A DNA stretch of 64,000 nt from Taiwanofungus camphoratus (Eukaryota > Basidiomycota > Agaricomycetes > Polyporales > Taiwanofungaceae): NCBI GenBank assembly GCA_003999685.1, contig CP021225.1, positions 1 through 64,000 of the forward strand, written 5' to 3'. Below, piece after piece: positions 1-64,000 of the stretch. A model generated the notes under the pieces. The model saw nothing but the letters and a program-made list of their open reading frames with translations. It was not told the origin of the DNA and did no database searches. How positions within the stretch are numbered: the first letter of the stretch is position 1; every line of letters starts with the position of its first letter. The position numbers were made by a program, and so were the translations under genes.

Positions 1-109
1 AACCTAACCTAACCTAACCTAACCTAACCTAACCTAACCTAACCTAACCTAACCTAACCTAACCTAACCCTAACCTAACCTAACCTAACCTAACCTAACC
101 TAACCTAAC
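1..109. repeat. Terminal telomere tract, CCTAA pentamer
   Basis: The first 109 bases are about 21 copies of CCTAA (TTAGG on the complementary strand), with one CCCTAA hexamer near position 68. The C-rich strand reads 5' to 3' from the first base, as expected for a left chromosome end. The repeat runs without a break into the leader of the first Penelope-like element. The pentamer differs from the TTAGGG unit common in fungi. That this is the physical chromosome end is an inference from its position at the window edge. Confidence 0.9.
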
Positions 110-287
110 GCTAAATCCTAACCTAACCTAACCTAACTGAAGGCGCTATCGCGCCTTCTCCATTTGGTAGTTTTGGGAAATAAGACGCTCGTCACGTGAC
201 TTGCCCGAAAGGGCCGGACATGTGATCAGCATCCAGGCACGGACCGGTTGAGCCGCGAGGCTGGACTGGCCTGGGCACTACCTAGTT

Positions 288-505
288 ATGGTCACCAGCG
301 CCCCTCTGCTGTGTTAGTCCATGATCCGGTGATCTGTGAGGTGTAACATGCTATGGCACGGTGCGGCAACTTGCCGGACGCGGTCCTAGTGAATATCCCG
401 CCCCGCCCCGCATGGCTCGGTGAGGGTGTTCCTAGGGATCCTCAGGTTTGTGCCGTGACATGATGCTTCCTCAGTGGTCCACGCTGCCCTTATCTAGGCG
501 CCCGG
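288..505 (+). other. Conserved ~215-nt block shared by A and B pLTRs
   Basis: This part of the pLTR is about 90% identical by eye between family A (here) and family B (from 11470), while the flanking pLTR sequence has diverged almost beyond alignment. It is still recognisable in the decayed copy at 31.5-31.75 kb. It has no open frame common to the families, so a structured RNA or cis element is more likely than a protein. Its role is unknown. Confidence 0.6.
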
Positions 506-725
506 AAGTCGGACCGGTCATGTGACTCGGTCGGCACCGGCCCGGATTGTTCTATTCCCACCCTTATCACCCTAACCGATGATAAGGGATCTCTTATCTA
601 TGAGTCATCTTAAATGACTCCTTATCTTTACATCTGATTATTATCTCTGATCAGGTGGCGGTATTGGTAAAGGCTAGGGCGTTCTAGCCTGCCTTTTGTC
701 GGCCCGCTGATAAGAGATAAGAGAA
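489..725. promoter_or_regulatory. Cluster of GATA-factor sites in family A pLTR
   Basis: Seven GATAAG/CTTATC cores fall within 237 bp, including a GATAAGAGATAAGAG pair at the downstream end. Fungal GATA factors (nitrogen-regulation and white-collar types) bind such cores. The cluster is mostly kept in other A copies and largely absent from B. Regulatory function is inferred from density and position upstream of the ORF. Confidence 0.4.
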
Positions 726-854
726 ATAGCTCTAATGTGATTGGAGCTCACCACTACCTCATGGCCTGGTTGGTCAAATAGAATCAGTCATCGGCCTCCG
801 GCCGATGACTCAGGGTCAATCATCTGATGACCCTGAACCATCGGTTAAAAGTAC

Positions 855-927
855 GACGAGAGTACTGATGAGCTCCTTAGCGAAACAAGTTGGTATCTGG
901 CAACAGATACCTTTGTTTACTCTTGTC
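855..927 (+). ncRNA. Type I hammerhead ribozyme, A copy 1 5' pLTR
   Basis: Stem I pairs 855-864 (GACGAGAGTA) with 918-927 (TACTCTTGTC). The core CTGATGA is at 865-871. Stem II is GCT/AGC (872-881). GAA at 882-884 is followed by A885 opening stem III: ACAA pairs with TTGT, and GGTATCT (892-898) pairs with AGATACC (905-911). The cleavage position is after T917. All conserved core bases are present. Fungal PLEs are known to carry hammerheads with stable stem III, which this matches. Confidence 0.92.
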
Positions 928-1142
928 TTCTCTATTTTTCTCATCTCTTACTACGCTCGCCCGCCTATCGGCGGTCTCGCTCCACCTCCTAACCTAACCA
1001 ACACCGCCGCCAAGCTGTCTCTCTACATCCGCCACCGCAAGCCCCTTACCTGGTGCACGACTGTCGGTATCTTCTGCGACGACTGCAATCGATTCTACAA
1101 GCCCAAGTCTGAGTCGATCTACTATCGTCCCCCGCCGTTCGC

Positions 1143-2235
1143 ATGGCTCCACCTTCCACACCCCGTTCTTCTTCCGTCGGTCCCGGGTCTGCCTCACTTA
1201 GGTCTGCAATTGCCCGGAATCTTGCCCCCGCGAGCTTATCGTACGCTATCGGGGCGGCATCGCTTGAGACTGTTGCCGATGAGTTCCGAGCCATTTTTCA
1301 CGCAGAGACCATTGACCAAGTCTTCTCAGCTATACCTCTCGTCTATCGAGAGGTGCTCCGTCCGGTGCTGGTTAGCGTTGCGGAAGCGAAGGAACGTTCT
1401 GTTTCTTTGCAGAAGCAATTGGGTGACCTTGAGTCGCACAAAGCTAACGGTTCGCTCCCCCACCAGTTACAGGGGCTCAGCGAACCCGTCTTCCAGAGCT
1501 CAAAACTCTGGCTCGAGACGTCGCCGGCGGAGCCCGCAGCTCTGATAACCGAGTTCCAATCCTTCCGTCGGAAGGCTCTTGACTTGGCCATCGCCCAAAA
1601 GCGAGCAGAGCTCGCGTTCTTTGATCGCGCATTAGACCCGACAGCAATGTTGGAGAAAATGCGGACAGTGGTTGACGAACAGTGGGCGCGCATTAGCCAG
1701 TCTAGTCGCGTTCCTGTTTGGAGGGAAACTATCGACGGCGGTCAACGCTTAGATACGTGGACCAATGACCCTGTCCTCGAGTCTGAGTACAAGCGATTCG
1801 TCGCTGTGCTCCCACGCTTTGCCTTCCGGGTAGTTAATATCCGTGAATCACAACTGGCACAAGCCGCGGCTCGAGCGCAAGCAAAGTCTGCCGTCAAGGC
1901 TGCAGCGGAGGTCGAGATGGGTGACGCCACCGAGAACCCTGCAGCTTTGAAAAAGCTGATCGATGATGCGGTTGATCGTCGTCTCAAAGGCGAAGGCAGC
2001 TCAAAGAACGCGGTAAGTTTTGTACATGGTTCTGTTCCAAAAAGCTTACCAGGCGCCGCTCTATCACGTATTTTAGGGAGCAAAGGCAAAGGCGCCAAAA
2101 CGATCGGTGCGCATGAGTACGGGAGGACGCCCTCCCAAACCTCCGCAGCGCAAGGCCAAGCAGCAGCAGGCCGCTTCCTCTGCGAAGAAGCAGAAGAAGA
2201 CCAAAGATCGGAAAGGCAAAGGGAGAGCGAAATAA
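1143..2235 (+). CDS. Spliced ORF1 with histone-H3-like basic tail (A copy 1)
   Basis: Join of 1143-2012 and 2077-2235. Splicing the 64-nt intron (GTAAGT...TTTTAG) changes the frame and ends at TAA 2233-2235, giving 342 aa: the 290-residue N-terminal region plus a 52-residue tail. The tail is rich in Lys, Arg and Gln. It contains RMSTGG followed directly by RPPK (an AT-hook-like GRPPK) and ends in a run of Lys-Gly. Compared with family B, most codon differences across the core of this tail are silent in this frame. This is a prediction from sequence; no transcript evidence is available. The tail suggests nuclear, chromatin- or DNA-binding action. RMSTGG equals H3 residues 8-13 with K9 replaced by M. 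Confidence 0.68.
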
Positions 2236-4646
2236 TTCGGTCAGTTATTCGCTCGCGACTCCGTTTCTCCCAGCCGTCGTCTTATCCAGACAGTATCCTA
2301 ATGTTACCCTTGCCAGTTGCAGCTCGCACCCTCCTTTATTTCGCTCCGGTTGCTTTAGTCGAAGCGGCGAGGTTCAGAAGCTGGGTGCATTGTGGCGAGG
2401 ACGTTATACTACCGCCGGACATTAGCATACACATATCTTGCGGTTTGAAATATATGTTGTACTCCCCCCCGAGCGGGGAACTCATTCAAACAGCGTTCGA
2501 TGATTTCTGTGAACGAATACGCTGGCGAGTGTATTTTAAAGTTAAACAGATTCAACTCGAACGGCAAGGTATAAGCCAACCACCTTATGATCCAGACTAC
2601 GACCTTAGGGCTAAGCGGGACTCGTCCGCCCCTAGGGCCACACAATATATCGAAAACGGTCTTAAACGCGGGCAAACATACGTCACTGATTACATACGTA
2701 GTGTCGTACCCGGTTTGAAAGCTAGAAGCCACCCTAATCGGCTTGTAGACCTGGACCGTGTTCGCCTCTGGTTGAACGAGCATAACTACCTCGTTCTCCA
2801 AACGGACAAGAATCTCGGTGCGGCAGTAGTCACAAGGGAATGGTTCATTAATGGTTGCATGAATCTTCTGTCAAATACGGCTGACTATCAGGAAATTAAT
2901 CCCGGTCAGCGACAGATGTATTTAGAAAAAGTTACAAAGCGGGTTAAGGAGTTAAGCGATTGGGTCGAAGGGGCTTTGCCTAACGATCAGACACTCCAAT
3001 TAGCCAAATTCCTCCGGTCAAAATGTCCCGAGAGCGAGTTAGAGGAACCAAAGGTGCCTATCTTTTACGGGATCCCAAAAATCCATAAATCCCCAGTAAA
3101 GATGCGACCTATTGTTCCATGTCACTCATGCGCTCAAGGGCCCGCGGCTAAAGTTGTATCTAAACTGTTGAAACCTATTATCGAGGCTGAGTCCTTTATT
3201 ATACACGGATCAAAACATCTTGCGATCCAGTTAGCAAAGGTCAAAACGTTAAAATGGAAAAAGTATTGGTTAGTGGCTGGCGACGTTGTCGCTTTCTACC
3301 CAAATGTACCACTCAGAGATTGTGTTGGCATTGTGTCCAAATTGTACACAAGACATCCTCTGGGTAGTCAGTCTATGGACCAGCCCCAGTTTTATAATGC
3401 GCTGTTTATCAGGTGCATGCAAACAGCCAATTACGATTTAATAGTCGACTTCAACGGTCGTACTTACTTTCAAAAACGAGGACTAGCTATGGGTGTGGCG
3501 TGTTCGCCTGACTTAGCTAATCTCTATGGATGCCATTTTGAAAATCAAGTATGGCCCGGTGGACAGGTTACTCCACCGTTCCTATATTATGGTCGATACA
3601 TTGATGATGTATTCGCCATAGTTGAAGCAGGTAGTGCGGCAGAAGCTTTAGAAGCCTGCCAAAGCCGTATATCTTATGATGGCTGCACTATAACATGGGA
3701 AGTGTCTGAATGGGCGACGCCATTCCTTGACATGCTTATTTATATAGACCCCGTTTCTAACCGGGTGGAACATAAGCCATATCGGAAAGCACTTAACCAT
3801 CATGAACGAATTCCATGGGTATCTCACCACCCGAAGGATGTGAAAAAAGGCACATTCATTGGGGAGATGAGCCGTTTAGCTACGCTAAGTTCTAAGTTGG
3901 AACACTACCTAGATGCCCTTCATGGGCTTGTCGACCTGTATGTCGGCCGTGGCTATCCCCCTGCTCTGGTTACTTCTTGGCTTGATTCGCATAAAGCGGT
4001 ACGCTGGAAAGAACGTCTTGGAAAACCAAAATCTTCGACCGAAGATGCAGACCAAGTTGAGGGCGTACTTGCGATTAAGTCGAAGTTCAACCCCTCATGG
4101 GATCAGTTCGATGTTCATGAATTAATGACACGTGTTACGGAATCGTGGGTGAAGGATTTATCTTTCTTTAAGTCCTTCTTTTCGGCGAGTTGGGAAAACT
4201 CGGCCGCTCCGATCTTTGAGTATTCGTCTGGGGGTCCTAAGGATGCGACCCTATCCAGCACAGTTCAGACCACGCTTGAGGAGTGGTGGGATCCCGCCCG
4301 AGTAGCCCAGCGCAAGCTGTCGCGCGAAACGGCGGCTGCGGAAGCAGCAGCAGAACTCGCCGCCGCTGAAGCCAGGCGGTCCGATCAAATCTCGAAACCG
4401 GTGGCAGTTGTCCATGACAACCGCGCGGACGAGGGCTGGGTTTGGACTGGGCGGTACCTGAAGAAACCCAACGGATTCATCGAAGCGGAGAAGGTCCCTG
4501 ACCTTTCCCAACTCGGGTTCTTAGACAAGCGCTGGCTTGTGTCGCGTAAAAGGGAAACCAATTTCGCTGACTTAGCAAGCAAATGGCGCAGAAGTGTAAT
4601 TAATGCCCAAAGTACAGATGATGTACTATTGGAAATGGACATATAA
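1143..4646 (+). CDS. Penelope-like reverse transcriptase, intron-retained form (A copy 1)
   Basis: 1,167-aa protein. Residues 1-290 are a helical, uncharacterised N-terminal region; 291 onward is reached by reading through a 64-nt intron. The reverse transcriptase follows: DKNLGAAVV (~555), PKIHK (~645), motif A with Asp at ~714 (GDVVAFYPNVP), motif B (QKRGLAMG, ~777), catalytic YIDD (819-822), FLDML (~861) and the PLE thumb signature YRK...SHHPKDVKKG (~880). After the thumb come ~230 residues with an Ala/Glu/Arg-rich stretch and a strongly conserved end, but no GIY-YIG endonuclease. That places it with endonuclease-deficient telomeric PLEs. It would copy element RNA onto exposed chromosome ends. 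The ATG at 1143 is chosen because the family B start aligns with it. Catalytic residues are intact, so it looks active. Confidence 0.93.
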   Translation: MAPPSTPRSSSVGPGSASLRSAIARNLAPASLSYAIGAASLETVADEFRAIFHAETIDQVFSAIPLVYREVLRPVLVSVAEAKERSVSLQKQLGDLESHKANGSLPHQLQGLSEPVFQSSKLWLETSPAEPAALITEFQSFRRKALDLAIAQKRAELAFFDRALDPTAMLEKMRTVVDEQWARISQSSRVPVWRETIDGGQRLDTWTNDPVLESEYKRFVAVLPRFAFRVVNIRESQLAQAAARAQAKSAVKAAAEVEMGDATENPAALKKLIDDAVDRRLKGEGSSKNAVSFVHGSVPKSLPGAALSRILGSKGKGAKTIGAHEYGRTPSQTSAAQGQAAAGRFLCEEAEEDQRSERQRESEIIRSVIRSRLRFSQPSSYPDSILMLPLPVAARTLLYFAPVALVEAARFRSWVHCGEDVILPPDISIHISCGLKYMLYSPPSGELIQTAFDDFCERIRWRVYFKVKQIQLERQGISQPPYDPDYDLRAKRDSSAPRATQYIENGLKRGQTYVTDYIRSVVPGLKARSHPNRLVDLDRVRLWLNEHNYLVLQTDKNLGAAVVTREWFINGCMNLLSNTADYQEINPGQRQMYLEKVTKRVKELSDWVEGALPNDQTLQLAKFLRSKCPESELEEPKVPIFYGIPKIHKSPVKMRPIVPCHSCAQGPAAKVVSKLLKPIIEAESFIIHGSKHLAIQLAKVKTLKWKKYWLVAGDVVAFYPNVPLRDCVGIVSKLYTRHPLGSQSMDQPQFYNALFIRCMQTANYDLIVDFNGRTYFQKRGLAMGVACSPDLANLYGCHFENQVWPGGQVTPPFLYYGRYIDDVFAIVEAGSAAEALEACQSRISYDGCTITWEVSEWATPFLDMLIYIDPVSNRVEHKPYRKALNHHERIPWVSHHPKDVKKGTFIGEMSRLATLSSKLEHYLDALHGLVDLYVGRGYPPALVTSWLDSHKAVRWKERLGKPKSSTEDADQVEGVLAIKSKFNPSWDQFDVHELMTRVTESWVKDLSFFKSFFSASWENSAAPIFEYSSGGPKDATLSSTVQTTLEEWWDPARVAQRKLSRETAAAEAAAELAAAEARRSDQISKPVAVVHDNRADEGWVWTGRYLKKPNGFIEAEKVPDLSQLGFLDKRWLVSRKRETNFADLASKWRRSVINAQSTDDVLLEMDI
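2013..2076 (+). other. Optional 64-nt intron inside the PLE ORF (A copy 1)
   Basis: Canonical GTAAGT donor and TTTTAG acceptor, in the size range of introns in the host genes of this window. It starts exactly at a codon boundary and is open in the RT frame, so retention keeps the 1,167-aa frame while removal shifts it. Family B has a 64-nt intron at the same place with a GTCAGT donor and TTCTAG acceptor. Confidence 0.7.
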
Positions 4647-4711
4647 ATCGGTTGATTCGATTTGTTTAGCTTAAGGTTATTGGTGTAACTACCTTTTGCG
4701 TTTATTCGCAC

Positions 4712-4750
4712 TTAGGGTTGTCTGTTCAAACCAGACCTAACCTAACCCTA
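4712..4750 (+). other. 3'-end hairpin and telomere landing motif (A copy 1)
   Basis: TTAGGGTT is followed by a hairpin (GTCTG, 7-nt loop, CAGAC at 4720-4736), then CTAACCTAACCCTAA. The TTAGGGTT can also fold back on the downstream AACCCTAA. The element is identical in family B although the rest of the 3' UTR differs, which suggests recognition by the reverse transcriptase. CCTAA in the RNA would pair with the chromosomal TTAGG overhang. Confidence 0.6.
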
Positions 4751-4787
4751 ACCTAACCTAACCTAACCTAACCTAACCTAACCTAAC
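4737..4787. repeat. Internal CCTAA tract between ORF unit and 3' pLTR
   Basis: About nine CCTAA units with one CCCTAA separate the 3' hairpin from the leader of the downstream pLTR. The same arrangement follows every ORF-bearing copy. Confidence 0.85.
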
Positions 4788-5678
4788 GCTAAATCCTAAC
4801 CTAACCTAACCTAACTGAAGGCGCTATCGCGCCTTCTCCATTTGGTAGTTTTGGGAAATAAGACGCTCGTCACGTGACTTGCCCGAAAGGGCCGGACATG
4901 TGATCAGCATCCAGGCACGGACCGGTTGAGCCGCGAGGCTGGACTGGCCTGGGCACTACCTAGTTATGGTCACCAGCGCCCCTCTGCTGTGTTAGTCCAT
5001 GATCCGGTGATCTGTGAGGTGTAACATGCTATGGCACGGTGCGGCAACTTGCCGGACGCGGTCCTAGTGAATATCCCGCCCCCGCCCCGCATGGCTCGGT
5101 GAGGGTGTTCCTAGGGATCCTCAGGTTTGTGCCGTGACATGATGCTTCCTCAGTGGTCCACGCTGCCCTTATCTAGGCGCCCGGAAGTCGGACCGGTCAT
5201 GTGACTCGGTCGGCACCGGCCCGGATTGTTCTATTCCCACCCTTATCACCCTAACCGATGATAAGGGATCTCTTATCTATGAGTCATCTTAAATGACTCC
5301 TTATCTTTACATCTGATTATTATCTCTGATCAGGTGGCGGTATTGGTAAAGGCTAGGGCGTTCTAGCCTGCCTTTTGTCGGCCCGCTGATAAGAGATAAG
5401 AGAAATAGCTCTAATGTGATTGGAGCTCACCACTACCTCATGGCCTGGTTGGTCAAATAGAATCAGTCATCGGCCTCCGGCCGATGACTCAGGGTCAATC
5501 ATCTGATGACCCTGAACCATCGGTTAAAAGTACGACGAGAGTACTGATGAGCTCCTTAGCGAAACAAGTTGGTATCTGGCAACAGATACCTTTGTTTACT
5601 CTTGTCTTCTCTATTTTTCTCATCTCTTACTACGCTCGCCCGCCTATCGGCGGTCTCGCTCCACCTCCTAACCTAACC
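4788..5678 (+). repeat. 3' pseudo-LTR, family A copy 1
   Basis: Nearly identical to 110-999, and ending in CCTCCTAACCTAACC followed by about 40 bp of CCTAA repeats. In all four ORF-bearing units the downstream pLTR belongs to the same family as the ORF, so I treat it as part of the element rather than an unrelated insertion. Confidence 0.82.
5534..5606 (+). ncRNA. Type I hammerhead ribozyme, A copy 1 3' pLTR
   Basis: Identical to the ribozyme at 855-927. The predicted cleavage is after position 5596, so the two ribozymes of this unit would bound a 4,679-nt RNA. Confidence 0.92.
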
Positions 5679-5718
5679 CTAACCTAACCTAACCTAACCT
5701 AACCTAACCTAACCTAAC

Positions 5719-6609
5719 GCTAAATCCTAACCTAACCTAACCTAACTGAAGGCGCTATCGCGCCTTCTCCATTTGGTAGTTTTGGGAAATAAGACGCTCG
5801 TCACGTGACTTGCCCGAAAGGGCCGGACATGTGATCAGCATCCAGGCACGGACCGGTTGAGCCGCGAGGCTGGACTGGCCTGGGCACTACCTAGTTATGG
5901 TCACCAGCGCCCCTCTGCTGTGTTAGTCCATGATCCGGTGATCTGTGAGGTGTAACATGCTATGGCACGGTGCGGCAACTTGCCGGACGCGGTCCTAGTG
6001 AATATCCCGCCCCCGCCCCGCATGGCTCGGTGAGGGTGTTCCTAGGGATCCTCAGGTTTGTGCCGTGACATGATGCTTCCTCAGTGGTCCACGCTGCCCT
6101 TATCTAGGCGCCCGGAAGTCGGACCGGTCATGTGACTCGGTCGGCACCGGCCCGGATTGTTCTATTCCCACCCTTATCACCCTAACCGATGATAAGGGAT
6201 CTCTTATCTATGAGTCATCTTAAATGACTCCTTATCTTTACATCTGATTATTATCTCTGATCAGGTGGCGGTATTGGTAAAGGCTAGGGCGTTCTAGCCT
6301 GCCTTTTGTCGGCCCGCTGATAAGAGATAAGAGAAATAGCTCTAATGTGATTGGAGCTCACCACTACCTCATGGCCTGGTTGGTCAAATAGAATCAGTCA
6401 TCGGCCTCCGGCCGATGACTCAGGGTCAATCATCTGATGACCCTGAACCATCGGTTAAAAGTACGACGAGAGTACTGATGAGCTCCTTAGCGAAACAAGT
6501 TGGTATCTGGCAACAGATACCTTTGTTTACTCTTGTCTTCTCTATTTTTCTCATCTCTTACTACGCTCGCCCGCCTATCGGCGGTCTCGCTCCACCTCCT
6601 AACCTAACC
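5719..6609 (+). repeat. 5' pseudo-LTR, family A copy 2
   Basis: Same leader, hairpin, GATA cluster, hammerhead and terminal CCTCCTAACCTAACC as copy 1. Confidence 0.88.
6465..6537 (+). ncRNA. Type I hammerhead ribozyme, A copy 2 5' pLTR
   Basis: Identical to 855-927; core CTGATGA and GAAA intact. Confidence 0.92.
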
Positions 6610-6752
6610 AACACCGCCGCCAAGCTGTCTCTCTACATCCGCCACCGCAAGCCCCTTACCTGGTGCACGACTGTCGGTATCTTCTGCGACGACTGCAATC
6701 GATTCTACAAGCCCAAGTCTGAGTCGATCTACTATCGTCCCCCGCCGTTCGC

Positions 6753-7845
6753 ATGGCTCCACCTTCCACACCCCGTTCTTCTTCCGTCGGTCCCGGGTCT
6801 GCCTCACTTAGGTCTGCAATTGCCCGGAATCTTGCCCCCGCGAGCTTATCGTACGCTATCGGGGCGGCATCGCTTGAGACTGTTGCCGATGAGTTCCGAG
6901 CCATTTTTCACGCAGAGACCATTGACCAAGTCTTCTCAGCTATACCTCTCGTCTATCGAGAGGTGCTCCGTCCGGTGCTGGTTAGCGTTGCGGAAGCGAA
7001 GGAACGTTCTGTTTCTTTGCAGAAGCAATTGGGTGACCTTGAGTCGCACAAAGCTAACGGTTCGCTCCCCCACCAGTTACAGGGGCTCAGCGAACCCGTC
7101 TTCCAGAGCTCAAAACTCTGGCTCGAGACGTCGCCGGCGGAGCCCGCAGCTCTGATAACCGAGTTCCAATCCTTCCGTCGGAAGGCTCTTGACTTGGCCA
7201 TCGCCCAAAAGCGAGCAGAGCTCGCGTTCTTTGATCGCGCATTAGACCCGACAGCAATGTTGGAGAAAATGCGGACAGTGGTTGACGAACAGTGGGCGCG
7301 CATTAGCCAGTCTAGTCGCGTTCCTGTTTGGAGGGAAACTATCGACGGCGGTCAACGCTTAGATACGTGGACCAATGACCCTGTCCTCGAGTCTGAGTAC
7401 AAGCGATTCGTCGCTGTGCTCCCACGCTTTGCCTTCCGGGTAGTTAATATCCGTGAATCACAACTGGCACAAGCCGCGGCTCGAGCGCAAGCAAAGTCTG
7501 CCGTCAAGGCTGCAGCGGAGGTCGAGATGGGTGACGCCACCGAGAACCCTGCAGCTTTGAAAAAGCTGATCGATGATGCGGTTGATCGTCGTCTCAAAGG
7601 CGAAGGCAGCTCAAAGAACGCGGTAAGTTTTGTACATGGTTCTGTTCCAAAAAGCTTACCAGGCGCCGCTCTATCACGTATTTTAGGGAGCAAAGGCAAA
7701 GGCGCCAAAACGATCGGTGCGCATGAGTACGGGAGGACGCCCTCCCAAACCTCCGCAGCGCAAGGCCAAGCAGCAGCAGGCCGCTTCCTCTGCGAAGAAG
7801 CAGAAGAAGACCAAAGATCGGAAAGGCAAAGGGAGAGCGAAATAA
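6753..7845 (+). CDS. Spliced ORF1 with histone-H3-like tail (A copy 2)
   Basis: Join of 6753-7622 and 7687-7845, with the intron at 7623-7686 and stop at 7843-7845. Same 342-aa product as copy 1, including RMSTGG and the GRPPK motif. Confidence 0.66.
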
Positions 7846-10256
7846 TTCGGTCAGTTATTCGCTCGCGACTCCGTTTCTCCCAGCCGTCGTCTTATCCAGA
7901 CAGTATCCTAATGTTACCCTTGCCAGTTGCAGCTCGCACCCTCCTTTATTTCGCTCCGGTTGCTTTAGTCGAAGCGGCGAGGTTCAGAAGCTGGGTGCAT
8001 TGTGGCGAGGACGTTATACTACCGCCGGACATTAGCATACACATATCTTGCGGTTTGAAATATATGTTGTACTCCCCCCCGAGCGGGGAACTCATTCAAA
8101 CAGCGTTCGATGATTTCTGTGAACGAATACGCTGGCGAGTGTATTTTAAAGTTAAACAGATTCAACTCGAACGGCAAGGTATAAGCCAACCACCTTATGA
8201 TCCAGACTACGACCTTAGGGCTAAGCGGGACTCGTCCGCCCCTAGGGCCACACAATATATCGAAAACGGTCTTAAACGCGGGCAAACATACGTCACTGAT
8301 TACATACGTAGTGTCGTACCCGGTTTGAAAGCTAGAAGCCACCCTAATCGGCTTGTAGACCTGGACCGTGTTCGCCTCTGGTTGAACGAGCATAACTACC
8401 TCGTTCTCCAAACGGACAAGAATCTCGGTGCGGCAGTAGTCACAAGGGAATGGTTCATTAATGGTTGCATGAATCTTCTGTCAAATACGGCTGACTATCA
8501 GGAAATTAATCCCGGTCAGCGACAGATGTATTTAGAAAAAGTTACAAAGCGGGTTAAGGAGTTAAGCGATTGGGTCGAAGGGGCTTTGCCTAACGATCAG
8601 ACACTCCAATTAGCCAAATTCCTCCGGTCAAAATGTCCCGAGAGCGAGTTAGAGGAACCAAAGGTGCCTATCTTTTACGGGATCCCAAAAATCCATAAAT
8701 CCCCAGTAAAGATGCGACCTATTGTTCCATGTCACTCATGCGCTCAAGGGCCCGCGGCTAAAGTTGTATCTAAACTGTTGAAACCTATTATCGAGGCTGA
8801 GTCCTTTATTATACACGGATCAAAACATCTTGCGATCCAGTTAGCAAAGGTCAAAACGTTAAAATGGAAAAAGTATTGGTTAGTGGCTGGCGACGTTGTC
8901 GCTTTCTACCCAAATGTACCACTCAGAGATTGTGTTGGCATTGTGTCCAAATTGTACACAAGACATCCTCTGGGTAGTCAGTCTATGGACCAGCCCCAGT
9001 TTTATAATGCGCTGTTTATCAGGTGCATGCAAACAGCCAATTACGATTTAATAGTCGACTTCAACGGTCGTACTTACTTTCAAAAACGAGGACTAGCTAT
9101 GGGTGTGGCGTGTTCGCCTGACTTAGCTAATCTCTATGGATGCCATTTTGAAAATCAAGTATGGCCCGGTGGACAGGTTACTCCACCGTTCCTATATTAT
9201 GGTCGATACATTGATGATGTATTCGCCATAGTTGAAGCAGGTAGTGCGGCAGAAGCTTTAGAAGCCTGCCAAAGCCGTATATCTTATGATGGCTGCACTA
9301 TAACATGGGAAGTGTCTGAATGGGCGACGCCATTCCTTGACATGCTTATTTATATAGACCCCGTTTCTAACCGGGTGGAACATAAGCCATATCGGAAAGC
9401 ACTTAACCATCATGAACGAATTCCATGGGTATCTCACCACCCGAAGGATGTGAAAAAAGGCACATTCATTGGGGAGATGAGCCGTTTAGCTACGCTAAGT
9501 TCTAAGTTGGAACACTACCTAGATGCCCTTCATGGGCTTGTCGACCTGTATGTCGGCCGTGGCTATCCCCCTGCTCTGGTTACTTCTTGGCTTGATTCGC
9601 ATAAAGCGGTACGCTGGAAAGAACGTCTTGGAAAACCAAAATCTTCGACCGAAGATGCAGACCAAGTTGAGGGCGTACTTGCGATTAAGTCGAAGTTCAA
9701 CCCCTCATGGGATCAGTTCGATGTTCATGAATTAATGACACGTGTTACGGAATCGTGGGTGAAGGATTTATCTTTCTTTAAGTCCTTCTTTTCGGCGAGT
9801 TGGGAAAACTCGGCCGCTCCGATCTTTGAGTATTCGTCTGGGGGTCCTAAGGATGCGACCCTATCCAGCACAGTTCAGACCACGCTTGAGGAGTGGTGGG
9901 ATCCCGCCCGAGTAGCCCAGCGCAAGCTGTCGCGCGAAACGGCGGCTGCGGAAGCAGCAGCAGAACTCGCCGCCGCTGAAGCCAGGCGGTCCGATCAAAT
10001 CTCGAAACCGGTGGCAGTTGTCCATGACAACCGCGCGGACGAGGGCTGGGTTTGGACTGGGCGGTACCTGAAGAAACCCAACGGATTCATCGAAGCGGAG
10101 AAGGTCCCTGACCTTTCCCAACTCGGGTTCTTAGACAAGCGCTGGCTTGTGTCGCGTAAAAGGGAAACCAATTTCGCTGACTTAGCAAGCAAATGGCGCA
10201 GAAGTGTAATTAATGCCCAAAGTACAGATGATGTACTATTGGAAATGGACATATAA
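6753..10256 (+). CDS. Penelope-like reverse transcriptase, intron-retained form (A copy 2)
   Basis: The 1,167-aa translation is identical to that of copy 1, including YIDD, PKIHK and the C-terminal extension. Zero amino-acid change over the whole ORF means the copy is either very young or kept identical by recombination. It is apparently as active as copy 1. Confidence 0.93.
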   Translation: MAPPSTPRSSSVGPGSASLRSAIARNLAPASLSYAIGAASLETVADEFRAIFHAETIDQVFSAIPLVYREVLRPVLVSVAEAKERSVSLQKQLGDLESHKANGSLPHQLQGLSEPVFQSSKLWLETSPAEPAALITEFQSFRRKALDLAIAQKRAELAFFDRALDPTAMLEKMRTVVDEQWARISQSSRVPVWRETIDGGQRLDTWTNDPVLESEYKRFVAVLPRFAFRVVNIRESQLAQAAARAQAKSAVKAAAEVEMGDATENPAALKKLIDDAVDRRLKGEGSSKNAVSFVHGSVPKSLPGAALSRILGSKGKGAKTIGAHEYGRTPSQTSAAQGQAAAGRFLCEEAEEDQRSERQRESEIIRSVIRSRLRFSQPSSYPDSILMLPLPVAARTLLYFAPVALVEAARFRSWVHCGEDVILPPDISIHISCGLKYMLYSPPSGELIQTAFDDFCERIRWRVYFKVKQIQLERQGISQPPYDPDYDLRAKRDSSAPRATQYIENGLKRGQTYVTDYIRSVVPGLKARSHPNRLVDLDRVRLWLNEHNYLVLQTDKNLGAAVVTREWFINGCMNLLSNTADYQEINPGQRQMYLEKVTKRVKELSDWVEGALPNDQTLQLAKFLRSKCPESELEEPKVPIFYGIPKIHKSPVKMRPIVPCHSCAQGPAAKVVSKLLKPIIEAESFIIHGSKHLAIQLAKVKTLKWKKYWLVAGDVVAFYPNVPLRDCVGIVSKLYTRHPLGSQSMDQPQFYNALFIRCMQTANYDLIVDFNGRTYFQKRGLAMGVACSPDLANLYGCHFENQVWPGGQVTPPFLYYGRYIDDVFAIVEAGSAAEALEACQSRISYDGCTITWEVSEWATPFLDMLIYIDPVSNRVEHKPYRKALNHHERIPWVSHHPKDVKKGTFIGEMSRLATLSSKLEHYLDALHGLVDLYVGRGYPPALVTSWLDSHKAVRWKERLGKPKSSTEDADQVEGVLAIKSKFNPSWDQFDVHELMTRVTESWVKDLSFFKSFFSASWENSAAPIFEYSSGGPKDATLSSTVQTTLEEWWDPARVAQRKLSRETAAAEAAAELAAAEARRSDQISKPVAVVHDNRADEGWVWTGRYLKKPNGFIEAEKVPDLSQLGFLDKRWLVSRKRETNFADLASKWRRSVINAQSTDDVLLEMDI

Positions 10257-10321
10257 ATCGGTTGATTCGATTTGTTTAGCTTAAGGTTATTGGTGTAACT
10301 ACCTTTTGCGTTTATTCGCAC

Positions 10322-10360
10322 TTAGGGTTGTCTGTTCAAACCAGACCTAACCTAACCCTA
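10322..10360 (+). other. 3'-end hairpin and telomere landing motif (A copy 2)
   Basis: Same TTAGGGTT, GTCTG/CAGAC hairpin (10330-10346) and CCTAA-rich tail as in copy 1. Confidence 0.6.
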
Positions 10361-10397
10361 ACCTAACCTAACCTAACCTAACCTAACCTAACCTAAC

Positions 10398-11287
10398 GCT
10401 AAATCCTAACCTAACCTAACCTAACTGAAGGCGCTATCGCGCCTTCTCCATTTGGTAGTTTTGGGAAATAAGACGCTCGTCACGTGACTTGCCCGAAAGG
10501 GCCGGACATGTGATCAGCATCCAGGCACGGACCGGTTGAGCCGCGAGGCTGGACTGGCCTGGGCACTACCTAGTTATGGTCACCAGCGCCCCTCTGCTGT
10601 GTTAGTCCATGATCCGGTGATCTGTGAGGTGTAACATGCTATGGCACGGTGCGGCAACTTGCCGGACGCGGTCCTAGTGAATATCCCGCCCCCGCCCCGC
10701 ATGGCTCGGTGAGGGTGTTCCTAGGGATCCTCAGGTTTGTGCCGTGACATGATGCTTCCTCAGTGGTCCACGCTGCCCTTATCTAGGCGCCCGGAAGTCG
10801 GACCGGTCATGTGACTCGGTCGGCACCGGCCCGGATTGTTCTATTCCCACCCTTATCACCCTAACCGATGATAAGGGATCTCTTATCTATGAGTCATCTT
10901 AAATGACTCCTTATCTTTACATCTGATTATTATCTCTGATCAGGTGGCGGTATTGGTAAAGGCTAGGGCGTTCTAGCCTGCCTTTTGTCGGCCCGCTGAT
11001 AAGAGATAAGAGAAATAGCTCTAATGTGATTGGAGCTCACCACTACCTCATGGCCTGGTTGGTCAAATAGAATCAGTCATCGGCCTCCGGCCGATGACTC
11101 AGGGTCAATCATCTGATGACCCTGAACCATCGGTTAAAAGTACGACGAGAGTACTGATGAGCTCCTTAGCGAAACAAGTTGGTATCTGGCAACAGATACC
11201 TTTGTTTACTCTTGTCTTCTCTATTTTTCTCATCTCTTACTACGCTCGCCCGCCTATCGGCGGTCTCGCTCCACCTCCTAACCTAAC
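10398..11287 (+). repeat. 3' pseudo-LTR, family A copy 2
   Basis: Copy of 4788-5678. The terminal CCTCCTAACCTAAC is fused to the family B leader GCTAATCC. Confidence 0.82.
11144..11216 (+). ncRNA. Type I hammerhead ribozyme, A copy 2 3' pLTR
   Basis: Identical to 855-927. Confidence 0.92.
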
Positions 11288-12187
11288 GCTAATCCTAACC
11301 TAACCTAACCTAACCGCCGGACTTACCCAGTCCTGCGCTTAGGGTTGCCTAAAAATAGATAGGCGCCTTACGTGTCACATGATATGTTCGGCACTTAGTA
11401 CGGACCGGCCCTTCACTGCGGCCCGGTACGCGCCGTCCCCGCATGCTAGCGGAGCGCGCGATAACTACTATGGTCCCCAGCGCCCCTCTGCTGTGTTAGT
11501 CCATGATCTGGTGATCTGTGGGTTGTAACATGCTAGAGCACGGTGCGGCAACTTGCTGGACGCGGTCCTATTGAGTATCCTTCCCCCGCCCCGCATGGCT
11601 CGGACAGGGTGCTCACGGGGATTCCCAGGTTTGTGCCATGACATGATGCTTCCTCAGTGGTCCACGCTGCCCTTAGTAGACGCCCGGAATGCGGCCCGGT
11701 CACATGATCGGCGCGGCACCGGCTATGTTGTTCCTATCTATGTCCGGCCCGAATTAACCTTCGGCCCGAACTTCCTATCTCTTATCTCGGATCTTGAGCC
11801 CAGGCTTGAGGTCCGGATTCTAATCTTAATCAGATGACTCTGACATCTGATCAGTAATGGTGTCTAGGCGAATCTAGACAAATGATGATTGCTCATCGCT
11901 GACTGATTAGGATAGGAGGGAGAGACGTGATTCGCTCCCACCTGCAACCCTTTGCCCTGGTACGGTCAAACTGACTTAGTCACCGGCCCCCGGGCCATGA
12001 CTCAACCATAAGCGTGACTTATGTTGAACTTGGTTATAAGCGACGCTAGTGCTCTGATGAGACTTAGTCGAAATTAGCCGTCCGATAGTGATATCGGGCT
12101 AATTAGTACTAGCTTCCTCTAAGCCTCCCCTCCTGCCCTGCACTCGCAGCCCTCGTAGTGTTGATACATAGACCTCCTAACCTAACC
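11288..12187 (+). repeat. 5' pseudo-LTR, family B
   Basis: The leader GCTAATCC plus CCTAA repeats is followed by a short hairpin (GGACT, 5-nt loop, AGTCC). The block shared with family A starts at 11470. The hammerhead is at 12045-12113 and the end is CCTCCTAACCTAACC (12173-12187). It has only one GATAAG-type site, unlike family A. Confidence 0.87.
12045..12113 (+). ncRNA. Type I hammerhead ribozyme, B 5' pLTR
   Basis: Stem I GCTAGTGCT (12045-12053) pairs with AGTACTAGC (12105-12113). Core CTGATGA is at 12054-12060; stem II is GAC/GTC with loop TTA; GAA is at 12070-12072. Stem III is ATTAGCC (12073-12079) with GGCTAAT (12097-12103), extended by CGATA/TATCG capped with a GTGA (GNRA) tetraloop. 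Cleavage is expected after T12104. Confidence 0.92.
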
Positions 12188-12370
12188 AGCCAACACCTCC
12201 AAACTGTCTCTCATACCGCATCTCGGTTTTCGACGGCGCTATCGAGTCCTGCCACCGACACCTCCGCCCGTCAATCCGATCCAGGAATACCGACTGCTCG
12301 CCCTCTGCTTCGCTAGGTGCCCCATCTCCTTCCACTTTCTTCCTCCTGAGACACCTTGCGCTTGCTTGAC

Positions 12371-13487
12371 ATGGCCAATCGCCTACCTCGTTCTGGATCC
12401 ACCCGTTCGTCTTCCGCAGGACCAGGTGGAGCATCACTTCGCGCCGCTATTGCGCGGAACCTTGCTCCCCCCTCGTTGGCTTATGCCATGGGAGCGACGT
12501 CACTTGAGACTATTGCCGATGAGTTCCGCGCCGTCCTTTCAGCCGAAACATTTGACACAGTGTTATCAGTCGTGCCTCTCGTATACCGGGAGGTACTCCG
12601 CCCGGTTTTGGCTAGCATTGCGGAAGCGAAGGAACGCTGCGTTTCTTTGTCGAAGCAAGTGGGTGAGCTCGAGGCTCATCTTGCCAATGGTTCCCTTCCG
12701 CCCCAGTTACAAGGCATGGGGGAACCCGTTTTCCAGTCAGCGAAAGTTTGGCTGGAAACACACCCGGCGGAACCAGGGGCTCTTGCGGAGAAATTTAAAA
12801 CGTTTCGCCGCGAAGCACTCGCTTTAGCCATAGCGCAAAAGCGTGCTGAGCTCACGTTCTTTGAGGGCGCGCTGGACCCTACTACCATGTTGGGGAAGGC
12901 ACGCGATGTGGTCGACTCACAATGGGCTGCGATCTCACAAGGATCGCGTGTCCCTAAGTGGAGAACTTCTCTCGACGGGAACGTCGAGATCGAAGGTTGG
13001 CAGAACGACCCCGTCCTTGAGTCGGAACACAAGCGATTCGTCGCTGTGCTCCCGCGGTTTTGCTTCCGTGTCGTGAATATTCGCGAATCACAGCTAGCAC
13101 ATGCCGCGACTCGAGCCAATGCAAAGAGTGCCCTCAAGGCAGTGGCGGAGGTAGAAATGAGTGATACCACCGAGAACCCTGCTGCCTTGAAGAAGTTGAT
13201 TGATGATGCTGTGGATCGTCGGTTGAAAGGTGAGGGCACCTCAAAGAACGTTAAACAGCAGGTCAGTTTTGTACATGGTTCAGTACCGAAAAACTTACCT
13301 GGCGCCACCCTCTTTCGTATTCTAGAAGGGCAAAGGCAAGGCGCCAAATCGTTCGGCGCGCATGAGCACAGGAGGACGCCCTCCGAAAGCTCCGCAGCGC
13401 GCGGCAAAGCAAAAGCAGGCCGCTTCATCGAAGAAAGCTTCGACGATGAAGAAGAACAAAGGGAAAGGGAAAGGGAGACCGAACTAA
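12371..13487 (+). CDS. Spliced ORF1 with histone-H3-like basic tail (family B)
   Basis: Join of 12371-13261 and 13326-13487, giving 350 aa with TAA at 13485-13487. The tail includes ARMSTGG then RPPKAP, followed by a Lys-rich end. ARMSTGG is histone H3 residues 7-13 with Lys9 replaced by Met. Across the core of the tail the A/B codon differences are about two silent for each replacement in this frame. This supports real translation of the spliced frame. Function is unknown; chromatin association is inferred. Confidence 0.68.
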
Positions 13488-15898
13488 TACGGTCAGTACT
13501 CCGGTCGCGACTCAGATTTTCGCAACCCTCAACTTACCCTGATGAATTACTTGATCTACCCACTCCAGTCGGGGCACGCACCCTCCTTTACTTTGCACCG
13601 GCGGCTTTAGTCGAGGCACAGAGGTTCCGGACTTGGGTTCATGTTGGCGACGGAGTTAGTTTACCTGCGGAGATCAGTATTCATATTTCTTGCGGACTTA
13701 AGTACATGCTGTACGCTCGCCCTTCTGGCGAGTTAGTTCAAAACGCTTACGATGATTTTTGTGAAAGAATTCGGTGGAGAGTTCATTTCGCCTGCAAACA
13801 AAAGATTCTTGAGCGACAAGGAATAAGTCAACCACCATATGACCCAGACTATGACTTGAGGTTGAAACGCGATAGCAACGCACCTCAAGCCAGCCAATAT
13901 ATCGAACTTGGTCTTAAACGCGGGCAAACATACGTCACTGAATTCATACGCACTGTCGTACCCGGTTTGAAAGCTAGGAGTCGCCCTAATCGACTCGTAG
14001 ACCTGGACAAAGTTCGCCTCTGGCTGGACGAGCATAACTACCTCGTCCTCCAAACGGATAAGAACCTCGGTGCTGCTGTAGTCACAAAGGAATGGTTCAT
14101 AAATGGTTGCAACTTACTTCTGTCTAATACGGCTGACTATCAGGAAATTAATCCTGGTCAGCGACAGATGTACTTAGAAAAGGTTACTAAGCGGGTTAAG
14201 GAGTTAAGCGATTGGGTCGAAGGGGCTTTGCCTCATGATCAGACACTCCAGTTAGCCAAATTTCTTCGGTCAAAATGTCCCGAGAGCGAGTTGGAAGAGC
14301 CAAAGGTTCCCATCTTCTATGGTATCCCAAAAATCCATAAGACACCGGTGAAAATGCGGCCTATTGTGCCCTGTCATTCATGCGCTCAAGGCCCCGCGGC
14401 TAAAGTAGTATCCAAGTTGTTGAAACCCATCATAGAGGCTGAGCCCTTTATTATACATGGCAGCAAAAACCTTGCAGCCAAGTTAGCAACAGTTAAAACA
14501 CTAAAATACAAAAAGTATTGGCTTGTGGCCGGCGACGTAGTCGCTTTCTACCCCAATGTACCTCTCAGAGAATGCGTAGGCATTGTATCTAAATTGTACA
14601 TCAGTCATCCACTAGGTAGTCAAACAACGGACCACCCCGAATTTTATAACGCCTTATTTATTCGGTGTATGCAATCAGCCAATTACGATCTAATAGTTGA
14701 CTTCAACGGTCACACATTCCTTCAAAAGCGAGGATTAGCTATGGGAGTGGCATGTTCGCCCGACCTAGCTAATCTATATGGATGCCATTTTGAAAATAAA
14801 GTCTGGCCTTCTGGGCAGGTTAGCCCACCCTTTCTTTATTATGGGCGGTACATCGATGATGTATTCGCTATCGTTGAAGCAGGTAGTGCAGCGGAAGCAC
14901 TTGAACTCTGCACCAGTCGTATCTCATACACTGGTTGTACTATAACATGGGAAGTGTCGGAATGGGCAACGCCATTCCTTGACATGCTTATTTATATTGA
15001 CCCCGTAACCAACCGGGTGGAACATAAGCCGTATCGAAAGGCACTTAACCATCATGAAAGAATACCATGGATATCTCACCATCCAAAGGACGTTAAAAAA
15101 GGCACGTTCATTGGAGAGATGAGCCGTTTAGCCACGCTAAGTTCTAAGTTGGAACATTACTTAGATGCCCTTCATGGGCTTGTCGATTTGTACGTCGGCC
15201 GTGGTTATCCCCCTGCTCTAGTTGTTGCATGGCTTGACGCACATAAAGCAGTACGCTGGGCGAAACGTTTGGACATTAAACAAACTTCGACCGAAGCGGC
15301 GGACGCGAATGATGGCGTACTTGTACTCAAGTCGCAATTTAACCCTTCATGGGATTCTTTCGATATTCATGAATTAATGACACGAGTCACCGGATCTTGG
15401 GTGGAGTCTTTGAGTTTTTTCAAAAACTTCTTTTCGGCGAGTTGGGAAAACTCGGCCGCTCCGATTTTCGATTATTCGGCTGGGGGTTCGCGGGATGCGA
15501 CCCTATCCGGCACAGTTCAGACCACGCTTGAGGAGTGGTGGGATCCCGCTCGAGTAGCCCAGCGTAAGCTGTCGCGCGAAACGGCGGCTGCTTCGGCAGC
15601 AGCAGATCGTGCCGCCGCTGAAGCCCGGCGGTCTGATCAAATCTCTAACCTGGCGGCGGCTGTCCATGATAACCGCGCAGAAGAGGGCTGGGTATGGACT
15701 GGGCGGTACCTAAGGAAACCCACCGGATTTATTGAGGCGGAGAAGGTCGCAGACCTTTCCCAACTCGGATTCTTAGACAAGCGCTGGCTTGTGTCTCGAA
15801 AACGGGAAACCAATTTCGCAGACTTAGCAAGTAAATGGCGCAGAAGTGTTATTAATGCCCAAAGTGCGGATGACGTACTTCTGGAAATGGATATATAA
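12371..15898 (+). CDS. Penelope-like reverse transcriptase, intron-retained form (family B)
   Basis: 1,175-aa protein from the ATG at 12371; upstream in-frame codons begin with a TTG and do not align with A. The N-terminal region aligns with A (GASLRAAIARNLAP, SLETIADEF). All RT motifs are present: DKNLGAAVV, GIPKIHK, GDVVAFYPNVP, KRGLAMGVACSPDLANLYG, RYIDDVFAI, FLDML and SHHPKDVKKG. There is no GIY-YIG nuclease. The last ~70 residues differ from A at only a handful of positions. The frame is intact and the element is probably functional or recently so. Confidence 0.93.
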   Translation: MANRLPRSGSTRSSSAGPGGASLRAAIARNLAPPSLAYAMGATSLETIADEFRAVLSAETFDTVLSVVPLVYREVLRPVLASIAEAKERCVSLSKQVGELEAHLANGSLPPQLQGMGEPVFQSAKVWLETHPAEPGALAEKFKTFRREALALAIAQKRAELTFFEGALDPTTMLGKARDVVDSQWAAISQGSRVPKWRTSLDGNVEIEGWQNDPVLESEHKRFVAVLPRFCFRVVNIRESQLAHAATRANAKSALKAVAEVEMSDTTENPAALKKLIDDAVDRRLKGEGTSKNVKQQVSFVHGSVPKNLPGATLFRILEGQRQGAKSFGAHEHRRTPSESSAARGKAKAGRFIEESFDDEEEQRERERETELIRSVLRSRLRFSQPSTYPDELLDLPTPVGARTLLYFAPAALVEAQRFRTWVHVGDGVSLPAEISIHISCGLKYMLYARPSGELVQNAYDDFCERIRWRVHFACKQKILERQGISQPPYDPDYDLRLKRDSNAPQASQYIELGLKRGQTYVTEFIRTVVPGLKARSRPNRLVDLDKVRLWLDEHNYLVLQTDKNLGAAVVTKEWFINGCNLLLSNTADYQEINPGQRQMYLEKVTKRVKELSDWVEGALPHDQTLQLAKFLRSKCPESELEEPKVPIFYGIPKIHKTPVKMRPIVPCHSCAQGPAAKVVSKLLKPIIEAEPFIIHGSKNLAAKLATVKTLKYKKYWLVAGDVVAFYPNVPLRECVGIVSKLYISHPLGSQTTDHPEFYNALFIRCMQSANYDLIVDFNGHTFLQKRGLAMGVACSPDLANLYGCHFENKVWPSGQVSPPFLYYGRYIDDVFAIVEAGSAAEALELCTSRISYTGCTITWEVSEWATPFLDMLIYIDPVTNRVEHKPYRKALNHHERIPWISHHPKDVKKGTFIGEMSRLATLSSKLEHYLDALHGLVDLYVGRGYPPALVVAWLDAHKAVRWAKRLDIKQTSTEAADANDGVLVLKSQFNPSWDSFDIHELMTRVTGSWVESLSFFKNFFSASWENSAAPIFDYSAGGSRDATLSGTVQTTLEEWWDPARVAQRKLSRETAAASAAADRAAAEARRSDQISNLAAAVHDNRAEEGWVWTGRYLRKPTGFIEAEKVADLSQLGFLDKRWLVSRKRETNFADLASKWRRSVINAQSADDVLLEMDI
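13262..13325 (+). other. Optional 64-nt intron inside the PLE ORF (family B)
   Basis: GTCAGT donor, TTCTAG acceptor, same length and codon phase as in family A. Donor and acceptor signals are kept while many third positions of the RT-frame codons within it have changed silently. Confidence 0.7.
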
Positions 15899-15964
15899 AC
15901 TGTTAAGTCAGTTTGATTAGCATCGGTTACATCAGGTGTAACGTTATCTTAGTGTGTTGGTGTT

Positions 15965-16003
15965 TTAGGGTTGTCTGTTCAAACCAGACCTAACCTAACC
16001 CTA
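15965..16003 (+). other. 3'-end hairpin and telomere landing motif (family B)
   Basis: TTAGGGTT (15965-15972), hairpin GTCTG/CAGAC (15973-15989) and CCTAA tail match family A exactly, although the preceding 3' UTR does not. Confidence 0.6.
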
Positions 16004-16060
16004 ACCTAACCTAACCTAACCTAACCGAACCTAACCTAACCTAACCTAACCTAACCTAAC
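15990..16060. repeat. Internal CCTAA tract
   Basis: About 14 CCTAA units with one CCCTAA and one CCGAA variant, between the B ORF unit and its 3' pLTR. Confidence 0.88.
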
Positions 16061-16960
16061 GCTAATCCTAACCTAACCTAACCTAACCGCCGGACTTACC
16101 CAGTCCTGCGCTTAGGGTTGCCTAAAAATAGATAGGCGCCTTACGTGTCACATGATATGTTCGGCACTTAGTACGGACCGGCCCTTCACTGCGGCCCGGT
16201 ACGCGCCGTCCCCGCATGCTAGCGGAGCGCGCGATAACTACTATGGTCCCCAGCGCCCCTCTGCTGTGTTAGTCCATGATCTGGTGATCTGTGGGTTGTA
16301 ACATGCTAGAGCACGGTGCGGCAACTTGCTGGACGCGGTCCTATTGAGTATCCTTCCCCCGCCCCGCATGGCTCGGACAGGGTGCTCACGGGGATTCCCA
16401 GGTTTGTGCCATGACATGATGCTTCCTCAGTGGTCCACGCTACCCTTAGTAGACGCCCGGAATGCGGCCCGGTCACATGATCGGCGCGGCACCGGCTATG
16501 TTGTTCCTATCTATGTCCGGCCCGAATTAACCTTCGGCCCGAACTTCCTATCTCTTATCTCGGATCTTGAGCCCAGGCTTGAGGTCCGGATTCTAATCTT
16601 AATCAGATGACTCTGACATCTGATCAGTAATGGTGTCTAGGCGAATCTAGACAAATGATGATTGCTCATCGCTGACTGATTAGGATAGGAGGGAGAGACG
16701 TGATTCGCTCCCACCTGCAACCCTTTGCCCTGGTACGGTCAAACTGACTTAGTCACCGGCCCCCGGGCCATGACTCAACCATAAGCGTGACTTATGTTGA
16801 ACTTGGTTATAAGCGACGCTAGTGCTCTGATGAGACTTAGTCGAAATTAGCCGTCCGATAGTGATATCGGGCTAATTAGTACTAGCTTCCTCTAAGCCTC
16901 CCCTCCTGCCCTGCACTCGCAGCCCTCGTAGTGTTGATACATAGACCTCCTAACCTAACC
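16061..16960 (+). repeat. 3' pseudo-LTR, family B
   Basis: Near-identical to 11288-12187 with a single visible substitution (CGCTACCC for CGCTGCCC). It ends at CCTCCTAACCTAACC, then about 18 bp of CCTAA. Confidence 0.83.
16818..16886 (+). ncRNA. Type I hammerhead ribozyme, B 3' pLTR
   Basis: Same as 12045-12113, GTGA tetraloop on stem III. Confidence 0.92.
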
Positions 16961-16977
16961 TAACCTAACCTAACCTA

Positions 16978-17356
16978 ACTTATCTTTACATCTGATTGAT
17001 ATCTCTGATCAGGTGGCGGTATTGGTAAAGGCTAGGGCGTTCTAGCCTGCCTTTTGTCGGCCCGCTGATAAGAGATAAGAGAAATAGCTCTAATGTGATT
17101 GGAGCTCACCACTACCTCATGGCCTGGTTGGTCAAATAGAATCAGTCATCGGCCTCCGGCCGATGACTCAGGGTCAATCATCTGATGACCCTGAACCATC
17201 GGTTAAAAGTACGACGAGAGTACTGATGAGCTCCTTAGCGAAACAAGTGGGTGTCTAGCGATAGATACCATTGTTTACTCTTGTCTTCTCTATTTTCTCA
17301 TCTCTTACTACGCTCGCCCGCCTATCGGCGGTCTCGCTCCACCTCCTAACCTAACC
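16978..17356 (+). repeat. 5'-truncated pseudo-LTR, family A copy 3
   Basis: Corresponds to about positions 620-999 of copy 1, ending with CCTCCTAACCTAACC. Confidence 0.85.
17213..17285 (+). ncRNA. Type I hammerhead ribozyme, A copy 3 5' pLTR
   Basis: Same core as 855-927. Stem III reads GGTGTCT with AGATACC, replacing an A-U pair with G-U, and the loop is changed; pairing is kept. Confidence 0.9.
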
Positions 17357-17499
17357 AACACCGCCGCCAAGCTGTCTCTCTACATCCGCCATCGCAAGCC
17401 CCTTACCTGGTGCACGACTGTCGGTATCTTTTGTGACGACTGCAATCGATTCTACAAGCCCAAGTCTGAGTCAATCTACTACCGTCCTCCGCCGTTCGC

Positions 17500-18592
17500 A
17501 TGGCTCCACCTTCCACACCCCGTTCTTCTTCCGTCGGTCCCGGGTCTGCCTCACTTAGGTCTGCAATTGCCCGGAATCTTGCCCCCGCGAGCCTATCGTA
17601 CGCTATCGGGGCGGCATCGCTTGAGACTGTTGCCGATGAGTTCCGAGCCATTTTTCACGCAGAGACCATTGACCAAGTCTTCTCAGCTATACCTCTCGTC
17701 TATCGAGAGGTGCTCCGTCCGGTGCTGGTTAGCGTTGCGGAAGCAAAGGAACGTTCTGTTTCTCTGCAGAAGCAATTGGGTGACCTTGAGTCGCACAAAG
17801 CTAACGGTTCGCTCCCCCACCAGTTACAGGGGCTCAGCGAACCCGTCTTCCAGAGCTCAAAACTCTGGCTCGAGACGTCGCCGGCGGAACCCGCAGCTCT
17901 GATAACCGAGTTTCAATCCTTCCGTCGGAAGGCTCTTGACTTGGCCATCGCCCAAAAGCGAGCAGAGCTCGCGTTCTTTGATCGCGCATTGGACCCGACA
18001 GCAATGTTGGAAAAAATGCGGACAGTGGTTGACGAGCAATGGGCGCGCATTAGCCAGTCTAGTCGCGTTCCTGTTTGGAGGGAAACTATCGATGGCGGTC
18101 AACGCCTAGATACGTGGACCAATGACCCTGTCCTCGAGTCTGAGTACAAGCGATTCGTCGCCGTGCTCCCACGCTTTGCCTTCCGGGTAGTTAATATCCG
18201 AGAATCACAACTGGCACAAGCCGCGGCTCGAGCGCAAGCAAAGTCTGCCGTCAAGGCTGCAGCGGAGGTCGAGATGGGTGACGCCACCGAGAACCCTGCA
18301 GCTTTGAAAAAGCTGATCGATGATGCGGTTGATCGTCGTCTCAAAGGCGAGGGCAGCTCAAAGAACGCGGTAAGTTTTGTACATGGTTCTGTTCCAAAAA
18401 GCTTACCAGGCGCCGCTCTATCACGTATTTTAGGGAGCAAAGGCAAAGGCGCCAAAACGATCGGTGCGCATGAGTACGGGAGGACGTCCTCCCAAACCTC
18501 CGCAGCGCAAGGCCAAGCAGCAGCAGGCCGCTTCCTCTGCGAAGAAGCAGAAGAAGACCAAAGATCGGAAAGGCAAAGGGAGAGCGAAATAA
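17500..18592 (+). CDS. Spliced ORF1 with histone-H3-like tail (A copy 3)
   Basis: Join of 17500-18369 and 18434-18592; intron 18370-18433 (GTAAGT...TTTTAG), stop 18590-18592. The tail keeps RMSTGG. The change that makes GRTSSQ in the RT frame (CCC to TCC) is silent here (CGC to CGT, Arg). Confidence 0.66.
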
Positions 18593-21003
18593 TCCGGTCA
18601 GTTATTCGCTCGCGACTCCGCTTCTCCCAGCCGTCGTCTTACCCAGACAGTATCCTAATGTTACCCTTGCCTGTTGCAGCTCGCACCCTCCTTTATTTCG
18701 CTCCGGTTGCTTTAGTCGAAGCGGCGAGGTTCAGAAGCTGGGTACACTGTGGCGAGGATGTTATTTTACCGCCGGACATTAGCATACATATATCTTGCGG
18801 TCTGAAATATATGTTGTATTCCTCCCCGAGCGGGGAACTCATTCAGACAGCGTTCGATGACTTCTGTGAACGAATACGCTGGCGAGTGTATTTTAAAATT
18901 AAACAGATTCAACTCGAACGGCAAGGTATAAGTCAACCACCATATGATCCAGACTACGACCTTAGGGCTAAGCGGGACTCGTCCGCCCCTAGGGCCACAC
19001 AATATATCGAAAACGGTCTTAAACGCGGGCAAACATACGTCACTGATTACATACGTAGTGTCGTACCCGGTTTGAAAGCTAGAAGCCACCCTAACCGGCT
19101 TGTAGACCTGGACCGTGTTCGCCTCTGGTTGAACGAGCATAACTACCTCGTTCTCCAAACGGATAAGAACCTTGGTGCGGCAGTAGTCACAAGGGAATGG
19201 TTCATTAATGGTTGCATGAATCTTTTGTCAAATACGGCTGACTATCAAGAAATTAATCCCGGTCAGCGACAAATGTATTTAGAAAAAGTTACAAAGCGGG
19301 TTAAGGAGTTAAGCGATTGGGTCGAAGGGGCTTTGCCTAACGATCAGACACTCCAATTAGCCAAATTCCTCCGGTCAAAATGTCCCGAGAGCGAGTTAGA
19401 GGAACCAAAGGTACCTATCTTTTACGGGATTCCTAAAATCCATAAATCCCCAGTAAAGATGCGACCTATTGTTCCGTGTCACTCATGCGCTCAAGGACCC
19501 GCGGCTAAAGTTGTATCTAAATTGTTGAAACCTATCATAGAGGCTGAGCCCTTTATTATACATGGATCAAAACATCTTGCGATCCAGTTAGCAAAGGTTA
19601 AAACGTTAAAATGGAAAAAGTATTGGTTAGTGGCTGGCGACGTTGTCGCTTTCTACCCTAATGTACCACTCAGAGATTGTGTTGGCATTGTGTCCAAACT
19701 GTACACAAGACATCCTCTGGGTAGTCAGTCTATGGACCAGCCCCAGTTTTATAATGCGCTGTTTATCAGGTGCATGCAAACGGCCAATTACGATTTAATA
19801 GTCGACTTCAACGGCCGTACTTACTTTCAAAAGCGAGGATTAGCTATGGGTGTGGCGTGTTCGCCTGACTTAGCTAATCTCTATGGATGCCATTTTGAAA
19901 ATCAAGTATGGCCCGGTGGACAGGTTACTCCACCGTTTCTATATTATGGTCGATACATTGATGATGTGTTTGCCATAGTTGAAGCAGGTAGTGCGGCAGA
20001 AGCTCTAGAAGCCTGCCAAAGCCGTATATCATATGACGGCTGTACTATAACATGGGAAGTGTCTGAATGGGCGACGCCATTCCTTGACATGCTTATTTAT
20101 ATAGACCCCGTTTCTAACCGGGTGGAACATAAGCCTTATCGGAAAGCACTTAACCATCATGAACGGATTCCATGGGTATCTCACCACCCGAAGGATGTGA
20201 AAAAAGGCACATTCATTGGGGAGATGAGCCGTTTAGCCACGCTAAGTTCTAAGTTGGAACATTACCTAGATGCCCTTCATGGGCTTGTCGACCTGTATGT
20301 CGGCCGTGGCTATCCCCCCGCTCTGGTTACTTCTTGGCTTGACTCGCATAAAGCGGTACGCTGGAAAGAACGTCTTGGAAAACCAAAATCTTCGACCGAA
20401 GATGCAGACCAAGTTGAGGGCGTACTTGCGATTAAGTCTAAGTTCAACCCCTCATGGGATCAGTTCGATGTTCATGAATTAATGACACGTGTTACGGAAT
20501 CGTGGGTGAAGGACTTATCTTTCTTTAAGTCCTTCTTTTCGGCGAGTTGGGAAAACTCGGCCGCTCCGATCTTTGAGTATTCGTCTGGGGGTCCTAAGGA
20601 TGCGACCCTATCCAGCACAGTTCAGACCACGCTTGAGGAGTGGTGGGATCCCGCCCGAGTAGCCCAGCGCAAGCTGTCGCGCGAAACGGCGGCTGCGGAA
20701 GCAGCAGCAGAACTCGCCGCCGCTGAAGCCAGGCGGTCCGATCAAATCTCGAAACCGGTGGCAGTTGTCCATGACAACCGCGCGGACGAGGGCTGGGTTT
20801 GGACTGGGCGGTACCTGAAGAAACCCAACGGATTCATCGAAGCGGAGAAGGTCCCTGACCTTTCCCAACTCGGATTCTTAGACAAGCGCTGGCTTGTGTC
20901 GCGTAAAAGGGAAACCAATTTCGCTGACTTAGCAAGCAAATGGCGCAGAAGTGTAATTAATGCCCAAAGTACAGATGATGTACTTCTGGAAATGGATATA
21001 TAA
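17500..21003 (+). CDS. Penelope-like reverse transcriptase, intron-retained form (A copy 3)
   Basis: 1,167-aa protein identical in plan to copies 1 and 2. A few replacements are visible: Pro to Ser in GRTSSQ and YSSPSGE, Val to Ile in FKIKQ, and Ser to Pro in EAEPFII, the last matching family B. YIDD, PKIHK and motif A are intact and there is no stop or frameshift. Many more silent than replacement differences from copy 1 are visible, which fits purifying selection. Confidence 0.93.
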   Translation: MAPPSTPRSSSVGPGSASLRSAIARNLAPASLSYAIGAASLETVADEFRAIFHAETIDQVFSAIPLVYREVLRPVLVSVAEAKERSVSLQKQLGDLESHKANGSLPHQLQGLSEPVFQSSKLWLETSPAEPAALITEFQSFRRKALDLAIAQKRAELAFFDRALDPTAMLEKMRTVVDEQWARISQSSRVPVWRETIDGGQRLDTWTNDPVLESEYKRFVAVLPRFAFRVVNIRESQLAQAAARAQAKSAVKAAAEVEMGDATENPAALKKLIDDAVDRRLKGEGSSKNAVSFVHGSVPKSLPGAALSRILGSKGKGAKTIGAHEYGRTSSQTSAAQGQAAAGRFLCEEAEEDQRSERQRESEIIRSVIRSRLRFSQPSSYPDSILMLPLPVAARTLLYFAPVALVEAARFRSWVHCGEDVILPPDISIHISCGLKYMLYSSPSGELIQTAFDDFCERIRWRVYFKIKQIQLERQGISQPPYDPDYDLRAKRDSSAPRATQYIENGLKRGQTYVTDYIRSVVPGLKARSHPNRLVDLDRVRLWLNEHNYLVLQTDKNLGAAVVTREWFINGCMNLLSNTADYQEINPGQRQMYLEKVTKRVKELSDWVEGALPNDQTLQLAKFLRSKCPESELEEPKVPIFYGIPKIHKSPVKMRPIVPCHSCAQGPAAKVVSKLLKPIIEAEPFIIHGSKHLAIQLAKVKTLKWKKYWLVAGDVVAFYPNVPLRDCVGIVSKLYTRHPLGSQSMDQPQFYNALFIRCMQTANYDLIVDFNGRTYFQKRGLAMGVACSPDLANLYGCHFENQVWPGGQVTPPFLYYGRYIDDVFAIVEAGSAAEALEACQSRISYDGCTITWEVSEWATPFLDMLIYIDPVSNRVEHKPYRKALNHHERIPWVSHHPKDVKKGTFIGEMSRLATLSSKLEHYLDALHGLVDLYVGRGYPPALVTSWLDSHKAVRWKERLGKPKSSTEDADQVEGVLAIKSKFNPSWDQFDVHELMTRVTESWVKDLSFFKSFFSASWENSAAPIFEYSSGGPKDATLSSTVQTTLEEWWDPARVAQRKLSRETAAAEAAAELAAAEARRSDQISKPVAVVHDNRADEGWVWTGRYLKKPNGFIEAEKVPDLSQLGFLDKRWLVSRKRETNFADLASKWRRSVINAQSTDDVLLEMDI

Positions 21004-21068
21004 ATCGGTTGATTCGATTTGTTTAGCTTAAGGTTATTGGTGTAACTACCTTTTGCGATATTTCGCAC

Positions 21069-21107
21069 TTAGGGTTGTCTGTTCAAACCAGACCTAACCT
21101 AACCCTA
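21069..21107 (+). other. 3'-end hairpin and telomere landing motif (A copy 3)
   Basis: TTAGGGTT plus the GTCTG/CAGAC hairpin (21077-21093) and CCTAA tail, as in the other ORF-bearing copies. Confidence 0.6.
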
Positions 21108-21144
21108 ACCTAACCTAACCTAACCTAACCTAACCTAACCTAAC

Positions 21145-22030
21145 GCTAAATCCTAACCTAACCTAACCTAACTGAAGGCGCTACCGCGCCTTCTCCATTT
21201 GGTAGTTTTGGGAAATAAGACGCTCGTCACGTGACTTGCCCGAAAGGGCCGGACATGTGATCAGCATCCAGGCACGGATCGGTTGAGCCGCAAGGCTGGA
21301 CTGGTCTGGGCACAACCTAGTTATGGTCTCCAGCGCCCCTCTGCTGTGTTAGTCCATGATCCGGTGATCTGTGAGGTGTAACATGCTATGGCACGGTGCG
21401 GCAACTTGCCGGACGCGGTCCTAGTGGATATCCAGCCCCCGCCCCGCATGGCTCGGTGAGGGTGTCCCTAGGGATCCTCAGGTTTGTGCCGTGACATGAT
21501 GCTTCCTCAGTGGTCCACGCTGCCCTTATCTAGGCGCCCGGAAACCGGACCGGTCATGTGACCCGTTCGACACCGGCCCGGATTGTTCTATTCCCACCCT
21601 GTCATCCTAACCGATGATAAGAGATCTCTTATCTATGAGTCATATTAAATGACTCCTTATCTTTACATCTGATTGTTATCTCTGATCAGGCGACGGTATT
21701 GGTAAAGGCTAGGGCGTTCTAGCCTGCCTTTTGTCGGCCCGTCGATAAGAGATAAGAGAAATAGCTCTGATGTGATTGGAGCTCATTACTACCTCATGGC
21801 CTGGTTGGTCAAATTGAATCAGTCATCGGCCCTTGGCCGATGACTCAGGGTCAATCATCTGATGACCCTGAACCATCGGTTAAAAGTACGACGAGAGTAC
21901 TGATGAGCTCTTAGCGAAACAAGCTGGTATCTGGCGACAGATACTTTTGTTTACTCTTGTCTTCTCTATTCTTCTCATCTCTTACTACGCTCGCCCGCCT
22001 ATCGGCGGTCTCGCTCCACCTCCTAACCGA
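21145..22030 (+). repeat. 3' pseudo-LTR, family A copy 3
   Basis: Full-length A pLTR with several substitutions. The leader hairpin loop changes from TATC to TACC with the stem kept. It ends CCTCCTAACC and is followed by CCTAA repeats to 22062. Confidence 0.85.
21890..21961 (+). ncRNA. Type I hammerhead ribozyme, A copy 3 3' pLTR
   Basis: Core intact. Stem II loop is CTT rather than CCTT; stem III GGTATCT/AGATACT keeps pairing through a G-U. Confidence 0.9.
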
Positions 22031-22062
22031 ACCTAACCTAACCTAACCTAACCTAACCTAAC

Positions 22063-22954
22063 GCTAATCCTAACCTAACCTAACCTAACCGCCGGACTTT
22101 CCCAGTCCTGCGCTTAGGGTTGCCTAAAAATAGATAGGCGCCTTACGTGTCATATGATATGTTCGGCACTTAGTACGGACCGGCCTTTCACTGCGGCCCG
22201 GTGCGCGCCGTCCCCGCATGCTAGCGGAGCGCGCGTTAACTACTATGGTCCCTAGCGCCCCTCTGCTGTGTTAGTCCATGATCTGGTGATCTGTGGGTTG
22301 TAACATGCTAGAGCACGGTGCGGCAACTTGCTGGACGCGGTCCTATTGAGTATCCCTCCCCCGCCCCGCATGGCTCGGATGGGGTGCTCACGGGGATTCC
22401 CAGGTTTGTGCCATGACATGATGCTTCCTCAGTGGTCCACGCTACCCTTAGTAGACGCCCGGAAAAGCGGCCCGGTCACATGATCGGTGTGGCACCGGCT
22501 ATGTTGTTCCTATCTATGTCCGGCCCGGATTAACCTTCGGCCCGGACTTCCTATCTCTTATCTCGGATCTTGAGCCTAGGCTTGAGGTCTGGATTCTAAT
22601 CTTAATCAAATGACTCTGACATCTGATCAGTAATGGTGTCTAGGCGAATCTAGACAATGATGATTGCTCATCGCTGATTGATTAGGATAGGAGGGAGAGA
22701 CGTGATTCGCTCCCATCTGCAACCCTTTGCCCTGGTACGGTCAAACTGACTTAGTCACCGGCCCCCGGGCCATGACTCAACCATAAGCGTGACTTATGTT
22801 GAACTTGGTTATAAGCGACGCTAGTGCTCTGATGAGACTTAGTCGAAATTAGCCGTCCGATAGCAATATCGGGCTAATTAGTACTAGCTTCCATTAAGTC
22901 TTCTCAACGCTCGCAACTCCTTCGTCGTTGCTCGCTCCACCTCCTAACCTAACC
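22063..22954 (+). repeat. Solo pseudo-LTR, family B (first)
   Basis: B leader GCTAATCC to CCTCCTAACCTAACC with no ORF. The tail after the hammerhead differs from 12121-12187, ending in a CGCTCCACCTCCTAACC stretch like family A, so it is a slightly different B subtype. Solo pLTRs could arise by priming at the terminal CCTAACC motif. Confidence 0.85.
22820..22888 (+). ncRNA. Type I hammerhead ribozyme, solo B pLTR 1
   Basis: B-type fold with the stem III tetraloop GCAA (GNRA) in place of GTGA. Confidence 0.9.
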
Positions 22955-23813
22955 GCCGGACTTTCCCAGTCCTGCGCTTAGGGTTGCCTTAAAATAGATA
23001 GGCGCCTTACGTGTCACATGATATGTTCGGCACTTAGTACGGACCGGCCCTTCATTGCGGCCCGGTGCGCGCCGTTCCCGCATGCTAGCGGAGCGCGCGT
23101 TAACTACTATGGTCCCCAGCGCCCCTCTGCTGTGTTAGTCCATGATCTGGTGATCTGTGGGTTGTAACATGCTAGAGCACGGTGCGGCAACTTGCTGGAC
23201 GCGGTCCTATTGAGTATCCTTCCCCCGCCCCGCATGGCTCGGACAGGGTGCTCACGGGGATTCCCAGGTTTGTGCCATGACATGATGCTTCCTCAGTGGT
23301 CCACGCTGCCCTTAGTAGACGCCCGGAAAAGCGGCCCGGTCACATGATCGGTGCGGCACCGGCTATGTTGTTCCTATCTATGTCCGGCCCGGATTAACCT
23401 TCGGCCCGGACTTCCTATCTCTTATCTCGGATCTTGAGCCCAGGCTTGAGGTCCGGATTCTAATCTTAATCAGATGACTCTGACATCTGATCAGTAATGG
23501 TGTCTAGGCGAATCTAGACAATGATGATTGCTTATCGCTGACTGATTAGGATAGGAGGGAGAGACGTGATTCGCTCCCACCTGCAACCCTTTGCCCTGGC
23601 ACGGTCAAACTGACTTAGTCACCGGCCCCCGGGCCATGACTCAACCATAAGCGTGACTTATGTTGAACTTGGTTATAAGCGACGCTAGTGCTCTGATGAG
23701 ACTTAGTCGAAATTAGCCGTCCGATAGCGATATCGGGCTAATTAGTACTAGCTTCCATTAAGTCTTCTCAACGCTCGCAACTCCTTCGTCGTTGCTCGCT
23801 CCACCTCCTAACC
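22955..23813 (+). repeat. Solo pseudo-LTR, family B (second, lacking leader)
   Basis: Joined directly to the CCTAACC end of the previous copy, starting at GCCGGACTTT. It lacks the GCTAATCC-CCTAA leader. It ends CCTCCTAACC and passes without telomere repeats into a truncated A pLTR. Confidence 0.85.
23684..23752 (+). ncRNA. Type I hammerhead ribozyme, solo B pLTR 2
   Basis: B-type fold with stem III tetraloop GCGA (GNRA). Confidence 0.9.
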
Positions 23814-24340
23814 ATGCTTCCTCAGTGGTCCACGCTGCCCTTATCTAGGCGCCCGGAAGTCGGACCGGTCATGTGACTCGGTCGGCACCGGCCCGGATTG
23901 TTCTATTCCCACCCTGTCATCCTAACCGATGATAAGGGATCTCTTATCTATGAGTCATATCAAATGACTCCCTATCTTTACATCTGATTGTTATCTCTGA
24001 TCAGGTGGCGGTATTGGTAAAGGCTAGGGCGTTCTAGCCTGCCTTTTGTCGGCCCGTTGATAAGAGATAAGAGAAATAGCTCTGATGTGATTGGAGCTCA
24101 TTACTACCTCATGGCCTGGTTGGTCAAACTGAATCAGTCATCGGCCTCCGGCCGATGACTCAGGGTCGATCAGCTGATGACCCTGAACCATCGGTTAAAA
24201 GTACGACGAGAGTACTGATGAGCTCTTAGCGAAACAAGTGGGTATCTAGCGATAGATACCATTGTTTACTCTTGTCTTCTCTATTTTTCTCATCTCTTCC
24301 TACGCTCGCCCGCCTATCGGCGGTCTCGCTCCACCTCCTA
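23814..24340 (+). repeat. 5'-truncated pseudo-LTR, family A
   Basis: Starts at ATGCTTCCTCAGTGG inside the block shared by A and B and continues to the A terminus. It is the innermost unit of this stratum, attached to the telomere seed at 24,338. Confidence 0.85.
24205..24276 (+). ncRNA. Type I hammerhead ribozyme, truncated A pLTR
   Basis: Core intact; stem III GGTATCT/AGATACC with a changed loop. Confidence 0.9.
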
Positions 24341-24372
24341 ACCTAACCTAACCTAACCTAACCTAACCCTAA
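24338..24372. repeat. Internal telomere seed on a broken retrotransposon
   Basis: Six CCTAA-type units ending CCCTAA abut a gag gene whose reading frame runs into them. This marks a former chromosome end that was healed by telomere addition and later buried under PLE copies. Confidence 0.85.
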
Positions 24373-25440
24373 GTGATCAGGGAACTTTAGCTGTAACCTA
24401 GTAGACACGCGAGCCCATAGCGAAGGCTGGAAGGCCCTCGCGAAAGCACGGCTTTGCTCGATAGTAGACAACCTATTTTTCGAAATTAGATACTTCGTGA
24501 TGGCATAAAACTCACGATAGAAGCTTCCTAAGTCTGCCGCATTGTTGATTCCAATTCTAGCACGTTCTCCTATCAACTGATCCAAGTCAGACATAGACCA
24601 CATTCTATCGTCCTCTGTGCCTGGGTAGAGGCTTCTAATCTCCTTCTTGAAGTCTTCGTAGGTCTTCGTGACATCGGAACACTCAGGGAGGGACTCCCAT
24701 AGGTCCGAAACATCGATAGGAGGGTAGCGAGTAGTCCAGTGTTTCTTCGTCGCCTCATCCGCTATCTGGCAGCGGACAAAAAGTGACTCTAAGTCCTGGA
24801 AATACCTTCGGATGGTCCTAGGCTGGTCAGGATCGAAGGTAGGGGATGTACGATCTCCTCGAGGCGGCATGAGTGGAGGTGCGTTCATGGTTGACACAGA
24901 AATAGGATTTAGGGGATTAGCTAAAATGGGTGCGGTCAGAGATGGGTTCGAAGCTGAGTTGATGCTAGCCGAAGAAGATTGGGTCATAGAAGCGTCGGAA
25001 AGTGTAATAGAAGGAATCGGAGGGGAACGCGAAGCTGATGGAAGCGTAGAGGATAGCTGAGGGGATGCCGGTAAATGGACTAAGATAGGGTCAGACGCTG
25101 AAGAAGGACCGCTTCCTTCGGAGGTGTTAGGAAGCTCAGGGGACGTGGACTGAGGTTCGAAGTCCTCAATTGGTGAGTCTTCGGACGTGGTAAGCGTGTC
25201 TAGAGACCCTTCGAAAAGAGCCTCAAAGTCGGGGGTCAATTCGGAAGATTCGAGTGTAGAAATGATATCGGAGGGGATAGTCGTAGGTGTTCGCGAAGAG
25301 GTGCTTCGTGGAAGGCCTGCTTGAGTATAGTAACGATAGCCGACCTGAAAGAACTCGGATAGTAACTGATCGCTGTTTCTCGGAGAGGACTGGTTAGACG
25401 TAGGATGATCTGAAGGCAATGAAATCTTGACTGCTCCCCC
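24373..25440 (-). pseudogene. Ty3/gypsy gag, truncated by telomere addition
   Basis: About 350 codons on the minus strand. A Ser/Pro/Thr-rich N-terminal half (residues 1-170) is followed by MPPRGDRTSPTFDPDQPR and a helical gag segment (RYFQDLESLF, YREFYAITKYLISKNRL), the usual arrangement of basidiomycete Ty3/gypsy gag. The frame stops at FPDH and then reads LGLG-stop from TTAGGGTTAGGTTAG. The start is unsettled: the longest open frame has no ATG at its beginning, and upstream codons remain open into FWSPPRGGAVKIS. Pol and the second LTR are missing, lost with the old chromosome end. Confidence 0.75.
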
Positions 25441-25599
25441 TCGCGGTGGGCTCCAGAAATGATACGACCTAGGGGACCCTGGTACCTAGGGAGTGCTCCG
25501 CAACGTGGCTGGGGGTAGTGTGATAACTGTGAGGGTGTGAGGGTAGGAGCTACAACCTGTATGATACCGGGAAACCTGTATGTCTTGTTTTTGTAAGTA

Positions 25600-27221
25600 G
25601 GGGAGTAAGGGGTCAAGGGTCCTGCACAACAGGATCTTGTTCCTAAGTGTTATACTATCCCTAAGGCCTTGCGAGGCCCTCCGAAGTACACGAAGTCCTT
25701 CGAGATTCTGCGAAGTCCTTCGAAGTTTTAGCTAAATCGCGCGAGCTGACTTCGTAGGCTGTATAGAGTTAGGGAGCAATAAGCCAATGGACTATAATTT
25801 CTACTAAGCGGCAGAGGGTACGAGACTGCTGCGAAGTCCTTTTAGCTAGAGTTAGCTAAAGGGTGTAAGGCTTAGAGGTTTGTTAGAGCGAGGTGGGCGA
25901 GGTTTGGCTGGCGTAGGAGACTTGTAGGAGAGGTCGGATGGTTCGGAGAGCTAATACTTGGAATAGGAATGAGGGAACGAGGTTGCTGGAAGCTCTGAAG
26001 TGTCTGATGACGTCGAGGTGTGGGTCGGAGAGTTCGAGGGCGTAGAGAGATGTACTATAGCCTGTAATGAAGGCTATGGGGGAGTCGTAGGGTTATTCGT
26101 AGGACGTAGGGATGACGCAACGTGAGCCTAAGGGTATAACTAAGGCGGAGGCCCACCGGATAGGTGCTATAAGAGGTGCTGAAGGGCACGAAGTCACGGC
26201 GACTTCGTAGATCGTAGTGCGTAGTTCGGGAAGCGTAGACGTAGTTCGTAGATATATCGCGAGCGTAGACGTAGTTCAAAGGTACTGAAACGAAGCTGGG
26301 GTGGAGACTTAGGGACCTTAGGACCGTTTCTAAGGTTGTACTCGCGGCGCTTTCCTGAGATCGGAGCTACAGGGGAACTGGTATTCCAAAGAGAGAAGCG
26401 TGCACTGAGGGGTCTCTCTCGTACATAGTAAACTACCTCTGACTAAATAGGGGAGCGTGAGGTGAACTAATCTTGCGCGAAGTGATCCTTACGAGTCCGA
26501 AATGTGTACTAAAACGCCTGGACTCCGAAGTGAACACGAGGAGGATAGGAACTAATTAGGAACTGAAACAGGGGAACTACGAACGGTAGAAAGGTGACCA
26601 ACTTCATTCACGAGGGCGGGATGACTATCCGAGAGCAGCCATGCGCCGTGATCACCTATCTTAGCGGGCTAAGAGCGCACGAAGTTCTTAGCAGCGGGAC
26701 TTGGCCTAATCGGGGCAGGAGGTGTCCTAACTGGGTGGAGGGTCATGTGGGTACGCCCTAGGATGACCTTATGGCATAGGATCGAGACCCATGGGGGTGC
26801 ACAAGGCTTCCTACGTCCAGCTTCCGGAACTTCGGACCGTTTCGGAGCCTATCGGAGGTAACTGCAATCACAAGAGCTAGGAGAGACTTAGCTAAGACTT
26901 CTTAGCTAAGCCCGGGATGAGTGACGTAGTAGATAGGACCTAGATCCAATGGAACAGTATGGGAGGGCCGGCAGTGTCCGATAGTGGACTTAGCAGGAGT
27001 TAGGGACTTCGCGTCTAGCATTCGAAATCTCGTAGCACCTCGTGTGGCTTCGCAAGACTTCGTAGGGTGTTAGGAGGGTTTAGGAAAGAGAGGGGGCGTT
27101 AGGAACTTTATAGGAACCTATCCCTCCTGTCGTAGGCTGTAGGAGAGTCTTAGAGTGGTCGGTTGGGGGATTAGAAAGCTCCTAAAATCGCGATTCGGGG
27201 GCCAGGAGGCTACGGGACTCA
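25600..27221 (-). mobile_element. Probable 5' LTR and leader of the truncated Ty3/gypsy element
   Basis: Non-coding DNA upstream of gag, dense in CTTCG/TTCGTAG words and CpG. On the minus strand it begins TGATGAGTCCCG right where a zinc-finger gene breaks off, which suits an LTR boundary. The inner LTR edge and primer-binding site cannot be fixed because the partner LTR is absent. Otherwise I see no gene here. Confidence 0.5.
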
Positions 27222-27597
27222 TCAACGCTTGATATGCTCACCCAAGCGCTTGGTATCCTTGGTCTGAAACTGTTCACAAGGACATGTAAAAAGACCACTC
27301 TCAGAGTCTCTGGTGAGAGTGATCTTTTCTTCTAATAGATAAATAGAATGTAGCAGGACTTGGTTTAGTAAATGAGAAAAGAAACACTCACCTAAATATG
27401 TCACATTGAAAGTGACAGAGTGAAGGCTATTTTTGTGTGCAGCCAAGGAGACTCTCTTATCAAATGTAGTGTTACAGTCAGGAAAATCACAAGCAAATCT
27501 GTATATAATAATATCTAGAAAAGCTTCAGTTATAGAATCAGAAAGTTATCACTCACTGTGGAGCAGCAGCAGCAGAAGTGACACCAGTAGAAGACAT
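27222..27597 (-). pseudogene. 5' fragment of a C2H2 zinc-finger gene
   Basis: Three exons (27597-27557, 27498-27392, 27331-27222) with introns of 58 and 60 nt (GTGAGT...ACAG; GTGAGT...TTAG) give 85 aa from ATG 27597. A classic finger is visible: CDFPDC, 12 residues, H, 5 residues, H. A second, atypical finger follows (LFTCPCEQF...LGEHIKR). The frame ends where the LTR-like sequence begins, so the gene is probably cut by that insertion. The layout recalls N-terminal fingers of fungal subtelomeric or transposon-linked proteins, but I cannot name the family. CpG is almost absent. Confidence 0.55.
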
Positions 27598-27599
27598 CT

Positions 27600-28440
27600 T
27601 AATGATCAGAGATGATGGATGTCAAAAGCAACAGTGAGTAGCTTGTAAATTGAGGCAGCAGTGATGAATTTAGCTAAGATGGTGGTGGTAGCAGTTCAAG
27701 AAGCTGAAACTCTAAAAATTTTCTGATAGTATTGTATAGTACACAGAAACAAAGTTCAAACTCAATGGCCACAGTGATTTAAGATTTTGCAAAAGGAGTC
27801 AAAAATATAATATAATATATGGTGACTGATGTGATCACTTTCTGTTTGGACAGTCACTTATTGCAGACTACAATGAGTGATGTTATTTTGTGTGACATGG
27901 GTGACCATTTCCTCTTTAGGCAGTCACTCATTACAGGCTGCAATGAGTGATGTTACTTTTTGTGATATATGTGACTATTTCCTATTCAGGAAGTCACTCA
28001 TTGCAGCCTGTAATGAGTGATGTGACTTATGTGACTTTGGTGACATTTACTGACATCTGACTCAGTGCTCACTGTCTAGCTGACATTATCTCACTCACAC
28101 TTTTCTCACTCTTCACTCATTGTCAGCTCACTGTTGGCTCACTGTCAGCTCACTGTCACTTTACTGCTAGCTTACATTTCATATAAATTCACTGATGGTG
28201 AGCTAGCAGGATCAATTTTTATAGTCTCAAAATCTGTGTGCTCAATCATGGTCTCATAATCTCCTCAATCATGCTTTTGCTCACATTTGTCTATCTCACT
28301 GTTGTATCAGTGCTAGCTTTGAATTGACTCTGATTTGACTGTCATCTCATATTTGACAGAGAAAGTACTGATGGTGAGCTACAAGGATGGATTTTCAAGA
28401 TATTCTCAAGCTTGTTGTGCTCAATCCTGCTTTGACCCTT
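27600..28440. other. CpG-free intergenic DNA upstream of the zinc-finger fragment
   Basis: AT-rich DNA made largely of words such as CTCACTGT and GTGACT. I find no CG dinucleotide between about 27,250 and 28,460. It holds the 70-bp repeats listed separately and no supportable gene. Confidence 0.6.
27845..28055. repeat. Three 70-bp tandem repeats with palindromic cores
   Basis: The unit repeats at 27851, 27921 and 27991. Each has an imperfect palindrome of about 30 bp built from CACTCATTGCAG and CTGCAATGAGTG. Some changes fall in both arms. Confidence 0.7.
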
Positions 28441-31250
28441 TGGCTAGCCTGCTGCCCTTGTTCCCGGCCAAATATCTCATTTTAAAGCCTGTTCCCGGAC
28501 ATCACAAGTTGTCTACTTTTACAATTTTAGATTGTCTCTACCACAGTATATAGCCATTAAAGTTCACCAATGTTGAGTGGTCTGAGGCTTTACAAGTATG
28601 CAGATTATTCTCAGCTATTTAGTCTAGCTCTCAGCTCACTGCAAATATATTTTTTGTACTCACTGTCAAAAAACAGGTAATCACAGTGTCAAGGGCTGAA
28701 TATTTCACTGTTCATGTCCAGCTTGTGTACAGACCTGCTTTCAGACACTCTGAAGCTCTGTGCCTTTGTTCCCGGGCAAATATCTCATTTTAAAGCTTGT
28801 TCCCGGACACCACAAGATTTACTGTAGTCACATAATGTTCAGGTCCGGGAACAAGCAAAGGACTGAGGTAATTACACATTTATTAGACTGTCAGTGGATT
28901 GTTGATCATGCTCTTTCATGCTGTGCACTCAGAATTCTCAGAATCCTATCAGAATGTCACTTTGTCAAATCTCTGCTATCTGACAGGTGATCACAGTGTC
29001 AAGAGCTGGATATTCAACTGTTCATGTTCAGCTTGTGTACAGACCTGCTTTGACATATTCTGAAGCCCTGTGCCTTTGTTCCCAGGCAAATATCCTATTT
29101 TAAAGCTTGTTCCCGGACACCACAAGATTTCTCATAGTCCAATAATGTTCAGGTCCGGGAACAAGCAAAAGAGTGAGATAATGTCACATCTGTTGACCTC
29201 TCCATGGCTTATTGATCATGATCTTTCCATCTGTGCTCTCAGAATTATCAATTTCTCATCAGAACATCACTTGCTCAATGTCTGCTCTGTCACTGGTAAT
29301 CACAGTGTCAAGAGCTGGATATTCAACTGTTCATGTTCAGCTTGTGTACAGACCTGCTTTGACATATTCTGAAGCCCTGTGCCTTTGTTCCCGGGCAAAT
29401 ATCCTATTTTAAAGCTTGTTCCCGGACACCACAAGATTTCTCATAGTCCAATAATGTTCAGGTCTGGGAACAAGCAAAAGAGTGAGATAATGCCACATCT
29501 GTTGACCTCCCCATGGCTTATTGATCATGATCTTTCCATCTGTGCTCTCAGAATTATCAATTTCTCATCAGAACATCACTTGCTCAATGTCTGCTCTGTC
29601 ACTGGTAATCACAGTGTCAAGAGCTGAATATTCAACTGTTCATGTCCAGCTTGTGTACAGACCTGCTTTGACACATTCTGAAGCCCTGTGCCTTTGTTCC
29701 CGGGCAAATATCTCATTTTAAAGCTTGTTCCCGGACACCACAAGATTTGCTATAGTCACATAATGTTCAGGTCCGGGAACAAGCAAAGGACTGAGATAAT
29801 GCCACATCTGTTGACCTCTCCATGGCTTATTGATCATGGTCTTTCCATCTGTGCTCTCAGAATGATCAATTTCTCACCACAACATCACTTGCTCAATGTC
29901 TGCTCTGTCACAGGTGATCATAGTGTCAAGGGCTCAATATTCAACTTTTTTATAATCTGCTTGCACAGGCACCTGCTCTGAAGCATTCTGAAGCTCTCTG
30001 CCTTTGTTCCCGAACAATTTGACCTTGGTAAAGCTTGTTCCCGGACCTCACAAGTTTTTTCAGAGGCCAACAATGTCCATGCCCGGGAACAGGCAATGGA
30101 GTGAGATAATTGGACAACTAGGGAGTTCCCGAGTAGGTTATTGATGATGCTCTTTGATTCTGTCTACTCAGAATTGTCAAAAAGGGATGGGAAAGCTTGT
30201 TCCCGGACCTGACTGGAATAGGGTACCCTATTCCAGACAGCATATATATAGGTTATTGATGGTCCTTTTACATTCTGTCTACTCAGAATTGTCAGATTTT
30301 TATCAGAATGTCACTTTTTCAACAATCTGCTGTCTAACAGGTGATAACAGTGTCAGAGGCTGAATATTCAACTGTTCATGATCAGCTTGTGTACAGACCT
30401 GCTTTCAGATGTTCTTGAGGGATCTGCCAAACTTCCCGGGCAAATATCTCAATTTCAAGTCACTTCCCAGGCATTATAAGATTTCTCATAATCAGAAATA
30501 TTCAAGTCAATTTTCAGCCAATGGTGTGAGATAATGACACAGCTGTTGAGCTTTTAGTGGATTGTTGAGAATTCTCTTTCATTCTGTCTGTTCAGAATTA
30601 TCAGATTTCTATCAGAAAGTCACTTACTCAAAGTTCCCTGTCTGACAGGTAATGACAGTGTCAATGGCTGGATATTCAACTGTTTATGACCAGCTTGTGT
30701 ACAGACCTGCTTTCAGATGTCCTTGACAGGTCTGCCAAACTTTCCGGGCAAATATCTTAATTTTAGGTCACTTCCCAGGCATCACAAGATTTTCTATAAT
30801 CAGAAATGTTCAAGTTAATTTCCAGCCAATAATATGAGATAATGACACAGCTGTTGAGCTCTCAGTGGGTTATTGAGGATTCTCTTTCATTCTGTCTGTT
30901 CAGAATTATCAGATTTCTATCAGAAAGTCACTTACTCAAAGTTCCCTGTCTGACAGGTAATGACAGTGTCAATGGCTGGATATTCAACTGTTCATGACCA
31001 GCTTGCGTACAGACCTGCTTTCAGATGTCCTTGAAAGGTCTGCCAAACTTCCCGGGCAAATATCTTAATTTTAGGTCACTTCCCGGACATCACAAGTTTT
31101 TCTCTAGTTCCATAATATCCAGGCCCGGGAAGTGACCAGGATGAGCTCCAATGGTGGATCTTTTCACTTCCCGGGGGGGGTTTTCTATGATGCTCTTCGA
31201 TTCTGTCTACTCAGAATTGCCAAAATCTCGTTAGAAAGTCACTTTCTGGA
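28440..31250. repeat. ~310-bp tandem satellite, about nine units
   Basis: Units carrying TTCCCGGGCAAATATC recur near 28458, 28766, 29076, 29386, 29695, 30005, 30430, 30738 and 31048. Spacing is 304-310 bp except one longer interval. Most units have an inverted repeat, GCTTGTTCCCGGAC and GTCCGGGAACAAGC, about 35 nt apart. Units at 29.07-29.98 kb are most alike. Short repeated open frames (starting MPLFPGKY) are satellite by-products, not genes. Confidence 0.85.
30213..30236. repeat. 24-nt perfect palindrome followed by TATATATA
   Basis: A perfect palindrome centred on GGTACC, flanked downstream by CATATATATAGG. The same palindrome-TATA pair recurs at 31256-31279, where it precedes a hammerhead. 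Confidence 0.7.
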
Positions 31251-31255
31251 CCTGA

Positions 31256-31279
31256 CTGGAATAGGGTACCCTATTCCAG
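31256..31279. repeat. Second copy of the 24-nt palindrome plus TATA
   Basis: Identical to 30213-30236, including the following TATATATA, and lying 28 bp upstream of the hammerhead at 31308. It looks like a promoter-proximal module, but that is inference. Confidence 0.65.
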
Positions 31280-31307
31280 ACAGCATATATATAGGTTATA
31301 ATCGACA

Positions 31308-31377
31308 GCTAGTGCTCTGATGAGACTTAGTCGAAATTAGCTGCCCACCCTCCATAGGCAAGCTAATTAGTACTAGC
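31308..31377 (+). ncRNA. Type I hammerhead ribozyme in the older stratum (B-like)
   Basis: Stem I, CTGATGA, GAC/GTC stem II and GAAA are intact. Stem III reads ATTAGCT with AGCTAAT where family B has ATTAGCC with GGCTAAT, a full C-G to U-A compensatory change. A CTTCCTCCTAACCTAG end follows at about 31,438, so this is the 3' end of a third, divergent PLE-type repeat. Confidence 0.85.
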
Positions 31378-31448
31378 TTCACTAAGCCTCTTCTTTCATA
31401 CAGTCCTGCACCAGCAGCACCTTCGGTGCTGCTGCTTCTTCCTCCTAA

Positions 31449-32213
31449 CCTAGCCCTTCATGTGGTCCGAGTGTGCACCGTTCCCACATTCGAGTGGAGT
31501 GCGCGTTCAACTGAATATGGTCACCAGTGCCCCTCTGCTGTGTTAGTCCATGATCTGGTGATCTGTGGGTTGTAACATGCTATGGTACGGTGCGACAACT
31601 TGCTGGACACGGTCCTTGTCGATATCCCGCCCCCACCCTGCATGGCTCAGTAAGGGTGTCTCTAGGAATCCTCAGGTTTGTGCCGGACATGATGCTTCCA
31701 CAGTGGTCCATGTTGCCCTTATCTAGGCACCCAGAAGTCAGACCAGTCACGTGACTCAATCAGCATCGGCCCAGATTTTTCTATTCTCACCCTTGTCATC
31801 TTAACCGATGACATCGGACAGAATCATCTATGAGTCATCCTATATAACTCCTTATCTTTACATCTGATTGTTATCTTTGATCAGGTGATGGTTTTAGTGA
31901 GGCTAGAGTGCTCTAGCCTCCACCATTTGTCAGCCTCACTGATAAAGTGATGACTCCAGCTGACTCAATGTGATCACTGAGTCATGCTCTGGTTGATCAA
32001 ATTGAATCAGTCAGCGACCTCCAACCGCTGACTCATTTTCAGGCCTGCCCTGAACTGAACCAGGTTATAAAGTACAACAAGAGTACTGATGAGCTCTTCA
32101 GCAAAATAAGTGTGATATCTAAAGATAAATATCCTTATTTACTCTTGTCTTCCCTGATTTTCTCATCTCTTTCTTACACTTGCCTGCCTACTAGTGGTCT
32201 CGCTCCACCTCCT
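31449..32213 (+). repeat. Old, CpG-decayed pseudo-LTR (B-like start, A-like body)
   Basis: The first ~65 bp resemble family B (CCTTCA...GGAGTGCGCG), the rest family A, through the shared block to CCTCCTAACC. Most differences from young copies are C to T or G to A at CpG sites, as in GGCGCCCGG becoming GGCACCCAG. It is attached to the telomere seed at 32,211. Confidence 0.8.
32076..32149 (+). pseudogene. Decayed A-type hammerhead, catalytic G12 lost
   Basis: Stems I, II and III can still be drawn, but the core CGAAAC has become CAAAAT. This changes the conserved GAA (G12) to AAA through a CpG transition. G12 is required for catalysis, so the ribozyme should be inactive. Confidence 0.75.
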
Positions 32214-32231
32214 AACCTAACCTAACCCTAA
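32211..32231. repeat. Innermost telomere seed
   Basis: Three CCTAA units and one CCCTAA lie between the old pLTR and the truncated protease gene. The junction AACCCTAAG is the same in form as at 24,372, which suggests telomerase began with a TTAGGG before continuing with TTAGG. Confidence 0.8.
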
Positions 32232-33827
32232 GAGATTAGCCGCCGTGGGGAAGATGTTGGCCTTGATGCCATGCTCGCTCCTAAGACGCGCAACGATGAA
32301 GGTGGCAGGGGTGACAAAGGTGATGTCCGACATGTCAGTGGCACTGTCACCACCGGTGAGGATGCCGCAGACGCGACCCTTGCCATCGACAACGACGGAG
32401 CCAGAGTCTCCGGGCGCGGAGAAGGCGCCAGACTTCGAGGTGCGAGGCAGAACGGCTACCTCCTTCGACATCGTACCGTCCTGTCCCTTGAAGTATCTTC
32501 GAACGAAGGAGCGGATGTCGTTGAGGCGGCCGACGGTGAGGCCCGACGTGTTGCCGTTTTTGATAACCATGATAACTGGATCGTTATCCTGGTCCTTGGT
32601 GGCCGAAGGAGGGCTGCGCATCTCCTCGTCGGAAACGGTGCCGGTGAAGCGGAGGAGACGGTCGCCGGGATAGTTGAACGAATTTGGGTTGGCGGGGTGA
32701 GGATACATCCAGGACGTGAGCACGTCAATGTCGACGGAGCCAAGGTCGATGGCGTTTCCAATGAAGTTGAGCTTGGCGATCTTAGTGGGGCGCATCTCGA
32801 CCACAGCCCAGTCTTCGGTGAAGCCGTCGTTGCCGACATTGAAGGCGATAGGGGGTGACAAGACGACGTGGCCGATGACACGGTCATCCTCGTTCTCCCA
32901 GTCTCGACGAATCTCACGACGCAACTTCTCGAAGGCCGTGATCGCCCTCTCCGCCTTCGCCATCTCATCCTGTACCTCTGCCCTTTCAGCTTCGCGGTCA
33001 CCCTCGTCTTCCAACTGATCGGCCAGCGCCTCACGCTGCCGGAGCTGCGTGAGGAGGACCTTCTTGTCACGGATCGCGGCCTCGACGAGCTCGACGCGAG
33101 CGTTGAAGGCGGCTTCTCCCAACAACATCACCTTCTTCTGCGGCGCACCAATGCCTTCCTTGAAGACGTACTCGGTGTTCGGTACCTCGTCGGGGTGGAA
33201 TAGGACGTGCCGAGCGGTCAGCATGAAGAGCTTCCCGGGCTTCGCACCGTCGGTAAAGAACAACCCGGCAGTCCCCTCGTAGTTGGTCGTATCGGCGTTG
33301 CAGATAGGAAGGCCGAGAGAGGTGGAGAAAGGTTCGATGAGGCGGGCGGCAGGGTTAGCCGTGATGGCGGGCTTGTACAGAGCGGCATCGAACCTGGCCT
33401 TGGACTCGCGGATCTCGACGTGAATGTCGAGGATACCGCTGGCCTCGAGGATGGAACGGCATTCGACGGCGGTCTCGACGCCAACTTTGGGGGCGAGAGA
33501 GCCGGGGGCGACTCCTATGAGGACGACAGGGAGAGAGGAAGACTGGCCGACGACGAGAATTCGAACGGGCATCATGGTGTACGACTGGACCCCCTTCTCC
33601 TCAAGAATACGCGCCATGGCAGGACCGACGGTCTGCTCCCAGACGGTGGCGAGAATGTGAGGACCGAGAGGAAGCAAGTCCTTGGGCTCGAGGTAGGCCT
33701 CGGGACCAGTCGGCTTCATCCAGACATGGACGCTGGAGCGAGCGATGAGACGGGGTTTGGATGGTAACCCATAGTAGTAGTGGGTCGCTTCGACGGCCGA
33801 GGGCACGTAGGGAGCATTGAGAGCCAT
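32217..33827 (-). CDS. Trypsin-like (PA clan) serine protease, 3' end cut by telomere addition
   Basis: 536 codons from ATG 33827; the frame is open upstream but lacks an ATG there. The catalytic triad is visible: His207 in LTARHVLF, Asp339 in TEDWAVVEM and Ser475 in GDSGSVVV. A charged coiled-coil insert spans about residues 240-310, and there is no signal peptide. The last residues (LLGLG, stop) are encoded by TTAGGGTTAGGTTAG, so the natural C-terminus, probably only a few residues, was replaced when the chromosome broke here. The catalytic domain is whole and the product may still work. It is the first single-copy gene inside the array. An upstream 5' exon is possible, as a TTACAG acceptor lies before the ATG. 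Confidence 0.75.
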   Translation of the reverse strand: MALNAPYVPSAVEATHYYYGLPSKPRLIARSSVHVWMKPTGPEAYLEPKDLLPLGPHILATVWEQTVGPAMARILEEKGVQSYTMMPVRILVVGQSSSLPVVLIGVAPGSLAPKVGVETAVECRSILEASGILDIHVEIRESKARFDAALYKPAITANPAARLIEPFSTSLGLPICNADTTNYEGTAGLFFTDGAKPGKLFMLTARHVLFHPDEVPNTEYVFKEGIGAPQKKVMLLGEAAFNARVELVEAAIRDKKVLLTQLRQREALADQLEDEGDREAERAEVQDEMAKAERAITAFEKLRREIRRDWENEDDRVIGHVVLSPPIAFNVGNDGFTEDWAVVEMRPTKIAKLNFIGNAIDLGSVDIDVLTSWMYPHPANPNSFNYPGDRLLRFTGTVSDEEMRSPPSATKDQDNDPVIMVIKNGNTSGLTVGRLNDIRSFVRRYFKGQDGTMSKEVAVLPRTSKSGAFSAPGDSGSVVVDGKGRVCGILTGGDSATDMSDITFVTPATFIVARLRSEHGIKANIFPTAANLLGLG

Positions 33828-34353
33828 GTCGGGCACGATGTGGTCGGTGAGTGATATCAAGAGTGGAGGGAGAGGGCCTTTCTGTAACACAGTCAATCTT
33901 GCAACGGTGTAGGTCCAAGCTCATATTAAACTCTACCACATGGTCTGTCTCGTCAACAGCCTGGCCGCGCGCACAGCGACGGCGAGCGGGCATTGGGACG
34001 GGGCAGAAGACGAGCCGGGGGGCAAGCAGGCACACTTCAGCACCTTCAGTGCTGCTCACTCCTCCAAACCCTAATCCTACTCTAATATAATTGAAAAACC
34101 CAATACAATAAACATGAAGTTTCTAGAAGAAACATCTAAGGGAAATAACAGTGTCTAAGTCGGATATCATAGTGACGACTTCTAGAGGGTGCCGACTCCC
34201 CGATGAGGCATAGTATACTACTGTATGTTACATATCAACTGATATAACGGTATGCTATGCGGGAGCAATGTCCAGTTGCAGATTCAACACGAGAGCAAAT
34301 GCGGAACGGCAGAAATCAGTCTGAAAACACTTGTAGAAAACCAAGCAGGAACA
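33828..34353. other. Intergenic region, protease 5' flank to PSD 3' end
   Basis: Holds the probable promoter of the protease and the 3' flank of the decarboxylase gene. I see no further gene. Confidence 0.5.
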
Positions 34354-37300
34354 TTATAGCAAAGTTCGAGAGCCTGTTTCAAAAGGCGCGCGACGACTAC
34401 GCCCGATACCCATCCCAACTCGAACAAGCGTCTCAAGGCAGGCGCGGCTGTTGATTAACAAATCCTCGTCCCATTCAACCGCACCTTTCTCAAATAAAAC
34501 AACGATAGTCGAGCCGCCTGAAAGGTCCCATTATTACATTTCACTTTCTACACGACTCCGTGAAAGTCAATAACATACCGAATGCGAAATACCCAAATTC
34601 CTGTCCTCGCTTGACTTGCTCGCCTGCTCGCACGGTGGTCTTGATGCTACCAACCATCATGGCACCTATGCATACAACCATGACACGCCCAAACTGGGGA
34701 CTATCAATCGGGACAATTTTCCGAGCATTCTCGCCATACACGTCCAGTGCTGTTCGTATGGCCTGAGGCTAACGCAAGCGCGTGCTTCAGCAGGGAAAAT
34801 GTGTAGGGCAGGCAGATGCTCACATTCACAGTGTAATACTCTCCAGAGATATATGTCATCGGACCAAGAGTTCCATCGACTGGAGAATGGAAGCGGTGGT
34901 AATCTTGCGGAGCTAAACGAAAGATACAGAGAGCACCTCCTGCATAACGTTCGGCCTCCGATCGATACCTATCTCCCAACAGTCGGGCAACGGTAAATTC
35001 ACGACCTTTTATCCACAGTCGCGTCGCCTCATGAACGGTTTCGAATACCATGAGCCGACAGTCAGCTCCACTGACGAGTCGATACGGATCATTCGGACAT
35101 TCAATAGGTCTTGCACTTGGTTTCAATTTTCTAGCCATACACGGATATAATCAAAATATAGAACGGTGAAAAATGCTTTCACCCACCTATAGAAGAACTC
35201 ATTGAAGGTTTCTATGGAAATCAGGACATCAAAGCAAGAAAGGTAGAATGATTATGTTTTGCATACTGAATGAGTCCACTGGATCTTGAATCTCGTCAAC
35301 ATTGAGGTTATGAAAGGCAATGAACGCGGGAATATCGGCAGCTGACTCCGGTGAATCATACTTGATCCCTTGCTTGATAGACATGGATTTTAGGAGGCGG
35401 CGAGCTAGATAAGATAAGAGATGAAAAGAAGCGATGAACGCGACACAGGAACCACGAACCCCGCGCGCCCTCCATTCTGCTTTTCCAACCCTAAGAGCCA
35501 TCCCACGCTCAAACAAACATTGAAAGGTGAAAGACTAATTGACCTACCTTATACAATAGTCGAATGCCTAGTCGGACATATACCTGCATCTTTTCCTCCT
35601 CCAATTGACCTGTCAAGCGGTGCTGAACGATGATGTTCGCCGAATTCTGGAGGATTTTCAAGTTTTGACCCTTCGATTCTCAACGCACAACAGTAGGAAA
35701 AGGACACGAGTGACGCACCGCACCAAGCTTGTAGTTTCCACTGGACACCTTCGTGATCACTTTCGTGTACCATTTGCGCTGGGCTTGGCTTGCGGTCACG
35801 AAGTTACCCGTGATGATCCGGTCAACCGCAGACCAGTCTTGACTGGCGCACGTCGCGATATGCGTTACGATATCCACCTCCGCCTTCGAGTTTAGCCGTG
35901 GCCGATGGCACAGCGGGCATGTCTTGATGTTGATGACGCGTTCGAATAACTCTGTCCCATTACCCACAAATGTATTCGATCCGGAGCCAGAGCCAGAGCC
36001 AGACGAGTCCTCTGGGTCTGAGGAAGAGCCCGATGGCTGCCGATTGAACGGACCAGGAAGCGACTTCGACATTGTTATGGCACTAGGGTAGCCCACCGCA
36101 TCCACGAGTGGTTGTTGCACCCGCTCGGTGGGATATGGGGGGCAAGGCACTGGCTTCTTGATAAGCTCGCTGTCGGACAGCGTATCCTTGCTTCCAAAAG
36201 CAACCAGATTCAGTGGTGGACCAGAAAAATCGAGCTTATCAAGATTTAAGTGAAGTTGCGGTTCCGACCCGCTGGGGACAGAAGCAGGTGTGACGGGCGC
36301 AGATGTATCGAAAGTGGTGAGACCCTCATCAGGGTCGATGCGCTTCTTCTCACTATAAGGCCGACATAGCTCTGTCTCAAGGCCTTGAATTGCCTGGTCC
36401 AGCGTGATCGTGTCCGTTCGTGGATTTTTCCCAAAGCGTGTAAAGAACGTATCGACCGTCCCATGCGATAGTGTCGAGCCCAGTGAGTCGAGCATGGAGG
36501 TAAGTTCGACACGCGAGATCGTGTTTTGATCCTCGGTGTCGTATTGCTTGAGGTACTGTCGCCAAAAGTGTTGGCGAAGAGCATCATATGGCTGATATTT
36601 GGCACTAAAGGTGCACAGTCGTTAGTGCGAACACGAATCTGGAAAGTAAACACAAACCGCATAGTGAGCATAGGATTGTGTTTCGCCTCCCACGCCATCT
36701 CCTTTGCAGTCACCAACGGAAGCCGAAACTCTTGCATCGGGTGTGAGCCGTCTACGTCCTCAGGATACAAGCCAGTCGATTCGTCCTTTTGCGGCGCATT
36801 CGCAAGCAGTTCCGATACGCTGAAGCTCGCATCACCCACATGATCATTCGAGCTGAGTTTGTCCCAGTCAAGCACGGTGAGCTGTACCTTAAACGCGGTC
36901 TCGTAGCGGCGTACATGGAAGAGCAGCTTCTCGTCCCATGTCGGGTTCAGCGAGTGTCGTACAACGCGCGTGCGGAAAACTTTCTTCCCAAACGAAATCA
37001 CCACAAATGGGTCCATGTCCCACCCCGTGCGTGTCACTGCCGCTATGGTCAGCGAGGAACAAACAGGGAAGTAGGAATGCCCACTATTTTTTAACTTGGG
37101 GAGGTCGCTTGCACCGTGGATCTCGAGCATGACAATACCCATGATATCATTCGCGGCAGAGAAGTTGAACTCCTTCTGCTTTCCGTTCCCGCCCCACGAC
37201 TTCCTGAACCTCGCTCTACGGCTTGCCAGTGGAGGTCTTAACGCCGGTGTCGTTGCGCCGGCTCCAAATGCCGAACCTGATGAGGTCGATGGTGAGACCA

Positions 37301-38528
37301 TTGTGCCGGTAGGCGTCACGGGAGAACCTGCAACGGGAGTCGATTCCGACGATGAGGGGATCCGGCTAGAAGACGACGAGGGCACGCGGTTTGAAGAGGA
37401 CGAGGGAACCCGACCAGAAGATGATCGCCTTGGAAAGATCTTGGGAATATTGAATGAGGGTGATGGCGACTTGTGTCCAGGTCTGGCACTGACGCCCATA
37501 AGATCTGTCGGGGCCGTCTCGACGGCATGGTAGGACTGTAGAGATGGAATGGCGACAGACGCCTCAAATGGAGGTGGGTCGTACAGCTGAGGCAAAGCAG
37601 CGGACTCCCCCTCCTCGTCCTCGCTGTTTGATTCGCCGGAATCCGAGGTGAGTCCATCGTCTTGGTATCCTGGCCCCGTATGGTTGGAACGAATGGTGCC
37701 GATGCCTTCAGTCTATAAACATACGTACATTTACAAAGATAACGCATACGGAAAGAAACATAGCTTACCGGGGGTGCCGAGACGAGACTTGGTCGAGACC
37801 GCTTGACGAGCTCTGAGTAGAGTTCACAGTAGTCCATAAGCGCCGCCGTGTTGGCCGGAGACACGAAACCGAGCTTGACTTTGATTGTACCACTTGCCTG
37901 AGCGGAATTGCGCGTGGACACGACGGGTGCAGTGATGGGCTGAGAGGTACAAGCTGAGTTGAGTAAGAGTGGCATTTAGTACAGCAAGCAATAACTACTC
38001 TGTTATGAATATCATCAAAGGAGAAGGCATTTTCATCACGGAACCAGTCTTCCAAAGGTATATTTGCTTCGCCAAGGTAGTCTTTCTTCAGCATATCTTT
38101 ATCCCAAATGACGAATTCAACAACACCTAGCCTATCGGCGAGAGAGATGTATATGGGGAAATCGAAGGTGGCGTCCTTTGCCGCGTATACAGGGTTAACG
38201 CTTCGCTTAACCACAGGGGTCTGATGCCGATCCCTGAGAAGGGATACAACGACAAAACTGAGCATAGAGGGCAGAGAGATGAGCACGAGAGCGCAGAGCA
38301 GCCCGTGGTAACAACATACGGGTCGCTGAAACCATTCTTGTCTTTCGCTGCAAGGTTCTTACAGCCTAAAATGCGTACGCGAAGGAGGACAACGGGAACT
38401 TCGCCGGGTAGGGGAGAGAATGTGTTCCTGCCACTGCCTCTGCCACCCGAGACGCGGGCAGGAAGACGAGCTGCGGTCTTGAGTGCGCGGCCAATCTTGA
38501 GGGTCCTCTTCTTAGCGACCGCAACCAT
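34354..38528 (-). CDS. PSD2: Phosphatidylserine decarboxylase with C2 domains (PSD2 type)
   Basis: Multi-exon gene from ATG 38528 to TAA 34354-34356. Order: a first C2 domain ([28 protein letters not shown], then [15 protein letters not shown]), a Ser-rich linker, a second C2 domain ([46 protein letters not shown]), an EF-hand-like stretch ([21 protein letters not shown]), a Cys/His segment (TCPLCHRP) and the catalytic domain ([19 protein letters not shown]). The GGST self-cleavage motif lies near 34503-34518, where the Ser becomes the pyruvoyl group. It makes phosphatidylethanolamine from phosphatidylserine in Golgi/endosomal membranes, with the C2 domains binding membrane. Introns split both C2 domains and the GGST exon. 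Exon joins were read by eye. Confidence 0.85.
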
Positions 38529-39220
38529 GAGTGCCTCTTGACTTGCAATGAAGTCCGGCGAGCTGGGAGATGGTCGGATGTAGGAGGGAAAGAGCTATGG
38601 AGGGGGCATTGGTGCTGTGCGGGAGGGTCTGTAACGGATACCATATCGAGCATATGCGCAATCATGCACACGTGCTCCGGACCCGCTCTCTACTGAGGCG
38701 GTGGTGACATTGACTATTGCAGACATCAACTCCATTTTTACATACGTAGATCTATCGTCTCCTGACTGCAAGGCATGCTCAGTTACAAACCCAGGCTCCG
38801 GTGCTCAAGCCCAAGAGCAGAATTCCAACTTTCGATGTCCTCATGCCCTGCCCAAGGCGGATCCCTGTCCTTCCCAGCAACATTGACAGCTTTTCACAGA
38901 TAGGGCTAGGGTATCATCAACATTACGATAGACGTCCAAGTCGGCATTTCAGACGAGGAAGTGGTATGCAGCTCATCCTACAGCACTCAAATATTGCAAG
39001 AACAACCATAGAAAAAAGTGTAGTCCATTTCTACGGTCAAGAATCAATTAACAAACTCAGTCAGATGATATGAGATAAATGCAGGCTTGTGCAACAGACA
39101 GACGACTAAAGACTAGTAGGGTGTTAATGGTTCAGTCCATGTAATATCACCCCTCTCCAACATCCATACGGTGCATGACCATCATCAGTGTCGAGTACAT
39201 AATACCGCCTAAGCGTATCC
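38529..39220. other. Intergenic region
   Basis: 5' flank of the decarboxylase gene and 3' flank of the glycoprotein gene. Short open frames show no recognisable protein. Confidence 0.5.
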
Positions 39221-40553
39221 TTATGCCAGGAATGCAACGGCGAACGCAACACCCGCAAGAGTGGCAATCGCGGAAATACGCAGGCTAGCAGCGCCGCCAG
39301 TCTGGGCAGCTGCACCAGTTGCCGACGGACTGCCAGAACCAGAGCGAGTGGCGCCAGTGCCCGAACCTGAATGGGCACCGCTGCTACCTGTTGGTGCAGG
39401 CGTTGCAGCAGAGCCAGAGGCACCGGAGCTGGTGGGCGCAGCGAGGTCGGTATAGAGGTCAGTGGACTGATAGGTACGACAGTTAGAGGTAGCGGGGACG
39501 CTCGGAGTGTAAGGGACGGAAGTAACCGGGCCATTTTCGGGCTGAGAGTAAGTCATGGTAACGCCGTTCGAGACGTACTGTCCAACAGGGGTCATCGAAT
39601 CACCGTCACAAACGACGAACGAGCCGTTTTGCGCAGAGTTCGGGCAGTTGTAGTTGATGCCAATCTCGTCGTAGATGTTGTTGCAAAGACCAACGTTGTT
39701 GGCGCTCGTTTTGGACGGATCACAGATCTTCAGGCACACAAGGCCACTGCCAATGTACCTGAATCAAGTTGCATTAGTTACCAGAAAAAAGTCACTCGAC
39801 TGCGGCCTACTCAGTCCATTCGATAACTTGAGTATAGGAGTTGTTGTTTGTGTTGCCGGTCGGGTATAAGTTAGAGTAAACCATAGCACCAATGGGATTA
39901 CCAAGCTTGTTGACATCATCATAATCAACACCGGCGAGAACAAATCATAATTTGCACAACTCACAAGGTCAGCACCGTGAGGATCAAGCTCCCCTCCAGA
40001 GTCGTTCGCCTGAAGGTTAACGAGGGACTGGTCGATGAAAGCAACAATCATGACATAGTCGGGCGTCGTGATGTGCGTCACACCCTGGAGGGTACCAGCG
40101 GGCATAAGACGGGTGCCGTGACCCTTCTTCGAGCACCACGCGACTTCGTAACCTTCCGATTCTCCAATAGTATCTTGAGGCTTGGGAGACGACCAAAGAC
40201 ACCAGTCTGCAATTGTCGATGTCAGAAACAAATTATATCGAATGAAACAGCATTCAACGCGCCATCAATGCCATTGACGAGCAGGGTCTGGCACCAGGAT
40301 TCCTGGTTCTGGGTCGTCGAGTTACAAATGTTGTAACCTTCCTGGTTACCACGGATGTCACCCGTGGGCTCCACTTTGTAGGGCTACAAGCCAGAGTGAG
40401 ACAGAAGGATAAAGAGAAGTTGTTGCAAAGACTGACGAGGTCACTATAGGCGTAAGTGAAGTCTACGAGGGGTGTAAGAGAGGTAGTCTGGGCAAGAGCA
40501 CCAGAGGTAGCGGCGGCTACGGCCAAAAGAGCGGAAAGAGCGACAGTAGACAT
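39221..40553 (-). CDS. Macrophage activating glycoprotein-like GPI-anchored protein
   Basis: Starts at ATG 40553 with a signal peptide (STVALSALLAVAAATSGALAQ). Several short introns interrupt it. The body includes ESWCQTLLVNGIDD, FCLWSSPKPQDTIGESEG, CSKKGHGTRLMPAGTLQGV and GGELDPHGADL, then a Cys-rich part (VCLKICDPSKTSANNVGLCNNIYDEIG). The C-terminal Ser/Gly/Ala-rich stretch and hydrophobic end (ISAIATLAGVAFAVAFLA) suit a GPI anchor. This matches the Agaricomycete family usually annotated as macrophage activating glycoprotein, a cell-surface protein of unknown native role. Family assignment is from recalled sequence pattern; location is inferred from the two terminal signals. Confidence 0.75.
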
Positions 40554-40998
40554 GGAACGGACACAGAGACGTATGGTAGTTAGGGGGAAGCGGAAAACGA
40601 CGCCGTCTGCGAGAAGGACGAACGAGAAGATGGGTAACAGCATCAACAAACACCCTCATATACCTTCCGGCATTCTCCATTCAAACCCAGATTGGGGCTC
40701 AGTACTTCTCGCCAGCCACATGGCTATTCTTGGCTCTCCACCGCCAGCACACACCCTTGTGATTGGCTCAACCCGTCAGCCTCGAACCGTCGGCAAGGCC
40801 TGCACGCGGTTGTAAAGGGCGCCCGACACTCAAGTTTTCCCGTCTTGCATACGACAAAAATATCCACAGAGCGCAATACATACATGGACAACGATACACA
40901 GAACTCAGGACGACACATGCACAACATAAAGCAGAGACAGTATTTGATACAACACAGGGGCTTGACAGCGTCCGCAGCCCACTTGGCACTCCCACAAC
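40554..40998. other. Intergenic region
   Basis: Promoter side of the glycoprotein gene and 3' side of HOP2. No gene recognised. Confidence 0.5.
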
Positions 40999-42191
40999 TC
41001 ACCTTCGCCGTTTGCCCAGCGCGCTCGCCGGAGAGCAGAATCTTCCGCGTTCAATAGCAGTATGTTCAGCTGTATCAAATTCAATGCCGAGGTCTTCTGC
41101 GAGCTCAGTCGCCTCTTGCGGAGGAATTGCGTCTGTAGCCAGCTGCCAGAAACTATCCAGAAGGGCAACGTTAGCGTCGATCAATAGCGGAAACAATTGA
41201 GTCTTGATATCCCCAAGGACGATGATATCTACTGGGTGCACAAAGTAAGTATGTCTTCAGGACGTACTCGGTGAAGATTTTCTTCCTGCGCATCCACTCC
41301 GCTCTCCACTTGGTCCAGTCCGTATCCAGCTGAGCTAGCTCCGCAGCACAGACGAGAGGAGTGCCAGATTGCAGGGGCCGGAGACGATCGCGGGCCTTTG
41401 CAATCTAACAGCAGTCGTACACATAAGTGTAAACGGTCATTTGGAAACAATTTTCAGTAAGACATTGTTGTGATCAGCGAAATGAAGCGGCTCCGCCGAA
41501 CGGCAGTGTAGATTCTAAATGTTAGCTTACCACAGCTGTGGCCTGATCAAGCTCTATAGCAAGCTCTGCATCCGTGGGAGTGTTCCTCAGCTTCGCCAAC
41601 TCTGTTTCCGAGGAGGTTCCGTCGCAATCTCAGACGGCATACTCTGAAGGCTATCACGCTCACCCGCTGATGCCGCTTTGACCTCGGTCATGAGGACCTT
41701 GTTCTCCTCCTCCATGGTCTTGTACTGTGCTTCCAACGCCGCAAGCTTCTCTGCTGGCATGTCTTCCAGGTTAGCCTGGTTGGCTACGAAGAATGTCGTT
41801 TTTCCTGTTCGCAAATAGCATGTCAGATGTCAGTGGGGCGCACACATAATCATAAGTGCAGACCGTATGTCTTCTGAACGAGCTCGCCCTTCTCTGCGAG
41901 CGTGACAAGTATCTTCTGGGTTGCCGTCTTCGGGACAGCGCCTTTGAGATTCGCGGAGACATCCACGGCACCGAATGGACGATTCATCTGCATGCAACTC
42001 CGTGGAAGGTGCTGTCTCTTACATTCCTGGAAATGAGACTTACCCGTTTGATATATTCGAGGACCTTGTCCTCAGCTTGGCAGAGGTTTAACGCATATAT
42101 GCAATCAAACGGTCATATTATCATCAGACAAACCTTCCTGTCCTTTGAGTACGGGCACTTTAACCTCTAATGCTTTTGTTTTTGCGGACAT
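40999..42191 (-). CDS. HOP2: Homologous-pairing protein 2 (Hop2/TBPIP family)
   Basis: Starts at ATG 42191 (MSAKTKALEVKVPVLKGQE) and continues through short exons: AEDKVLEYIKR, GKTTFFVANQANLEDMPAEK, a coiled coil (LAALEAQYKTMEEENKVLMTEVKAAS), TPTDAELAIELDQATA, and the C-terminal DIKTQLFPLLIDANVALLD...EDLGIEFDTAEH. A winged-helix N-terminus, leucine-zipper-like coiled coil and helical tail are the Hop2 layout. Hop2 with Mnd1 helps Dmc1/Rad51 pair homologous chromosomes in meiosis. It is divergent to the mitochondrial carrier gene, 288 bp away. The C-terminal end (GRFCSPASALGKRR) may hide a last splice. Confidence 0.82.
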
Positions 42192-42479
42192 TGCGACAAG
42201 GTTACGGAGGAAACAATGTAGGAGACGCGCGAAAGCACGGACGCGAATGCGACCACGTGGGGAAATTGCATAATCACGTGGATTCGGTGCTTACTTCTAA
42301 AAGGCTGGTGAGTGGTCGCTGACCTTGGCCAAGGCTGGAGAGGACAACCTACCCCAGACAGCCCCAGATTGCCAAGTGTTTGTTGCCTCTTGATTCGAGA
42401 CCATCTATCCCTTCGACTCTCTTGAATCAAACATTCACTAATTGTGAATCGCATGAACTAGAGCAGGTTGTTTACTCGA
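42192..42479. promoter_or_regulatory. Divergent promoter region between HOP2 and LEU5-like
   Basis: 288 bp separating two start codons on opposite strands, so it must hold both promoters. I see no clear TATA box. Confidence 0.5.
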
Positions 42480-43724
42480 ATGCGTTCCGATGATTCCTCG
42501 AATAAACAGAGCCTACACTACATAGCTCGCTCCGGTATTGCTGGCGGAATCGCTGGTTGTGTGGTATGTATTCGAAATTGTTCACAAGTCTCATATCAGA
42601 TCACGTACATCACTGGTCTCTTAGGCGAAAACAGTTGTTGCTCCTCTCGACAGAGTCAAAATCCTTTTTCAGGCCTCTAATCCAGACTTCCAAAAATATG
42701 CTGGTATATCGTCCACAGTCATCTCCTGTTTTCCCCCTGATTGTGTTCATGCAGGGACGTGGAGCGGTGCTTTTCAAGCGGGAGCCCAGATTTACAAGGA
42801 CAATGGTATACGCGGTTTACTACAGGGTCACTCGGCGACGCTTCTCCGCATATTCCCTTACGCGGCCATCAAGTTCATGGCCTATGATCAGGTTGAAAGT
42901 GTGAGCACTTTTCCGCACGGCTTAGTGTCATGTTTATCTCTCCAATAGATTCTGATGCCAACAAGAGAATCCCAAACAAATTTTCGCCGATTCTCTGCTG
43001 GAGCCATTTCAGGTACGCCATGCACGCTACCACGCAGGCGCTGCCAATCTTTAGCCTGTCTGCAGGAATGATATCTGTATTCTTTACTTATCCCCTCGAA
43101 TTAATCCGCGTCCGTATGGCGTTCCGAACACGTTCTGCATTATCACATGAAATCATTCTACAGAAGACCCGTCATTCATTCGTCGATGCTATTTTACAAA
43201 TCTATCATGAGGGTTCCGTTGTTCGAATGCCTACCTCTTCTCCCAGCGTCATTCCTGAGACTACGAACACTATCTTTACGCGCTTCCCCGTCCTCAAATT
43301 CTATCGCGGCTTTACGGTCACTATCGTTGGCATGATTCCCTATGCTGGTACATCCTTCCTCACCTGGGGTTTCCTTCGTGCCCGTTTTATTCCGCCAGCT
43401 ACCCCGGTTTCAAGCTCTAGCTCATCACAGCAGCCTAGACCAAGACCTACACCTGTTGCAGATCTCACTATCGGTGCTGTTGCAGGCGCGATCTCACAAA
43501 CGGTCTCGTACCCCTTCGAGGTTGTCCGCAGGCGCATGCAAGTTGGTGGTCTCACGCGTCCGGATCGCTGGATGCGTTGGAGCGAGACCGCGCGTGCGGT
43601 ATGGGACGCAGGGGGTTGGCGCGGGTTCTATGTCGGGCTCAGTATTGGATATCTGAAGATTGTCCCGATGACTGCAGTCAGCTTTGCGGTGTGGCAGTGG
43701 GGCAAGAGGGTGCTGGGGGTCTGA
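42480..43724 (+). CDS. LEU5: Mitochondrial carrier, LEU5/SLC25A16 (CoA carrier) type
   Basis: Starts at ATG 42480 ([10 protein letters not shown]); the preceding in-frame codons begin with TTG. Four introns of about 48-60 nt, with donors GTATGT, GTATAT, GTGAGC and GTACGC. The three carrier repeats are seen: [16 protein letters not shown] (PxDxxK/R), [15 protein letters not shown] (PxExxR) and [18 protein letters not shown] (PxExxR), with [24 protein letters not shown] between. Sequence pattern fits the CoA/dephospho-CoA carrier of the inner mitochondrial membrane. The carrier fold is certain; the substrate is inferred from resemblance. Confidence 0.85.
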
Positions 43725-44567
43725 CAGGTGGGAGCCTGGCGATATTGTAATAGGTCGTCATGTATGTACTCTATCATTGCACTGATTGGCATTAACACTT
43801 CTCCCCCTTGCATTTGTTATAAGACTCCCCAGACCTCAGACCTCAAGTTTGTTTCTATCATGGAAATCGAAGTTGCATCGCGGTGCTTCAGTGTTGAACG
43901 TCCTACAGGAGCTAACTTGCGCTACCAATTTCTCTCGAGACTGAGCGCTGTGAGTGAGGAATGAATATAGATGAGTTTTGAAGGTGCTAAGCAGTCACTA
44001 ATCATACTTACTAGTGCTAGTCTTGGTCAGACCTTTCATTATGTTTGCTGACGTCATGGGCGAGATTGTTGGGCCGTCGATATCTACAAGATAGTACATC
44101 ATCTACTACGGTAGATAAATGTGTCGCAGGCATGACAGTCAATGACAAGTCTCATTGATAGCTCTTTCCTCACTCGATTTTCTCTTTCAAACCTATCCTG
44201 CAACGGTGGATGCTGACCTTGACGGAGATGAAGTGGGTTTTGAACAAAAAAACAGTCAGCCTCTTGCGATATTCACTCATTCTTCCATATCTTCCTATCA
44301 TGGACACCTTTCATTTCGGGCTACTATCGCCGCAGACGGCTAGTGTTGACGCGTACGTATCCTGCAGCATCTGATCATCATTCAAGTACAGGTGGACTGC
44401 CGTGCCGGTCTTCTTCGTATGCATCGGCCTTTTTGAAATTGACATGGATATGTCAGCACAAAGCCTTCTCGTTGAATATAAAAGCTCAGTGCAATCTTTA
44501 GAATATTGATTGCTACGCAGCTCGGCGCATAACGCCCTCCAGATTTATTTGGCGCCAATCTGTCACT
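43725..44567. other. Intergenic region
   Basis: 3' flank of the carrier gene and upstream region of the broken reductase copy. No gene recognised. Confidence 0.5.
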
Positions 44568-45861
44568 ATGCCCACTCAGCAAAAGGTTCTTTTGCTCTCC
44601 TCTAAGCAGGGCTCCTTCTTTATTAGTACTGTGGAAGTGCCCAAGCCCGGTCCTGGCGAAATGCTCGTCAAGGTCCATGCCGCCGCCTTAAACCCTACGG
44701 ATTGGAAAATACAAGCGTTCGGCATGTTCATCGATAGTTATCCTGCTATCCTCGGCTTCGACATTGCTGGAACCGTCGAGGAACTCGGCGAGAATGTTAC
44801 CGGCTTCGCTAACGGTGACAGAGTGTGAGTTATCAGCCGTGAGTATTGTCCGAGAGTTGTTATTGATGAGGTCCCGGTAGATTTTCACAAGGCTACTGGG
44901 ACAACAGACAAGCTGCCTTCCAACAATACACTATTGTCCACGCAGACGTGACCGCTAGGGTGACGCTCAGTCTGCCCTTGAAACGCTATTTGCGCATGTC
45001 TGACTTACATTTATCACACAGATACCTCATAATATATCTTTTGAGCAAGCTGCGACTGTTCCAATCGGTCTAGCGACTGCCGCACTGGGTCTTTAGAACG
45101 ACGATGTCAAAACTAGCGCGGGACTTCACCCTGCTTGGGAGGACAGCGGACGAGGAAAGCAAACAGGTAAACCCTTTGTGGTCTTCGGTGGTTCGAGCTC
45201 TGTCGGCCAATACAGTACGCCGTGTAGTTCTGGTGATGTCATCGTTCGATAATTAGTCTTTCGTGTTGTGCATGATAGTGATTACAACTGGCCAAACTGG
45301 CAGGGTTTTCCCCGATCATCGTTACAGCCTCCTTGCGGAACACGACGATTCTCACGCAGTTCGGAGCTACGCACGTCCTTGACCGTCACTTATCAGCGGA
45401 TAACCTGCGGGAAGAGATTGCAAAAATCACATCCCTTCCGATCGATATCATCTACGATGCAATCACAACAGCAGAAACTCAGAACGCGGCGTACGACTTG
45501 CTCGCGCCAGGCGGGTGCCTCGTAGTCACCATCCCAGGTGCAGATCACATTGACCAAGAGAAAAAGAGCCGAGGCAAGGGCAAACGCATTGCACGCGTAT
45601 TTGCGAGCGTAGGTGCTCCTGAGAACCACGCGATGAGTGTGGGTTTGTGCAATAAGTTAGCAATGTTACTGGAAGATGGCACGATCCAAGTACGTCGGTC
45701 GATTGCCTACCTTTGCGTTCAGTGCTAATTCGTCGGGGATCTAGCCAAACCACGTCGAGTTGCTCCCCAACGGGCTAGAGGGTATCATTAGCGGACTGGA
45801 GAAGCTCAAGAGTGGGGTCAGTGCTGTAAAGCTGGTTGCGCGTCCGCAGGAGACCGTCTGA
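44568..45861 (+). pseudogene. Medium-chain (zinc-less ADH/enoyl reductase) reductase, broken copy
   Basis: First of two tandem paralogues. It starts [20 protein letters not shown], with [38 protein letters not shown] (nucleotide-binding) and a C-terminal PNHVELLPNGLEG. Two lesions stand out against the intact neighbour. There is an in-frame TAG at 45094-45096 where the other copy has a Tyr codon after GL. There is also one extra base near 45285, before CAACTGGCCAAA. Splice sites otherwise match the paralogue exon by exon. Readthrough or a different splice cannot be excluded. Confidence 0.7.
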
Positions 45862-46578
45862 TTGTTCCGAGCTATGTGCATGTACTTCTATCATCTATGA
45901 ATGGGTAGCCTGTACCATTTGGAAATACAACGGTCAGGTCTCGAAGCGGGCGCGTGGAAAAGAATGTCGCGTTAGCAGCTTTTGTATTTCTTTTACAGGC
46001 CCATATGTTTAGCTTCTGTTCCTCAGACCTTGGCTTCTTGCGTTGCATTCAATGGCGTGCGTGTGGTGCGTACTGGCGACTGGTTAGGTGTTAGGTTCCT
46101 TGCCTGATGTTGATGATGACATTTTGGCCTTTCTGGCCAGGTTAGAAAGCACTTTCCCAGTGACGGCCTTCGCGGTGGGTCAAACTTAAATTGAGTGACA
46201 CTAGTCTGCCAACGGTTCGATATACACAGTCTATGTCTGTGAGTAAAGCTCGACGATACATATAACATGTCTCGGAGCCGCTTTGGCTCCCGTCTGAAGT
46301 GCTATTCAATGGCAATGGCTGTTCGAGAAACTTCCGGAAATGGGATGCCTCCTCTTACTCATCACATCACCCAGTGCTTACAATAGAGTAGAACGTCCCA
46401 CGCTACGCGATCCCTCTGGCCGCGAGTTATCTTCGCACTCGATATGGCGTCAATATGAGGACAAGGAAAGTCTGACACATAGCTTCTCGGAAGCTAGTGC
46501 TTAAATACCCCCAGTCGTCGTCAACGTTTGCTGAGTCCCAAGGTATCTGCACTACACACAAGTTAGAGCACTATCACT
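45862..46578. other. Intergenic region between the reductase paralogues
   Basis: Contains a CA-rich stretch just before the ATG and a GGCCAGAAAGGCC-type inverted word near 46130. No gene recognised. Confidence 0.45.
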
Positions 46579-47848
46579 ATGCCTGCTCAACAGAAAGCAC
46601 TTGTCCTTACTGCCAAGCAGGGCCCCTTCGCCGTCCAGATTATTGATGTACCCAAGCCCGCATCTGGCGAGCTACTCATCAAGATTCAAGCCACAGCTCT
46701 GAATCCTGTCGACTGGAAGATCCAGGCATACGGAATCTTTATTGAAAAGTTCCCCGCAGTGATTGGCTCAGATATTGCAGGCACAGTGGAGGAGCTCGGC
46801 GAAGGCGTGACCGGATTCGCCAAAGGCGATCGAGTGTGAGACGCGCAGAATGTCAGCGAGAGACAAGGTCTTAATAACCTCCTTCAGTCTCACCCAGGGC
46901 GTGATTGGCGTGAACGAGCATTCAGGTTTCCAGCAGTACACCCTCGGCAATGCCGATGTCACTGCCAAGGTGAGACCGCGCCCGTTCCGTTATATACTAG
47001 CAATGAACGCGCGTTAGATCCCGGATAACATCTCGTTCGAGCAAGCCTCCACTATTCCCTTGGGCCTTGCCACCGCGGCGGTAGGCCTATACTCCAAGAA
47101 CAACGCTGCACTCTCCCCCCCACCTTGGGAAGACGTTGGGCTCACAAAATACAAGAGTCAACCCTTCGTTGTTCTCGGTGGCTCCAGCTCCGTCGGTCAA
47201 TACGGTACGCTCTTGACTCACCTTGATATAGCTCGATACTCAAGTCCCGCCCGGCGAACCCTCAACAGTGATCCAGCTCGCCAAGCTGTCTGGCTTCTCA
47301 CCCCTCATTACCACTGCCTCCCCGCACAATGCTGCCGCCCTCAAGCAGCTTGGTGCAACTCATGTAATTGATCGGAACCTTCCGTTGAGTGTTCTCCTTG
47401 CGGAGGTCTCCAAGATCACATCGGCGCCAGTCACCACAATTTATGACGCTGTCTCTCTGCCGGAAACGCAAAACGCGGGCTACGAGCTTCTCGCGTCTGG
47501 CGGAACACTCGTGCTCGTTCTGCAGGATGCTGTTGACCCAGCGAAGAAGACTGATGACAAGCGTATCACAAACGTGTTTGGCAATGTGAACGTTCCACAG
47601 AACCGCGCCTTTGGTGCAAGCTTGTACTCCAAGTTGACGGAGCTGATTGCACAAGGTTCGATTCGGGTCCGTAGTGTCGATTTCGATATATCAAAGGGCT
47701 GTGATACTGAAGCATAGCTGTTTTTAAACAGCCCAACCACGTCGAAACATTACCAAATGGGCTGGAAGGCATCATTGGGGGCTTGGAAAAGCTCAGAAAA
47801 GGGGTCAGCGCTGTGAAACTCGTCGGGCTGCCACAAAACACAGCGTGA
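46579..47848 (+). CDS. Medium-chain reductase (zinc-binding-dehydrogenase-like), intact copy
   Basis: Five exons from ATG 46579 to TGA 47846-47848. The N-terminal GroES-like domain has VPKPASGELLIKIQATALNPVDWKIQAYG and [14 protein letters not shown]. The nucleotide-binding part has VLGGSSSVGQY, then IQLAKLSGFSPLITTAS and LGATHVIDR. The C-terminus is NHVETLPNGLEGIIGGLEKLRKGVSAVKLV. This is the family of fungal trans-acting enoyl reductases and zinc-less quinone-type oxidoreductases; the real substrate is unknown. It stands in tandem with the broken copy and shares its exon plan, so the pair arose by duplication. Confidence 0.85.
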
Positions 47849-48608
47849 GCGACTAGGCTCCGAAGTTTATATACAACACCTATTGCCAGATCCTGTACAT
47901 GTATTAGTATGTCAAGTCAAAATGTCGCACCAATTGTGTACGCGGAATACGTCTGAGTGTTTGACTTGAAGGTGGGAACGAAGATTGATCTTCCCGACCA
48001 CGTGGATGCCTATGTCCCGCAGGAGAATAACACTGCTTTCTGCAACGTTCACCAATCCTGTGCGCTGTGATTTGAGTAACCATGTCAGAGTCTTCATATT
48101 GTCGCACGTTCACAGGAGCAATCCCAGTGATAAGAAGATCTTATTGTGTCCGACCCAGAGCGTAGGACCCTCACTCCACAGTGATACAGCTGCAGTGAGT
48201 GGCGGAATTGCAACCTCCAAGGTTCCATCATATATCACGTCAAAGTTTGGGCATCTAGGATGTCTACCATGGCTGATGCAACAAAAGCAGCTAAGGGAGG
48301 CAGAGTGGCCTCAATTGGTAGATGCCGGTGTCGCAGCAATGCGGACTGATATTATGTCGCATTTTTGCAGATCCATATTATTGTCTCCAGATGTTGACAG
48401 CCTTTCATCAGAATCGCAAGGGCTCCTCCTTGAACGTGTCTCGTCTCGCACTGCGACTGAACCACGATCCGACTTTTTCACTGTGTGAAGACTGGTAGAA
48501 TGTAGTTACATGTCACATGGCCTCACACTACAATCGGACACCGGTGACTCGGCGTGCGCAGCACACCAAGGCAGTAAGTTGTGTCGCTGGCTACTATTGA
48601 CACCAACG
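47849..48608. other. Intergenic region
   Basis: A plus-strand open stretch (47985-48488) has no recognisable domain. I see nothing else supportable. Confidence 0.45.
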
Positions 48609-50037
48609 ATGACCACTGATAGTGTATACAACTCTGCTAATCCTTCCCAGCCAGTGCTATCCGAAGAATATGTGCAGGAAGCTTTCCATTCGTTTCTCAA
48701 GTCCTCCCTCACTCAGGCGAAGGTAGAGGGTCTACTCCCTGCGAACGTCCTAGCCAGCGCAGAGGGAGACCTTATGATAACCGGTCAGTCGGATTCGTCT
48801 TCTCTCTAGTTCACACTGATCTATGTTTACAGGACCTGCACTATGCCTCTATTTTGCTGCTCTGCGATCCACCACAGATCCACCATCAGTTCCCCTTCCC
48901 AAACGTTCCAAGAGTTCGTCGCCGTCTTTTCAGCTTTCACATGACAACTGCCCCCAAATCTTTCGTCACTTCTGGCTCGTCTGGTCACAGTCCGTTCCAG
49001 AGATCCAAGCTTTAACGCCAGAACATCAGCATGACCTTGCTCGCATAATATGTGGCCTCCCACCCGTATCGCATCCTCCTAACCCGCGTCTGAACGGCAT
49101 TGCAGCTGATTTGAGAGCAGTCGCTATCGAGATTAGCATGCGCCGGACTTTCCAAGATCGCTATGCTAGCGATCTACAAGCGGCTCTGGATGCTGGTTCT
49201 GGTGAGCCGAGAAGGGTCAAAGCGAGCTTTGTGCCTCCACCTGTGTATAATGCGCCCTCACGCCCGAGTTCCACGTCCTTCCCAACGCCCAAATTTTCCC
49301 CGACAATGAGCCCTATCCCTCCTTCCCCGCACTCCCCGCATCCGACAATTCTTACGCCGGATTCTCCCGCAATTGAATTCATTCGCGAAACACTTTACGC
49401 GGCCATAGCAGAGGTCCTCGAGCGCATGCCATCACTGAAACGTATTCTCCCTACCGATCCGACGCGTGTATATTTTGCCTCAGTTGCATTGGCAATTCTA
49501 GACGTCGCCACAAGCTCAGTGACCCGTCCAGACTTACACGGGAAGACGGCAGGAGATGCGTTCTCAGCTAGTGCTGACGAGATACAATCAGAGCCGACGA
49601 TTCACGGTGTACTCGGTCAGTCACTCATACTGTCGCAATGCCCGCATGATCTACGCCCCTTTATGATGGAGCTGTGTTCGATCGGACAAGCTGCAAGGGA
49701 AATGGAGGAGCGAGACAGCGTTGTAACCGTGCAAGCCCTCCAGCGCGGTGAAGAACCGCCGGTGCCTCGGCTCGACCGAGTGCGCGATATCCTTGAGGGT
49801 GGTGTCGGTTATGCGTACGCTCATGGTATCATCGTGCGCCCCGGTGAGAGAAGATCAAACGGATCCGTGCATGATGCACACCTGGCAGATCCGCGCCGTC
49901 GCACGACCTCGACTGAGAATCGCGCTGTGGCGTTCGCCAACCGCATAAATGCACTTGCCCTTGGGATGACCAAGCTACGCGCTTTCAAGGAGAGGCAAGA
50001 CATGGTGTTCAAGGTTCTTGCAGGAGCCGGCGGCTGA
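48609..50037 (+). CDS. Conserved fungal protein of unknown function
   Basis: Two exons (48609-48783, 48833-50037; 49-nt intron GTCAGT...TTACAG) give 459 aa. The N-terminal part is helical (LSEEYVQEAFHSFLKSSLTQAKVEGLLPANV). A segment FRHFWLVWSQSVPEIQALTPEHQHDLARIICG follows, then a Ser/Pro-rich linker and a second helical region (AIEFIRETLYAAIAEVLERMPSLKRIL, YFASVALAILDVATSSV). There is no signal peptide or transmembrane segment. I do not recognise the family. The joined frame and helix-linker-helix organisation support a real gene. Confidence 0.7.
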
Positions 50038-50853
50038 CCGTGACCCGATGGGTACCTTGAATGATGATTGTTGCTCTCTGGTGCATCGTATTTCGCCCTG
50101 TTCGTGAATCGCTGTTTGATTTCCGAGCATATCTCTAGTACATTACATCTAGTTGTATTATTTTCATTCAAATGGATTAATCTTGTGACAACTGAGAAGA
50201 CACAGAAAATCATTGAGACCAGTACAATGCGCGTAGAGAGTTTCAGGGCAGAGACACTCGGAGGATTCTACGTCTCGCTCAAAGAAATGTTCATGCTGCT
50301 CATGACCGAGTCAGCATAGCGCTGCGAACGTACGACTCGCGTTCAGACCGAGCCTCTCGCCACTATGGACCGTCCCCACAGGCAGTCGACTGGACGAACG
50401 CCTCCGGAAGACGGACGAAAGCAAGCGGTCTCTCGCGCCGTGATGAGTGCCATAGCGAGCCGCCTCGCTCACAAGGCGGCGAAATAGCAATAGAAAATCA
50501 CATATGCTCACTGCTTTCTTTTGCGCCAAGTTTGCGACTACGAAGGGGCGGATAGGGAATGATTCGGAGCGGGGGCCGCATGGCGAGCCTCGAGTGTGCG
50601 TAGAGGCCAAACCCGCACGGCCGTCGTGAGGACCGCGGGGGTGACTGCAGACACAGTAGGGAACCTGAGCCTGGAGCAGCCGTGGGCCTGGCAGCGTGTT
50701 TGTGCTCGAGATCATGGCGTTCACAGCTGTGCGCGGACGGTCGGGCGTGATTGATGGGAGATCTCGGGCAAGATAAGATAGCGCCCGGTCCGCCCTCATC
50801 TCTCCTCCTCCGTCTCCTCATCCTTCCACACAGCTCATCCCCTCTCGCCCGCC
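50038..50853. other. Intergenic region
   Basis: 3' flank of the unknown gene and promoter region of the epimerase gene, GC-rich on its right side. No gene recognised. Confidence 0.5.
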
Positions 50854-52832
50854 ATGGCATCCCCCACCGACCCCGCACTTACTCCTATGCTCCTCGCACT
50901 CCCCTCTTTCACCCCCTCTCTCGCTCTAGAGGTACGTTCCCCGCACCCAGCTTCCTCCATTGTCCTCACCTTCCACCCCAGGTCCTCCCCCTCGGCCTCA
51001 CCCTCCACAGACTCTTCATCCAGGCAGACGGAAAGGTGCGCACCCCCCATCCCATGTCTCGTCGTCTACTTACTCCCCCACTAGACACACGACATCCTCA
51101 TCGGCCCAGAGGCACCCGCAGGCCACCTCACCCAGAAATACACAAACACCATCATCGGCCGCTACGCCAACCGCGTCCCCGCTGGCACACACTCTCTCTC
51201 CCGAAACGGCCTCTCCTCATCCTTCACCGCTGCATCAAACGAGAGCCCTTCCGTCTCCCTCCACGGTGGCCTCACAGGATGGGACCTCGTTCCCTGGGAC
51301 CCCCTCCTCGACCCCACCACCTCCCAGCTCTTCACCCCCGCAGAGCTCACAACCCTCCAGCTCCGCGTTCCCGCAGCCTGCATCTTTGCCCGCGAGTCCC
51401 CTAGCGGCGAGGAGGGCTACCCCGGCCGCCTCCGCACAGAGGTCCTCGTCGGCCTCGTGTCCCCCCAGGGCCCGCCCCGCGACGATGAGTGGGCCCTTGG
51501 CAGCGTCCTCCTCGTATACCGTGCAAAGCTCCTCGACGACGACGCCGTCACCCCCATCAACCTCACCCAGGTGCGTCTGCGCGCGTTCTGCCCGGTGTGC
51601 CGTCGGCTGATGCGCCAGCGGCACAGCACTGGGGCTTCAACCTCGATGCGTCCCTCCAGCAGGGCCTCAGCGTCAAGGACCACAAGCTCACCATCAAGGT
51701 GCGTGTCTCCCTTCTCTCCCTTGCCACCTATCATCTCTTCCATATCCCATACGTTTACCCTCCTGCATCTTTTCCCCTCGTCCCTCTTCTCACCATTCCC
51801 TCCTCCCTTCCCATCGATTCCCTTGATCTCTCGATCTACGCTATGCCAATCTTGCGTCGCGACATTCTTGATCGGCGCTCAACACATGCCGTCACGCCCT
51901 CCCGTACCTCTTATCTTACAATCTATATTCGTACTACCTCCCACACCTTGTCCCTCTACCACTGACCCCGCTGCCCTCGCACAGGCCGACCACACGCTCG
52001 CACTCGGCCCCGATGCGCTCTCAACCGGCACGCTCGTACCCGTCGTGGGCACGCACCACGCGCACACCGAAAAGGCGACGCGCGCCATTGGCGAACGCTT
52101 CCCCGAGAACGGGTACGGTGCGTCGCCACCGTCCGTCGCGTGAGGGTCACAGTTGCAGTGCTGACCCCATCTCTCCTTTCCGCTCTATCCTACTCCCCTG
52201 CCGTCCTCTGCCTTTCCCCTCTCTCACCAGACGAGTTCTATCTCTTCGCACCTCGCCCCGCCACCGCGTCCAGCGCGCCCACGCGCCTCGCCGCAGCCGA
52301 GCTCACGCCCGAGACGGACCTCGTGCTGGCCGCGCTCGAGGACGCGTACGCGCCCGTCGAGCTCGCAGGCGCCGCGAGCGGGCTGCGGCTGAGCTTCAGC
52401 ACGAACCGTGCGTGTGTCTTCGTTCTGGCATGCGCTAGACCGGGCTGACGGCGTCTGTGTGTGTGCGCGGGCGCGCCCAGAGTCGGGCGTGCAGTTCTAC
52501 TCGAACAACTTTAGCGACCCCGCCAAGACCGCGCGCAAGAAGATCCACGGCGGGTCGGGCGCGGTGGGCGACGGGTACGACGCGGGGTGTACGTCCCCTT
52601 TCTTCTTCCTCCCGTTCTTGCATGCGCACTCACCCACCCCTCTTTTCCCTGCCATGCCGCCCGCACGTGCTCCGCAGCCGCGGCGTTCCTCGAGTTCCAC
52701 GAGCCGCTCGCAGCGTGGCTGCACCCCGAGACGCGCGGCGTGTCCGGCAGCGACACGCTGCTCGCGTCGGGCGAGGTGTACAACAACTTTGTGCGCATGG
52801 ACGTGTGGTACCGTAGCCCTGACGCGCTCTAG
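50854..52832 (+). CDS. Aldose 1-epimerase (galactose mutarotase)
   Basis: Multi-exon gene from ATG 50854 (MASPTDPALTPMLLALPSF) to TAG 52830-52832. Diagnostic segments: THDILIGPEA, NTIIGRYANRVPAG, SLHGGLTGWD (first active-site His region), HWGFNLDAS (the position of the usual NHxYFNL), GVQFYSNNF and the C-terminal FLEFHEPLAAW, GEVYNNFVRMDVWY. It interconverts alpha and beta anomers of galactose or glucose ahead of galactokinase in the Leloir pathway, in the cytosol. Coding DNA is very GC-rich in its last third. Galactokinase lies about 4 kb downstream on the same strand, so the two may act together. Confidence 0.85.
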
Positions 52833-53116
52833 GTCGGCGCGGGACTCGGATGGCACGGCTCGCGGGTCGTCGGGCCTTGTGTGTGCGGTGCCGAGAGGAG
52901 GATGGAACGGATGGAAGGACGGACGAGAACATGAGAAGGGGAAAGGAAAGAAGCACACGCGGTGCAGGCCATGCGGACAATACGTGTACTGGCAGTTCGA
53001 GATAATGTAACACAATCATCTAGCAAACTCACATTGAACGCACGCATGTTCGATTTCAGCTTGTTCGGCAGAGGGCTTAAGATTCAAATTGCAACTTATG
53101 TATGACTCCTTTCGAT

Positions 53117-53225
53117 GGCAAGATGGCCGAGCGGTCCAAGGCGTGTGACTCAAGCGAAAGCTTGCCTGCTTCTGCAGGTTTCTCATCTGGGTATCCAGGC
53201 GTGGGTTCAAATCCCACTCTTGTCA
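53117..53225 (+). tRNA. tRNA-Leu (CAA), intron-containing
   Basis: Acceptor stem GGCAAGA/TCTTGTC (one G-U), D-arm GCCGAGCGGTCCAAGGC, T-arm GTGGG-TTCAAAT-CCCAC and a long variable arm CTGG/CCAG are clear, so it is a class II tRNA. The anticodon loop CTCAAG gives CAA. An intron of about 26 nt containing two small hairpins follows, as in other fungal tRNA-Leu(CAA). One anticodon-stem pair looks mismatched (U-U). Confidence 0.75.
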
Positions 53226-53835
53226 CTTTTCCTCCTTCCGTAGCAGGATTGTTCTCACGTTGTGGGTGGTGTAGTGGTATGCTGACTGAGGCGAATATTG
53301 TTTTTGACTCACTCATTGACTTCAGAAAAGAAAGGAGTGTTACGCGCCCCACGTGATCGCGATAAGTGCACGCTGGTGGCGTCTTCTCTTGAATGCAGCT
53401 GACCCCGTTCTAGATGCAAGTGCTCATTCGCAGGCCATAGAGTGTATTTGCAGAGACCTAGGTCACGACCACAAAGGAAATTTTCTTACGTTTCTGCCAC
53501 CTGATTGGCCGATAACCGAGACCTAGGTCTCTGCAAGCACACTCTAATGTGTTGTGCCAGCTTCGCAAGAGCACGCAACAGCAGTGGCACACACAGGGGC
53601 GCCCTTATCACGCAGCCTGCCCCCGCAGCGGGGACATGGTGTAGGATAACACCATCGAAGAGCGCGATGAGGTGACGGCCGCCCCGGCGCGTCCGGTGAG
53701 CCCCATGTCTGAGATCGCATTCTGATCTCTAGTGCTATGTTCGATGATGCTCACTAATTGCGTCTGGCATGGATAAAAGACGCCAAGATAGGCAGCGCAG
53801 GCGCGAGGTCTCAACGACTCAATCACTGCCACACC
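53226..53835. other. Intergenic region with a MITE
   Basis: Between the tRNA and the dioxygenase gene. It holds a short inverted-repeat element (53440-53544) and a tRNA-like GGTGTAGTGGTA word near 53270 that does not complete a fold. Confidence 0.5.
53440..53544. mobile_element. 105-bp MITE with TA target duplication
   Basis: Terminal inverted repeats of about 25 bp (GAGTGT...GCAGAGACCTAGGTC and its reverse complement, two mismatches) enclose about 55 bp. TA flanks both ends (53438-53439, 53545-53546), the target choice of Tc1/mariner elements. Confidence 0.65.
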
Positions 53836-55537
53836 ATGCCCGTCCCCGCCCCAGAACTCGGTTCATTCAACTTCGTCCCCGAGACAAAGGTGCGTGCACG
53901 TCCATCCCGCTGCAGGGAGCTGCGCTTACACACCCGCGCCGAAGGAAAACCTCGACTGGGCGGACCTCGTCACGCTCGACTTTCGTCTGCTCGGCACGCC
54001 CGAGGGGAGGCAGCAGCTCGTGTCCACGTTCGTCAAGGCGTTCCGCGAGGACGGCTTCTTCTACGTCAAGAACTTCAACATCTCGCAGGAGCGCGTCAAC
54101 CGCCAGTTCGCGATCGGCAAGCGGTTCTACGACCTCCCGCTCGAGGAGAAGCTCAAGTATGTTCCGGAGGGACTCGGTACGTGCCCTTGTTGCCCTCTTA
54201 TTACGGTCATGTTCTGAACGCGCGTGTCAACAGACATCGGCTTCTTTAACGGTTATGTTCCAGCCGGTCGTAGAATGTATGGCGTCGTTGGCCCTTCGTG
54301 CTCACTTGAGTCTTACGTTATCAACTTCAGTTTAGATCAAGCGTCTGGTCTCAGGGATCGTGTCGAGGTCTACAATATCCCGAGTAATTGCACTCCTTCG
54401 AAATCTGTGTCCTAATCATTGACTCGAAATCAGAATTTAACGGTGACTTCAAACATGAGCACCCGCTTATCATCCAGGAAAATCTCGAGGAGATCGAGGA
54501 GTTCGCAAGGGTTGGTGAACTCGCTATCGCCGTTTCCCAGCATCTGATCATGGATCCGACATTCTCGTAGGCTCTTCACACCGAGGTCCTGAACCCTCTC
54601 CACGTCCTGCTCGCCCTCGCCCTAGAGCTTCCTGAGGATTATTTCATAAACATCCACAAATACGATGTGAAGAGCGAAGTGAGTGATGCTTCGCACTCGC
54701 CACTTGCTTGTGTTAAATGTTACCTGAATAGGACCACCTCCGCTACATGAAGTATTCCAAGTACACGCCAGAAGAGAATGTCAAGATCGGGAAGAAATGG
54801 GTCGAGGGTCACACCGGTATGTCAAATTACGATGTGTTGCGGGCGCCCCATTATCGGAGTGACCTGACGGTTTATGCTCTATGAGATCTTGGCTCCTTCA
54901 CACTTCTCTTCCGTCAACCCGTTGCTGCGCTTCAGATCAAGAACCACAAGACGGGCGAATGGAAGTGGGTGAAGCCCCAAGACGGCACGCTCACCGTCAA
55001 CACGTGCGACGCTTTGTCCTTCCTGACGGGCGGGTATGTGAGGAGCACGATTCACCGGTGCGTGTCTCTTTCTTCTCTTTCGCTACGGCGCTTTCTGAAC
55101 GAGGTCATGACACAGTGTCACCTCACCGCCCAAGGATCAGGAACACGTTGACAGACTCGGATTGCTTTATTTCGCACGGTATGGCCCTTTAGCGTCGAAC
55201 ATTCGGTCGTTGAACTAAAAGCGTATATCTCTTGAAAGCCCTAACAACGAGGTGTTGCTCTCGGCTATCAAGGAATCCCCTGTTCTTCAACGCGAAGGTT
55301 TTACCCAAAACCAATTCGAGGCGGAGGGCAACAAAGTTCCGACCATGGAAGGTTCGTCAGTCGCAGTCTTGACCCAGTCCAGCTGCATTCTTCTTACATA
55401 CTGCGCAACTCCTTTCCCAATCAGAGTGGACTTTTGCGAAGCAGAAATGGCAGCGCACGAAGAACATTGTGCGTGGCGATGTGCAGTACCAGACTGCCCA
55501 GATCCTCCCTGGCTGGAATGAGAAGGTGTACGCTTGA
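53836..55537 (+). CDS. 2-oxoglutarate/Fe(II) dioxygenase, isopenicillin N synthase-like
   Basis: Multi-exon gene from ATG 53836 (MPVPAPELGSFNFVPETK) to TGA 55535-55537. The N-terminal domain has VTLDFRLLGTPEGRQQLVSTFVKAFREDGFFYVKNF. The iron-binding HTD is split by an intron (GHT...DLGSFTLLFRQPVAALQIKNHKTGEWKWV); the distal His is in GGYVRSTIHRV. The C-terminal part has EWTFAKQKWQRTKNIVRG. The fold is that of isopenicillin N synthase and plant-type 2OG oxygenases. Its substrate is unknown, and no other biosynthetic genes lie beside it. Confidence 0.82.
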
Positions 55538-56897
55538 TGTCAGGTTTCAGGCTCGGATGACAATTGATCATGTAAAGTGAAATGTATTGGTACTTGTGCA
55601 AAATGGATAGAGTGCAGTGTTTTGCAGCCACTCTCAATTCTATCATATGACTATCTGTTTTAGGTCACCGAGGGAATCCAGCAACACAGCAGCCTGGGCA
55701 ATCGGGAGGTCATGTCGGCTCGAATTTCGCTAGTGCTCCAAGTCGGGACATCTACAACCATCATGCATGAGTACTACTACTACTACTAGAGCCCGAGTGG
55801 TGATACGATGCTCCTTCCGAACTTCGATTGTCCTTCCTAGCTTGCCGTTAAATCCTTTCAAACATGTCAAGAAAGGAGCCCCTAAGTAGTACATAGCATA
55901 ACTCGAAGTAAGGTACATACCGGCGGCTCCGAATCGATGAACCTAGAGGATCTTATCACACTTTTTATCTTATCCTATCAACCTCACCTCCTCCCTGTAC
56001 GGTCGCCGAGGAGCGTGGGGGCTTCATGGGCGCGCCTATTTCAATCATTATCTGACTACTTATCTGAGGCTTTCCCATCTATCCCTCGACATTTGTATAG
56101 TATCTACAACACAAGCTATGTTTTCTCGGCCCTTCTGTTTTTTTTTCCCTTAGAGCACTTGAACTTATACGATTTCCAGTAGGTTACAAAGCGGGCAGCC
56201 ACCGTATGACTTAATCAGGCTAGCGTGGCAGAGGTTCTCGGCAGAAGCCGAATAACTACTGCCCTCCCCAGTGACGCGCTCATCGTTGCAAACGATGAGC
56301 GACACTTGATGGCTTGTCAGAACAGGACTATGTTATTAAAGTAGTCTATTTTTTGCTACATCACAGAAATATATTAAATGATTATAACGATAACAAAAAG
56401 GTATCTCCTCATATGCGCACTGTCGACCTCACCGCTGCAAACGACGAGCGGGCGACAGAGGATGACCGCTGCAGTAAAGGCCGGCGGCAACAAAAGCGGG
56501 ACTTGCCAAATTAGGCTCAGAGGGCGAGACTGAGGCACAGGTTCCGGACTCTGGAGCTCTGATTTTTGATCCAGGATTCTGGATTTAGACCTGGCGCTCC
56601 TCGGCGACCGTGATGCGTCAAAGTTCCATCCCGTCTGAGCGTATGGATTCTCTGGCGTGTGGGCTTGTTCAGCAAAGAATATCAGGCTAATTTATCTCCG
56701 GTGCGAGTGCATATGGCGGGATGGTTGGATACGGAAGAGCTCACCGGCGGGAGCGAGATTGAACGAGACTGCTGTGATGTTTTTCCCCGGCCCGGACTCG
56801 GACGAGCCTCTCTCTTTCTCGTCCGGATGGACTTCAAGTCTTTCTAGCCTCGCCATATAATCGTCTGCGACCGCCATCTAGCGTTTTCATCATCGCC
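55538..56897. other. Intergenic region, 1.36 kb
   Basis: Contains a short TACTAC microsatellite near 55770-55787 and AT-rich DNA. It ends with the promoter of the galactokinase gene. No gene recognised. Confidence 0.5.
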
Positions 56898-59347
56898 ATG
56901 GCCGCACAGCTTCCAATCCCCATCTACACGTCTCTCAACGATGTTCACACCGACGTCGAGACGGCCGCGGTACAATCGTGAGTGTTTTCAATTCGATCTT
57001 CCGCCTCTTGCTCACCGGAACCGCCATCGGATCAGTGTAAGATGGAACGCACTGACGGACGAGTTTGAGAGACGCTTTGGCAGAAAGCCAGCCTTCATCG
57101 CTCGGGCGCCTGGCAGAGTAAAGTGCGTCCAAATCTTGTTTATCCCCACTTCTCTTCTCGACCCCTTGACTCCCTCATCCCAGTCTCATCGGAGAGCACA
57201 TTGACTATGCTCTTTTTGGCGTATTCCCGGCAGCCGTCGAGCGTGACATCCTGATCGCCTGTGCTCCCTCTACATCCACCTCTGAATCCTCGCATCCCGG
57301 CAGCGTCAACGCCGCAAATCTCGACCCTCGTTATGGCCCGCAGAGCTTTACACCAATGTTGAAGGCTCCTCCAGTCCCCTCGCAGCAGGAGGAACATGAA
57401 GCTGCGAGCGCTGTGCATGCCGAGAGCTGGTACCTTGATATCAACAAGAAGGAGCTCAGATGGGAGAGCTATGTCAAGGCCGGGTATTTTGTACGTCCTC
57501 TGACTTCGTCGTTGTACACAATTATTGCCCCCTATGACCCACGAGTGCCGTAATAATGGCTCACGCATCGATTCTACAGGGCGTCTTGAACCGTTTCTTC
57601 CCCTCGTCCGGAACCTTGCAATCCGCAGATATCCGACCAGTGCCTGTAGATCTTCTCGTCACTGGATCCGTTCCCGCAGGGTCCGGTCTGTCTTCGAGGT
57701 ACGCTCTCAAACCTGCTTTTCCTGATCGAGGACTGATCGGAAATCGTTCCCCAGCGCCGCAATGGTCGTTGCTTCGACTCTAGCGTTCCTCGCAGTGAAC
57801 GACAAACTATCGGGACTGACGAAAGGCCAGCTCGTGGAGATGGCGATGGAGAACGAGAAACGCGTTGGTACGTTTGGAAACTTCACGTTCGCCTGGTCAC
57901 TCGACCTAAGCCAACATCCATCCATGGTCTGACAGGCGTGAACAGCGGTGGGTAAGTGTATGCGTCACTAATTAAACCCAAATCCTTCTCATGAAATTCA
58001 TGCAGCATGGACCAAGCCGCGTCTGTGATCGCGACCCCCCACTCAGCCCTGTACATCACGTTTTTCCCCTCGCTCTCCGCCGAACCCATTCCGCTCCCCA
58101 CTCCTCGCACCATCCCGCGTGCCGTCTTCGTTTGCGCCAACTCCCTTGTTGTCAGTGACAAAGCTGTCGGTGCGTTCTATTCCACTGATCTCCTGAATAT
58201 GTCTCCCATTTCCTCACAACCCTCATGAGCTACTGGAACGTGTTCTCGTCCCCTTCCGTCCTCCCGCAATCCAGCTCTCATTCACTGACTAATTTCCTCC
58301 ATCTCAGGTGCGAGGACGCGTTATAACCTGCGTGTGGTCGAGACGCTCGTTGGCGCCCGCGTCCTCGCACGCCGCCTCGGACTGACGCTTTCCCCACATG
58401 AACGTCCAACTCTCCGCGAGGTATTCGGGCGCTGGCTCGGAGTCGCCGAGACGAAGGGTGGGCCAGCGACGCTCGACGTGGCGGCGCTGCGCGCAGGGCT
58501 CGAGCGCATCCTGCCAGAGGTGGAGAAACTAAAGCCGGGAAAAGCAGACGGCCAAGAGGGCGTGACTCTCCAGGAGATGGTGGAATGGAGCGGACTGGAT
58601 GAAAGGCAGTTCAAGGAACTGTACTTGTCATGGGTGGACGGTATGTCCTGCATCGGCTGCTTCCGCAGACAGTCGTCACTGAATGCCCTTCCTCCTTTCC
58701 CCTTTCCTCGATCTTGTCCTTCCTAAATGTGAAATGTTTTAACGGCCGAATTGTGCAGTCGAGGCGACGCACTTCCAGCTATACAAGCGCGCTAAGCATG
58801 TCTTCTCCGAAGCTCTGCGCGTCCTCCAATTCCGCGACGTCTGCCTCCGGGCGGCATCCTCCGCATCGGCGACGCTTCCAGAGACTACTCTTGGGGAGCT
58901 TGGTGCCCTCATGAACGCTTCACAGGCCAGCTGCGCAGAAGTGTTTGAGTGCTCGTGTCCCGAACTGCAAGAACTCACTCGTCTCGCTCGAGAGGCGGGC
59001 GCGTACGGGAGCAGATTAACAGGTATGTCGCCAGCGAGCTTTCATTTTTTGTATTTGTCTCTGTTGTTCGGCATATTCACTATCTGTATCGGACTGCAGG
59101 TGCGGGTTGGGGTGGCTGCACCGTATCGCTAGTGGCCGAAGACGCGGTTGACGCGTTTATCAGCAAGATCAAGGCGGCATATACCCCATACAGGAATTTG
59201 GAAGGCGATGCGCTGCGTGAGGTCATTTTCGCAACAAAGCCAAGTAGCGGGGCGTGTGGTGAGTTGATTTGGTCTTTGTGTTGGCATCTTACCCGTGCTT
59301 CATCAGCTGACATCCTTGGTTGTGATCCAGTGTACAAGTTTGAATGA
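56898..59347 (+). CDS. GAL1: Galactokinase
   Basis: Multi-exon gene from ATG 56898 (MAAQLPIPIYTSLNDVHTDV) to TGA 59345-59347. It contains the galactokinase signature split by an intron (ARAPGRV / NLIGEHIDYALFG), the ATP-binding loop GSVPAGSGLSS / SAAMVVAS, the catalytic Asp segment GGMDQAASV and the C-terminal GAGWGGCTVSLV. It phosphorylates galactose at C1 using ATP in the cytosol, the first committed step of the Leloir pathway. Introns are 50-90 nt. GAL7 and GAL10 are not in the window. Confidence 0.92.
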
Positions 59348-60312
59348 GCAATACGAGGAGAGCGCAGCAGTCTCTTCTTGACAGGACTTGATAATGAATA
59401 GAACAACTGGTCAAGATGTATGTTAGCAGATAGGAAACCTAAAGAGGCAATTTGTATTTCATTGCTTCCGTTTTCAGTTGTGGTTCACGACGGCAGGTCA
59501 TTAAATCATTTTTGACTATATCCTCGGATTCAGATTACTTCATGATAGCTCTTTAACAGGTGCCGTATGAACCAGTAGGTTCCCTTTCAATTCGATGCTG
59601 ATAACATTTGTGCCTCATTGGGCATGCAGTTGACACCGTTGGTTCGACAGGCTTCTGGGCATGTGAGATTCGAGCCACTCCCAAAATACAGCAACGGAAG
59701 TCTTTACAATACCATCTGTCACCACAGCGATGGCGCACAAGCTTATACATCAAACCAGTAATAAAACTTGGGAGAGCAACCTAGTCTTAGTCCCAGAAGA
59801 GTACTGTCAATCAAACCTTGACACCCTTTTCTTTCCATTTTTACACCATGATAACGTCATCATCTGTTAACTCGATATCTAGCTTTCCGATATAAATGAG
59901 AGTGTGGGTAACCCTGTTCACTTCTCATTAGTGCGTAACAGATCTCATTCTTTGAGGTCCGCGACCATGCGATTCGGTCGCTCATTTTCTCCAAATGATA
60001 GCGCCAACCTCATACTAAAATTGAAGGCAAGGTGCCTAAGGCTATCTTTTCAATCAGTACCTTATACTCCATGGCTGGAGATCATCACGTTCCAAATAAA
60101 GACAAGTGGCAAATACAAGTTATGCAGGAGCAACCTTTCGGCACATTTTCTTCAAGACAACGCCCGATCCTTTCACGGCTGTTGATCCCTTGAACCAACC
60201 CTCTGCGGACCGACATGTTCGTCAATGTGGACTTCTTGCAAATACACGTAGCAATTTCTAAATCCATATGGTTACAGTACTCCATGACTGAACGCCGATC
60301 AGGGATCCCTCC
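59348..60312. other. Intergenic region between convergent genes
   Basis: Lies between the 3' ends of galactokinase (+) and the MFS transporter (-). AT-rich; no gene recognised. Confidence 0.5.
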
Positions 60313-63300
60313 TCAGGTCTGTTCCAGCGTCATAACATCAATGTCCCCTTTCCCCACCTTATTCTCAAAGTCAACACCCTTGCCCTCCGTTTCTAGCTTC
60401 TCGTCATCGAGATCCTCGCTCGCTGAATCTTGTGCTTGCGAAGATGCCTTGTTCCGTGCATCACGGCCTTGCAGGAAGCGAATAAGGATAGCGACGCAGA
60501 CTGATCGTCCAATACGTGATCAACAAAGAGCCAAACAAAGTTAGAGAGTCGATGACACATCCTCGGAGTAGTTGAGAACGTACTCATGGCAAAGTTGATG
60601 CCTGCGGTAGCTACGTTCCCTTTGAAGACACTGCCGGAGAAGAGCAGTTTAGTCATTGAAGACGGACGATCAGTGAATTCAACATACCGCGGCTGTTCAA
60701 CCTGAGGAAATATAACACTAGTTACGACGACGTCCTTCAGTACCAGAGAGAGCTTCATAGGAAGAACGAAGTCCCTACAGGGGTAACCAGGCCTGCACCG
60801 AATATGCAAACGTGTTACAACTCGCAACCACAAATGACCGCTCTACATACAGGATAAGTACAATGTGACAGTCAGAAAACGCGTCATGCTTACTCTCGTT
60901 GTCATCACCAGTCAATTCGTTCGCCCAAGCAAGAATCAAGCCAGAAAGTCCGCCCGAAACCAAACTCTGCATTAGGGCGCTATGTAAGTCGTTAGGTGAA
61001 GTCATTGATAGGGCGCCTCACTAAATAATAGAACGCCCAGCGTCTGGAGACACAGCGCACATAAAATTAGACAGGCCTTGGCAGTGTATGTGTGATTGAC
61101 ATCGCCTACTGACCTTGCTATGTGTGAATATACCGGTGTGGCAGCTAGCACGATACATACAATCATGTTCAACGTCTGGAGAGGGAATCTCATGTCAGAC
61201 AGACTTGAACTGTCTACATCGTAAGCTACCCGAGACCGAGAACACTCACGCCAGCGAAAATCATAGGTGGCCATCGCGCTTTAACGGCATCTGACCACCA
61301 AGCATATATTAACGCTATTCGCATCCGCATTCAAGTGCCCGTCAACAAGCGCTGTTCCTATAGTCATGCAACGAGCATTGTACTGACTTGTGACGACTTG
61401 CACGGCGTTCTGGCCAAGGGGATAAGTGTTGATTTGGCCGACAGTGTAAACTTGATGCCCAGGCTTGTTGAAACTCTTAAACCTGAACACGCCAGTCACA
61501 CGTATCGAACACGCATCTTTCAGTTTTGAGGAAACAGGGGTGACTTACCAGAAGATCATAGATGTTGAAGGACCAGCGCCGTTGTTGAACTTTGGGTGGC
61601 AATGAAAATGTCGCATCGCCCGATCAGCTTTGTCTTTAACAGCCAGGAGATGACACACCAAGACATATACTGTGAACATGATAAATTAACTTTATGATCA
61701 CTACCATGAAATTGTAACCACCTACACAAGGTCAACAGATACAGATGCCAGGTCTTGAAGAATCCGATGACCTAATCCAGGGCATTCGTCAGCAAGACTT
61801 TCATGGTGGTTGGGCTGGAGAGCACTATGCCAATATCTGATGAAAAGCACCTTTTTCTTGGTAAAACGAGCGGGAGGCCTTCTTCCTACCTCCTCCATTC
61901 TACGTTTCCCCATCTCAATTTGTGCCTTAGAGTAGAACATGGAGGGCGGCGTGTTGGTCGGAAGATCTGCGTAAGCCCCACAATGAAATCAAATTTTGCC
62001 AAGATGTACCCAAAGTTCGTTAACGATCAGTGTCACTAGCCGACCTTGGACTATCAGAAGATCTACCGGGCATGATAAGGAATCCAAGAACCGCGATAGG
62101 CAAGGTAATGATGCCGTCAATTATGAACAGCCCTGCAATTCAAGATACATGACTTCTGAATACCTGACATCATTCCCGACACACATACATTTCCAACCGG
62201 CGAGGCCGTGAACGCCATTCAAGCCATTATAAGCACCCTAGACGAAGACGTGAAACATCGAGTTATAAACATATAAGGGGAAGACATACAGTCTGCAGGA
62301 AACCACTGAACATAGGTCCTAACGCGCTCGCGGTCTGTGTGAAGTCGAAAATATCATTTTCAGTAGAAGCAAACGCTGCTGACGAAAAGACTTCACATGA
62401 AAGATGCACGCTCTCTTGCCTAGCTCATCAGGTTTGTACCAGCTACCGATCACGTATTGAATTGCGGGATAGAACGTCGACTCGGCGAGACCTGCGCTAG
62501 TCACATGGGGTTAACTCCTATGATTGTCGATGCAATGACATGACGCTGACCAACAAGGAATCTGATAGCGATGAGATCTCTGTAACTCTTTGATGCCGCA
62601 AGGGTCATTGTAAGGGCGCTCCAGATGATTTCCATCAGTGGGATCTGACCGTAAGAACTTGTTAAAATCAACGGGCACGCACGATGTATTGTGCACAAAC
62701 CCAAAGAGAAGGACGAATCCTCGTCAACAATAGACTAAGATTTCCGAGCTTCAGGAAAGATCAATGAGGAGTGAACGGAATCGCACTTTGAAGGGATCTG
62801 GCCAATAACATATCCACATGTCCAAGCCGTTGTGATGTAATTCAACTGGTTTCCATGTCTTGCGTGTAGTGAGTCAGTAGCCCAAATAATGAAAATGGTG
62901 ATCATTTACAAGCCGAGGCTACACGATGTCATCAGCATCCTGTATAAGTTTTCCACTGGCTTAAACTCACTCTTCTTGCATTCCAGAGACGTAAGCATTC
63001 TGTTGCTAGATCAATCAGTGTCCCGAGTATAGAAGAAGCATGTGCCTACTGTAACATTCTGCTGGTCTAAATACGTATATTTCGACATCATCAATGAGCA
63101 AGTTCACGCATAGTAACAAATTTGAACTTATTTGCTGAAATACGAGAGCGCAGCGTAGGTGAGAAGACAAGCATCAAGCTTTGCTAGAAATCTGCGCTCT
63201 TCAGGTGGCTTGTCCCACGTATCCCTTTGGGGAGATCAGTCAAGTCGATGTCCACATTACAACAACGTACCAGATATAGCTTCTCAAGGGCCGAGGTTTC

Positions 63301-63371
63301 CCTTCGTGCTTCTCGGCGGCTAGGTCAGTGCGAATCCTGGAACGCTTGGAACAAGCCAGGGAGCCAAGCAT
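60313..63371 (-). CDS. MFS transporter, Dal5/anion:cation symporter type
   Basis: Gene with many introns from about ATG 63371 to TGA 60313-60315. Exons read by eye include the N-terminal WDKPPEERRFLAKLDACLL and YLDQQNVT, MEIIWSALTMTLAASKSYRDL, LAESTFYPAIQYVIGSWYKPDELGKRACIFH, KAQIEMGKRRMEEVGRRPPA, LSGLILAWANELTGDD and NTFAYSVQAWLPL, and a C-terminal tail CVAILIRFLQGRDARNKAS. This is the pattern of fungal allantoate/pantothenate-type permeases of the plasma membrane, twelve membrane helices expected. The substrate is unknown. The start and several splice sites are tentative. Confidence 0.75.
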
Positions 63372-64000
63372 GACTGCGACTGTGAAAAGACAGTGAAATC
63401 ATGTAGCTTATAGGAGAGTATGCGACTCTGTCGCTCGCCTCGTCTTCGAACGACAGACTCATTTGGGTCCCGTATGGCATCATTCGAGAGATAAGCTATT
63501 TCAAACAAAATAGCAAAACATAAGTGATGATAACCACGATTGACATTCGAGACTCATGCATTAAATGACATCGAAGAGCGAAATCGAGAGCGCGCATCAA
63601 AGACGAAAGCACGCAAAAGTGGTACAATATGAAGAATAAGCTCAGATAAGCGATCGTAAACTCATGACTGGATCACGCTGGAGTGTGTATTGCACCATCA
63701 GGGGATGCACTTGCGACGGTTCGTCTCGGCGCCATCTTCAGACTCCATGATGCATGCATTGGGGACATTGTAAAAGTGCGTAGGCAGAACGATTTGTGAG
63801 TAGAAGGACACGCACGGCAAACCCCGCGTTCAGACACTGGCTCGGTGCGTCGACTACATACTTATACTCTCCGTCTCTTCCTATTCTTGTGCTTGATATT
63901 ACTTATGAGCCTTTGCCCTTCAACCTCACCGCTGACTCCTGTGCTGTATGCAACGCGCTCAAAATGCTGTAATTGTTATCATTACGTGAATCTTAGCTGG
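63372..64000. other. 5' flank of the MFS gene to window edge
   Basis: No protein recognised on either strand; probably promoter and intergenic DNA. Confidence 0.45.

Follow-up and report, generated by a model that had tools for sequence, protein, structure and literature searches.

Organization of the locus

The assembly examined comprises 33.2 Mb in 15 contigs, and the window, by which we mean the whole stretch of DNA analyzed here, covers the opening 64 kb of contig C6. The element and the gene structure point to a fungal host, probably a basidiomycete. The window starts with a (CCTAA)n tract, which is followed by four elements with long open frames and several leader-only units. Tracts of (CCTAA)n separate the units, and the 3' ends of the elements face the centromere. 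The elements fall into two families, A and B, and the features to which we refer below are as follows.

138–985, + strand: 5' leader of the first family A element, recurring as leader-only units (from sequence and repeats)
1143–2012, + strand: exon 1 of ORF1, family A, 290 aa
1143–4646, + strand: unspliced ORF1-RT fusion frame, 1167 aa from its ATG, with RVT_1 in the second half
2013–2076, + strand: predicted 64-nt intron, GTAAGT...TTTTAG, stop-free in the RT frame
2045–2049, + strand: CTTAC, a candidate branch site whose position is shared by 43/43 copies
2077–2235, + strand: basic tail of the spliced ORF1, 52 aa plus a stop codon, in overlap with the RT frame
2098–2121, + strand: KRSVRMST, an HMGN-core-like octapeptide (NRSARMST in family B)
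2107–2127, + strand: VRMSTGG, similar to H3 residues 7 to 13, with Met at the Lys9 position
6753–10256, + strand: second family A element, fused frame; intron 7623–7686, tail 7687–7845
12371–15898, + strand: family B element, fused frame
12371–13261, 13262–13325 and 13326–13487, + strand: exon 1, intron and tail (53 aa and stop) of the family B element
13356–13376, + strand: ARMSTGG of the family B element
17500–21003, + strand: third family A element, fused frame; intron 18370–18433, tail 18434–18592

The leader-only units, which lack ORF1, lie at 4816–5664, 10426–11274, 21173–22019 and 23814–24334, the last one being partial. Their junction with (CCTAA)n falls close to the position of an internal CCTAACCTAA in full elements (988–997), which suggests that a telomeric overhang may be able to prime inside the element RNA at this site. 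Within the leader, a hammerhead-like core was spotted by eye at 865–886; the core motif of hammerhead ribozymes is CTGATGA ... GAAAC. Rfam reported no hammerhead ribozyme in positions 1–24500 at the gathering score, and the three weak matches obtained in positions 760–1010 at E values up to 5 included none to a hammerhead. Inward of the telomeric elements, two tandem arrays occupy positions 28673–31104, with units of 309 and 308 bases in 4.6 and 2.7 copies, respectively.

Genomic distribution and classification of the element

A genome-wide search for ORF1 returned 43 matches from 43 candidates, comprising 19 copies of family A and 24 of family B. No copy was more than about 31 kb away from a contig end, and strand followed position, low contig ends carrying + strand copies and high ends - strand copies (43/43). 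The initial annotation had likewise placed the element at chromosome ends. The matched part was stop-free in 41 copies, and the remaining two carried 1 and 5 stops. The equivalent search for the RT part returned 51 matches from 52 candidates, most of which belong to the same copies as ORF1 by their coordinates. Comparison of the reference copies of families A and B showed 73% identity in ORF1 and 87% in the RT part.

The Pfam family RVT_1 was recognized in the RT part with 29.8 bits, just over its cut-off of 29.6. No endonuclease, GIY-YIG included, and no other Pfam family was detected in the 768-aa RT part at E values up to 1, and no PDB sequence matched the RT at E values up to 0.1. Searches of NCBIfam returned only bacterial RT matches, which were weak and far under their cut-offs, and returned none for ORF1 or tail A. 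Exon 1 of family A ORF1 had no Pfam match at E values up to 1. The predicted model of ORF1 was mostly helical and of low confidence (mean pLDDT of 62.3), and a fold search with it gave 260 matches at E values up to 10 and none at 0.001; therefore, we conclude nothing about ORF1 beyond its being mostly helical.

The orientation of the copies, their telomeric setting and the lack of a detected endonuclease fit a telomere-bound Penelope-like retroelement of the endonuclease-deficient type. In fungi, the endonuclease-deficient Penelope-like elements are known as Coprina, and the element described here is probably of the Coprina type; Athena is found in rotifers. Elements of this class are described as having an RT without endonuclease, inserting at chromosome ends and bearing telomeric repeats at the 5' end (PMC3846280); our element likewise has an RT with no detected endonuclease, lies at chromosome ends and bears telomeric repeats at its 5' end. 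No relatives were found in the viral_contigs or genome_contigs collections.

A conserved candidate intron between ORF1 and a basic tail

All 43 ORF1 copies contain a 64-nt GT...AG intron with the donor GTNAGT and the acceptor TAG. The donor is GTAAGT in 19/19 copies of family A, and in the 24 copies of family B it is GTCAGT (17 copies), GTTAGT (6 copies) or GTGAGT (1 copy); some of the family B donors may be weak. The intron ends in TTTTAG or TTCTAG, with CTTAC about 28 nt upstream of the acceptor. In every one of the 43 copies, removal of the intron leads into an open basic tail, and retention of the intron leaves the ORF1-RT fused frame open through both intron and tail. The arrangement is BARE/copia-like, in that one long frame persists when the intron is retained and is cut short by its removal, here in 43/43 copies. 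The tail ends at the same stop in 43/43 copies, 6 of those in family B carrying one extra codon, and the spliced ORF1 would be 342 aa long, or 350 aa in the family B copy of the window. We recovered the tails at the positions assigned to them by the initial annotation, 2077–2235 in family A and 13326–13487 in family B, each behind a 64-nt intron. Its readings of VRMSTGG (family A) and ARMSTGG (family B) within a Lys/Arg-rich tail were likewise reproduced, and RMSTGG, which it had described as common to the four ORF-bearing copies of the window, is present in all four.

In the predicted fold of 20/20 distinct introns, the donor is base-paired to CTTACC within the same intron (2012–2050 in family A). 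The pairing involves 9 to 10 of 10 bases, with shuffle p values of 0.01 to 0.15 across the 20 distinct introns, and the hairpin of the family A stretch has a z score of -0.95. Such pairing could act as a brake on splicing, with the qualification that the statistics are weak and that both stretches are also constrained by coding.

Silent changes in the overlapping frames

We classed the variants within family B by their effect in each frame and compared them with all possible changes at an equal transition rate. In exon 1, 58 of 62 changes were silent in the fused frame (30% expected), as were 52 of 72 downstream of the tail (27% expected). Over the tail, only 3 of 20 changes were silent in the fused RT frame (32% expected), and the tail frame had 15 silent changes out of 20 (31% expected; P = 7.7e-5), a test that covers a single family of 24 copies in a single genome and counts variants rather than independent events, such that telomeric gene conversion may weaken the p values. 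The tail frame exceeded expectation in none of the three non-tail regions, and the third frame in none of the four regions. The pattern of silent changes thus reverses over the tail, and therefore the selected frame switches where the splice model predicts; the tail looks truly coding. Between families A and B, the picture over the tail is less clear-cut: among codons differing at one base, silent and non-silent differences numbered 9 and 9 in the tail frame, against 1 and 16 in the fused frame. Exon 1 of family B ends three codons later, and the out-of-register A/B row for exon 1 was excluded. The family A tail had 2 changes within the family, too few for a frame test.

Within the intron, silent changes in the fused frame accounted for 11 of the 17 changes in family B (P = 0.0098) and for 9 of the 11 codon differences between A and B (P = 0.0017). 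Because the tail frame is conserved over the tail and the fused frame is conserved in the intron, both the spliced and the unspliced products seem to be used.

Probable production of two proteins from one stretch

Intron signals, open frames and selection on both frames suggest that splicing occurs and is partial. Since the tail is selected and the intron is conserved as RT frame, the unspliced RNA most likely encodes ORF1-RT and the spliced RNA the tailed ORF1. We consider it probable that this is a telomeric Penelope-like element, with no detected endonuclease, whose optional splicing yields two proteins from a single stretch. The 1167-aa ORF1-RT fusion would come from unspliced RNA, and removal of the 64-nt intron would shift the frame to yield the 342-aa ORF1 that ends in the basic tail of 52 to 53 aa.

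Alternatively, the intron might always be removed, with RT produced by re-initiation past the ORF1 stop and the open fused frame persisting as a by-product. The poor conservation of the fused frame over the tail (3/20 silent) would suit constant removal, as would the GTAAGT donor of all 19 family A copies. However, the intron is conserved as coding in the fused frame and is devoid of fused-frame stops in 43/43 copies, and we regard constant removal as unlikely.

Optional splicing into two proteins would allow the element to produce its structural ORF1 in excess of RT, in the manner of Gag in BARE and copia. The tail would bind RNA, DNA or nucleosomes, to which its charge points, and this binding may hold the particle of the element on telomeric chromatin. 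In barley BARE1, a small intron is spliced from part of the RNA to give a Gag-only message, and in Drosophila copia nearly all of pol (2950 nt) is removed to give a Gag-dedicated RNA (PMC3735527). As presented in that account, BARE1 resembles our element in having one long ORF with an optional small intron, removal of which shifts the frame and leaves the structural protein. BARE1 differs in belonging to the Copia superfamily and in reaching a stop three residues past Gag, where our element has a conserved overlapping tail of 52 to 53 aa; moreover, the splicing of BARE1 was shown on RNA, whereas that of our element is predicted from sequence. Copia likewise has a spliced RNA for the structural protein, but it loses 2950 nt where our element would lose 64 nt (PMC3735527). 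Among the papers listed in a literature search on Coprina and other Penelope-like elements, those naming Coprina including no founding paper, no title or abstract describes optional splicing or an ORF1 tail of this kind.

Composition and conservation of the tail

Lys and Arg make up 20 of the 52 residues of tail A, with a single Asp or Glu, and 18 of the 52 residues of the commonest tail B, with none. The two tails are identical at 34/52 residues. RMST and RSxRMST are each invariant in 43/43 copies and RMSTGG is found in 42/43, with VRMSTGG in 19/19 copies of family A and ARMSTGG in 23/24 of family B; the exception is one family B copy that reads RMSTRG. We rejected the idea that RMSTGG is specially protected: one of the few amino acid changes in the family B tail (RMSTRG) hits the motif, and the ten-residue run shared by A and B, RMSTGGRPPK, is no longer than expected at their level of identity (P = 0.15). 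Within 33 Mb, a degenerate codon pattern for R-M-S-T-G-G picked out 42 element copies plus 9 sites elsewhere, and 2 of these 9 encode RMSTGG; a reversed control pattern had 10 matches.

The core of the AT-hook is RGRP. The initial annotation had likened the RPPK that follows the motif to an AT-hook, and the likeness holds to the extent that the six-residue AT-hook core reached a shuffle p value of 0.005 in both families. The RGRP core itself is absent from 42/43 copies, which read GGRPPK, and RGRPPK occurs only in the RMSTRG copy. That copy (C5c, L042; C5:2814800–2820000) reads RMSTRGRPPK and contains the full core.

Resemblance of the tail to nucleosome-binding proteins

HMGN2 contacts the H2A-H2B acidic patch mainly through R23 and R26 of RRSARLSA, in tardigrade Dsup a serine also contributes to acidic-patch binding, and further proteins with the HMGN/Dsup motif are expected by the authors (PMC12487698). 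Like HMGN and Dsup, the tail has two arginines and a serine at HMGN spacing (PMC12487698, PMC6773438). By analogy, RS-x-R-M-S could bind the acidic patch via its two arginines and tether the element protein to nucleosomes. In agreement with such an anchor, RSxRMST retains both arginines and the serine in 43/43 copies, with L replaced by M, and the HMGN core gave shuffle p values of 0.003 (A) and 0.0005 (B) by BLOSUM62; when identity alone was scored, however, these were 0.16 (A) and 0.011 (B). HMG14_17 was the sole Pfam family reported for tail A at E values up to 10 (E = 0.34), but its 12.3 bits are far under the Pfam cut-off of 23.5 bits, and tail B had no Pfam match at all at E values up to 10. 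Furthermore, HMGN proteins are described as vertebrate-only (PMC6773438). The tail differs from HMGN in falling well under the HMG14_17 cut-off, and we therefore do not claim HMGN membership for what is a likeness of sequence. We view an HMGN-like anchor as unlikely, and as a rival of similar weight to the H3 reading that follows.

Resemblance of the tail to histone H3

The initial annotation had proposed that the tail mimics histone H3 with Met in place of Lys9. If so, the tail would enter the pocket of a Clr4-type SET domain with Met standing for Lys9 and hold the enzyme, and H3K9 methylation would fall at element-bearing telomeres. The accompanying statement that H3K9M inhibits H3K9 methyltransferases agrees with data on Clr4, since an H3K9M peptide binds the Clr4 SET domain with SAM and blocks the enzyme in vitro (PMC5030085). 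Clr4 favors R at -1 and, after the target residue, S at +1 and T at +2 (PMC7700585), and all three surround the Met at the target position in 43/43 copies. SUV39H1 prefers K at -5, T, S, A or Y at -3 and G, K or Q at +3 (PMC8303541). Of these, K at -5 is present in family A and S at -3 in both families, and G occupies +3 in all copies but the one that breaks the motif (RMSTRG). Against this, family B has N at -5, and family A has V at -2, the Ala7 position of H3, which is not among the accepted residues that the SUV39H1 report names (PMC8303541). A non-histone R-M stretch can work in this way in mammals, where the VRMR of EZHIP mimics H3K27M (PMC12713659). EZHIP resembles the tail in having R-M at a histone methylation site; EZHIP is a tested case and targets PRC2, whereas the tail would concern H3K9.

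One Clr4-like gene was detected in the host. The host H3 tail is canonical, ARTKQTARKSTGGKAPRK, as read by eye in one gene examined in full. A single Pre-SET match lies beside a SET match, and the solved sequences closest to the Pre-SET exon are H3K9 methyltransferases, among them Clr4 (E = 8e-13) and DIM-5 (E = 6e-5). HP1 was not singled out, as the chromodomain search scored 150 matches out of 271 candidates, and many of these lay in frames of more than 1000 aa; chromodomain matches in such long frames are expected from LTR elements.

We compared the tails with H3 by shuffling, using for family B the commonest 52-aa form (10/24 copies) rather than the 53-aa form of the window. Over the whole tail against H3 1–38, 3000 shuffles gave p values of 0.07 (A) and 0.016 (B) by BLOSUM62 and of 0.34 (A) and 0.02 (B) for the best 7-mer identity, before the many possible motifs are counted. 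H3 6–16, a segment picked after the fact, gave 0.0014 (A) and 0.0006 (B). The H3K9M 7–13 target was reached by 0/20000 tail shuffles, which is no test because the target was taken from the tail itself. In a panel of 15 motifs scored on the same tails of both families by BLOSUM62, H3 6–16, the HMGN core and the short AT-hook core overlapped, with p values of 0.0005 to 0.005 in both families. H3 5–18 and 7–13 reached 0.0007 to 0.0053, and Dsup and a longer HMGN2 stretch reached 0.005 to 0.02. In this panel H3 1–10, H3 20–30, H3 23–34, H4, H2A, the longer AT-hook and the bipartite nuclear signal did not stand out. No histone was matched by tail A or B at E values up to 10, either in Pfam or among PDB sequences; the PDB search gave FCP1 for tail A and ParB for tail B.

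Capture of the motif from the host H3 gene was considered and rejected. The serine codon is AGY in 43/43 element copies versus TCN in the five RKSTGG pattern matches that adjoin histone hits, and the flanking bases of one host RKSTGG match, compared by eye, also differ from those of the element. As serine codons and flanking bases differ, nothing points to an H3 gene as the origin of the motif.

The letters of the proposed mimicry thus stand, with Met at the Lys9 position, but the resemblance is not clearly beyond chance (whole-tail P = 0.07 and 0.016). A basic tail rich in S, T and G will resemble histones easily. Since 7% of shuffled A tails and 1.6% of shuffled B tails match H3 1–38 equally well, a methyltransferase decoy is possible and unproven, and, with other chromatin motifs fitting the same stretch about equally well, we judge it improbable. 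Also improbable is a natural H3K9M mimic confined to the spliced ORF1, with which splicing would switch the element between copying itself and disarming chromosome-end heterochromatin. That the tail frame is an untranslated accident of overlapping frames, and the H3 resemblance noise, is a further improbable reading, as the excess of silent changes in the tail frame (15/20; P = 7.7e-5), though small in number, is not seen for that frame outside the tail, which is open to the same stop in 43/43 copies bar one extra codon in 6 family B copies. Most likely, the H3-like letters are part of a basic, chromatin-facing tail rather than a specific methyltransferase decoy. A literature search on histone mimicry by retrotransposons gave nothing on such a tail among the matches listed.

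Significance

If the two-protein reading is true, a Penelope-like element sets the ratio of its structural protein to RT, as described for LTR elements. The conserved protein tail would be concealed by its overlap with the RT ORF, where annotation of open frames alone would miss it. The tail also frames a testable question as to how elements at chromosome ends engage telomeric chromatin: through nucleic acid, the nucleosome patch or an H3K9 writer.
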